Virus record (IMG/VR): IMGVR_UViG_3300031675_000586
Coordinates: 1 to 35,325 of that record
Reading direction: 5' to 3' (one strand)
Origin: a virus
DNA: 35,325 nt
Below are positions 1 through 35,325 of this stretch, piece after piece. Both the position numbers and the translations under genes were made by a program. Under the pieces are notes generated by a model. The model was given only the letters and a program-made list of their open reading frames with translations. It was not told where the DNA came from and did not search any database. Positions within the stretch are counted from its first letter, which is position 1. Each line of letters opens with the position of its first letter.

Positions 1-431
1 TCTTTATCGAATTCGTCAACGTATCTGCGTGGCATTTTAATTTCCACTACCCATACATTTTCTCTTTGTGTTTTTGCTTTACGTCTAACACTTCCGTCTG
101 CATTTGCATGAACGGTGACATCATCAAATGTCTTAACTTTCATTGGACTTAATAGTGTATCTTTTTTAAACTTTACTAAACAGTCTCTAGCCATGAGTCT
201 TCTAGCACCGTATGGATCAGGCATTTCGTTTTCTTTGTACATTAATTTAACTGTAGCAAAGTGCCTGTCTAAATGTGGTCCTTCTAAAACTTCACCTAAC
301 TCCCAATTCTTATACGCATACAGATCAACATCCTCTAGAACTTTTTCAAATTCTAGTAGCATATCTAATAATGTATTTGTGGCAGAAACTTTTTTGATTT
401 GGTCGTTAAGTAACTGTACTGAAATTGTCAT
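1..431 (-). CDS. Hypothetical phage protein, 3' end outside window
   Basis: An open frame starts with ATG at 431 and runs without a stop off the left edge, giving about 143 residues. It begins MTISVQLLND and contains WELGEVLEG and KMPRRYVDEF near the visible end. An AGGAG ribosome site lies about ten bases upstream of the ATG, and a late-promoter-like GATAAATA sits at 453-460. I do not recognise the family. The late element suggests a virion or assembly protein, but that is inference. No membrane segment or signal peptide is visible, and the visible part is rich in charged residues. The plus-strand frame over the same bases reads as a low-complexity Ser/Asn-rich shadow. Confidence 0.75.
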   Translation of the reverse strand, partial: MTISVQLLNDQIKKVSATNTLLDMLLEFEKVLEDVDLYAYKNWELGEVLEGPHLDRHFATVKLMYKENEMPDPYGARRLMARDCLVKFKKDTLLSPMKVKTFDDVTVHANADGSVRRKAKTQRENVWVVEIKMPRRYVDEFDK

Positions 432-450
432 AACATAAACTCCTGTTACA

Positions 451-460
451 ACTATTTATC
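451..460 (-). promoter_or_regulatory. T4-type late promoter element (GATAAATAGT)
   Basis: Read on the minus strand the bases are GATAAATAGT, one base from the T4 late consensus TATAAATA. It lies about 20 nt upstream of the ATG at 431, with an AGGAG between. Similar GATAAATA or TATAAATA elements precede several other genes here. Confidence 0.55.
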
Positions 461-465
461 ATTTC

Positions 466-720
466 TTACGACTGCTGAGCAATTTTAACTAAGGCATAAT
501 CGGTCTCATAAAGAAACCTGATTTCTATAGACTTAGATCCAAACTTTTTAAACATATAACTATCTGGTTGTATGCCAAATTCGTAAAGCCATTCTCTAAC
601 TGCTTTTGATGTTTCTAATCCTAGCTTTTGTCTTTCAGCAAAGCCAACAAACATCTGACCGCCTGTCAACTTGTTCCAGGTTGTTTGTTGCGGCACTAGT
701 TCAAACTCTTTAGGATACAA
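466..720 (-). CDS. Small hypothetical protein (TTG start)
   Basis: Encodes 84 residues beginning (M)YPKEFELVPQ if the TTG at 720 is used. The in-frame codon two positions upstream is the stop TAG at 724-726, so no longer start exists; that TAG also ends the small upstream ORF, and the close spacing suggests translational coupling. An internal ATG (MFVGFAERQ) is a possible alternative start. The protein is soluble-looking and mixed charge, with the aromatic-rich stretch WLYEFGIQPD. No family is recognised. Confidence 0.6.
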   Translation of the reverse strand: MYPKEFELVPQQTTWNKLTGGQMFVGFAERQKLGLETSKAVREWLYEFGIQPDSYMFKKFGSKSIEIRFLYETDYALVKIAQQS

Positions 721-723
721 GCT

Positions 724-864
724 CTATAACGATAATAATACAATTACTGCAAGGATTACTAAAAATGGACCTATGCCAGATACCGCCCATTCACCAATTC
801 CTCCTAATCCTGAGATTAGTAAATATATTGATCCTATGCCTGCTATTGCTAAAATTATATTCAT
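724..864 (-). CDS. 46-residue two-segment membrane peptide
   Basis: ATG at 864 to TAG at 726-724 encodes 46 residues: MNIILAIAGIGSIYLLISGL, then GGIGEWAVSG, then a second hydrophobic run ending IVLLSL. Two membrane-spanning segments joined by a short Gly-rich turn are clear. The ORF lies directly behind a strong TTGACA/TATAAT promoter at 871-898. The ATG is only 6 nt past the -10 box, so the message may start at or next to the start codon with no leader. The function is unknown; small membrane peptides are common among phage early genes. The next gene starts 3 nt after its stop. Confidence 0.55.
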   Translation of the reverse strand: MNIILAIAGIGSIYLLISGLGGIGEWAVSGIGPFLVILAVIVLLSL

Positions 865-870
865 ACATAT

Positions 871-898
871 ATTATACCGGATTCTAGCTATTTGTCAA
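871..898 (-). promoter_or_regulatory. Sigma70-type promoter, 16-nt spacer
   Basis: On the minus strand TTGACA (898-893) is followed by 16 nt and TATAAT (876-871), a perfect match to both boxes. It lies downstream of the HNH gene and drives the 46- and 84-residue ORFs. A start site 6-7 nt after the -10 box would fall on or beside the ATG at 864. Confidence 0.8.
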
Positions 899-905
899 CC
901 GTTGT

Positions 906-1439
906 TTAACGTAGTTTTGTGCGTCCAGGAGTCTGACTATCGCCTTCCTGAATGCCTTTGATCATATGACAAGGATGGCATAATGTTTGTGTGTTTTCTT
1001 CTCGATTATCAGTTGGATCGCCGTTAATATGATCAACTTCTAAGAAACTATGCGGCTTTAGTGTAGTTATGCCTGCTTCTTTTAGCATCTTTTTTGTAGG
1101 CAGTTTAGTATTACATTTAAATCCTAAACGACTATCTATGTTTTCACAATAATCTTTGCGGAATCGGCGGTAAGGATGCTTGCTATTTAGGTATTCATTC
1201 TCATTATCAAACCCTGCATTTTTGGCAACAACTTGGGTAATGCGAGTAAGACCGTGGGCACCAGCAGTTATCCTTTGATGACACGGATTACAAATTCGTC
1301 GCCAACGAGTATGAGTGCGTACTTTGTTTTTAGTATAAAAATGTTCTACTGGAGCACAAGGGTTTTTACATCTTTTAGTAGAACAAGTCGGTGTTGGATC
1401 ATTTACTTTTTTCCAACTTTTACTAAGTTTTATATGCAT
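906..1439 (-). CDS. HNH endonuclease
   Basis: Encodes 177 residues starting MHIKLSKSWK. The C-terminal part carries an HNH nuclease core: EVDHINGDP (D136-H137 with N139) followed by N149 and the zinc-binding, catalytic segment TLCHPCH (C154, C157, H158). The N-terminal half has more paired cysteines (C19, C24, C28 and C50-x2-C53-H) that probably bind zinc. It is basic throughout, as expected for DNA binding. HNH proteins of this size in T4-like phages are often free-standing homing endonucleases, but no intron or interrupted gene is visible nearby. It has its own sigma70 promoter at 1471-1498 and a GAGG ribosome site just upstream of the ATG. Confidence 0.9.
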   Translation of the reverse strand: MHIKLSKSWKKVNDPTPTCSTKRCKNPCAPVEHFYTKNKVRTHTRWRRICNPCHQRITAGAHGLTRITQVVAKNAGFDNENEYLNSKHPYRRFRKDYCENIDSRLGFKCNTKLPTKKMLKEAGITTLKPHSFLEVDHINGDPTDNREENTQTLCHPCHMIKGIQEGDSQTPGRTKLR

Positions 1440-1470
1440 CTTTGCCTCTGTTTTGTTTGACTTAGCATAT

Positions 1471-1498
1471 ATTATAGCAAATCTAGAGGAAATGTCAA
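1471..1498 (-). promoter_or_regulatory. Sigma70-type promoter of the HNH gene
   Basis: TTGACA (1498-1493), a 16-nt spacer and TATAAT (1476-1471) on the minus strand, about 30 nt before the ATG at 1439. It lies immediately after the terminator that follows the porin gene, so the HNH gene begins a new transcription unit. Confidence 0.8.
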
Positions 1499-1512
1499 CC
1501 GGTTTTTAAGGC

Positions 1513-1539
1513 AAAAAAAGAGGACCGTAGCCCTCTTTT
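1513..1539 (-). terminator. Rho-independent terminator after the porin gene
   Basis: The bases AAAAGAGG (1516-1523) and CCTCTTTT (1532-1539) form an 8-bp perfect stem with an 8-nt loop. Read on the minus strand it is followed by a run of seven T (1519-1513). It lies 22 nt past the stop of the porin gene and just before the next promoter. Confidence 0.85.
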
Positions 1540-1560
1540 CGTGTAGTTTGCTGTATAAAT

Positions 1561-2202
1561 TTAGAATATAGGTCGTTGATATTCTAAGAAGAAGTTATCT
1601 TCATCAACATATCCTGAATTAGACTCTGCTTTAAATTCTACATATCCAATCGATAATGTACCACCAAGTAAGTCAAACCCTTTGCTTACAACAAAGTTAG
1701 ATCCTGTACCTTCATATTCACCGTAACTAAGGCTTGCTACTTTAAATACGTCTGTGCTAATCTCATTATAGTCTAATGCGTCGTCCATTCCCTTAACATG
1801 CGTTAATGTAAATGCATCAAGGAATGTTACTGATACAACTGCTTCTTCTAGATCTAGTCTAGAGTCTCCTCTGTAACCATAATCGATATAAGAAATATCA
1901 TAACTGATACCGCCCATAGAACCAGCATAGCCAACATATAGATCAACTTCAGCAGTTGCTTTATCGTCACCATAATCAACTTGTCCAGCCCAAGCACCTA
2001 CATAAGCGCCTGACTCAAAGTTTAAATCTAATCCTAAAAATGCAGAAGGCCCATCGCTTTGATTGACACCTCTAAAAATGTAATCGCTTTTTAACCCTGC
2101 ATATCCTGATACGTCAGCGGCTCTGGCAGTGGTTGCTGTTAAGGCAACTAATAAGACTACAACTCCTATAACTATGTTCTTCATTGTCAAATACTGTTTC
2201 AT
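1561..2202 (-). CDS. TorF-like outer-membrane porin (TIGR02001-type)
   Basis: Encodes 213 residues. A signal peptide is clear: a hydrophobic run after MKQYLTMKNIV, then the cleavage-like ATTARA-AD at about residue 28. The mature part reads like the TorF-family putative porins: GYAGLKSDYIFRGVNQSDGP, then alternating strands with GAYVGAWAGQVDYGD and DLYVGYAGSMGGISYDISY, and a C-terminal aromatic (QRPIF) typical of beta-barrel outer-membrane proteins. An excellent AAGGAG lies 7-8 nt before the ATG, and an exact late element TATAAATA lies upstream at 2241-2234. A phage gene that puts a barrel in the host outer membrane late in infection is unusual. It could alter nutrient uptake, block superinfection or aid lysis; none of these is shown by the sequence. 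Confidence 0.8.
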   Translation of the reverse strand: MKQYLTMKNIVIGVVVLLVALTATTARAADVSGYAGLKSDYIFRGVNQSDGPSAFLGLDLNFESGAYVGAWAGQVDYGDDKATAEVDLYVGYAGSMGGISYDISYIDYGYRGDSRLDLEEAVVSVTFLDAFTLTHVKGMDDALDYNEISTDVFKVASLSYGEYEGTGSNFVVSKGFDLLGGTLSIGYVEFKAESNSGYVDEDNFFLEYQRPIF

Positions 2203-2233
2203 AAAAAATTCTCCTTGTTTATATCTCTACTTA

Positions 2234-2241
2234 TATTTATA
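2234..2241 (-). promoter_or_regulatory. Late promoter TATAAATA of the porin gene
   Basis: An exact T4 late consensus (TATAAATA, minus strand), about 30 nt upstream of the porin ATG. A 10-bp palindrome TAGGCGCCTA (2245-2254) lies just upstream, in the divergent space before phoH. Confidence 0.75.
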
Positions 2242-2283
2242 CTGTAGGCGCCTATATTTAAGCATTTTACTGGAGACCAAAAC

Positions 2284-2328
2284 ATGATACTTTTAGATTT
2301 TGCACAGATGCTAAATAATATTACATGA
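2284..2328 (+). CDS. Possible 14-residue leader ORF upstream of phoH
   Basis: ATG at 2284 opens a 14-codon frame (MILLDFAQMLNNIT) ending at TGA 2326-2328, with a CTGGAG ribosome site 6-8 nt upstream. Its stop overlaps an ATG (ATGA) of a second plus-strand frame, which I do not regard as a gene. The peptide is followed by an intrinsic-terminator hairpin at 2376-2409, before phoH. It could be a leader peptide, the remnant of a longer gene, or chance. Confidence 0.25.
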   Translation: MILLDFAQMLNNIT

Positions 2329-2375
2329 TTAACAACCATTCAAAAAGTTGTATACAACACAAACATAACCTCTAT

Positions 2376-2409
2376 ACGAGTAACGGTGCAATGCCCTACT
2401 CGTTTTTTT
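2376..2409 (+). terminator. Intrinsic terminator or attenuator upstream of phoH
   Basis: ACGAGTA (2376-2382) pairs with TACTCGT (2397-2403) and is followed at once by a run of seven T (2403-2409) on the plus strand. This has the form of a Rho-independent terminator, yet no annotated plus-strand gene precedes it. It lies 25 nt before the phoH start codon. It could end a small RNA or leader transcript, or attenuate phoH. Confidence 0.6.
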
Positions 2410-2434
2410 ATGGGTTTTCAATCGGGAGAGTAAT

Positions 2435-3190
2435 ATGTCCAGAAGAGCAAGAAAGCAAAAGTGTAACAAATATAGAAACAAAGACCACAATAACAAAGGA
2501 GAACATTTGAGACTAATACAAGGCGGAGCACCGCTAGAAAGAATTAGAAATAAGAAAGTAACAATAACACCACGTAACTTCCATCAAGACGACCTCATAG
2601 GACTACTGGAAGACAAAAACATTAATATAGTTTTTGCAGTAGGACCAGCAGGCACAGGTAAAACCATAGTATCAACATTACAAGGCATTAAGTCGCTTAA
2701 AAACGGCGACTGCGATAAGTTTGTAGTAACGAGACCAGCAGTCTCAGTTGATGAACAACATGGATTCTTACCAGGAACACTACAAGAAAAAATGGCACCT
2801 TGGACCCGGCCAATATTTGATGTGTTCGAAGAATTTTATTCACCAGAACAGATAGACTACATGTTAAATGATAACAAAGTAGAGATAGCACCATTGGCAT
2901 ATATGAGAGGACGAACGTTTAAGAATTCTTATATTATTGCAGATGAAATGCAAAATGCTACAGATAGTCAAATGAAAATGTTACTAACAAGAATAGGAGA
3001 TAACAGTAAGTTAGTTGTAACAGGCGATTTGGCTCAGCATGATCGAGGCTTTGAAAGTAATGGACTTAAACTGTTTATTGAACGTTTAATAGCATCTAAG
3101 TCTGACCGTATTAAATTAGTGCAATTTAGCAATGAGGATATTGAAAGACATCCTGTTGTTAGCGAAGTGCTAAAGCTATACGACTTTTAG
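2435..3190 (+). CDS. phoH: PhoH-like P-loop ATPase
   Basis: Encodes 251 residues on the plus strand. Walker A is GPAGTGKT (residues 70-77), with Walker B YIIADEMQN around 166-174. TRPAVSVDEQHGFLPG and VVTGDLAQHD are further typical PhoH segments. The N-terminal 30 residues are very basic (MSRRARKQKC). The start follows a GGGAGAG ribosome site. PhoH-like ATPases are widespread in marine phages; the family is ATP-binding with proposed RNA or phosphate-stress roles, but the phage function is not settled. The gene is divergent from the porin and its 3' end overlaps the convergent radical SAM gene by 15 bp. Codons and base composition match its neighbours. Confidence 0.93.
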   Translation: MSRRARKQKCNKYRNKDHNNKGEHLRLIQGGAPLERIRNKKVTITPRNFHQDDLIGLLEDKNINIVFAVGPAGTGKTIVSTLQGIKSLKNGDCDKFVVTRPAVSVDEQHGFLPGTLQEKMAPWTRPIFDVFEEFYSPEQIDYMLNDNKVEIAPLAYMRGRTFKNSYIIADEMQNATDSQMKMLLTRIGDNSKLVVTGDLAQHDRGFESNGLKLFIERLIASKSDRIKLVQFSNEDIERHPVVSEVLKLYDF

Positions 3191-4630
3191 CATTTGAACT
3201 TTTTTTAAATCGATGTAACTCTGGATATGGAGCTCTGGGGTTACATTACCTAAAGAATCTTCGCACATTTTTTCCCAAGGATCTTTGGGTAACCCTTTTT
3301 TCTTTACACCCTTAGAATACATTCGCTTGGCTACTAGTTGTGCTGTATCATAATCACATTCTTCGTGAGAGAAATTAAAGATGGTGGTTACATTGTCATC
3401 TAACACCCTCTCTTCTCTTACATTAATTCCAAACTTCTCAGGATACTTCACAAAGTCAGAGGCATGCTCTATTCTACCATAGCCAACGTTTCCTAATTGC
3501 AATGGGATTATTGATAAGTCTGCTAAATCATTGTCGTGTATGTAATTAATAGATTCTATAGCATATTCAATTGGTTCTTTTGGTAAGCCCATTATGTGTG
3601 TTGCATACCTATGCCAATGAGGATATGTTTCCTTTATGTAATGCATGTTATCAAAACCTTTTTCTCTTGTCATTTTTTTCTTAATGGCTTTACTTGCCTC
3701 AGGATGGAATGTTTCCGTACCCCAAAACTGATAATGCACTCCACCTTTGTCTAGCAATGTCATTTGTAGCTTCTTTGCTACTAATACATCAAATCTAATA
3801 AATGCTGTTATCTTTGGTTGGTAGTCAAGTTGCTCAACCGCTTCTACTAAGTAATGTAGCTTTGTATCATCTTCGTTAAGAGTATCGTCTGCACAATTAA
3901 AATGTGTTACTCCGTATTCTTCTTTTGCTGTTTTAAAGAAGTTAAATAATGCATCAGCACCAGCATCATGTGTTTTCTTAGCATTACGGAATTCAAAAGA
4001 ACAAAAACTACAATTAAACTTACATCCTAATCTAGTTTCAAAAGTTACTACATCGGTCGGTTGTAAACAGTAGTCATCAAATAGTTTACTTACAATAGGC
4101 ATCTCAACTAAGTCAGCTTCGTTTTTGGGTCTGTAAATTGATACACCATTGTACTGGTATGTTAAACAGTCGTTACTTATAGGTAAACCATCTATCCAAT
4201 GCTCAAACAAGTGTATTGACCTACCCATAAACATTAAGTCTGGTACTAACTCTTCAAATAAAAACTCGTTATCAGGCCCGCCAATTATAAGTGTTATGTC
4301 ATATTTTTGCTTTAATTCTTTTATTACTTTATAAGCAACTGTGCTACTGTTGAGCAAGTCAGTGTTAAAAAGTGTGCTACAAAGCACTAGAGGGCGTCTA
4401 ACAGCGTGTTTAGTACACCATGCTACTATATGTTCTAGTAGTGTATCGTTATCCCAAAACTCAACATAGTTTATTACAGTACTAGGAATGTCTCTTTTTA
4501 CAAACAGTTCATTTAGTGCAAACGGAGCCAACGGCCGTATAATAATACCAGTATTTGACGCACTATATGTTTGTGGTTTTTTTGTGTTAGTTAACTCTAG
4601 GATTAGAGCACTATCAAATATGTTTGACAT
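3176..4630 (-). CDS. Radical SAM protein, paralogue 1
   Basis: Encodes 484 residues. The radical SAM cluster motif is GCKFNCSFC (C203, C207, C210), which binds a [4Fe-4S] cluster for cleaving S-adenosylmethionine. The N-terminal 150 residues resemble a B12-binding-type Rossmann domain (LIIGGPDNE, FMGRSIHLF) but have no DxHxxG cobalamin motif. After the cysteines come strands typical of an Elp3/MiaB-like TIM barrel (THFNCADDTLNEDDTKL, HIMGLPKEP). It shares this order with the adjacent 4990-6453 gene, so the pair arose by duplication. Its substrate is unknown; peptide, tRNA or small-molecule modification are possible. The neighbouring gene in the operon (4634-4966) has no recognised function. 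Confidence 0.85.
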   Translation of the reverse strand: MSNIFDSALILELTNTKKPQTYSASNTGIIIRPLAPFALNELFVKRDIPSTVINYVEFWDNDTLLEHIVAWCTKHAVRRPLVLCSTLFNTDLLNSSTVAYKVIKELKQKYDITLIIGGPDNEFLFEELVPDLMFMGRSIHLFEHWIDGLPISNDCLTYQYNGVSIYRPKNEADLVEMPIVSKLFDDYCLQPTDVVTFETRLGCKFNCSFCSFEFRNAKKTHDAGADALFNFFKTAKEEYGVTHFNCADDTLNEDDTKLHYLVEAVEQLDYQPKITAFIRFDVLVAKKLQMTLLDKGGVHYQFWGTETFHPEASKAIKKKMTREKGFDNMHYIKETYPHWHRYATHIMGLPKEPIEYAIESINYIHDNDLADLSIIPLQLGNVGYGRIEHASDFVKYPEKFGINVREERVLDDNVTTIFNFSHEECDYDTAQLVAKRMYSKGVKKKGLPKDPWEKMCEDSLGNVTPELHIQSYIDLKKVQMLKVV

Positions 4631-4633
4631 AAT

Positions 4634-4966
4634 CTACCTGATCTTGCGAATCTGGTAGTCGAATGGTTCTACTGTTTTAATCTCAAACGGTTTGCCAAAT
4701 ATATCTTTGCCTACGATCCAATTTGGTTTCTTTTTAGTAATTTTTTTGAGGATAAACGTTTTCTGTGTACGTCTAATAGTTTTGTTACCTCTGTCGGTAA
4801 ACTCTGTTTCATTATGAAACCATACTATTAATTCATACTCGTCTATAAATATGGATATAATCCATTCCCACAGTCTTTTATACCAAGGCAGACGTTTTAC
4901 GGCAACATGAATTTCTTCAACTTGCGGTGCGGATTTCTGCTTTTTCTTTGTTGGTACTTCAGCCAC
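4634..4966 (-). CDS. Conserved hypothetical protein between the radical SAM genes
   Basis: Encodes 110 residues with a Lys-rich N-terminus (MAEVPTKKKQK), an amphipathic/hydrophobic patch WYKRLWEWIISIFIDEYEL (about residues 28-46) and a C-terminal motif KDIFGKPFEIKTVEPFDYQI. I recall similar small proteins in marine T4-like phages, always of unknown function. The gene has a late-promoter-like GATAAATA at 4994-4987 and an AGGAG ribosome site. It splits the two radical SAM genes and may be expressed later than they are. The tryptophan-rich segment could sit on a membrane surface or at a virion interface. Confidence 0.8.
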   Translation of the reverse strand: MAEVPTKKKQKSAPQVEEIHVAVKRLPWYKRLWEWIISIFIDEYELIVWFHNETEFTDRGNKTIRRTQKTFILKKITKKKPNWIVGKDIFGKPFEIKTVEPFDYQIRKIR

Positions 4967-4986
4967 TGTGTTCTCCTATGTAGTAG

Positions 4987-4994
4987 TATTTATC
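4987..4994 (-). promoter_or_regulatory. Late promoter element GATAAATA
   Basis: GATAAATACT on the minus strand, 20-28 nt upstream of the ATG at 4966. It overlaps the 3' end of the upstream radical SAM gene. Confidence 0.55.
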
Positions 4995-6453
4995 TTGTTG
5001 ACATCCAGTTGGACTTGTTCTTGATATACTTTTTAACAATTTTATTACGAATTTGGTTTGTTAGAGTATATTTTGTATTATAGCTTTGCCACTTCTCATC
5101 AGGTAGTAGTGCCTGTAGTCCAAATATTTCATGAGAAGTAAACTTTGACGTTAAGTTATCACCTAAGTAAATATCAACTTTAGCTGATAATTCTTCAGCA
5201 CTAGCTGAGTTAGACCAGTCGTTCTCCCAAAGTTGAGAACTATACCCAAGGTCTCGATATTCTTGATCAGTACCAATAATTTCGTAGCCAAACTTTTTAG
5301 GGTCCTTGTCCATGTCACTTTCAACATCAGGATTTTCTAAATTGCTAAACAATCTCAATGTATTACAACCTGCTGATGTCAGCAGTTGTTCATCTATAAT
5401 TATGTCGCAACTGTTTAATATACTCGGTTCATCATCCCCTGTTAATCCTATAATGAAATTGCCATATGTAAATGCTTCTGGATAATTATCTCTTACTAAT
5501 CGTAGAGCTGATAACATTCTTTCAGGCTTGCCACCTTTGCGTATTAATTTTGTAACGCCTGGAGTCATACTTTCTATGCCAAAAAACATGCTGTTAATAC
5601 GAGCTTTCTTTAATAGTTCAATTTGATGAGGTTGAGCACCTAGTACATCAACTCTAACAAATGCCATGTAGTTAGGTTCAAAGTCTAGTTGTTCGTTAAC
5701 TCTAGCTAACAGCTCTAACTTTGTATCAACTTCATTAATAGTATCATCTGCTAATACAAAATTAGTAATGCCAAAGTCAGTGTATGCACTTTGTATACTT
5801 TTAAACAGTTGTTCTTCATCTATTAACACAGGGTTCTTGTTGTTTCTAAAGTCGTAACCACAGAAGCTACAATTAAATTTACAACCTAATGCTAGTTCAA
5901 TAGTGTGCGTTTCTCTACTATCCCAAAAGTCTTCTTTTTTGAGTATAGGAGCAACAGGCGTTTCAAGTATCGTTCCATGTGGGTTCTTATATGTTGTTGG
6001 TCTAGCAGGACCTTTATCTGTATAAATAATAAATTCTGATATGTCCTCTCCTGTCATCCATTTAATAAATATATTACTGCTACGTCCAATGAATGCCATG
6101 TCTACCCAACTGTCTTCTCCTACTGGAACACGGTAGCCACCAAGTATTACTTTAAGTAGAGGTATTTCTTTTTTTAGTAAGTGTACTAATATTTTAAATT
6201 CGTCTGTGCTACTTCCATCAATAGAACCACTTAGTCCTATCCAAGGTTCTTGCTCATCTCCAAACCATGCTACAATTGAATCCTTAATTAAATCAATATC
6301 CCAATCACGCCAGTAGTCAATGTTGGTTGCTTCTATGCCGAGGTTGTTAGCAGTTTGTACAATGTGTAATGCACCAGAGGCTCTACTATTATTTTTTAAC
6401 AGGCCGCCTCTGGTAGGTTTTGAACCTAGGTCAGATAAAAGTAAGAACTTCAT
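4990..6453 (-). CDS. Radical SAM protein, paralogue 2
   Basis: Encodes 487 residues with the cluster motif GCKFNCSFCGYDFRNN (C191, C195, C198). The N-terminal domain (KFLLLSDLGSKPTRGG, KVILGGYRVP, AFIGRSSNIFI) is B12-binding-like but lacks a DxHxxG motif. The barrel includes FVLADDTINEVDTKLE and FFGIESMTPG, as in Elp3/MiaB-type enzymes, and parallels the 3176-4630 protein along its length. Its ATG shares one base with the stop of the clamp loader gene (TAATG), so translation is probably coupled. The tight link to gene 44 places it with replication genes; the substrate cannot be inferred. Two such enzymes would raise demand for Fe-S clusters, matching the assembly genes further right. Confidence 0.87.
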   Translation of the reverse strand: MKFLLLSDLGSKPTRGGLLKNNSRASGALHIVQTANNLGIEATNIDYWRDWDIDLIKDSIVAWFGDEQEPWIGLSGSIDGSSTDEFKILVHLLKKEIPLLKVILGGYRVPVGEDSWVDMAFIGRSSNIFIKWMTGEDISEFIIYTDKGPARPTTYKNPHGTILETPVAPILKKEDFWDSRETHTIELALGCKFNCSFCGYDFRNNKNPVLIDEEQLFKSIQSAYTDFGITNFVLADDTINEVDTKLELLARVNEQLDFEPNYMAFVRVDVLGAQPHQIELLKKARINSMFFGIESMTPGVTKLIRKGGKPERMLSALRLVRDNYPEAFTYGNFIIGLTGDDEPSILNSCDIIIDEQLLTSAGCNTLRLFSNLENPDVESDMDKDPKKFGYEIIGTDQEYRDLGYSSQLWENDWSNSASAEELSAKVDIYLGDNLTSKFTSHEIFGLQALLPDEKWQSYNTKYTLTNQIRNKIVKKYIKNKSNWMSTR

Positions 6454-7376
6454 TAAAGAGCATTCAGTTGCAGTTCGATTAATGTTGCACTAAGATTAAT
6501 TTCTGGATCAGCACATGATACACTTTTAACAATACCATCTCTGATAATAACAATAGCTTGATCTTGTTGCAGTTCTGTTTCGCCCCATAGTTCTACGTTA
6601 CGATACATAAACTTATAAACTTCTTCGTACTCTTCGGGTCTTGCTTGGGTAACAATTAGTTCTCTAGCCTTCTTATAGTCACTTGCTTTAAACATTGTAA
6701 CTACGTCAAGCATCCAGTCACTAGCATTGCTATCACCTACTTGTGGCGCTTGTAAGACGCCCTCTACAACGTTTTGTTGAATAAGGTTAATACTCTTACG
6801 CAGGTCCGGATAACTTGCTTGTACATAAGTGTCTAATGTCTCTAAGTCAATACCAACACCTTCTTCAATACATATAGTTGCCAGTCTTGCTGTAAACTCT
6901 TGGATGTCTAACTTCTCAATGTGGAAGCCTTGACATCTACTATGCAATGCTGGAATAATTCTTTGTGGGTAGTTACATGTTAAAATAAATCTGCAACTAG
7001 TATGAAACGTTTCCATAACACCACGCAATGCCGCCTGTCCGTTAGGCGTAATATAATCTGCTTCATCTAACAACACATACTTTAAGTCTCCAAAAGGCAT
7101 AGTGCTACTAAAGTTAGTAATTTTATTACGAATAGTATCTACATTGTTTTCGTTACTAGCATTAATCTCTAAGATGTCTAAACTATCAACATCTAGTTCT
7201 TTAAGCAACACCTTTGCAAGTGTAGTTTTACCTGTACCAGGTGCTCCACTAAATAGCAAATGTGGTAACGCACCTTCAGTAACCCAGCTAGTTACCTGTG
7301 CTTTTTGTTTGTTATCTCTAAATACATAAGTATCTATGCTAGATGGTCTGTATTTTTCTGTCCAAAGTTCTCTCAT
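6453..7376 (-). CDS. 44: Sliding-clamp loader large subunit (gp44-like)
   Basis: Encodes 307 residues, close to T4 gp44 (319). It is an AAA+ ATPase: N-terminal WTEKYRPSSID, Walker A GAPGTGKT (44-51), Walker B LLDEAD (102-107) and the arginine-finger SRC motif (146-148). The family loads the trimeric clamp onto primer-template junctions for the replicative polymerase. In T4 gene 44 is followed by 62 and regA; here the next gene is a radical SAM enzyme and no gp62 homologue is visible nearby. A sigma70 promoter at 7446-7474 and a leader of about 65 nt precede it. The leader holds an 18-codon ORF whose stop overlaps this start (ATGA). Confidence 0.95.
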   Translation of the reverse strand: MRELWTEKYRPSSIDTYVFRDNKQKAQVTSWVTEGALPHLLFSGAPGTGKTTLAKVLLKELDVDSLDILEINASNENNVDTIRNKITNFSSTMPFGDLKYVLLDEADYITPNGQAALRGVMETFHTSCRFILTCNYPQRIIPALHSRCQGFHIEKLDIQEFTARLATICIEEGVGIDLETLDTYVQASYPDLRKSINLIQQNVVEGVLQAPQVGDSNASDWMLDVVTMFKASDYKKARELIVTQARPEEYEEVYKFMYRNVELWGETELQQDQAIVIIRDGIVKSVSCADPEINLSATLIELQLNAL

Positions 7377-7429
7377 TTAATCACCAATTGTGCGTTATTT
7401 TTCCAAGGCTTTTTGCCTAGAGGCTCCAT
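7373..7429 (-). CDS. 18-codon ORF in the gene 44 leader, coupled to gene 44
   Basis: ATG at 7429, preceded by GAGAAG, encodes MEPLGKKPWKNNAQLVIK and ends at TGA (7375-7373), which overlaps the gene 44 start as ATGA. The ORF contains a short hairpin AGGC-AAAAA-GCCT (7406-7418). It could be a tiny protein, or a leader whose translation opens the gene 44 start, which itself has only a weak ribosome site (GGTGA). T4 gene 44 is translationally controlled by RegA, so control at this point is plausible. Confidence 0.35.
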   Translation of the reverse strand: MEPLGKKPWKNNAQLVIK

Positions 7430-7445
7430 AGTCTTCTCATGCTAT

Positions 7446-7474
7446 ATTATACTACCTTTTTAAGTTGTTGTCAA
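7446..7474 (-). promoter_or_regulatory. Sigma70-type promoter of gene 44
   Basis: TTGACA (7474-7469), 17-nt spacer, TATAAT (7451-7446), minus strand. The -35 box overlaps the stop codon of the upstream oxygenase. Expected start near 7440-7438. Confidence 0.82.
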
Positions 7475-8109
7475 GAGTATTTAGGCGAATCGGGGACCAT
7501 GTACTTATATTTTTCGGGTATGTTTCCAATATTAATATAATCTTCGCCTAACCCAAAAAATGCTTGTATTGTAATTCTTTCATGTGTTACTTCTTCTACT
7601 CTGTGTAAAGCACCTTGAGTTGCTTCTGGATAGCAATCAAGTATTCCGCAGTTGTAGTTAGGTGCAATAGAATGTCCGTTCTCTTGGTTAGTGTCCTCGT
7701 CTTCATACCAAACAAAGTTACCTCCCCATTCTGGTTTCCATTCTTTGTTAAGAAACAATGTCATTGAACCCCATGCATTGTCAGTGTGTGGAGGAAACTT
7801 TCCACCAGGTAGAAAATTATTAATACGCATAGGCAGTTCGCCTACAGTTCTAATCATTTTTTTGTTCTTGTAAAATGGTAAGTTTTCGTTGTTATATAAT
7901 TCTTCTATTATACGCAGTTGAAACTCTTTTGATAAATTAATAGTTGACGGAAGTACTGCTCTCCACTCCCCTACTAAAAATGCATCTACTAGTCCGTTAC
8001 CATATACGTTCCTGCTCATGTCAAGTATATTGCCGTAATAAAAGTCGTGCAACTCGTTAATCAGTTCTAAACTAAGTATGTTTTCGTAGTATGTAAACTT
8101 TTTATCCAC
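7471..8109 (-). CDS. 2-oxoglutarate/Fe(II)-dependent oxygenase
   Basis: Encodes 212 residues. The double-stranded beta-helix facial triad is visible: H108 and D110 in FPPHTDNAWGSMTLFL, H169 in GALHRVEEVTHERITIQAFFG, with R178 for the 2-oxoglutarate carboxylate. GGNFVWYED is the conserved core strand. This is a prolyl-hydroxylase-like (P4H) oxygenase; the target, protein or small molecule, is not evident. It is last of three tandem oxygenase genes, overlapping the previous one by 8 bp, and ends at the promoter of gene 44. This copy has the canonical HxD, whereas its two neighbours have HxE. Confidence 0.85.
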   Translation of the reverse strand: MDKKFTYYENILSLELINELHDFYYGNILDMSRNVYGNGLVDAFLVGEWRAVLPSTINLSKEFQLRIIEELYNNENLPFYKNKKMIRTVGELPMRINNFLPGGKFPPHTDNAWGSMTLFLNKEWKPEWGGNFVWYEDEDTNQENGHSIAPNYNCGILDCYPEATQGALHRVEEVTHERITIQAFFGLGEDYINIGNIPEKYKYMVPDSPKYS

Positions 8110-8845
8110 TAGTTAACCTCTCAATGATCTCTGAATTCTCTTTCTCCCAGATCCTCATTGTAGGCATCATTTCAAGAACGCCTGGAGTTTCTAAGTACCC
8201 AGTTACTAATGCTTTATTTGTTTGTTGTTTTGCTGTATTAGTGTAGTCACTGTTTTCAACGGGTATTGATCTACCAACTGTGTTGTCATTTGGAACAGTT
8301 CCGAGCTCTACAAAGCCAGGTCCAAAAAACATTTGTACAGCATATCTATCTGTATTACTTTTATTAATTTGTACACAATGGAATGGATTAAAAATTGGAT
8401 ATAAATCGTTTACAATAAACAATGATCCATTGTTTCTTTTAATAGGAACAATAATTTCATCACCGTCTAAGATATCATCATTATCATCATCTGTATCATA
8501 CCAAACAAAGTTAGGAGCAGGATTATCTTCTGACCAATCCTCGTCGTCGTTGATACAAATGGTTAACACACCGTATGTTTTTTCACGATGCAAAGGTAAC
8601 CAACTTCCAGGAACAAACCTCTGCATATACATATGATGATCTCTCATCATTTTATTACAGTGGTATGTAGGTAAGTCTATATTGTTATATAATTCTTCTA
8701 GAATTTCGTTATGTATGTCATCTGGGAAGTAACAAAAGAATCTGCCAAAGCCTCGGTGGGTCCATTTAATATCATCAGACATGTATGTTTGCTGTAATTT
8801 TACAAGCAAGCCTTCTGATAGATAGTTATTGTATGAACGGAACAT
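8102..8845 (-). CDS. 2OG/Fe(II) oxygenase-like protein with HxE motif
   Basis: Encodes 247 residues. The expected metal motif appears as H86-R-E88 (WLPLHREKTYGVLTICIN), with a distal H156 in FHCVQINKSNTDRYAVQMFFG and R167. FVWYDTDD matches the core strand of the downstream oxygenase. Glu in place of Asp in the HxD motif occurs in a few active members but may also mark altered activity. A 70-residue tail follows the fold (GRSIPVENSDY to IWEKENSEI). It is clearly a paralogue of 8846-9562, sharing HRGFGRFF, HMYMQRF and SWLP-HRE, and is adjacent with no gap. Function unknown. Confidence 0.72.
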   Translation of the reverse strand: MFRSYNNYLSEGLLVKLQQTYMSDDIKWTHRGFGRFFCYFPDDIHNEILEELYNNIDLPTYHCNKMMRDHHMYMQRFVPGSWLPLHREKTYGVLTICINDDEDWSEDNPAPNFVWYDTDDDNDDILDGDEIIVPIKRNNGSLFIVNDLYPIFNPFHCVQINKSNTDRYAVQMFFGPGFVELGTVPNDNTVGRSIPVENSDYTNTAKQQTNKALVTGYLETPGVLEMMPTMRIWEKENSEIIERLTSG

Positions 8846-9562
8846 TTAGCCTTCCAAGTGGTTTATTATATCTGCATGGTCTTTATTAAATTGTGTGCTT
8901 ACATCAGACAGTCCTGGTGATCCAGGAACTTCTAATAGTCCTGACAGTAATGATTTTACTGTGTAATTTTTATTGGAGTCTGCGTAATTTTCAAAGTTGT
9001 TTTCAGTGTTTCTATATGCTGGTCCAGACCCACCTGGTCCATAAAATATCTGTAAGCAATATCTATGTACAGATGATTTGTTGAATTCTACTTTATGATA
9101 TGCAGTGAATTCAGGAGTTTTATGTTCCGGTGTTATTGAATATGTACCCGTGTTACAATGTATAGGGAAGGCATGCGTATGGTTGTCGAGATCTTCTAAA
9201 TCGTTTGTATCATAATATACAAACTTTGGTTGTGGTTGTCCTACCCAGTCACTATCAGGATTTATGTATATAGTTATAACACCATAACACTTTTCTCTAT
9301 GCACAGGTAACCAGCTCTCAGGTATAAACCTCTGCATGTACATGTGCTGGTTTCTCATTAACCATTTATCTTTGAATAAAGGATTGCCCGGGTCTGCTCC
9401 ATATAAATCATCGAGGACAAGGTTATGTTCTTCTTCAGTTAAGTAAGAAAAAAAGCGTCCAAATCCTCTGTGTTGCCAGTGAATATCGTCACGCATATAG
9501 TTTTTCTGAAGCATCTTCAAACTTTCTTCGGTGAGAAAGTTTGAATATTGATCAAACAGCAT
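8846..9562 (-). CDS. 2OG/Fe(II) oxygenase-like protein with HxE motif, paralogue
   Basis: Encodes 238 residues. The motif H88-R-E90 (SWLPVHREKCYGVITIYIN), distal H156 (AYHKVEFNKSSVHRYCLQIF) and R167 parallel the adjacent paralogue, and the N-terminal YMRDDIHWQHRGFGRFF is shared. It is the first of the three oxygenase genes in transcription order, with a GGAGG ribosome site and a late-like CATAAATA upstream (9594-9587). The Glu-for-Asp swap is preserved in both copies, which suggests function rather than decay. The target is unknown. Confidence 0.72.
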   Translation of the reverse strand: MLFDQYSNFLTEESLKMLQKNYMRDDIHWQHRGFGRFFSYLTEEEHNLVLDDLYGADPGNPLFKDKWLMRNQHMYMQRFIPESWLPVHREKCYGVITIYINPDSDWVGQPQPKFVYYDTNDLEDLDNHTHAFPIHCNTGTYSITPEHKTPEFTAYHKVEFNKSSVHRYCLQIFYGPGGSGPAYRNTENNFENYADSNKNYTVKSLLSGLLEVPGSPGLSDVSTQFNKDHADIINHLEG

Positions 9563-9586
9563 TACATTGCCTCCATGTGTAAAGTT

Positions 9587-9594
9587 TATTTATG
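9587..9594 (-). promoter_or_regulatory. Late-promoter-like element CATAAATA
   Basis: CATAAATAAAC on the minus strand spans the stop codon of the dehydrogenase gene, about 25 nt before the ATG at 9562. One base off TATAAATA. Confidence 0.4.
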
Positions 9595-10408
9595 ATTTTT
9601 CCCTACGTTTATTATTACTTTTAACAGCAGATTCTAGTATTGTAAGTGGATTCTTTTTTGCTGTTAACTTAGCATAGTATAATAATGCATTAGTGTCTTT
9701 AGGAAAACATGTACCTCCAAAACCAAATTTACCATCTGGTCCAGGCACTTGCATATGACTATCACCCATCCTATGATCACGTTGTAACATATCTGTAAAT
9801 TGTTCCCAAGAGCTGTTAGAACCACTTTCTGAAAATAGCTCATGTAGTTCATTAAAAAACGCAACCTTTGTTGCTAACCAACTGTTCACAGTATACTTCA
9901 ACATACTTGCTGTGACCATATCGGTTTTAAATGTTGGAACAACTTTTACTGAACTGTGTCTAACGTAAGCCTTTTCTACTACTTCACAGTCTCTCCATTT
10001 GCCACCTAGTATTTGCATATCAGGATTTATAAAGTCGTAATCTGCATTAGATTCCCTAAGGAACTCTGGATTGTAAACTATTTTTAATTTAAAGTCTTTC
10101 TTAAACTTAGTAAGATAGTAAGGAGTTATTGTACTTTTAACTACAACAATACCTTTATACTCTAACGCTTCTAATTTAGCAAGTGTTTCTCTTACAATAG
10201 AAGTATCAACATCCTGATGCGATTCTTCTTGTGGGGTAGGTACACATAAAAATGTAATGCTTGGTTCAGCATTAACTAGCTCTTCTAATAGCATACCATC
10301 TTTATGCTTGGGATCTACAATAAAACGCTTAACGTTTATATTAAAACCTTTCTCAACAGATCCGCCAACAAAGCCGCATCCAATAATCCCAAGTTTAAGT
10401 ACGCTCAT
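9590..10408 (-). CDS. UDP-glucose/GDP-mannose 6-dehydrogenase-like, lacking the C-terminal domain
   Basis: Encodes 272 residues. The N-terminal Rossmann motif is GIIGCGFVGGS (NAD binding). FLCVPTPQ, VVVKSTITP and YNPEFLRESNA match nucleotide-sugar dehydrogenases. The catalytic cysteine is C234 in FGFGGTCFPKD, with the central-helix lysine in MLKYTVNSWLATKVAFFNEL. The family normally runs to 390-450 residues; this protein stops soon after the cysteine and lacks the C-terminal nucleotide-sugar-binding domain, so it may be a minimal enzyme. It would make UDP-glucuronate-type sugars for surface glycans or glycosylation. It starts in a TAATG overlap with the preceding small gene. Confidence 0.85.
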   Translation of the reverse strand: MSVLKLGIIGCGFVGGSVEKGFNINVKRFIVDPKHKDGMLLEELVNAEPSITFLCVPTPQEESHQDVDTSIVRETLAKLEALEYKGIVVVKSTITPYYLTKFKKDFKLKIVYNPEFLRESNADYDFINPDMQILGGKWRDCEVVEKAYVRHSSVKVVPTFKTDMVTASMLKYTVNSWLATKVAFFNELHELFSESGSNSSWEQFTDMLQRDHRMGDSHMQVPGPDGKFGFGGTCFPKDTNALLYYAKLTAKKNPLTILESAVKSNNKRREKS

Positions 10409-10626
10409 TATAGTAGTTTTGCTACCACCATCACAGCGTCAAATACTCGACCAACCATTACTGCATCAGCTTCAACACCGATCTTTTTAGAAATATTTTC
10501 TGACTTTATTAAAGAATTTACCATTTTGTGGTACTCTTCTTCTGAAATATCTCCTTCTGCTAAGTAACCTTTATACTCGTTAACTTCTGCAATTAACTCG
10601 TCTTCTAAATTTTTATATTCACTCAT
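10408..10626 (-). CDS. Small hypothetical protein
   Basis: Encodes 72 residues, MSEYKNLEDELIAEVNEYKG onward, then EGDISEEEYHKMVNSLIKSE and a more hydrophobic end (AVMVGRVFDAVMVVAKLL). The first half is an acidic helix; the last 18 residues could form an amphipathic or membrane-associated helix. It overlaps the upstream lipoprotein gene by ATGA and the downstream dehydrogenase by TAATG, so it belongs to a coupled operon. The lipoprotein upstream and this small helical protein could be envelope or lysis functions; that is inference only. Confidence 0.7.
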   Translation of the reverse strand: MSEYKNLEDELIAEVNEYKGYLAEGDISEEEYHKMVNSLIKSENISKKIGVEADAVMVGRVFDAVMVVAKLL

Positions 10627-11009
10627 TTCTTTCTATCTCCGAATGTATCCATTGCTTCGCCGATGACCCCATCGATTTTTTGTCTTTCAATCCTACAGTA
10701 AACTACACTTGGATCAACAGTTTCTAGTACGTCTATAGTTAACTCATGTATGCCTGTATAAATGTCTGTAATGTTTTCTTTAAGTGTGCCATCGCTATAG
10801 TGCATGAGTACACCACTCCAGTACTTCATTGTTTCAAGTTCTGCAACGTCACAAGAATTACTCATTTTACTAACATAAGACATCTCTGCAAGTTTCATAT
10901 ATTCACTATTGTCAAAGTTCTCTGGCAAATAGTCTTTAAGTGTTCCACAACCAGTAGCTAATAAGCCTACTACGATTGCAAGTGTTATTCCTACATGTTT
11001 TATTTTCAT
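10623..11009 (-). CDS. Predicted outer-membrane lipoprotein
   Basis: Encodes 128 residues. The N-terminus MKIKHVGITLAIVVGLLATG followed by C21 is a lipoprotein signal with a LATG-C lipobox, so the mature protein would be lipid-anchored at Cys21. The rest is soluble with two further cysteines (SNSCDVAELE, VVYCRIERQK) that could form a disulfide. A phage lipoprotein can be a spanin (Rz1-like), a superinfection-exclusion factor or an envelope modifier. It is longer than typical Rz1 and not proline-rich, so I do not assign it. It overlaps both neighbours by a few bases. Confidence 0.8.
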   Translation of the reverse strand: MKIKHVGITLAIVVGLLATGCGTLKDYLPENFDNSEYMKLAEMSYVSKMSNSCDVAELETMKYWSGVLMHYSDGTLKENITDIYTGIHELTIDVLETVDPSVVYCRIERQKIDGVIGEAMDTFGDRKK

Positions 11010-11167
11010 TTTCTCTCCTTAGTATCAATTATTGACGGAGCCGGCTCCTTTGGAGTTGTTGCGAAAGGTTCGTGGTATGTAATTTTTCCGCCTTTTGCTA
11101 AGTACTCATCCATTAGCCTTTGTGCTTCTGCTTGTTCACGTTTAATTGTGCCGTCTGCTTTATTCAT
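11006..11167 (-). CDS. Small hypothetical protein
   Basis: The chosen start is the ATG at 11167 (MNKADGTIKREQAEAQRLMD), with an AAGGA ribosome site. A longer frame from 11269 would overlap the upstream gene by about 90 bases and is less likely. It gives 53 residues: a charged helix, then GGKITYHEPF and a Pro-rich tail. No family recognised. Its stop overlaps the lipoprotein start as ATGA. Confidence 0.6.
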   Translation of the reverse strand: MNKADGTIKREQAEAQRLMDEYLAKGGKITYHEPFATTPKEPAPSIIDTKERK

Positions 11168-11177
11168 TGTTATATCC

Positions 11178-11441
11178 TTATGGGACGTAGTTAATTGAGG
11201 CTTGTTTACCTTCAAGTACTTCTTGAACTCTTTCTTGTTTCTTCTCATCAAGCCATTCTGGTTCACCATGATATTCAGGTGAGTTTTTTAAAATCTTTTC
11301 TAATTCGAACTGTACTTCGTATAACTTTTTTTTGCAACCCCAACCGTTAAATCCGTCTATGCGTGGATCCTTCATTACATGGTACCACTGTTGCAGTTGT
11401 TCTTTAATTTTTGTAACGCCTGTGCGTTCCATATATGGCAT
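11178..11441 (-). CDS. Conserved hypothetical protein
   Basis: Encodes 87 residues starting MPYMERTGVTKIKEQLQQWY, with FNGWGCKKKLYEVQFELEKI in the middle and a charged helical end (EWLDEKKQERVQEVLEGK). I recall similar small proteins in marine T4-like phages, without assigned function. It looks helical and soluble. It lies 10 nt before the next small gene and directly after the 56-residue membrane gene. Confidence 0.75.
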   Translation of the reverse strand: MPYMERTGVTKIKEQLQQWYHVMKDPRIDGFNGWGCKKKLYEVQFELEKILKNSPEYHGEPEWLDEKKQERVQEVLEGKQASINYVP

Positions 11442-11442
11442 G

Positions 11443-11613
11443 TTATTTTTTCTCTTGGTTTATCTGTAAGCCTTGACTTGCAAATACAAAGAACGCTGAT
11501 GGCAATAAAAACCAATATGATTGTCCAGCAAACATAACGCCTGCTAGTAATAAAAGACCTGCTAAGCCAAATGTATTAGTGAATGTTGTTGTTCTTTCAT
11601 ATGGTAATTTCAT
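11443..11613 (-). CDS. 56-residue small membrane protein
   Basis: ATG at 11613 to TAA at 11445-11443 encodes MKLPYERTTTFTNTFGLAGL, a hydrophobic stretch LLLAGVMFAG, a turn with QSYW, a second hydrophobic stretch FLLPSAFFVFAS, and a charged tail ending INQEKK. Two membrane segments are likely. The frame fills the space exactly between its neighbours: it begins one base after the stop of the next upstream gene and ends two bases before the next start. Function unknown. Confidence 0.72.
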   Translation of the reverse strand: MKLPYERTTTFTNTFGLAGLLLLAGVMFAGQSYWFLLPSAFFVFASQGLQINQEKK

Positions 11614-11997
11614 CTATCTTCCTGTTATCGGATCTCGGTACACACCATCGAATGCGGTGTCTTTGTTAAATTGAAAGGTGTTTGCTGGAGCATCATCAGA
11701 TACAAGCATACAACCTTTTGGATCAATTCTCCAAACCTTGCCTTTGCCTTCTGGCAATCTATTATCACTAAGTTCCAATGACTCGGACCATCTACCGTAT
11801 TCTACATAAATCCATTGCCCTTCGCTAACTAAATATCGAGTGTCTTCACCTACGTCTAATACTTGGAACCAACGAGGCGTTATACCTTCGTTTTTGCCAG
11901 CAGTAGATTTTATAACAATGCCTGAATCAGTTATATGATCATTGAAGTCGCCGTTGTATGCTAATATTACATCTTTGATTGCTCTAAGTGTTGCCAT
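11614..11997 (-). CDS. GroES/gp31-like co-chaperonin (predicted)
   Basis: Encodes 127 residues. The order of segments matches the GroES fold: an N-terminal strand ATLRAIKDVILAYNG, a mobile-loop-like stretch ITDSGIVIKSTAGKNEG (compare the GIVL loop of GroES that contacts GroEL), then FQVLDVGEDTRYLVSEGQ, IYVEYGRWSESLEL and a final strand KVWRIDPKGCMLVSDD. T4 gp31 is a phage-encoded co-chaperonin that replaces GroES in folding the major capsid protein. This protein is slightly longer, with a 25-residue C-terminal extension. The assignment is from pattern only. It overlaps the next gene upstream by 14 bases. Confidence 0.55.
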   Translation of the reverse strand: MATLRAIKDVILAYNGDFNDHITDSGIVIKSTAGKNEGITPRWFQVLDVGEDTRYLVSEGQWIYVEYGRWSESLELSDNRLPEGKGKVWRIDPKGCMLVSDDAPANTFQFNKDTAFDGVYRDPITGR

Positions 11998-12361
11998 TTT
12001 TTACCTTATTTAATAGTATCTGTGTTTCTAACATCGCCGCTAGTTCTGTACCTTCCATACCTTCGAGAACATCCAGCAATGCTGTTAATTTTTCAATTTT
12101 TTCTTCGTTTAATGTTTGTCCGCCAAGTTTGATATTACTGGGAGTGTCATCTAACCAAATAGAGTCACCTGCCATTGGGCTATAACCAGAATTAACTGTA
12201 ATAGTACTATCACCAATAGAGCTGGTATTAATAGTGCCATTGGTACTATATGAGTCTGTATAAATTGAATTATTATCAGTAAGAGTTATTGTTGATCCAC
12301 TTACTGTCCCTGGGGACATCGTGGTTATGTTAGTCGTCGTTCCCTGTGTCATCTGTGTCAT
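11984..12361 (-). CDS. Hypothetical protein, Thr/Ser-rich N-terminal half
   Basis: Encodes 125 residues. The first 60 are Thr/Ser/Gly-rich and low in charge (MTQGTTTNITTMSPGTVSG), like beta-rich virion decoration or fibre sequence. The second half is a helical region (LNEEKIEKLTALLDVLEGME). The split composition suggests a virion-associated protein with a helical attachment segment; this is inference. It overlaps its neighbours at both ends (14 and 32 bases). Confidence 0.7.
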   Translation of the reverse strand: MTQMTQGTTTNITTMSPGTVSGSTITLTDNNSIYTDSYSTNGTINTSSIGDSTITVNSGYSPMAGDSIWLDDTPSNIKLGGQTLNEEKIEKLTALLDVLEGMEGTELAAMLETQILLNKVKNGNT

Positions 12362-12881
12362 CCTCTGTGTAGTATGGTACCATTTCGATATCGCCGTTTT
12401 CTTGTTCTACTTCTTTCCAGCCTAACGGTGCTACTTCTGTTGGTTCATCGAATTCTTCAGGTTCAGTTATTGGTTCTAGATCTGCTTGACTAATCTCTGA
12501 TGGACTAGGTTTAGCTATTGCTTCTAGTTTGTCTTCAAGTATTTCTTGAGCTGTTTCAACAACTGATGGTTCTTTTTTCTCTGCTTTTCTAACATTTTCT
12601 TTTTGCGTTTTAGCAGTCTTAGGTTCAATAGGATTATCAACGTCCGGTTGTAATGCAGGCATTCCGCCTTTAATACTTACTTGAGATGTGCTACTGCTTG
12701 GATTATCTTGATAATATGCTCTGGCTCTTTCTGCATTAGTTTGAATAATGTCTCCACCAGGCCCAAGTGTATCGCCTGCGGCATTCACTTTTAAATTCCC
12801 TACTGCTGGACTGGCGCCGTTGGCCGCAATTAAGGCTTCCATGTCTATCGACTGTCCCCTATTGCTTTTTCTTATTACCAT
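12330..12881 (-). CDS. Conserved marine T4-like phage protein, probably virion-associated
   Basis: Encodes 183 residues. The N-terminal motif MVIRKSNRGQSIDMEALIAA, then AVGNLKVNAAGDTLGPGG, matches my memory of a conserved T4-like cyanophage family found among structural proteins. The rest is low-complexity and acidic, rich in Pro/Glu (ETAQEILEDKLEAIAKPSPS), ending in a highly acidic tail (EDDTDDTGNDD). A GAGG ribosome site precedes the ATG. The disordered acidic part suggests a scaffold or linker role; nothing catalytic is seen. Confidence 0.75.
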   Translation of the reverse strand: MVIRKSNRGQSIDMEALIAANGASPAVGNLKVNAAGDTLGPGGDIIQTNAERARAYYQDNPSSSTSQVSIKGGMPALQPDVDNPIEPKTAKTQKENVRKAEKKEPSVVETAQEILEDKLEAIAKPSPSEISQADLEPITEPEEFDEPTEVAPLGWKEVEQENGDIEMVPYYTEDDTDDTGNDD

Positions 12882-12888
12882 TTTAACC

Positions 12889-13371
12889 TCATTTTAAAAA
12901 TTCTGTTATATCTAAATTGTATTTAAGTGAGTCCACTTTATGTACACCAATCAAGTACAATATATAACTTGCGACACTACTGCCTCTTCCAACACCCCAA
13001 ACTAGACTGTTTTTACGCATGGTATCAATTATATATATCAACATTTGTACTACAGGAAATAAGTTCCTGGCTTCAAATAAAGCTAACTCCATTTCTACCC
13101 TTGAATCAGACTCTGACGTATTGTCTCCATCACAGTCCGGCTCTGTTGGCGCCAACTTTCTAACATATTCAGCAACATCAAGTTCTTTATAATGTTGTGG
13201 TATGTTAAACTCTTTACTCCAGTTCCCTTTGCTTACTATCTTCTCTAAATCCAAATCAACCGATGCATCATTATATTCTTTAACAATGCTATCTTCAAAC
13301 GGAATATTTGCTAAGGACTTATTCCTGTATAGTAGCTCAATACCTGTAGAAACTGTGTTTTGTAATTCCAT
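12889..13371 (-). CDS. Small DnaE-like (C-family polymerase alpha subunit) fragment protein
   Basis: Encodes 160 residues. The C-terminal 35 (WGVGRGSSVASYILYLIGVH, then KVDSLKYNLDITEFL) match the conserved GPGRGS segment of bacterial DNA polymerase III alpha (DnaE), where it leads into the palm and the LFERFLNPER motif. The PDFDxDF-type catalytic aspartates are absent, as are the PHP and fingers domains, so it cannot be a polymerase. It has a dedicated sigma70 promoter and an ATG 5 nt after the -10 box, so it is expressed rather than decaying. It might interact with host polymerase or bind nucleotides, but no role is known to me. Confidence 0.6.
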   Translation of the reverse strand: MELQNTVSTGIELLYRNKSLANIPFEDSIVKEYNDASVDLDLEKIVSKGNWSKEFNIPQHYKELDVAEYVRKLAPTEPDCDGDNTSESDSRVEMELALFEARNLFPVVQMLIYIIDTMRKNSLVWGVGRGSSVASYILYLIGVHKVDSLKYNLDITEFLK

Positions 13372-13376
13372 ATGCT

Positions 13377-13405
13377 ATTATACTATATATTTATGTTGAT
13401 GTCAA
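13377..13405 (-). promoter_or_regulatory. Sigma70-type promoter with the start codon at or near +1
   Basis: TTGACA (13405-13400), 17-nt spacer, TATAAT (13382-13377), minus strand. Only 5 nt separate the -10 box from the ATG at 13371, so transcription should begin at or just beside the start codon. No ribosome site fits in between. Confidence 0.82.
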
Positions 13406-13411
13406 TCGTTA

Positions 13412-14164
13412 TTACACTAACCTTGGCTTCCAACTATTTTGTTTTTTAACTTTTGCATCCTTAAACTCTGTTAAGTCTACAATTTCTCCTGACAATTTTT
13501 CAGGGTTTTCGTTAAACACATCTTCATATAGATCATCAATCATTGTTAATGCTTCTTGATTTGCTTTATCAACACCTTCTTCTTCCTTAACTATTGCCCA
13601 AGCATCTTTTTCAGCCTGATCCTCACAAATCCTATCAAATGTGCTAATGTCTGGTCTAAACCACCAACTGTTTTCCCAACAACTAAGGTCAGTTAACCAT
13701 TCATCGGTGTTAGGCAAATCAATCCATGTACTCTCATCAAAGTTATCTATAACATAAGTGTATGTTACATCCTCTGTAGTTTCATTTAACGTTACTTTAT
13801 TAACAGCTGAGCCTTCATTTATTATGTGATTAAATTTACAATGCAAAGCCGCAATAAAAGTTGTTTCTGTTAAGTCTGGTAAAATAATAAAGTTATTACT
13901 ATACTTTTCTAGCATTTTTGTATCAGTATTATCAGCAGTTGCTAAAATAGAGTTATCTAAGATTTGTTCAATCAACATGTTTATTTTAGAGAAACTTTTA
14001 TTTTGTGCTTTTTGTCCTTCTAGTAAAGGGTTTTTAGCTCCTGGATTAATTAATGTGTTTAAAGTATATGTAATCTTATAATCTTGAGGTTGGATAACTC
14101 CCATTTCGTGATCTAAAACCATTACTCTCATAGGGAGAGTTTTATGTAATGTTACTCTTCTCAT
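13412..14164 (-). CDS. Conserved hypothetical protein
   Basis: Encodes 250 residues starting MRRVTLHKTLPMRVMVLDHE. It is soluble and acidic in its second half, with a Trp-rich segment (DEWLTDLSCWENSWWFRP) and a charged C-terminus (VDLTEFKDAKVKKQN). No catalytic motif stands out. It starts in an ATGA overlap with the preceding 104-residue gene, and its stop falls 7 nt before the promoter of the DnaE-like gene. I place it with the group of unknown genes seen in this region of marine T4-like phages, without a function. Confidence 0.8.
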   Translation of the reverse strand: MRRVTLHKTLPMRVMVLDHEMGVIQPQDYKITYTLNTLINPGAKNPLLEGQKAQNKSFSKINMLIEQILDNSILATADNTDTKMLEKYSNNFIILPDLTETTFIAALHCKFNHIINEGSAVNKVTLNETTEDVTYTYVIDNFDESTWIDLPNTDEWLTDLSCWENSWWFRPDISTFDRICEDQAEKDAWAIVKEEEGVDKANQEALTMIDDLYEDVFNENPEKLSGEIVDLTEFKDAKVKKQNSWKPRLV

Positions 14165-14475
14165 CTCTGTGGTTTCCTTGGTGTATTTTTAGTGTACACT
14201 TCGATGTATGCATTTACAATCTCATCTTTAGTGTAGTCTGGTGTATACTCTTCGGACGATATATCACCGATGTTCATAACTTGATCTTCTTTCTTAATCT
14301 TTATTGCATACTGCTTGTCAGTGTATGCCGATTGAGCCATGTCTATCATATTCATTAGTTGCTGGAATACAGGACTGGTTTGACTTGTTTTAAATAATCG
14401 TTTGTTTAACTTTTCCATTTCTAAAACAAGTTTAGCTTCTGGTAGCCCGTGAACATAATCGTAATAATCAAACAT
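14161..14475 (-). CDS. Conserved hypothetical protein
   Basis: Encodes 104 residues starting MFDYYDYVHGLPEAKLVLEM. It is mainly helical, with SPVFQQLMNMIDMAQSAYTD and a C-terminus DEIVNAYIEVYTKNTPRKPQ. No family recognised. It overlaps neighbours by 8 and 4 bases inside a tightly packed operon (13.4-16.0 kb). Confidence 0.75.
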   Translation of the reverse strand: MFDYYDYVHGLPEAKLVLEMEKLNKRLFKTSQTSPVFQQLMNMIDMAQSAYTDKQYAIKIKKEDQVMNIGDISSEEYTPDYTKDEIVNAYIEVYTKNTPRKPQR

Positions 14476-14797
14476 TTTTTACTCCACTGTGGTTTTGTGT
14501 GTATTCTCGCAGACCACTTATTAGTGCAAATCCTTTATCTTCTTCTGTCGCAAACCTAACTTCTCCTTGTCTAACCTGGAACTCCCAAAACTCTTTCATT
14601 CCGAGATTCTTAAGTAATGATGATACCGCACTTTCTTTACGTTTTAGTATTAGAGATCTAGTGCCTCGCCATTCCATCCAGGAATCAAAGAAGTACGTTG
14701 TCCTTTCAGTTCTTGTTGGTGTAAGTGTACCAAATGCTTTTAACATATTTGTATCATTGTACATGCGTTGATATGTCTTACTTCTACGAACTTGCAT
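14468..14797 (-). CDS. Conserved hypothetical protein
   Basis: Encodes 109 residues, basic, starting MQVRRSKTYQRMYNDTNMLK. Segments include TERTTYFFDSWMEWRGTRSL, then LKNLGMKEFWEFQVRQGEVR. The basic charge would allow nucleic-acid binding, but no motif supports it. It overlaps its neighbours by 14 and 8 bases. Confidence 0.75.
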   Translation of the reverse strand: MQVRRSKTYQRMYNDTNMLKAFGTLTPTRTERTTYFFDSWMEWRGTRSLILKRKESAVSSLLKNLGMKEFWEFQVRQGEVRFATEEDKGFALISGLREYTQNHSGVKNV

Positions 14798-15626
14798 AAT
14801 AAGTATCTAATGTTTGCTCTTGGATATTTAAGTATTGCTTTCGTTGTCTAAATATAATGTCTAAACCTGGTGCCGCATTTGGAATCATATTTTCTATAGT
14901 GTAACTGTCTTCGTTGCCAGATGCATTACAGTTGTAACCTACAATCTTGTGATTCATCTCACCAAAGTTAAGTTCTGGTGTAACAAGTTTCTTTAACTTA
15001 ACACCTTTAGCAACAAAGTTTGCTGTGGTACTAAACACATCGTCTGTATCACATATGATTGTTGGTATCTTATTATCGTATGATTTAGTATCTAGCATTA
15101 AACTAAATCTATTGTTAGAACTCATGAAGGTGTAATATCTGTCACCTGTTCTAGTAAACTTAAAGCCTATCTCTTGATAAAAGTCTCGCATTCTAGGGTT
15201 AGCATTGTTATATATAACACCACTAACGTAGTTTAGACCGTTACTGCTAACGTTTGTTGGCTTCTTTGTAACTTGTTCTAATGACTTGTTTAAATTTTTA
15301 AACTCTTCTTCTGGCATTAATAATGTTCTAAAGCCTGCACAATTATCAACAACGTACATGCCAGTGTCATCGGGATCTAGTTCTGCACCTATGTTAGTTA
15401 TAACATCTTTTGATACATTAAAGCCAATGCCTGTGATACCTAATGCATCAGTGTCTACTTCTTTTAGTAGCAATATGCATAAGTTTTGAGTCCAAACAGT
15501 AACAGCACCAGAAGAGTTCCTTGTGCGTTTAATGAAACCTAATGTGTTTAACCGTTGTTCAACATCAACGGTTGTTGTTATTGTAGGGTTATATGAATAC
15601 TCTAAAAAACTATAATCTACTTGCAT
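14784..15626 (-). CDS. VOC/glyoxalase-fold protein with two modules (predicted)
   Basis: Encodes 280 residues. Residues roughly 135-215 read like a vicinal-oxygen-chelate module: NYVSGVIYNNANPRMRDFYQ, EIGFKFTRTGDRYYTFM, RFSLMLDTKS, then IICDTDDVFSTTANFVAKGV. The first 110 residues may be a second, weaker copy (RLNTLGFIKRT, VTVWTQNLCILLL). Two VOC modules in one chain occur in hydroxyphenylpyruvate-dioxygenase-like enzymes. A full metal triad cannot be placed with confidence, so activity is uncertain. The start shares a base with the stop of the A-type Fe-S carrier gene (TAATG). Confidence 0.5.
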   Translation of the reverse strand: MQVDYSFLEYSYNPTITTTVDVEQRLNTLGFIKRTRNSSGAVTVWTQNLCILLLKEVDTDALGITGIGFNVSKDVITNIGAELDPDDTGMYVVDNCAGFRTLLMPEEEFKNLNKSLEQVTKKPTNVSSNGLNYVSGVIYNNANPRMRDFYQEIGFKFTRTGDRYYTFMSSNNRFSLMLDTKSYDNKIPTIICDTDDVFSTTANFVAKGVKLKKLVTPELNFGEMNHKIVGYNCNASGNEDSYTIENMIPNAAPGLDIIFRQRKQYLNIQEQTLDTYYASS

Positions 15627-15985
15627 TATATATTAAAGGTCACCGACTCACCACAGCCACAAGTACTAGATGCTAGAGGTGATGATATCTCTATCATATT
15701 GCCAGCAATACTAATTTTCTTATCTACTGTACTTCCTATTAGATATGGCTTACTTAGATTATCTAAGTAAAAATCCCAGCCTTCAAATGAGAGTGTAAAC
15801 TCATCTAATCTGACTTGAGAGTTTGTTTCAACCATTTCCCAATCATAGGAAAATCCGGCGCAACCTCCTCCTGTTAATTTTAATCTAATCCCGTGGGCAT
15901 CAGAGTCTTCAACAACCTGCTTGAAGTGATTCTGTGCATTGGGCGTTATCGTTATTAGCTCTTTTGTTGGATCGAATGTTTGCAT
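15626..15985 (-). CDS. A-type Fe-S cluster carrier (IscA/ErpA/HesB family)
   Basis: Encodes 119 residues, near the family norm of about 107. The three invariant cysteines are present: C42 in TGGGCAGFSYDWE and C109/C111 in STCGCGESVTF at the C-terminus. A-type carriers receive [2Fe-2S]/[4Fe-4S] clusters from a scaffold and pass them to target enzymes. With the SufE-like and NfuA-like genes it forms a set for cluster trafficking. A weak late-like TTAAATAG lies upstream. The fold segments ITITPNAQNHF and VRLDEFTLSFEG are typical. Confidence 0.93.
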   Translation of the reverse strand: MQTFDPTKELITITPNAQNHFKQVVEDSDAHGIRLKLTGGGCAGFSYDWEMVETNSQVRLDEFTLSFEGWDFYLDNLSKPYLIGSTVDKKISIAGNMIEISSPLASSTCGCGESVTFNI

Positions 15986-15989
15986 ACTA

Positions 15990-16475
15990 CTATTTAACCG
16001 ATTTGCATCTTAAATTAACAACATAGCGACTGCCTTTGGTAACTCTAGACACAGAATGCTTGTAATCGTATGTATAATACGCCATATCGCCCGAATTAAG
16101 CTCTTGTAACTCGCTATCTACTATCATATCTCCACCTTCATAGTCATCTGGGCTATTTAATTGTATAATCACACTCAAATCTGAGTGAGTATGTTCGTGC
16201 ATATCTAAGTGTGGCGGGATATGGCAGTTAGTGCTATACTTTAATACTCTTGCTTCAATTAGTTCTGCTTTAGGTAAGTGTTGCTTTACTTCTTGCCAAA
16301 CTAACTCAAATTCTTTGTTAGTAAATTTAGTTACTAAAAAGTGTCCTACGAAACTAGGCCAATGTCTATCAATATATTTCCCATTAATTAATACTGTATT
16401 ACCTAATGATTTATATGCATAGAAAACTTTGTTTATAGTATCAGGAGTTAACACATCGCGGCTAACTTCAAACAT
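15990..16475 (-). CDS. 2OG/Fe(II) oxygenase (prolyl-hydroxylase-like)
   Basis: With the ATG at 16475 it encodes 161 residues. The triad is H89-x-D91 (CHIPPHLDMHEHTHSDL), H140 (YDYKHSVSRVTKG) and R150 for 2-oxoglutarate. YEGGDMIVDS and LNSGDMAYY are the usual P4H core strands. The ATG is chosen because it overlaps the clpP stop as TAATG, a pattern repeated in this genome; a TTG at 16511 would overlap clpP by 37 bases. It is a shorter, canonical oxygenase, distinct from the three at 7.5-9.6 kb. Substrate unknown. Confidence 0.85.
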   Translation of the reverse strand: MFEVSRDVLTPDTINKVFYAYKSLGNTVLINGKYIDRHWPSFVGHFLVTKFTNKEFELVWQEVKQHLPKAELIEARVLKYSTNCHIPPHLDMHEHTHSDLSVIIQLNSPDDYEGGDMIVDSELQELNSGDMAYYTYDYKHSVSRVTKGSRYVVNLRCKSVK

Positions 16476-17062
16476 TATCTTTTTGACACAATCTCGTCTG
16501 CTAGTCCCCAATCAATGGCTTCCTGTGCAGATAAGAATTTGTCCCTATCCATGCCTTTCTCAAAGTCATCGTATGTTTTGCCTTTACTGTTATGCTGTAC
16601 ATAAATGTCAGTTAAGTCTTTTTTCATACGTTCAATTTCTGCGTATTGAATTGCTATATCTGATGCCATACCTTGAGCGCCACCGCTTGGTTGGTGAATC
16701 ATTGTTCTGGACTTAGGTAGTAAATATCTTTTGCCTGGTGCTCCTGCTTGGGCTAGTAAACTTCCCATGCTGGCCGCTTGCCCCATTACAATTGTACTTA
16801 CTTCTGGTCTAATGTATTGCATTGTGTCATATATTGCCATGCCGGCAGTAACAACACCTCCAGGTGAGTTAATATAGAAACTGATATCAGCATCTTGGTC
16901 TTCCGCTTCTAAAAATAAGAATTGAGCACAAATACTGTTAGATACGGCATCGTCTACTTGACCATTTAAAAAGACAATTCTCTCTTTTAACAGCCTACTA
17001 TAAATATCGTAACTTCTTTCGCCTTGGGCAGTTTTTTCTATTACATATGGTACAAAGTTCAT
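16475..17062 (-). CDS. clpP: ClpP serine protease
   Basis: Encodes 195 residues, full length for ClpP. The catalytic triad is S98 in [10 protein letters not shown]123 in [12 protein letters not shown], and the Asp of [12 protein letters not shown] (D174 aligned). [20 protein letters not shown] is the standard substrate-groove segment. The protease forms a double heptamer driven by host ClpA/ClpX ATPases; a phage copy could redirect host proteolysis or mature virion proteins. It has its own strong promoter (17091-17119) and a CGGAG ribosome site. ClpP genes are known in marine T4-like phages. Confidence 0.96.
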
Positions 17063-17090
17063 TTACATCTCCGTTTGTTTTGTTTTCATA

Positions 17091-17119
17091 ATTATACAGC
17101 CTAACATAGGAATTGTCAA
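17091..17119 (-). promoter_or_regulatory. Sigma70-type promoter of clpP
   Basis: TTGACA (17119-17114), 17-nt spacer, TATAAT (17096-17091), minus strand. The -35 box overlaps the stop of the SufE-like gene. The start codon follows after about 28 nt with a CGGAG site. Confidence 0.82.
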
Positions 17120-17517
17120 GTGTTAACAATCCTTTTTATATGATTAATCATTGCTTGTAAGCCTTTCTTCTTTGCTAGTGTTAAATTAGTTGCTAAGAAG
17201 TTAAAATCACTAAACGTAACATTGTTAACCTGCTCGGATGTTAATCCATTTAATGCAGTTGTTAGTATAGAGCCAACGCCTTTAGTCATAGTAGTATCAC
17301 TATAAAAATTAAATAACCAATGGTCACTAGACAACTTACCATTTATCCAAACATTAGATGTACACCCTCTAACGTAATTATCTGTTACGCATAGCTCTGC
17401 TGTATCATTATGTTTAGCACTAACACCTGTCTGCATAAGCCATACATTAAACTGATCAGGCGTATTAAAATCGTTTACGGTATTACTTACTTTGTTTAAT
17501 GTATCTAACATAAACAT
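17116..17517 (-). CDS. SufE-like sulfur acceptor protein
   Basis: From the ATG at 17517 it encodes 133 residues. The active-site cysteine lies in NYVRGCTSNVWINGKL (C52), matching the GCQSxVW motif of SufE/CsdE. The following TKGVGSILTTALNGLTSEQV, then LTLAKKKGLQAMINHIKRIV, are typical. SufE takes sulfur from the SufS desulfurase for Fe-S assembly. Three starts are possible: TTG 17535, ATG 17517 and ATG 17511. An exact TATAAATA late element covers 17524-17517, so a late transcript would begin near 17511 and only the third start would be used. No ribosome site is evident. Confidence 0.85.
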   Translation of the reverse strand: MFMLDTLNKVSNTVNDFNTPDQFNVWLMQTGVSAKHNDTAELCVTDNYVRGCTSNVWINGKLSSDHWLFNFYSDTTMTKGVGSILTTALNGLTSEQVNNVTFSDFNFLATNLTLAKKKGLQAMINHIKRIVNT

Positions 17518-17524
17518 ATTTATA
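17517..17524 (-). promoter_or_regulatory. Late promoter TATAAATA of the SufE-like gene
   Basis: Exact TATAAATA on the minus strand, between the upstream terminator and the ATG at 17511. Transcription from it would give a leader of almost zero length. Confidence 0.55.
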
Positions 17525-17535
17525 GTAACAGTCAA

Positions 17536-17560
17536 GAAAAAGGCCCACTTAGTGAGCCTT
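17536..17560 (-). terminator. Rho-independent terminator after the 61-residue gene
   Basis: AAGGC (17540-17544) pairs with GCCTT (17556-17560), extended by CAC/GTG after one mismatch. On the minus strand the stem is followed by TTTTTC. It separates the small membrane gene from the SufE-like gene. Confidence 0.75.
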
Positions 17561-17586
17561 CTTGCATAACTAGTTTAAGTAAATCT

Positions 17587-17772
17587 TCACCAAGTCAATA
17601 TTGGCGCCATAGCAATGTACATAAAAACAATCATGCCAATCAAACTTCCAAACGTTGCAATATCATTGCAAGTCTGTCCATCTGGACAATATTTGTTATG
17701 GAGCCTTTTAAGGTTTCCAACAGTACGTTGAACTAAAGATTTACCGTCACTTATAATTGTGATGGTTGACAT
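17587..17772 (-). CDS. Small membrane protein with a C-terminal segment
   Basis: The ATG at 17772, with CGGAG about 6 nt upstream, gives 61 residues: MSTITIISDGKSLVQRTVGN, then NKYCPDGQTCND with two cysteines, then a membrane segment (SLIGMIVFMYIAMAPILTW). A GTG at 17814 would add 14 residues but lacks a ribosome site. The Cys pair (C29, C35) may form a disulfide or bind metal. Function unknown. It lies far downstream (about 210 nt) of a late promoter, behind a long leader. Confidence 0.65.
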   Translation of the reverse strand: MSTITIISDGKSLVQRTVGNLKRLHNKYCPDGQTCNDIATFGSLIGMIVFMYIAMAPILTW

Positions 17773-17979
17773 TTCATTCTCCGAATCTAAATTTTTATTA
17801 GCATCCGTATTCACAGATCTTCTCAGACTCTGCTCAGTTAAAAGTTTTGAAAACTTTTATTCGATTTCAAATTGTGCTGTACTCTTGCAATAGAGTCTAC
17901 AACGGATACACACCGCGGCAACACTTGACAACCGACAAAACTGTTGTGGAAGAAGGAGTGCTTTTCTAACTTCCAATGC
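17773..17979 (-). other. Long untranslated leader with repeats and hairpins
   Basis: About 200 nt between the late element at 17980 and the next start codon hold no convincing gene. Visible structure includes AAAAGTTTTCAAAACTTTT (a near-perfect inverted repeat, 17841-17859), ACTCT/AGAGT arms around 17881-17898, and two CTCAG copies about 17822-17837. It could be a structured 5' leader or a small RNA. No tRNA pattern was found. Confidence 0.4.
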
Positions 17980-17987
17980 TATTTATA
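17980..17987 (-). promoter_or_regulatory. Late promoter TATAAATA
   Basis: Exact T4 late consensus on the minus strand, in a non-coding stretch between the terminator at 18031-18058 and the 61-residue gene. The leader downstream is unusually long. Confidence 0.6.
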
Positions 17988-18030
17988 CAAATCTTTAAAA
18001 GATGTGTTAATATAACGAATTTTTAGTCAA

Positions 18031-18058
18031 AAATAAACACGCCGAAGCGTGTTTATTT
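18031..18058 (-). terminator. Strong terminator with a UUCG tetraloop
   Basis: AAATAAACACGC (18031-18042) and GCGTGTTTATTT (18047-18058) form a perfect 12-bp stem. On the minus strand the loop is TTCG closed by C-G, the very stable cUUCGg loop. The arm ends in TTTATTTTTG. It follows the EF-hand gene. Confidence 0.85.
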
Positions 18059-18073
18059 ACTCGAGTAAATAAA
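18052..18073. repeat. 22-bp perfect palindrome overlapping the terminator
   Basis: TTTATTTACTCGAGTAAATAAA reads the same on both strands. It starts inside the 18047-18058 arm of the terminator and ends just before the stop of the EF-hand gene. The two hairpins share seven bases and cannot both form. Confidence 0.7.
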
Positions 18074-18074
18074 T

Positions 18075-18395
18075 TTACTTTTGTTGTACTTTCGTACCTT
18101 TTTTAAGATCAGCAATCATGCTGTCTTTGTTCTTACGCTTGTCAAGTTCAACACCAAATTCTCTACCAAGCTCTTCAAGTTTGGTTTTGGTTAGTGCTTT
18201 TAACTTTGCTGGCGTAGGGAGTTTTTGAGTATCGGCTTTAATCCCTTTGGAAACGTTTTTTGATGCTTCTTTTAAATCAGCAACGTCAACTTTTCCATCG
18301 TCATTAATGTCGAGGTCGTTTTGGTCTTTGTTATAATACCAAAATACTCCACCAGCAACGGCAAGAACTATCAGAATAATAATTTCAATTCCCAT
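18075..18395 (-). CDS. Membrane-anchored protein with EF-hand loop and SAP/HeH-like end
   Basis: Encodes 106 residues. Residues 2-21 are a membrane anchor (IEIIILIVLAVAGGVFWYY). Residues 29-40 (DINDDGKVDVAD) are a canonical 12-residue calcium loop with ligands at positions 1, 3, 5 and 12 and Gly at 6. Residues 60-100 (LPTPAKLKALTKTKLEELGR and following) resemble a SAP/HeH or Rho-N-type helix-extended-loop-helix, a nucleic-acid-binding fold. A single EF-hand suggests pairing or a dockerin-like use. I recall similar proteins in marine phages with unknown role. It is first in a unit with nadE, three nt after that gene's stop. Confidence 0.75.
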   Translation of the reverse strand: MGIEIIILIVLAVAGGVFWYYNKDQNDLDINDDGKVDVADLKEASKNVSKGIKADTQKLPTPAKLKALTKTKLEELGREFGVELDKRKNKDSMIADLKKGTKVQQK

Positions 18396-18397
18396 GG

Positions 18398-19333
18398 TTA
18401 TCTCCTTAGATAGTTATCTAGTTTGCTCAACTCAGCATATCGGCCTGAGTCGAAAGGATGATCAAGATTGAACGGATTTGTACGTTTGTAAGTAGTACTC
18501 CTCACTCGGTCAGCGACCGCTTGTACAATCGCTCTATCTTCATCGGTTAATTTGTCCAACTCTACACCGCCTCTCAAAAGAGAAAACAATGCAATGTCGA
18601 ACTCTAAGTAACTAAAACCAAATTGGTCCTCGTCACCTTTTGCAATTCCCAATCCGTCTGTTGGTACTGCCTCCACAATAGAGTGTGGAACTCTGAGATG
18701 TTCTGCCAATGCAGGAACTTCCCAACTTTTTGTCAATGCTTGGATCGGTGAGACGTCACCTACATCACCATGCAATGTCCAAAATCCTGTAGCAAGTTCA
18801 CTGAAGTTATCAGTACTTGCAACTAAACCATTTTGACTACTAGCAATATCATATAAAGTTATCATTCGTAGCCTTGCTCTAATATTACCTTGTCTAACTA
18901 AATTTTCTGACAGTCCTCTATGGGTTGTATCAACAAACCCTTGATGTCTTTGCATGTGTATTATTGTGTTATCAAATAATGGTGTTAGATCTCTTTCGAT
19001 ACTAACATTTAACATCTTACTAAACTCTCTAGCTCTAGCTAACTCATCTTCGTCTTGATGGATTGGTAACATAACACCAATTACATTCCATCCTGCTTCT
19101 TTAAATAATAATGCCGTAACAGCACTATCTAGTCCACCACTGATACCTATTACTACATTTGAAATATTGTGTTGTGTTTTGTAGTCAATTAAATCAGTTA
19201 CTAGTTTTGTTTGCAGTGATTGAATTTCACTGTGAAAAACTCCAAATGATATTAGTTTGTTCAGTTGGTCTTCGAACCAAGGGCTTAATGCTGGATTACG
19301 ATTGTATCTTAATATGTCTGGTTGAATTATCAT
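18398..19333 (-). CDS. nadE: NAD synthetase (ammonia-dependent NadE)
   Basis: Encodes 311 residues. The ATP-pyrophosphatase loop is GISGGLDSA (SGGLDS at 65-70). The second signature TDNFSELATGFWTLHGDVGD and PTDGLGIAKGDEDQFGFSY match NadE, which converts nicotinate adenine dinucleotide plus ammonia to NAD. There is no glutaminase domain, so it is the ammonia-using form. A phage copy could keep NAD up during infection or counter NAD-depleting host defences; no other NAD-salvage enzyme of known phage pathways was found in this window. A late-like AATAAATA lies just upstream at 19351-19344. Confidence 0.93.
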   Translation of the reverse strand: MIIQPDILRYNRNPALSPWFEDQLNKLISFGVFHSEIQSLQTKLVTDLIDYKTQHNISNVVIGISGGLDSAVTALLFKEAGWNVIGVMLPIHQDEDELARAREFSKMLNVSIERDLTPLFDNTIIHMQRHQGFVDTTHRGLSENLVRQGNIRARLRMITLYDIASSQNGLVASTDNFSELATGFWTLHGDVGDVSPIQALTKSWEVPALAEHLRVPHSIVEAVPTDGLGIAKGDEDQFGFSYLEFDIALFSLLRGGVELDKLTDEDRAIVQAVADRVRSTTYKRTNPFNLDHPFDSGRYAELSKLDNYLRR

Positions 19334-19343
19334 ATCGTAATAG

Positions 19344-19351
19344 TATTTATT
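19344..19351 (-). promoter_or_regulatory. Late-promoter-like element AATAAATA
   Basis: AATAAATACT on the minus strand at the 3' end of the SGNH gene, 11-18 nt before the nadE start. One base off consensus. Confidence 0.4.
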
Positions 19352-20243
19352 AATTAAACCTTGCTTTATCTAGGTTTTTGGCCAAGTCTTCAGCAAATAA
19401 TTTATGAGCCTCTGCATCTGGATGATAGAAACCACAACGGTCTCTGTCGTATTGAAAGTATGTTAAGTGGTGCATTTCGTTAACCATATATAGTTTGGCT
19501 CTGTTATATGTATCAACACAAAAGTCGTTATACACCCACTCCTGCTTAGTCTCACAATGGCTCTTGTATGCCTCGGTAGCTGGTCTATCACTGCCGTCTA
19601 CTTTGATATAGTCTTGATTAAAGTGAGGTACTAGATGTAACTTGTAATTGTTCAGTTCGGCAAAATTCATTATGCCACTGAGTGCTGAATAAAAACTGGC
19701 AACCAAGGTATTGTCTGTGAGAAACTCTGAAAGCAATATAGTTTTTTCTTGCCCCATACGTTTAAGTAAGTGTTCCATTTCAGGATCAGATGAGCTCTTG
19801 CCGTCTGCATTTTCAAATTCAAAATTATATCTGCCCTCGTTACTGTCTAATGAGTATGTTCTTGTAGGTCTACACATACCAACAAACAGCGTATCATTCT
19901 CAGGAGTTATTTCGCCATTGCTATGTAAGTTTTCTAATTGCAGTAAAATATAATCCATTGAACTTGCTGTTTGGCAATACTTTTCAATTTCTACATTGTG
20001 TAGTTCGCTTAACACATGGGGATAACTAGAAAGAACATCTCGCTGAATAAATTCCCACGGACTTTGCTTGGCTTCTACAGCCATATGCATGTGCCACATA
20101 ACTATTGCTGTCTTAAAATTGTATTGATCAATTAGTCCTTCTTTCATGATGTTGACCATGCCGAAGTCACTATCGAGAACTAGGTGGTCCTCAATTTCTA
20201 ACCCAGCAGTATGAGAGTCACCAAAAAATACATACCTTTCCAT
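19350..20243 (-). CDS. SGNH/GDSL-family hydrolase-like protein
   Basis: With the ATG at 20243 it encodes 297 residues. The start is chosen for the GGGGAG 4-5 nt upstream. The N-terminal MERYVFFGDSHTAGLEIED carries the nucleophile Ser (GDS at 8-10), and the C-terminal CGFYHPDAEAHKLFAEDLA resembles the DxxH block with the catalytic His. The middle blocks of the family (Gly and Asn) cannot be placed surely. SGNH enzymes deacylate lipids or sugars; phage members often act on glycan acetyl groups. It starts one base after the GMP reductase stop. Confidence 0.75.
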   Translation of the reverse strand: MERYVFFGDSHTAGLEIEDHLVLDSDFGMVNIMKEGLIDQYNFKTAIVMWHMHMAVEAKQSPWEFIQRDVLSSYPHVLSELHNVEIEKYCQTASSMDYILLQLENLHSNGEITPENDTLFVGMCRPTRTYSLDSNEGRYNFEFENADGKSSSDPEMEHLLKRMGQEKTILLSEFLTDNTLVASFYSALSGIMNFAELNNYKLHLVPHFNQDYIKVDGSDRPATEAYKSHCETKQEWVYNDFCVDTYNRAKLYMVNEMHHLTYFQYDRDRCGFYHPDAEAHKLFAEDLAKNLDKARFN

Positions 20244-20244
20244 T

Positions 20245-21372
20245 TTACTCCCCAACAGTCTGCGACTCAAAAATTGTATTGTATTGCTTTCCGTTATTCA
20301 CTTGTATAAAAGTTGTACGTTTACTTAGTTCTTTTAAGCTCTTTGCGCCAACATAAGTACAAGTAGAACGCAAACCGCCAAGTATGTCGCTAATTCCGGA
20401 ATCAACATTGCCTTTGAAAGGAATTTGTACAACTCGTCCTTCACTTGTTCTATAATCTTTACCATTATTACTCTCCTGTGCATTATTTGAGCTCATGCCA
20501 TGAAACTCTATATACTGAACTTGTTTATGTTTGGTGTGTTTGGCACTTAAATGATCACCAATTTCATAAATTATTTCGTTAGTATTATAATATTTATTAA
20601 AAATCTCGCCACCACCTTCAGTATAGCCTGCTAACATTCCACCAAGCATAACAAAGTCTGCTCCGGCACCAAATGCCTTTGCTACATCTCCAGGACTAGT
20701 ACAGCCGCCATCAGCAATAATGTGTCCCCCAAGACCATGAGCGGCATCGGCGCATTCAATAACAGCCGATAGTTGCGGATACCCAACACCTGTCTTAATA
20801 CGAGTAGTGCAAACACTACCAGGACCAATCCCCACTTTAACAATATCTGCTCCACGTAAAATTAACTCCTCAGTAACATCTGGTGTTACTACATTACCTG
20901 CAATGATTGTAATTCTAGGATATTCATTCCTCATTTGTTCTACAAAGTTTAAAAATCCTTCTGAGTAACCGTTTGCTACATCTATGCAAACATAATTTAT
21001 TGACTTGTTTAATTTTAGTACTGCGTCTATACGTTCTTTATCTATTGCTGTAACGCCTGTACTAACTGCCATGCATTTAACTAAGTCGTCTTTGTAATTA
21101 CTATTGTTCAACCAATCCCATAAGTTTGCTGGTTGATCTTCTTTAACTAAGCAAGTAAACATATCTTGTTTTGCTAATGCTAATGCCATGTCATGTGTTC
21201 CTACACCGTGCATATTAGATGCCATAATAGGAATTCCTGAATACTGCTTACCGCTGTGCTTAAACGTGTAATCCCTTACAAGACTTACATCACCTCTGCT
21301 AACCATTGTACTTCTCTTAGGGCGAAATAAAACGTCGCTGTAGTCTAACTTAATGTCTCGTTCAATTCTCAC
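20245..21372 (-). CDS. guaC: GMP reductase (GuaC)
   Basis: Encodes 375 residues and follows E. coli GuaC along nearly its whole length: [38 protein letters not shown], the catalytic loop [20 protein letters not shown] (C188), then [20 protein letters not shown] and [20 protein letters not shown]. No CBS domains are present, which argues against IMP dehydrogenase. GuaC reduces GMP to IMP with NADPH. It is about 25 residues longer than GuaC, due to an insertion around [20 protein letters not shown] before [10 protein letters not shown] phage could use it to shift G pools to A, which suits an AT-rich genome (inference). Confidence 0.93.
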
Positions 21373-21583
21373 CTGATAGTTTCCTTTGTATTAATTCACT
21401 TGATGTTATTGTTATTGAGTTTTTTGTGTATACTGTTGTTAACCAAACCCACTTATATGATGATTCTCTTATCGATGTATCAAATGGATTCTTGGGTCCT
21501 GACCTAACTTTTATAGGTTTCCAAGCAAACGATTTTTGCCATTGCCAATGCTCTGGCTTCAGGTACTCTTGGTAACGAAACAT
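21362..21583 (-). CDS. Small hypothetical protein
   Basis: The ATG at 21583 gives 73 residues starting [20 protein letters not shown]; a longer frame from 21625 would begin inside the preceding gene. The protein is basic and Trp-rich ([12 protein letters not shown]). Not recognised. It begins 5 nt after the upstream stop and overlaps the guaC start by 11 bases. Confidence 0.65.
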
Positions 21584-21588
21584 TAGTT

Positions 21589-22320
21589 TTAAGATTCTTC
21601 TAGTTCTTCTTCGTAGCCGTACCAAAAGTCGTTCTCTTTAAGATACTCTTCAGTGTATTTTTCATCTGAGTCATGCCATTTCATATTCATGTAGCCTACA
21701 CCTGCATAGTAACCTTTACCAGTGGTATCACAATTATCGTAATCCTTGTCGACTAGTTCTTTATCATACCACATGTCTTCAACTATTTCAGCTACCTGGG
21801 TTTCAATAGAACTAAATGCTACTTTCTTGGGATCAAAATCTCCGCCGTCTGTTTCAACAAACCATGAACCAAACCCGCCTTTCTCTCCACTATGAAATTG
21901 CATTGCTGGTTTATAATTGGTCATGTCTTTTGGCTTCTCATCATCCATGTATGCTTCTCTGCCATACAAGTGGTAAGCATCAAAATCAACTACATTTTCA
22001 TAAGCATAGTCATCGCTTTCGTCTACTAGAACTTCTTCGTAGGTCCACTGCCCGTCAGCGTATGCTCCATTCACATGTTCGATGTCTGTGGTCTCTGTCC
22101 AAGATTCAAAATCTTCGTAGGGTACTGGTATACCTTCTGGATTTACTAAGGCGTCTTCAGGTTCATCTTCACGTCCCCAGTTATCAAAATCAGTAACAAC
22201 ATCTATTAGCTCATCTTCGGGCTTACCTACAAAATGGTCCACAAAGCCTTCTCTGACTGTGCCAATGGTTACTTCACCACCTCTGTTTCCTGCCTCTATT
22301 CTAAATCTTCTTTTTGCCAT
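21589..22320 (-). CDS. Acidic conserved hypothetical protein
   Basis: Encodes 243 residues, strongly acidic, with many Asp/Glu/Tyr. It starts MAKRRFRIEAGNRGGEVTIG, then has VDHFVGKPEDELIDVVTDFD, SGEKGGFGSWFVETDGGDFD and an acidic tail ending EEELEES. The basic first ten residues contrast with the acidic rest. Acidic proteins of this kind in phages may mimic DNA or serve as scaffold, but neither is shown. It lies in the operon between the ferredoxin reductase and guaC, with an AGGAG ribosome site. Confidence 0.75.
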   Translation of the reverse strand: MAKRRFRIEAGNRGGEVTIGTVREGFVDHFVGKPEDELIDVVTDFDNWGREDEPEDALVNPEGIPVPYEDFESWTETTDIEHVNGAYADGQWTYEEVLVDESDDYAYENVVDFDAYHLYGREAYMDDEKPKDMTNYKPAMQFHSGEKGGFGSWFVETDGGDFDPKKVAFSSIETQVAEIVEDMWYDKELVDKDYDNCDTTGKGYYAGVGYMNMKWHDSDEKYTEEYLKENDFWYGYEEELEES

Positions 22321-22329
22321 AATATACTC

Positions 22330-23058
22330 CTAATCTGCAAATGCTCTTTCTAATAAAAAGTCGCCGCTTTCGCCGACGTTACCTTCTTCCCATCCTAACC
22401 CTTTAAACAATGTGCGGCTAGTCTTGTTTAATTCCGGACTGCCGCACACCATAACTGTGTCCCTACTCTTTGTAAAACCACTCGGTAAGTAGTCCTCAAT
22501 GTAGTTCCAGAACCTTCCAGGTCTTATGTAAGGTTCGCGAGTCACAGTATTAATATACACTAAGTTGGGGAATATGTCAACCATTTCCTCAATTAACTCT
22601 AGGTATGCTAATTCATTAATATTTCTTACAGTATGAAATAAGTAAACATTTTCAAATTTATCGTACGTTTCGTGATCGTTTATAATACTTATAAACGGAG
22701 CAATGCCTGTTCCAGTGCCTAACATAACAAGGTTTTGCTTAGGTTTTAAATAGTCTATAACTAAACTGCCAACAGTCTTAGGCTTGATATTCATTTCGTC
22801 GCCTACTTGTACATGCTGTAGTAATTCTGTTAAAGGTCCGTTTGGCACCTTAATACTTAGGAATTCAATATGGTCATCATAATTTGTACTTACCATACTG
22901 TATGCTCTAAATAGTTGTTTACCTTCGTATTTGTCTGCAGGTAATCCAATCATAGCAAACTCGCCGTTTTTAAATCTGAATGTTTTGGGTCTGCTTGTTT
23001 TAAAGCTAAATAGTCTGTCACTATAGTGCTTTACTTCTGTTACGGAAACTGTGTGCAT
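22330..23058 (-). CDS. Ferredoxin/flavodoxin-NADP+ reductase (Fpr-like)
   Basis: The ATG at 23058 overlaps the upstream stop (TAATG) and gives 242 residues, similar to bacterial Fpr (about 250). The FAD motif is RAYS (51-54) and the NADP motif LGTGTGIAPF (113-122); VMVCGSPELN is the C-terminal NADP segment. It ends LLERAFAD, like the Rhodobacter-type reductases that finish in an aromatic-containing AFV/AFA tail. It moves electrons between NADPH and ferredoxin or flavodoxin. Radical SAM and Fe-S assembly enzymes need such electrons, as may GMP reductase indirectly for redox balance. The upstream GTG/TTG alternative (23100) would overlap the PRTase gene by 43 bases. Confidence 0.93.
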   Translation of the reverse strand: MHTVSVTEVKHYSDRLFSFKTSRPKTFRFKNGEFAMIGLPADKYEGKQLFRAYSMVSTNYDDHIEFLSIKVPNGPLTELLQHVQVGDEMNIKPKTVGSLVIDYLKPKQNLVMLGTGTGIAPFISIINDHETYDKFENVYLFHTVRNINELAYLELIEEMVDIFPNLVYINTVTREPYIRPGRFWNYIEDYLPSGFTKSRDTVMVCGSPELNKTSRTLFKGLGWEEGNVGESGDFLLERAFAD

Positions 23059-23567
23059 TATTCTCTTATCGGTTGAGGTTCCCACGGATAAACTAACCAA
23101 ACATCTTGTTCTGCTTTGTTTACTTCATGGCATGAATATCTAACTTGTCCAAACTCACTTGATAAGTTTTCTGTGAGCGTAGCAAAACGGACGGTGTTGT
23201 CCCAAATCTGTTCCCACTTAATATCATCAGGTAAGCAACTTGCTTGCCAATCTTGTTGCAACCAGTTAAATGTTGAACCTGTGTCATTGATATCATCAAT
23301 AACTAATATTTTCTCACCGTTAAATGCATCTTCACTCATCCAGCAATTATGTTCTGGAGACATGTTGTCATCACGGAGACTAATTTTTAATGCTTCACAG
23401 CGAATGCCTGTGTGGTTGGAAATAATTGTTGCAGGGATATTACCACCTCTAGTAAGTCCTACTATGTAATCAGGACGCCAGTTGTCAGCATACATTTGAT
23501 TAACAATGCTTTGACACATACGCTCTGTGTCTTCCCAACTGTAAAAATGTTTCTTTATAGAATCCAA
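23058..23567 (-). CDS. Type I phosphoribosyltransferase
   Basis: Encodes 169 residues. The PRPP-binding signature is ILVIDDINDTGSTF (87-100), with VGLTRGGNIPATIIS as the pyrophosphate loop (36-50). This matches xanthine/hypoxanthine-type purine phosphoribosyltransferases, and the length agrees with XPRT/gpt proteins. The base it uses cannot be read. A purine PRTase near GMP reductase fits purine salvage. It overlaps the upstream GGCT-like gene by 13 bases and the Fpr gene by one. Confidence 0.88.
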   Translation of the reverse strand: MDSIKKHFYSWEDTERMCQSIVNQMYADNWRPDYIVGLTRGGNIPATIISNHTGIRCEALKISLRDDNMSPEHNCWMSEDAFNGEKILVIDDINDTGSTFNWLQQDWQASCLPDDIKWEQIWDNTVRFATLTENLSSEFGQVRYSCHEVNKAEQDVWLVYPWEPQPIRE

Positions 23568-23947
23568 CTCTTCACCTCATCATTGATAATATCAATTTGA
23601 GGGGAATCTGCATCAAGGTGCAAACCAACCCAAGAATCACGTTCTAAATAATACATCCAGGCTTTGCCTTGTGTTGTATTAGTTATTACTCTTTTATAAA
23701 AATCTGGGTATCCTTCAATGCGATCTAACTCATCCATTGTGTCGTTATTTACTTCCCAAACTTCACCTTGAATTTTATAAGTACCCTTTAACACTACTGC
23801 TGGAAACTGCCCAACATCAATCATATCATAGTCAGGATAAGTTGTAGTTGCTTTGCCTACAATCTGTGATCCGGTCCCACTTGATAGTCCTCTTATAGGT
23901 CCACCTGTTTTAAGTGATCCATATACAAATACAAAGTTATTCTTCAT
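23555..23947 (-). CDS. Gamma-glutamylcyclotransferase-like (GGCT/AIG2) protein
   Basis: Encodes 130 residues. The substrate-binding VYGSLKTGG (8-16) and the catalytic glutamate E78 in DELDRIEGYPDFYKR are both present; GEVWEVNNDTMDELDRIEG is the usual core. Members release 5-oxoproline from gamma-glutamyl amines or peptides. Such proteins occur in T4-like phages but their substrate is unknown. It overlaps neighbours by 11 and 13 bases. Confidence 0.87.
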   Translation of the reverse strand: MKNNFVFVYGSLKTGGPIRGLSSGTGSQIVGKATTTYPDYDMIDVGQFPAVVLKGTYKIQGEVWEVNNDTMDELDRIEGYPDFYKRVITNTTQGKAWMYYLERDSWVGLHLDADSPQIDIINDEVKSWIL

Positions 23948-24152
23948 TTATTTGTTCCTCTAATGCTTTAATGCGTTGATTCATCATAGTTAACATTCGA
24001 CTGCCATCAGCATCCATGGGAATTGCTCTACTTTTAATAGCCATGCTTTCGAGTTCGTCTACCCTAGAGTTTAACGACGCAATAACATCGTCTTTCTCTT
24101 TAAGAACAGAAAATAATTCTGCTTTAGTCATTTGTGTAGTGCTTTTCTTCAT
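23937..24152 (-). CDS. Coiled-coil small protein
   Basis: The ATG at 24152 gives 71 residues: MKKSTTQMTKAELFSVLKEK, then DDVIASLNSRVDELESMAIK, and a C-terminal NQRIKALEEQINEE. Heptad spacing in both helical stretches suggests a coiled coil. A TTG at 24221 is less likely. No function assigned. Between 24153 and 24246 I see no gene. Confidence 0.65.
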   Translation of the reverse strand: MKKSTTQMTKAELFSVLKEKDDVIASLNSRVDELESMAIKSRAIPMDADGSRMLTMMNQRIKALEEQINEE

Positions 24153-24246
24153 ACTACTACTTATTATATTATCCTTGTTGTTAGGAGATATACTGATATA
24201 AAAATTACTACTTGCAGGCAAATAGCCGCGTTAGTCAAACTTTGCA

Positions 24247-24483
24247 TTATGCACCTATCAAGTTATAGTCGATGAGTTCATTAACTCTGTCGTAGTAATA
24301 GTCTTCATCGGTATTAATACAGTTGGCTATCTTCTGGTGTATAAGTGTTTCTACTTCCTGCTCAGTAAACTCGCCATTCAGTCTGTATTCCAGTCTGATT
24401 GTGTCATTAACATCGTCTGCAATTGATTCAACCAGTTCAGTGTCATCTTGTAGGGCCAGTTCTAGTTCTAGTACAGATGGCAT
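24247..24483 (-). CDS. Acidic small hypothetical protein
   Basis: Encodes 78 residues, very acidic (MPSVLELELALQDDTELVES, then ADDVNDTIRLEYRLNGEFTE) and predicted helical, with a DEDYYYDRVNELIDYN tail. Not recognised. It lies one base after the stop of the 70-residue gene, in the same operon. Confidence 0.65.
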   Translation of the reverse strand: MPSVLELELALQDDTELVESIADDVNDTIRLEYRLNGEFTEQEVETLIHQKIANCINTDEDYYYDRVNELIDYNLIGA

Positions 24484-24484
24484 C

Positions 24485-24697
24485 TTATTTAACCGCTTGT
24501 ATTAAACCATTTGACATTGTAACTTGTGCAAAGAATTCACGGCCAGGAAGTCCGGTAACTGCTGGACGGTGTGCTCCTACAAACGAACCGTCAGCTTTAA
24601 ATTCGTCACCGAACATGCTAGTCTCTTGATAGTCTAGGCGTTGCCCTACACACTCTTTTAATTCCTTCTTACTCTTGTAACCCATTAATAACATCAT
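24485..24697 (-). CDS. Conserved small hypothetical protein
   Basis: Encodes 70 residues. The conserved-looking segment is MGYKSKKELKECVGQRLDYQ, followed by ETSMFGDEFKADGSF and REFFAQVTMSNGLI, which recalls small T4-like phage proteins of unknown role. The start at 24697 shares a base with the upstream stop (TAATG); an in-frame ATG at 24685 (MGYKSKK) is also possible. Confidence 0.7.
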   Translation of the reverse strand: MMLLMGYKSKKELKECVGQRLDYQETSMFGDEFKADGSFVGAHRPAVTGLPGREFFAQVTMSNGLIQAVK

Positions 24698-25053
24698 TAT
24701 GCGACCTCCTCAGTCTTATTTTTATAGTTAGCCATCGCTTCTTTAATCATCTTGCGATACTCACCCATTAACTGCCAACCGTTTAAGTCACCTGTTGATT
24801 GGATATCAAATCCGTAACCTTCTCTAACTTGTCTATTTGGCTTATATGAAACTTGCTCTACATAACCAAATTCGATTTTGTAGTATTTCTTTTGGTAGTA
24901 GTTACCTCGTTTATCGCCATGCAACCAAAAAGTATCTTCTTTACCTTGAACAGGAGTCATTACAGCACCTGTTGTAGCCTTAATAAACTTCTTCATATCT
25001 TCTGTGTCTTGATATTCTGAAGCAAGGACTGTTGTGTTTCTTTGTGTAATCAT
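24697..25053 (-). CDS. Hypothetical protein
   Basis: Encodes 118 residues: MITQRNTTVLASEYQDTEDM, a middle with DTFWLHGDKRGNYYQKKYYK, then GWQLMGEYRKMIKEAMANYK. It is basic and aromatic-rich, with no motif that I can place. It immediately follows the 94-residue gene and shares that promoter. Confidence 0.75.
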   Translation of the reverse strand: MITQRNTTVLASEYQDTEDMKKFIKATTGAVMTPVQGKEDTFWLHGDKRGNYYQKKYYKIEFGYVEQVSYKPNRQVREGYGFDIQSTGDLNGWQLMGEYRKMIKEAMANYKNKTEEVA

Positions 25054-25338
25054 TTATTTTCCTGTGTATCCTTTGGCTTCCATTGCCCCTCTAGGATGAA
25101 TTGTTGTAGCAAGATGCAAGTACTCTTCGATAGTAAAGTTCTTTACAATGAAGTTAACCCATGCTTTCCAAGGCTTGTAATTGCCATATTTGAATCTAGC
25201 AATAAACTCTGATCTTGGAGTTCCTACTCTAGTAGGATGACAAGGTAGCTCATAGTACTTAGACTGAGTATGCTCTCCTGTGTACATTAGGTACATTCCG
25301 TCCCATGTAAAGTCTTCTTTGTTGAAATAAGTTTGCAT
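25054..25338 (-). CDS. Hypothetical protein, first gene of an early-type operon
   Basis: The ATG at 25338 (MQTYFNKEDFTWDGMYLMYT), with GAGAAG upstream, gives 94 residues. An in-frame ATG at 25365 (MLNRKEKKIMQ) lies exactly 6 nt past the -10 box of the promoter and could be a leaderless start adding nine residues. The protein has WKAWVNFIVKNFTIEEYLHL and no known motif. It begins the operon that continues through the small genes to about 24.2 kb. Confidence 0.7.
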   Translation of the reverse strand: MQTYFNKEDFTWDGMYLMYTGEHTQSKYYELPCHPTRVGTPRSEFIARFKYGNYKPWKAWVNFIVKNFTIEEYLHLATTIHPRGAMEAKGYTGK

Positions 25339-25371
25339 AATTTTCTTCTCTTTTCTATTTAACATACAACT

Positions 25372-25399
25372 ATTATAGCAAAAATATAGGATTAGTCAA
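25372..25399 (-). promoter_or_regulatory. Sigma70-type promoter, TTGACT-N16-TATAAT
   Basis: TTGACT (25399-25394) and TATAAT (25377-25372) with a 16-nt spacer, minus strand. It fires away from the plus-strand island at 25.4-25.7 kb. Confidence 0.78.
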
Positions 25400-25417
25400 C
25401 CTTTTCTTATAGTAAAC

Positions 25418-25443
25418 ATGCATTTAACCACCTTTAAATGCAT
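25418..25443. repeat. 10-bp perfect inverted repeat between divergent promoters
   Basis: ATGCATTTAA (25418-25427) and TTAAATGCAT (25434-25443) are exact inverted repeats with a 6-nt centre CCACCT. It sits between the sigma70 promoter at 25372-25399 and the plus-strand late element at 25479. It may be an operator or a hairpin. Confidence 0.65.
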
Positions 25444-25478
25444 ATTTATATGTTTTTTGCTGATATTTTACTCAAGAT

Positions 25479-25486
25479 GATAAATA
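25479..25486 (+). promoter_or_regulatory. Plus-strand late promoter element GATAAATA
   Basis: GATAAATAGTC on the plus strand, the same sequence as at 451-460, about 110 nt upstream of the small plus-strand gene. Confidence 0.55.
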
Positions 25487-25490
25487 GTCT

Positions 25491-25530
25491 TGTAACACAA
25501 CTGTAACAATAGTGTTGATTTACTGTAACA
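25491..25530 (+). repeat. Three TGTAACA repeats in the leader
   Basis: TGTAACA occurs at 25491, 25502 and 25524; the last two are longer (CTGTAACAATA). They lie just downstream of the late element, so would be in the 5' leader of the 49-residue gene. Confidence 0.5.
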
Positions 25531-25597
25531 ATACTCATTAGAGGTGACGTTCCAGAACACTTAGTTGCAATGTGATTACATTTTATAGGAGAATACA

Positions 25598-25747
25598 ATG
25601 GCGAAGCCACTAGGAATAGTAGCCATGTTAACTCAGTTCACAAAGAACTCGAAGGCATCGGTTATTCATCACTTTAATCAACTCGACTCTATTATGAAAG
25701 CTGGTAATGACAGCATCCATACATTAGTTCAGAAATCGTTGACATAA
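25598..25747 (+). CDS. 49-residue plus-strand small protein
   Basis: ATG at 25598, with AGGAGA 6 nt upstream, to TAA at 25745-25747. It reads MAKPLGIVAMLTQFTKNSKA, then SVIHHFNQLDSIMKAGNDS, and IHTLVQKSLT. It is basic, mostly helical, without a membrane segment. It lies alone on the plus strand in a minus-strand region, with its own late element and a terminator starting 3 nt after its stop. This arrangement, not the protein sequence, is the main support. Family unknown. Confidence 0.7.
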   Translation: MAKPLGIVAMLTQFTKNSKASVIHHFNQLDSIMKAGNDSIHTLVQKSLT

Positions 25748-25749
25748 AA

Positions 25750-25771
25750 AAAGGGCCTAAATTGGCCCTTT
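25750..25771. terminator. Bidirectional terminator between convergent genes
   Basis: AAAGGGCC (25750-25757) and GGCCCTTT (25764-25771) form a perfect 8-bp stem with a 6-nt loop. On the plus strand it ends in TTTCTTTAAT; on the minus strand the stem is followed by eight T in a row. It lies between the 49-residue gene and the convergent 25813-26568 gene. Confidence 0.88.
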
Positions 25772-25812
25772 CTTTAATCATTTAATATTTACTAAGTACT
25801 TGGTCCATTATC

Positions 25813-26568
25813 TCAATCCAGCAATCTCCCGGAGCCATCATGTGGCGGAGTTGATTGAACAAACTCATCACCATTATCTGAATCAAAATTATTCCAATCT
25901 TGCGAACTTTCTAACTTCTCTGTCAACGCCTCAGGATTTGCATTATAAGTATCATTCATATCTGCATTCATCTCATCACCTAAATGTAATTGGTCATTAT
26001 GTAAATGTGCTTCTGTTTCAAGTGCTTCTATATCGTCAGTATCAACTACTGGCGGATCAATTGGAGCGGCATCACTAGTAGTAGCGACTGCTGGGTCCAT
26101 AATTGGTTCTGCTGGCACAGGCATACGATGTTCATATGGTGCAGAGTCAACTGGTTGTGTAATATACTCTTCGAGAATTTTTGACGGTGCAACATACCAG
26201 TCGTTAGCATAATTGTTTGACCAATCATCTGCACTTTCGGCTACCCATACGTTACCTGAGTTAGGCAAGAATGACATGTCGGTGTTGTAGTTTGTAGATA
26301 TGTTGTTGTAGTCCCATGCATGATCGTTTGCGACCATCCATGCTTGACAGCATTCGTCCCAATACGCACCGGAGCCTAAATCTTCTGGACATGGATGAGT
26401 TGGTGTTGATGGATGTAAATAATCGCCTGTCACAGGAGCAACAAAGACTTCTTCGTATTCTGCTACAGGTTCGTTATGTGGTAAGTCCCACAATTGCATT
26501 TCTATTTGGTTAAGTTGTTCCCTAACGCCATGGATCATATCCATGATTGCTATTCTTGGATCTAACAT
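25813..26568 (-). CDS. Acidic hypothetical protein, possibly virion-associated
   Basis: Encodes 251 residues starting MLDPRIAIMDMIHGVREQLN. A helical N-terminus is followed by a long low-complexity acidic region with Asp/Asn/Trp/Pro (GAYWDECCQAWMVANDHAWD, ADDWSNNYANDWYVAPS) and a disordered C-terminus. Its late element at 26639-26632 and AGGAG ribosome site fit late expression. No domain recognised. Translation of the opposite strand looks structured in parts but lacks a start with a ribosome site. Confidence 0.75.
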   Translation of the reverse strand: MLDPRIAIMDMIHGVREQLNQIEMQLWDLPHNEPVAEYEEVFVAPVTGDYLHPSTPTHPCPEDLGSGAYWDECCQAWMVANDHAWDYNNISTNYNTDMSFLPNSGNVWVAESADDWSNNYANDWYVAPSKILEEYITQPVDSAPYEHRMPVPAEPIMDPAVATTSDAAPIDPPVVDTDDIEALETEAHLHNDQLHLGDEMNADMNDTYNANPEALTEKLESSQDWNNFDSDNGDEFVQSTPPHDGSGRLLD

Positions 26569-26631
26569 ATTGTTCTCCTATGTTGTGTTTTTTTTATTTG
26601 TTGTAGTAAGTGTTTTGTGTATTCTTCGTAC

Positions 26632-26639
26632 TATTTATT
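26632..26639 (-). promoter_or_regulatory. Late-promoter-like element AATAAATA
   Basis: AATAAATAGT on the minus strand at the end of the nfuA-like gene, about 65 nt before the start of the acidic 251-residue protein. Confidence 0.5.
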
Positions 26640-27240
26640 AATAAAATGCATTTGTTGTATCACTATGGTCTGTAACATCTCTAATACCAGTAAGTTCCGG
26701 AACAGCGGCTAACAGTTGAGTTTCAACTCCATATTTAAGAGTAGCATCAACTTGAGAACATCCTTGACATCCACCACCAAAACTTAATATAACAACTTTT
26801 TCTTCCGTTATCTCAACTAGGCTACATTCGCCACCATGTGCCGCAATGCCTGGATTAACATCATTCCATAGCACATAGTTTACTCGTTCTTCTAATGAAG
26901 CATCGTGACCTAATTTAGGTAATTTACTGTTAGGTGCTTTAATAGTTAAACTGCCACCGTAATTGTCTGGGTCGTAATTAACTGTTGCTTCGTGTAAAAA
27001 CTTAACGGTTTTTGTATCTACAAATGCTTTTATCTTTTCGAACTCATATAGGATAGTAGGATCATCACTATCAACTCTATGATATGTTAGTAATGTTTCT
27101 GCTTTAGGTGTACCTGCCTGATCAATATACAGCCTAACGCCTATTACATCATCGTCTTGTTTTTCTAGTAACGATGTAAGGAATTCCTGTGCGGAATCTG
27201 AGATCGATATTTCGTATTCTTCTATCATTATACTTGGCAT
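26638..27240 (-). CDS. nfuA: NfuA-like Fe-S cluster carrier
   Basis: Encodes 200 residues, like NfuA (about 190). The N-terminal domain (about 1-105) resembles an A-type carrier that has lost its cysteines; the C-terminal NifU domain has the CxxC motif FGGGCQGCSQVDATLK (C158, C161) and PELTGIRDVTDHSD, closely following E. coli NfuA. NfuA delivers [4Fe-4S] clusters, notably to radical SAM proteins such as lipoyl synthase. The start at 27240 has GAGGTG upstream; the ATG at 27228 (TAATG with the dCMP deaminase stop) is an alternative. It suits the two radical SAM genes here. Confidence 0.94.
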   Translation of the reverse strand: MPSIMIEEYEISISDSAQEFLTSLLEKQDDDVIGVRLYIDQAGTPKAETLLTYHRVDSDDPTILYEFEKIKAFVDTKTVKFLHEATVNYDPDNYGGSLTIKAPNSKLPKLGHDASLEERVNYVLWNDVNPGIAAHGGECSLVEITEEKVVILSFGGGCQGCSQVDATLKYGVETQLLAAVPELTGIRDVTDHSDTTNAFY

Positions 27241-27653
27241 TGTTTCACCTCTATGTTGCTTTTCTCTAAAAATTGTTTACCTGAACCTTTTGCGGCTTCA
27301 TAATTTATATCGTAGTATACACTACTTATCCCCGCTTGGTGAATTAATTTAGCACATTCCAGGCAAGGAGTGTGGGTACAAAACAATGTTGCACCTTTAC
27401 TTGACTCTGTACTCTGTGCTACTTTGGCTATTGCATTAGTTTCTGCATGTAATACTTCTGGCTTTGTGTGGCTTTTAGTGTCAACTATGTATTCACACTG
27501 GTTAGACCAACCACTAGGCATACCATTGTACCCAATGCTAATGATCCTGTTGTCCTTAACAATAACAGCGCCTACTTGGGCTCTTTCGGCAGAACTTAAC
27601 TTTGCTGTTTCATAAGCAATGGCCATATAGTAAGGTATAAACTTACTTTTCAT
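27228..27653 (-). CDS. dCMP deaminase
   Basis: Encodes 141 residues. The zinc and catalytic motif is VLHAETNAI (H69, E71) with THTPCLECAK (C97, C100). SSAERAQVGAVIVKDNRIIS and GYNGMPSGW are deoxycytidylate deaminase features; T4 cd is the equivalent. It converts dCMP to dUMP for thymidylate synthesis. It overlaps the ketoacyl synthase gene by 11 bases and the NfuA gene by 13. The family is standard in T4-like phages. Confidence 0.95.
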   Translation of the reverse strand: MKSKFIPYYMAIAYETAKLSSAERAQVGAVIVKDNRIISIGYNGMPSGWSNQCEYIVDTKSHTKPEVLHAETNAIAKVAQSTESSKGATLFCTHTPCLECAKLIHQAGISSVYYDINYEAAKGSGKQFLEKSNIEVKQCQV

Positions 27654-28854
27654 ATTTGCTTACACTAACTGCAGAACTGCGTCCGCCAAATCCAAAACTT
27701 GTTTTCATTAGCCTATTGTATTCAAAGTGTTGTTTGCTGTCATATGTAAACGAAAAATGTGTGTTATCAAAAGGTTCTACTAATCCTGCATTGCCTGGAA
27801 TAAAGTTCTCGTTCATTGCCTCTGCACCTAGTACAAGTTCTATTAAACAACTAGCACCCATCATGTGTCCTACTTGTCCTTTGTTGCTGTATAACCACGA
27901 ATCCTTGTTAAAGTATTCTTTAAGAACATCATGTTCAATTGGGTCACCTACTGGTGTTCCTGTTGCATGTGCATTTATTACATTGTAGTCATCAACAGTT
28001 GTACCAGCTTTTTTCATTGCTTCTTCAATTGCCATCTTACCACCAGTACCTGCTGGGTCTGGTTGCGTAGGGTGATGTGCATCACTGGCAATACCAATAC
28101 CGTCAATTACCCAACGTATGTTTGCGCCACGCTTCTGTGCTTTTTCTAAAGGCTCGACAATCAAGTACACACTTCCTTCTCCAGGAATAATACCATCTCG
28201 GTCCTTGTCCCACGGAACACTCTTTGGTGTTTTTGAGTGGGCACCTAAGGCTTGGAAATAATATAGTGTTGTACTTGACGTCATGAAATCGGTTGCGCCA
28301 ACAATAGCACAGTCAGTACCTGTTTCCAAATACTTCTCTGCTGTTTGCAATGCTTGTACACCTGAGATACACGTTGCGGCAATTACACTTGCTGGTCCGT
28401 GTATTTTAAAATGTTCACTAATAACATTACTTACATATTCTTGTGCTGAATTTAATAATACTTTAGGGTGAATCTTTTTTCTACCATTAATTATGTCTGA
28501 TACCCAATCTAGTTCACTTATACATCCACCTTGAATACTGCCTACAAACACAGGGGTGTCATAGGGCAGAGTTATACCACTCATCTTAACTGCTTCATCA
28601 CAAGCAATTAAACTTGTAGTACAAATAGGATCGGAGTATCGCTGATCTCTGTCAGGTACTAAATCATCAATGTTTAAATCGTTATAGTTTGCATGAAATA
28701 TCTTTTCTAATTTCATTAATGGTGATGCAATAGGGTCGTCCTTAATTCTTGCATCTGCTAACGGCACCACCATATCTTTTAGATTTTGTATGTTGTCAGG
28801 TACATTATTTCCTAGTGGAGAAACTATCCCAACGCCTGTTACTGCCATTTTCAT
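27643..28854 (-). CDS. Beta-ketoacyl-ACP synthase (FabF/KAS II-like)
   Basis: Encodes 403 residues, the normal FabF length. The active-site cysteine is C162 in SVIAATCISGVQALQTAEKY; the histidines are H296 (VINAHATGTPVGD) and H330 with K325 (YSNKGQVGHMMGAS). The thiolase-fold start MKMAVTGVGIVSPLGNN and RDGIIPGEGSVYLIVEPLE also match. KAS II extends acyl-ACP with malonyl-ACP. A full-length phage version could change host membrane lipid chain length or make an acyl product; there is no adjacent acyl carrier protein. It is separate from the virion genes and close to other metabolic genes. This is an uncommon phage gene. Confidence 0.93.
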   Translation of the reverse strand: MKMAVTGVGIVSPLGNNVPDNIQNLKDMVVPLADARIKDDPIASPLMKLEKIFHANYNDLNIDDLVPDRDQRYSDPICTTSLIACDEAVKMSGITLPYDTPVFVGSIQGGCISELDWVSDIINGRKKIHPKVLLNSAQEYVSNVISEHFKIHGPASVIAATCISGVQALQTAEKYLETGTDCAIVGATDFMTSSTTLYYFQALGAHSKTPKSVPWDKDRDGIIPGEGSVYLIVEPLEKAQKRGANIRWVIDGIGIASDAHHPTQPDPAGTGGKMAIEEAMKKAGTTVDDYNVINAHATGTPVGDPIEHDVLKEYFNKDSWLYSNKGQVGHMMGASCLIELVLGAEAMNENFIPGNAGLVEPFDNTHFSFTYDSKQHFEYNRLMKTSFGFGGRSSAVSVSKYEK

Positions 28855-28869
28855 TGTGTATGTCCTATG

Positions 28870-29289
28870 TTAGTTTTTATACCTTTCTGAAAGATATTGT
28901 TCGTGCTGTACCCATTTGCCTTCTTTAACAAATCCCCATTCTCGTTTTACTGGACCGGGTATAAATAAAGTCCATACATCAGTGCCAGGCTCCAACTCGA
29001 TACGGTGCAGGCTATTACTGCCAGCAAGGCGAAACGTACCTGGGGGCCGCCAATGCCTGCCAGTTGGTGTATGTTCCCAATAGCCACCTTTAAGGATAAT
29101 AGTGAGGTAAGGCCAAGGATGATCATGTAAATCATCTGGATCCCCTTTGTGAAAGTTGTGTAAGAAAATGTTAAATGGAAACCATTTTCTGTCTCTTAAA
29201 AACAAGTAGTATCTTGTTAAGTAAGGTGTATTGTCTGCGTCGAGTATAACTCTCTTTCTATGTAGTTTCTCTAACCATTCTAAAATCAT
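28870..29289 (-). CDS. Cupin-fold protein
   Basis: Encodes 139 residues. The cupin core is DDLHDHPWPYLTIILKGGYW (H55, H57) followed by PPGTFRLAGSNSLHRIELEP (H95) and TLFIPGP. Two histidines plus a later one are typical metal ligands of small cupins. REWGFVKEGKW gives a C-terminal strand. Small single-domain cupins bind metals and may be dioxygenases, isomerases or sugar-binding proteins; this one cannot be narrowed. It overlaps the membrane gene by 4 bases. Confidence 0.82.
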   Translation of the reverse strand: MILEWLEKLHRKRVILDADNTPYLTRYYLFLRDRKWFPFNIFLHNFHKGDPDDLHDHPWPYLTIILKGGYWEHTPTGRHWRPPGTFRLAGSNSLHRIELEPGTDVWTLFIPGPVKREWGFVKEGKWVQHEQYLSERYKN

Positions 29290-29768
29290 ATAAACCTATC
29301 TATCAGTTTCCTATTTGAACTTGTTACCTGCTTGTATAGTTGCTCAACAGTATAGAATAATGCAACGTATACTCCTGTGCTAAATAACAATCTAAAATCA
29401 AATAACATTGCTTCTAGTGTGAACGGAGCAAAGCCTTGCCCTGAGAACCACACAGAACCGTTTACAGCAACGTGCCAAATCATTACGGCACTTGTAGTAC
29501 CCCAAACAAGGCTCTTGCTGTAGCGACTTACACTAGGTGTCACGGCGAACACAGTAAGCATAGTTACAAGTATAAGCATGTTAACTGGTTCTAAAAACAA
29601 GTTTGTGAATGCCATAATGCTTACAGGAAGCAGATATTGTATGCTAGTGTTGTCCGTAAGCCTAGGCATAAAGACTGCTAATGCAAACAGTGGTGTGAAA
29701 TTATCTTGCATTCCAAATATTCTATAAGTAACTAATGCCGCTATTAAAAATGCTATACTTTTCCACAT
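29286..29768 (-). CDS. Multi-pass membrane protein (DUF6580-like)
   Basis: Encodes 160 residues with four to five membrane segments: residues about 4-20 (SIAFLIAALVTYRIFGM), 45-75 (LLPVSIMAFTNLFLEPVNML), 80-100, 105-120 (WHVAVNGSVWFSG) and 130-150. The TPLFALAVFMPRLTD and NGSVWF segments recall the DUF6580 family, proposed ECF-transporter-S-like, with unknown substrate. A phage membrane transporter component would be unusual. The assignment is by memory of the pattern and is tentative. The AGTAAATAG upstream is only a weak late-like element. Confidence 0.55.
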   Translation of the reverse strand: MWKSIAFLIAALVTYRIFGMQDNFTPLFALAVFMPRLTDNTSIQYLLPVSIMAFTNLFLEPVNMLILVTMLTVFAVTPSVSRYSKSLVWGTTSAVMIWHVAVNGSVWFSGQGFAPFTLEAMLFDFRLLFSTGVYVALFYTVEQLYKQVTSSNRKLIDRFI

Positions 29769-29824
29769 ATTGTATCTCTTGTTGTTATTGTACTATTTAC
29801 TCTGTTTGCTGTTAGGATGTCTCA

Positions 29825-30262
29825 TTACCTGGCAGATGCGTTCACTCTCTTTCTTAAACTTGTACTACTGAAACTGTGATCTCTAGGATTAAATACTAAC
29901 TTGCAATTACGTTTCTTTGCAATATCCTTACCAGTGAAATCTTTTGTTTTATATTCATCTCCTAGTACTCTAACACTAATAGGCAATGTTAACAATAAGT
30001 CAGTTAAATCTTGTTCAGTATTGTAAATAATAATTTCATCTACATACTTAACAGCCGCTAGTTGTATCTGTCTTTCAACAATACTTTGTACTGGCTTGTT
30101 CTTTTCAGGGCGATCTTCTGTAGGGTCATTTTGTAATCCTACTATTAAGTATTCGCAGTGATGTGTTGCTTCTTCAAGCATTGTAATATGCCCTGCATGT
30201 AGTAAATCAAATGTACTACATGTAAAACCTATTGTACCTACACCTTTATAACTTAACTTCAT
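29825..30262 (-). CDS. Cytidylyltransferase-like nucleotidyltransferase
   Basis: Encodes 145 residues. It starts with GTIGFTCSTFDLLHAGHITM, the HxGH signature of cytidylyltransferases (H22-A-G-H25), and ends with the SSTSLRKRV segment resembling the ISSSxxR motif. LGDEYKTKDFTGKDIAKK is the middle. Relatives are glycerol-3-phosphate cytidylyltransferase (TagD) and RfaE2/HldE C-domain (ADP-heptose). It could activate a sugar or polyol phosphate for lipid or surface-glycan synthesis, or nicotinamide mononucleotide in principle. Overlap with the next gene upstream is 17 bases. Confidence 0.88.
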   Translation of the reverse strand: MKLSYKGVGTIGFTCSTFDLLHAGHITMLEEATHHCEYLIVGLQNDPTEDRPEKNKPVQSIVERQIQLAAVKYVDEIIIYNTEQDLTDLLLTLPISVRVLGDEYKTKDFTGKDIAKKRNCKLVFNPRDHSFSSTSLRKRVNASAR

Positions 30263-30872
30263 AATCTTCTACGTTTAACTCCCTTGGAAATTCTGCAAAC
30301 ACAAACGAGCACAGCCATAAATCGTTTTGTACAACCTTGCCAGACTCTAATATGTTATTATAATACAGATTGTCTTGTTCGTCAACCATTTGTATGCCAA
30401 TAATCTGTGCTGTTTTTACATCTAACGCTGAACCATTTAATAATAATGTAGCGTCGTCTGATAATAATATGCTTGCAGTACCTAATACTCTACCATATGG
30501 CCCAGTGGCAACAGGGCTCTCTGGTACTTTATCGTATGTCACCGGCTTCTTTACTAATGATGAATTAATAGGTATGTAGTGTACATCGATGTATCTTAAA
30601 TGTTGTACTGGTACACCTACTAGCATTGCTACCTTCATGCACAAGAACCTTACTACATCGTCTTTGTAAGGGCTTAGTGTGTAGGTGTTACTGAGGTTAT
30701 CGTTGGTTATGCCTTCCGTTAACTCAGGCGCTTTTTGTAATAAATACTTAATGTCAGAAGAAGAAACATAATCATCAATCACAACCGTGTCAGGCTCTCT
30801 AGCAATGACCCGTGGATTCATAGGAATTACGGATTTTAATTTCTGTAACCGATTAAAAAACTGTACTAACAT
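30246..30872 (-). CDS. Hypothetical protein at the divergence point
   Basis: The ATG at 30872 (MLVQFFNRLQKLKSVIPMNP) gives 208 residues. The alternative at 30932 would add 20 residues overlapping the promoter area of the plus-strand virion genes. It has VIDDYVSSSDIKYLLQKAPE, resembling the start of P4H-like oxygenases, and FAEFPRELNVEDYE at the end, but no HxD. It may be a degenerate or non-enzymatic member. A TTAAATAGG late-like element lies upstream. Confidence 0.65.
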   Translation of the reverse strand: MLVQFFNRLQKLKSVIPMNPRVIAREPDTVVIDDYVSSSDIKYLLQKAPELTEGITNDNLSNTYTLSPYKDDVVRFLCMKVAMLVGVPVQHLRYIDVHYIPINSSLVKKPVTYDKVPESPVATGPYGRVLGTASILLSDDATLLLNGSALDVKTAQIIGIQMVDEQDNLYYNNILESGKVVQNDLWLCSFVFAEFPRELNVEDYEVKL

Positions 30873-30907
30873 GCAAATGTACCTATTTAAATAATTTAGA
30901 ATAATAT

Positions 30908-30915
30908 GATAAATA
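30908..30915 (+). promoter_or_regulatory. Late promoter GATAAATA for plus-strand virion genes
   Basis: GATAAATACTTAT on the plus strand, about 35 nt before the ATG at 30950, followed by AGGAACCTC. It marks the switch from minus- to plus-strand transcription. Confidence 0.6.
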
Positions 30916-30949
30916 CTTATATAAAACAACATAGTAGGAACCTCAAATA

Positions 30950-33900
30950 ATGGCTGACGTTAAAAATTACGGACAAAGTGGTGTAGGCAGAGATCTACAG
31001 TTAGGCAAGCAAGGACCACGAGTCGTTTCAGATGCCGCCAATACGCAAATCAAGTTTACTACTATTGACGGTACAACTAGAATTGCTGTAGAAGGTGCAG
31101 ATGCAACAACAAGTACCCAATTAGTTACCAAGTCGCAATTAGATGCGGCGAGTACAGGCTCTGTAGGTACAGGATTTACTCTCGGTACACCTGCTGATGC
31201 AAAATACTTTATCACACCTAACATAGATGGTGCTAGTGGTACTGCAATTAGACAAAGTGCTATTACTACATTAACATCTGGTACAACAGTAACAGAAGCA
31301 ATTGATAAACTTAACGAAGCAATGCTCAACGTACAAAATGATACTTACGTTAGAGATGTCGCTGTAGCAACAAATGTTACGCAAGGTGGTTCACCATTAA
31401 CTGCTACGTTAACAATTACTACAAATGGTACGCCGACTCATTATACAATTGTTTGGGGCGATGGTTCAACAACTACTGCAACAACAGATAGTACACCAAG
31501 TCATACTTATACAGATAATTCAAACTCACCATACGATGTTGTCGTAACAGCATATAATAGTACTGGTGCAGGTGAAGGTAGTTCAGCAACTATTACTAAA
31601 ACAAATTTCATAACATTATATACTGCTAATCCAGTTGTTGCATTTGATATGTATGCCGCAAGTGCTGGTGGTTCATCTATACTAATCGTAGACGATGGAA
31701 CTCCGTTGTACTTAGATAACAATACAACAAACGTAACAGGAATAGCAGATGCCGCCTACGCAATACAATGGGGCGATGGATCATCAAATAGTGCAGTTAC
31801 AGATAACGATTATCCAGGTGGTTCAAACGGTTCTAGACTGGCGCACACTTACGCAACAGCAACCGAAACAGAACAAACGTTTACAACTAAATTAGACTTA
31901 GTAACTCATACTACAGCAGATCCAAGTCAAGTTCCACAAGAGACTACAAAAGTTGTTAGAGTTTACGATACGCATACACCAACTGTAGGGTTATCAACAA
32001 CGACAGGTGTTAACGAATCTGCTACTAGCGGTGTACCAGTTACATTTACTAACAACACCGAGAGTACAATCGGTAGTTATAGTGCTTATGGTATACAATA
32101 TGTATATACATGGGGTGATGGAACAACTACAACAGTAAACACTGGAGCCGGCGGTGCAGGTGACACAGGTGCAACTATAACTAAGACTTATACTTTATCA
32201 AATAGCCAACAAGCCTCTGGAACAGATGTTGACTATACTGGTACATTAAAAATAACTTCTAGCCATACAAGTTCACCTTTTACAAGTTCAAACTTTACAG
32301 TACACGTTGAGCCAGATATAAGAACTTCGTTCGTAGCAACAGCAATCAATTCAGCATTAAATGATGCTTCAGGTGATAATATTAGAACAGTATATAAAGG
32401 TACTGACTTATCAGGCAATGATAGAGCTATACTTACAATAGACAACACAACTCAAAATGGAACTGCTTACACTTACACATTTGGAGAAGGAACTAGCTCA
32501 GGTTCAATCACAGAGTCAGGTTCGCCAGCAGGTTCTGTAGGTGGTAGCAACATAACATTTGATTATGGTTCAGCTAGTACAGGCTCTAAAACATTAACCC
32601 TTGCTACAACAGGAACACCTGATATTACAGCACAATCTGATTCCGATACAGCAACTATTGTTGTTAAAGACGTACCGAGTGCGCCAAGTGGATTAAGTAG
32701 TAAAGCACTAACATGGAGTACAAGTTACAGCGAAGGCGGAAGACTAGCCTCAGGTGCTACAAACAATACAGGAACAACACCGCCAAGTGCAGGTGACTCA
32801 TTAGAAACTAATACAGTAAGACGTTTTGAATCAGGAACAGTACTATCTAGTACAGCATCAGACTTTTATAACGCATCAACTGGAACACTAACAGCATTAG
32901 TAAATGATAGTGCCGATGGCGCAAAGACATTTAGTGCAAGCGAAAACGAAACAGGAACATTTACTTCATTAGTTGTAACAGCAGAAGGTGATGCTAGAGA
33001 TGAGATAAGTTCTGCTTATCCTTCAAACTTTTATCAAGTTGCATCTGCAAGAGTAAGCAAAAGTATTAACGGATTAGCAAAAGGTATACATAAAGTTGAA
33101 CTAAGTCATAGTGCAACAGGTAACACTAACGAACTAACATTAGTTAAAGACAACTTAACATCTGCACCAACACTAAGCAGTGGTAGTGCAACATTAACAG
33201 AAAAAACAGCAGGTACATACAGATATGTATCAGGCATACCTTATTACGACAGCGGTAGCCCAGTAGTAACAATAGCAGGAATGACTGTAAACAACTTAGT
33301 CGGTGAAGCATATAACGATTCAGGTACAATTTTACAAGTTACTAGTGCTACAAATTCAGAAAGTACTACAGATGCATCAATATCAACACAAAATTATGGT
33401 TATACTAACATAGACGGATCAACAACAATGTTATCCGGAGGTGTTCCACTAGCACAAACTGGTGTTAGTAGTGCTTACGCATTAGGTTCATTAGATGTTA
33501 GCATTACTAATAGTAATAGAACATCAATTGAAACTATTAAATCAAGAATACAAAACATAAAGAGTTATAGTAGTTATACAGAACTAGCAACTAAGTTACA
33601 AGTAATGACAGAGAGTCCAACAGGATTTATAGAAACTGCTATACCTGTAGCAGATAGTTTAGGTGCTACACATGATGACGATGGATTAAGAGTTACAGGA
33701 TTCAGTAGTGCATCAGATACACCAAGTATTGCAGGTGGAACTAACTTCTATACAGCAAACGCATTTACCGGTGCTGTAACAGTTGCAGGTACACAAGAAG
33801 CAATAGTTAGGCTAGGTACATTACAACATTATACAACAAATTTAAGTTCAGGTTACTTGCCAGCAGGGCCAAACTTGAACTCAGGCAGAAGTGGAGCACA

Positions 33901-34276
33901 ATACTTTACTTTTGCATTTAGAAGAACAACAATGGCTAACTTCACAGTTACATTAAGCGGAAAAATAAGCGGAATGTTTATAGCCGCCCCAGGTACTGAT
34001 ATCGATGATACTAGTACTGTAGCTGGTTGGTTAGATTGTACAAGTACATACGCTGGAGCAGGAACACCAGGTGCTAACACAGGCGCAGGTGGTAATGGTT
34101 CAAATGGTTGTGCATTTACATCAGGTGATAGAATTGTAGACAACGCTACTATGAGTAGTGATGACTTTACATTTACATTAGGTGATCAGAACGGAACAGG
34201 GGCAACAGGAAATAATATCTTGATAAGAATTAAACTCGAGTCTGGAGACTCAATAACAAGCGTGAGTATAGCATAA
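30950..34276 (+). CDS. Large virion protein with PKD-type repeats (tail-fibre-like)
   Basis: Encodes 1108 residues, almost wholly Thr/Ser/Gly/Ala-rich, without long charged stretches. Residues 1-60 are a probable attachment module (MADVKNYGQSGVGRDLQLGK). PKD-like modules are seen as TIVWGDGSTTT (169-172), AIQWGDGSS (274-277) and YTWGDGTTTT (388-391), with a relic YTFGEG (511-514); each is followed by an HTY or TY strand. The later part (600-1100) has TGTLTALVNDSADG, FYQVASARVSKSIN and a C-terminal Gly-rich tip (AGAGTPGANTGAGGNGSNG). PKD folds bind glycans or proteins, consistent with host recognition. The late element and AGGAA site precede it. The large size and repeats are like marine T4-like structural proteins. 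Confidence 0.88.
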   Translation: MADVKNYGQSGVGRDLQLGKQGPRVVSDAANTQIKFTTIDGTTRIAVEGADATTSTQLVTKSQLDAASTGSVGTGFTLGTPADAKYFITPNIDGASGTAIRQSAITTLTSGTTVTEAIDKLNEAMLNVQNDTYVRDVAVATNVTQGGSPLTATLTITTNGTPTHYTIVWGDGSTTTATTDSTPSHTYTDNSNSPYDVVVTAYNSTGAGEGSSATITKTNFITLYTANPVVAFDMYAASAGGSSILIVDDGTPLYLDNNTTNVTGIADAAYAIQWGDGSSNSAVTDNDYPGGSNGSRLAHTYATATETEQTFTTKLDLVTHTTADPSQVPQETTKVVRVYDTHTPTVGLSTTTGVNESATSGVPVTFTNNTESTIGSYSAYGIQYVYTWGDGTTTTVNTGAGGAGDTGATITKTYTLSNSQQASGTDVDYTGTLKITSSHTSSPFTSSNFTVHVEPDIRTSFVATAINSALNDASGDNIRTVYKGTDLSGNDRAILTIDNTTQNGTAYTYTFGEGTSSGSITESGSPAGSVGGSNITFDYGSASTGSKTLTLATTGTPDITAQSDSDTATIVVKDVPSAPSGLSSKALTWSTSYSEGGRLASGATNNTGTTPPSAGDSLETNTVRRFESGTVLSSTASDFYNASTGTLTALVNDSADGAKTFSASENETGTFTSLVVTAEGDARDEISSAYPSNFYQVASARVSKSINGLAKGIHKVELSHSATGNTNELTLVKDNLTSAPTLSSGSATLTEKTAGTYRYVSGIPYYDSGSPVVTIAGMTVNNLVGEAYNDSGTILQVTSATNSESTTDASISTQNYGYTNIDGSTTMLSGGVPLAQTGVSSAYALGSLDVSITNSNRTSIETIKSRIQNIKSYSSYTELATKLQVMTESPTGFIETAIPVADSLGATHDDDGLRVTGFSSASDTPSIAGGTNFYTANAFTGAVTVAGTQEAIVRLGTLQHYTTNLSSGYLPAGPNLNSGRSGAQYFTFAFRRTTMANFTVTLSGKISGMFIAAPGTDIDDTSTVAGWLDCTSTYAGAGTPGANTGAGGNGSNGCAFTSGDRIVDNATMSSDDFTFTLGDQNGTGATGNNILIRIKLESGDSITSVSIA

Positions 34277-35325
34277 TGGCAATTACAGATACCCAAAAAG
34301 TCGACTTACTTTGGAAGAAGGTTGGTTTTGGTAAAACAAAAACTGATACCAATGCTAGTAAAAAGGCGCCTAACGAAGGTACATCATCTGATTTTATTAT
34401 TAAAGTTGATCAGATATGGGCTCAAAGTGCAAGTGTAGCCGGTGTTATACCAACAGCAAATTCAAGTATTGCAACGGTGTACAGCGATTCATTAGGCAAA
34501 GCTCACAAATTGTCAGAAGATGCAACATCCTCAGATAATAGAACATGGAAAACTAATTTAACTAATTGGATTGCTCCAAGTTTTGGTGCAACATACCAAG
34601 TTAAGATTTACGCCTCAGGTGCTAGTGATAGTGCTCCACAAACAAACGGTACTCAGTTATTTGAAACAGGTTCAGGTAGTGATGACCAATGGTACTTTGA
34701 CTATCAGTCAGGTGTATTACACTTTATAGGTAACAACTTACCATCCGATATTGGTACAGGTACATCGAATGTAATTTATGCCGCAGGTGCTAGGTACGTT
34801 GGTACTACTGGTATTAGTACAGATGCCTCCGGAGCAAGTGCTACATATAGAAAAGCTAATATGACCGCAGTATTTGCCGATAGTACTATTAACGATGGTG
34901 ACATCATTGAAGTTACTGATATGGGAGATGGTGAGTACGGTGTTTATATTGCTAAACAAGATAATCCAACAGCCACAGGACATTTAACACTAATTAGTAC
35001 GCAAGACAGTTCAGGTACAGATGCTCAAACATTAAGTGCAAGTGCTACATATAATGGTGCTACATTAACGTTAGGTAATTTAAGTGCTTCAAGTAAGCCG
35101 ATGCAAGTTATGGTAAACGTAACAACTGCATACGATGGTACCAGTACACTAACTGTTGGTGATGATAATGGTAACTCAAGATTAATGAGTACTACATACG
35201 TTGATTTAACTGAAACTGGTGTTTACGTTACTAACCCAAGTTATGTTTACAGTAATGCCTCTGATGCAGGTAACACATTAAAAGTGTATCAGTCTCAAGG
35301 AACATCAACACAAGGCGCGGCAACA
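34276..35325 (+). CDS. Virion structural protein, 3' end outside window
   Basis: ATG at 34276 overlaps the stop of the fibre-like gene (TAATG), and the frame is open to the right edge: 350 codons. It starts MAITDTQKVDLLWKKVGFGK with TKTDTNASKKAPNEG, which I recall as a conserved N-terminus of marine T4-like structural proteins. Later segments are Thr/Ser/Gly-rich (GATYQVKIYASGASDSAPQT, WYFDYQSGVLHFIG, MGDGEYGVYIAKQ). The start WKKVGFG suggests an assembly module, and the rest resembles a fibre or baseplate-associated protein. Not a known enzyme. Confidence 0.87.
   Translation, partial: MAITDTQKVDLLWKKVGFGKTKTDTNASKKAPNEGTSSDFIIKVDQIWAQSASVAGVIPTANSSIATVYSDSLGKAHKLSEDATSSDNRTWKTNLTNWIAPSFGATYQVKIYASGASDSAPQTNGTQLFETGSGSDDQWYFDYQSGVLHFIGNNLPSDIGTGTSNVIYAAGARYVGTTGISTDASGASATYRKANMTAVFADSTINDGDIIEVTDMGDGEYGVYIAKQDNPTATGHLTLISTQDSSGTDAQTLSASATYNGATLTLGNLSASSKPMQVMVNVTTAYDGTSTLTVGDDNGNSRLMSTTYVDLTETGVYVTNPSYVYSNASDAGNTLKVYQSQGTSTQGAAT

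What the first reader, a model, noticed from the sequence alone, without database searches (positions are those of the whole stretch)
25400..25812. Isolated plus-strand small gene with its own late element, repeats and terminator
In the middle of minus-strand genes lies a complete module: inverted repeat, GATAAATA element, three TGTAACA repeats, AGGAGA, a 49-codon gene and a bidirectional terminator. It is too short for usual gene callers. The design looks like a separately controlled regulator, anti-host peptide or RNA carrier. This is my best candidate for an undescribed element in this window.
Basis: partly seen in the sequence, partly recalled or inferred. Interest (0 to 1): 0.62.

Follow-up and report, generated by a model that had tools for sequence, protein, structure and literature searches.

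The report
Structured-RNA micropeptide cassette in marine phages
The short stretch is a real, self-contained phage gene cassette whose message starts with a conserved folded RNA and encodes a ~40-residue peptide; it recurs once per genome in dozens of uncultivated T4-like viral contigs but in no cultured phage or RNA-family database searched, so it is a new RNA and peptide family of unknown target.

Summary
The module is transcribed from a T4-type late promoter (GATAAATA). Its 5' leader folds into a ~90-nt bulged hairpin whose 5' arms are the TGTAACA repeats. A second hairpin starts at the G of the AUG and lies inside the first nine codons. A 49-codon ORF and a bidirectional terminator follow. 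The module occurs in 70 IMG/VR contigs (52 distinct versions), once per record, always with the frame open, and in no isolate phage, GTDB genome, Rfam or PHROG family searched. Both RNA hairpins covary strongly, with G·U rather than A·C variants, so the plus strand is the functional RNA. Codons 1-9 are constrained as RNA. Codons 10-end are constrained as protein (motif FDxxMKSG). The repeats are phased at 11 nt and persist in a hairpin-less variant. The cassette usually lies antisense to both neighbours, between an opposite-strand early promoter and a bidirectional terminator, and near-identical copies sit in unrelated neighbourhoods. Some relatives carry an extra secreted ~100-aa gene that was lost repeatedly while the short peptide stayed. 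Best reading: a late-expressed moron-like cassette with a cis-acting RNA leader and start-codon hairpin controlling a micropeptide. The binding partner and the peptide's target are unknown.

The parts
25372..25399 (-). sigma-70 promoter of the divergent neighbour (TTGACT-N16-TATAAT), start of the minus-strand operon upstream of the module
   Evidence: 11/12 match; the opposite-strand promoter is found at >=9/12 in 37 of 48 relatives
25418..25443 (.). inverted repeat ATGCATTTAA-CCACC-TTTAAATGCAT between the two promoters; not conserved with the module (only L077 shares it)
25479..25486 (+). T4-type late promoter GATAAATA
   Evidence: invariant ATAAATA in the aligned family
25491..25497 (+). repeat 1 TGTAACA (5' arm of outer helix)
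25502..25508 (+). repeat 2 TGTAACA, 11 nt after repeat 1
25513..25519 (+). degenerate repeat at +22 (TGTTGAT here, often TGTTGCA in relatives)
25524..25530 (+). repeat 3 TGTAACA at +33, pairs with GTTNC around a small CTC-ATTA-GAG hairpin
25491..25580 (+). structured 5' leader: long bulged hairpin with four covarying helices
25587..25592 (+). Shine-Dalgarno AGGAGA
   Evidence: conserved
25600..25624 (+). start-codon hairpin inside codons 1-9: GGC-GAA-NYC...GGN-NNAGUA-GCC, with a loop-E/sarcin-ricin-like GAA/AGUA internal loop
25598..25747 (+). 49-codon ORF, MAKPLGIVA...HHFNQLDSIMKAGND..., member of a new ~40-aa peptide family (motif FDxxMKSG)
25750..25775 (.). bidirectional intrinsic terminator shared with the convergent minus-strand gene 25813-26568

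Best explanation
It is a self-contained, relocatable late-expression cassette (moron-like) of uncultivated T4-like marine phages. Late-modified RNA polymerase starts a ~280-nt transcript just before the first TGTAACA (inferred from the promoter position). The 5' end folds into a ~90-nt bulged hairpin (shown by covariation). The start codon is followed at once by a small hairpin with a loop-E-like internal loop (helices shown by covariation; loop motif inferred from sequence). These two RNA elements act in cis (inferred): the 5' hairpin protects or marks the message and the start-codon hairpin is a translational operator bound by a protein, setting the amount and timing of a ~40-residue, usually basic peptide (coding shown by selection). 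The peptide's FDxxMKSG half is the core product, since it survives when the linked secreted gene is lost.
For: 70 contigs; model R1 hits 71 loci at >=58 bits and one strong copy in each of 50 records up to 340 kb. Covariation on the CM-fitted alignment: 84.8% of cells paired against 72.1% in shuffles, 239 both-side-change cells against 82, collapse when slid by one base; the unfitted MAFFT alignment agrees. G.U 108 against A.C 21 in the leader, 27 against 1 in the start hairpin, so the plus-strand RNA is selected. Codon-3 and codon-6 third bases covary (A-T, T-A, C-G, G-C; p=0.003 on distinct 27-mers), and 43/43 hits found by the leader alone carry the start motif. Codons 1-9 pN/pS 0.8 with suppressed synonymous change; codons 10-end pN/pS 0.41-0.58. 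ORF1 present in some relatives, absent in others, peptide retained. Bidirectional terminator and opposed early promoter.
Against: No transcript, protein or binding data. No phage or host protein was shown to recognise the RNA. Neither hairpin clearly sequesters the Shine-Dalgarno in the consensus fold, so repression would need a bound protein. Single-sequence stability is unremarkable for the window (z -0.84). The TGTAACA repeats persist without the hairpin in six contigs, which a pure RNA-hairpin function does not explain.
Confidence: 0.5

Rival explanations
1. Dual-function small RNA: the ~280-nt terminated transcript acts in trans (base pairing or protein titration through the repeat arms and loops), and the peptide is a second product.
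For: Single small transcript with its own promoter and terminator; strong RNA constraint; no downstream gene to regulate in single-ORF forms.
Against: RNA constraint is concentrated in the leader and start-codon region, as expected for control of this ORF. The coding half shows protein-type selection. Two-ORF relatives use the same leader for a longer mRNA. No Rfam sRNA match.
Confidence: 0.25
2. DNA operator array: the 11-bp-phased TGTAACA repeats just downstream of the late promoter bind a regulator on one face of the DNA and block or pause the polymerase; the RNA fold is secondary.
For: Repeats phased at 0/11/(22)/33 and kept in six variants without the hairpin; TGTAACA is specific to this module, not to late promoters in general; divergent early promoter next door.
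Against: Plus-strand-specific G.U tolerance and compensatory changes need RNA. An 11-nt period also suits an A-form helix. The two readings can coexist.
Confidence: 0.17
3. A mobile or replication/packaging DNA element (cruciform, recombination site) carrying a passenger ORF.
For: 78-90% identical modules sit among entirely different neighbours; orientation usually opposite to both flanks.
Against: No target duplication or recombinase was looked for beyond the near flanks, and none was seen; one copy per genome; G.U over A.C asymmetry; ordinary late promoter, SD and terminator.
Confidence: 0.05

Closest known systems
Downstream-peptide RNA / glnA motif (Rfam RF01704; glutamine-sensing class), PMC2864571
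   Same: Structured 5' UTR of cyanobacterial and marine origin followed by a conserved ORF of 17-100 aa; both RNA and coding constraint.
   Different: No Rfam match at gathering or relaxed threshold; different architecture (long bulged hairpin built on phased repeats plus a hairpin inside the CDS); phage late promoter; not seen in any of the GTDB genome contigs searched.
manA and wcaG motifs of T4-like cyanophages (PMC2864571)
   Same: Marine metagenomes and T4-like phages; putative cis-regulatory leaders.
   Different: Those precede metabolic genes; no match here.
T4 translational operators (gp43 hairpin with UAAC loop ~40 nt upstream, gp32 pseudoknot; start-site helices of e, soc, 49), PMC3014915
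   Same: RNA hairpins at or near the initiation region of phage messages.
   Different: Here UAAC lies in stem arms, not in a loop; the start hairpin lies downstream of AUG inside the CDS; partner protein unknown.
Phage morons (promoter-ORF-terminator inserts; discussed for T4-like phages in PMC1524935)
   Same: Autonomous promoter, one small gene and terminator, relocated between genes, often antisense to neighbours.
   Different: G+C not aberrant (0.358 against 0.368); late instead of sigma-70 promoter; conserved structured leader.
PeSL mobile regulatory cassettes of T4-type phages (promoter-early stem-loop; recalled from memory, paper not read)
   Same: Small movable transcription-signal cassettes in T4-like genomes.
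   Different: Those carry early promoters; this carries a late promoter, a gene and a covarying leader.

Membership tests
Downstream-peptide RNA (RF01704) | Match to the Rfam covariance model | tested here: not met
   gathering; E<=1
Downstream-peptide RNA (RF01704) | Structured leader followed by a conserved short ORF | tested here: met
Phage moron | ORF flanked by its own promoter and terminator, inserted between genes | tested here: met
Phage moron | Aberrant G+C showing recent foreign origin | tested here: not met
   module 0.358, window 0.368
T4-type late gene | TATAAATA-like late promoter in a T4-like genome | tested here: met
   GATAAATA; clamp loader gp44-like in the window; gp23 in 7 and terminase in 5 of 31 records. 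Late transcription itself not tested
T4 gp43 translational operator | Hairpin with UAAC loop upstream of the RBS | tested here: not met
   UAAC lies in stem arms
Loop-E / sarcin-ricin motif | GAA opposite AGUA in an internal loop closed by G-C pairs | tested here: inconclusive
   Sequence motif invariant (43/43); three-dimensional geometry not testable here
Known protein family (PHROG/Pfam) | Profile match for the peptide | tested here: not met

The most novel reading that the evidence does not exclude
A new class of phage RNA: an 11-nt-phased repeat array that works both as a DNA/RNA protein-binding ladder and as the 5' arm of a leader hairpin, coupled to a coding-region loop-E hairpin recognised by a ribosomal or phage protein, controlling a micropeptide that acts late in infection and moves as an autonomous cassette.
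Probability: 0.25. Interest if true: 0.8.

Novelty: new variant of a known kind. Interest (0 to 1): 0.62.

Why it matters
It is a previously undescribed structured RNA plus micropeptide family, found in dozens of uncultivated marine T4-like phages and invisible to gene callers and RNA libraries. The leader and start-codon hairpins offer a compact, testable system of translational control in large marine phages, and the repeated loss of the linked secreted gene points to the tiny FDxxMKSG peptide as the conserved product.

Tried and rejected
Chance ORF: rejected by conservation. Generic late-promoter downstream element: rejected; exact TGTAACA follows 43 of 91 late-promoter-like sites, and of the 48 sites classed as non-family the only exact one is the L065 family member. 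Known RNA family: no Rfam match. Isolate phages: no match for the DNA or the peptide, nor for the secreted ORF1 (29; 55 gives one insignificant hit). GTDB genomes: none. Nearest terminase-bearing isolates PA5oct and Phosso lack it. Alternative pairing of the P4 3' arm with AGUAGC: appears in a few minimum-energy folds, but the P4 arm covaries with repeat 3 while AGUAGC is invariant, so rejected as the conserved state. Amphipathic-helix peptide: not supported for the family; AF2 gives one helix of modest confidence. ORF1 fold: all-beta, no significant match. Upstream inverted repeat as part of the module: rejected. Literature searches gave no description of this element.

Full report
WHAT IS THERE. 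On the plus strand, between two minus-strand genes: GATAAATA (25479-25486), TGTAACA at 25491, 25502 and 25524, AGGAGA (25587-25592), an ATG ORF of 49 codons (25598-25747) and a two-way terminator hairpin (25750-25775). A minus-strand sigma-70 promoter for the upstream neighbour lies at 25399-25372, and an inverted repeat sits between the two promoters. ORF length alone is not evidence (8% of shuffles).

RELATIVES. The peptide found five loci in IMG/VR. A pattern on the promoter and repeats only gave 88 stretches, and a pattern on the start codons gave 70. These reduce to 52 distinct versions. None was found in 50,697 phage records, in 84,980 GTDB genomes, in Rfam or in PHROGs/Pfam. Each of 50 records searched whole holds one strong copy, up to a 340-kb contig. 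The carriers are T4-like: the window has a gp44-type clamp loader, 7 of 31 records show a gp23 capsid (one of these, L054's record, carries the hairpin-less variant) and 5 of 31 a terminase. The one carrier terminase compared is closest, at 55.6% identity, to Pseudomonas phage PA5oct and its kin; PA5oct lacks the module. That the contigs are mostly marine is my reading of the collection and of their neighbours; sample metadata were not available here.

THE LEADER IS A STRUCTURED RNA. Folded one by one, most of the versions give the same long bulged hairpin from repeat 1 to just before the Shine-Dalgarno. On an alignment not fitted to structure, 74 cells show both-side changes that keep the pair, against 34 in shuffles, and pairing falls from 84.5% to about 40% when the partners are slid by one base. 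On the model-fitted alignment the figures are 239 against 82, with 27 of 35 pairs changed on both sides (fitted alignments lean towards the structure, so one search is the cleaner figure). G.U outnumbers A.C 108 to 21. That asymmetry is expected if the plus-strand RNA, not a DNA palindrome, is selected.

THE START CODON CARRIES A SECOND HAIRPIN. Codons 1-9 (ATG GYG AAN YCN NNN GGN NNN GTA GCC) form GGC:GCC and NCC:GGN helices around GAA and AGUA, the sequence signature of a loop-E/sarcin-ricin internal loop (geometry not tested). The third bases of codon 3 and of the Gly codon covary through A-T, T-A, C-G and G-C (p = 0.003 over distinct 27-mers). All 43 versions found by the leader pattern alone have the same start motif, so the invariance is not a product of the search. 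G.U to A.C here is 27 to 1. The window's own version has a G/A mismatch at the covarying pair.

THE REST IS A PEPTIDE. Codons 10 to the end show pN/pS 0.41-0.58, whereas codons 1-9 show 0.8 with few synonymous changes. Consensus: M-A-[KN]-[PS]-L-G-I-V-A ... Y-F-x-K-F-D-x-x-M-K-S-G. The net charge is usually positive (mean +2.8, range -1 to +8). AlphaFold gives one helix at modest confidence.

A TWO-GENE FORM EXPLAINS THE ORIGIN. In L002, L005, L016, L036, L065, L068 and L096 the same start leads into a ~100-124-aa protein with a signal peptide, followed by a separate 26-27-aa ORF such as MKKAWKKFDALMKSGRITNVANLVGVK. L012 has the same layout with a shorter first ORF. The single-ORF peptide of the window joins the first codons of ORF1 to an ORF2-like end (inferred from the alignment). 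In another group (L046, L051, L091 against L010, L019, L054) ORF1 is present or absent while ORF2 remains. Direction of loss is inferred. ORF1 has an all-beta fold without a significant match.

THE REPEATS ARE PHASED. Across the family TGTAACA peaks at 0, 11, weakly 22, and 33 nt, and the same holds in six contigs without the hairpin. Exact TGTAACA is not a general feature of late promoters in these phages. So the repeats have a role beyond pairing, perhaps as DNA or RNA protein-binding sites.

PLACE IN THE GENOME. With ORFs of at least 85 aa as neighbours, both flanks are on the opposite strand in 35 of 41 cases, and three of the six exceptions look like spurious antisense frames. An opposite-strand sigma-70 promoter scores >=9/12 in 37 of 48 (no background rate was computed for that scan). 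A clear terminator hairpin is seen in most single-ORF versions. Modules 78-90% identical sit among unrelated neighbours, for example L014 and L024, so the cassette moves between operon boundaries.

MECHANISM AND NOVELTY. Shown: RNA constraint, coding constraint, single copy, relocation, autonomous signals. Inferred: late expression, cis control by the two hairpins, a protein partner. By function it resembles leaders that control short ORFs (Downstream-peptide, PMC2864571) and phage translational operators (PMC3014915), but it belongs to none of these by test. By layout it is moron-like, though with ordinary G+C; PMC1524935 notes that most novel ORFs of T4-like phages do not look like morons. 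I call it a new variant of a known kind: a new RNA and peptide family in a known category of control element.

Noticed in passing
L046, L010, L019, L051, L054, L091: A second group of phage contigs carries three TGTAACA repeats at the same 11-nt phasing after ATAAATA, without the leader hairpin, driving the secreted ORF1 and/or the 22-28-aa peptide; here the upstream gene is on the same strand.
   Followed up: partly
window 444-459 (-): A second ATAAATA-N2-TGTAACA (single repeat) upstream of the minus-strand ORF at 3-431; not part of a hairpin leader (R1 finds one copy in the window).
   Followed up: no
window 3176-6453 (-): Two adjacent radical-SAM proteins of ~485 aa; the one at 3176-4630 has no relative among isolate phages.
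   Followed up: partly
window 27643-28854 (-): Beta-ketoacyl synthase with N- and C-terminal domains in a phage contig, an unusual auxiliary metabolic gene candidate.
   Followed up: no
window 7471-10408 and 18398-19333 (-): 2OG-Fe(II) oxygenase, UDP-glucose/GDP-mannose dehydrogenase and NAD synthetase genes.
   Followed up: no
window 25418-25443; L077 2082-2097: Identical inverted-repeat core TTTAACCACCTTTAAA between the early and late promoters in the window and in L077 only; possible operator of the divergent early promoter.
   Followed up: partly
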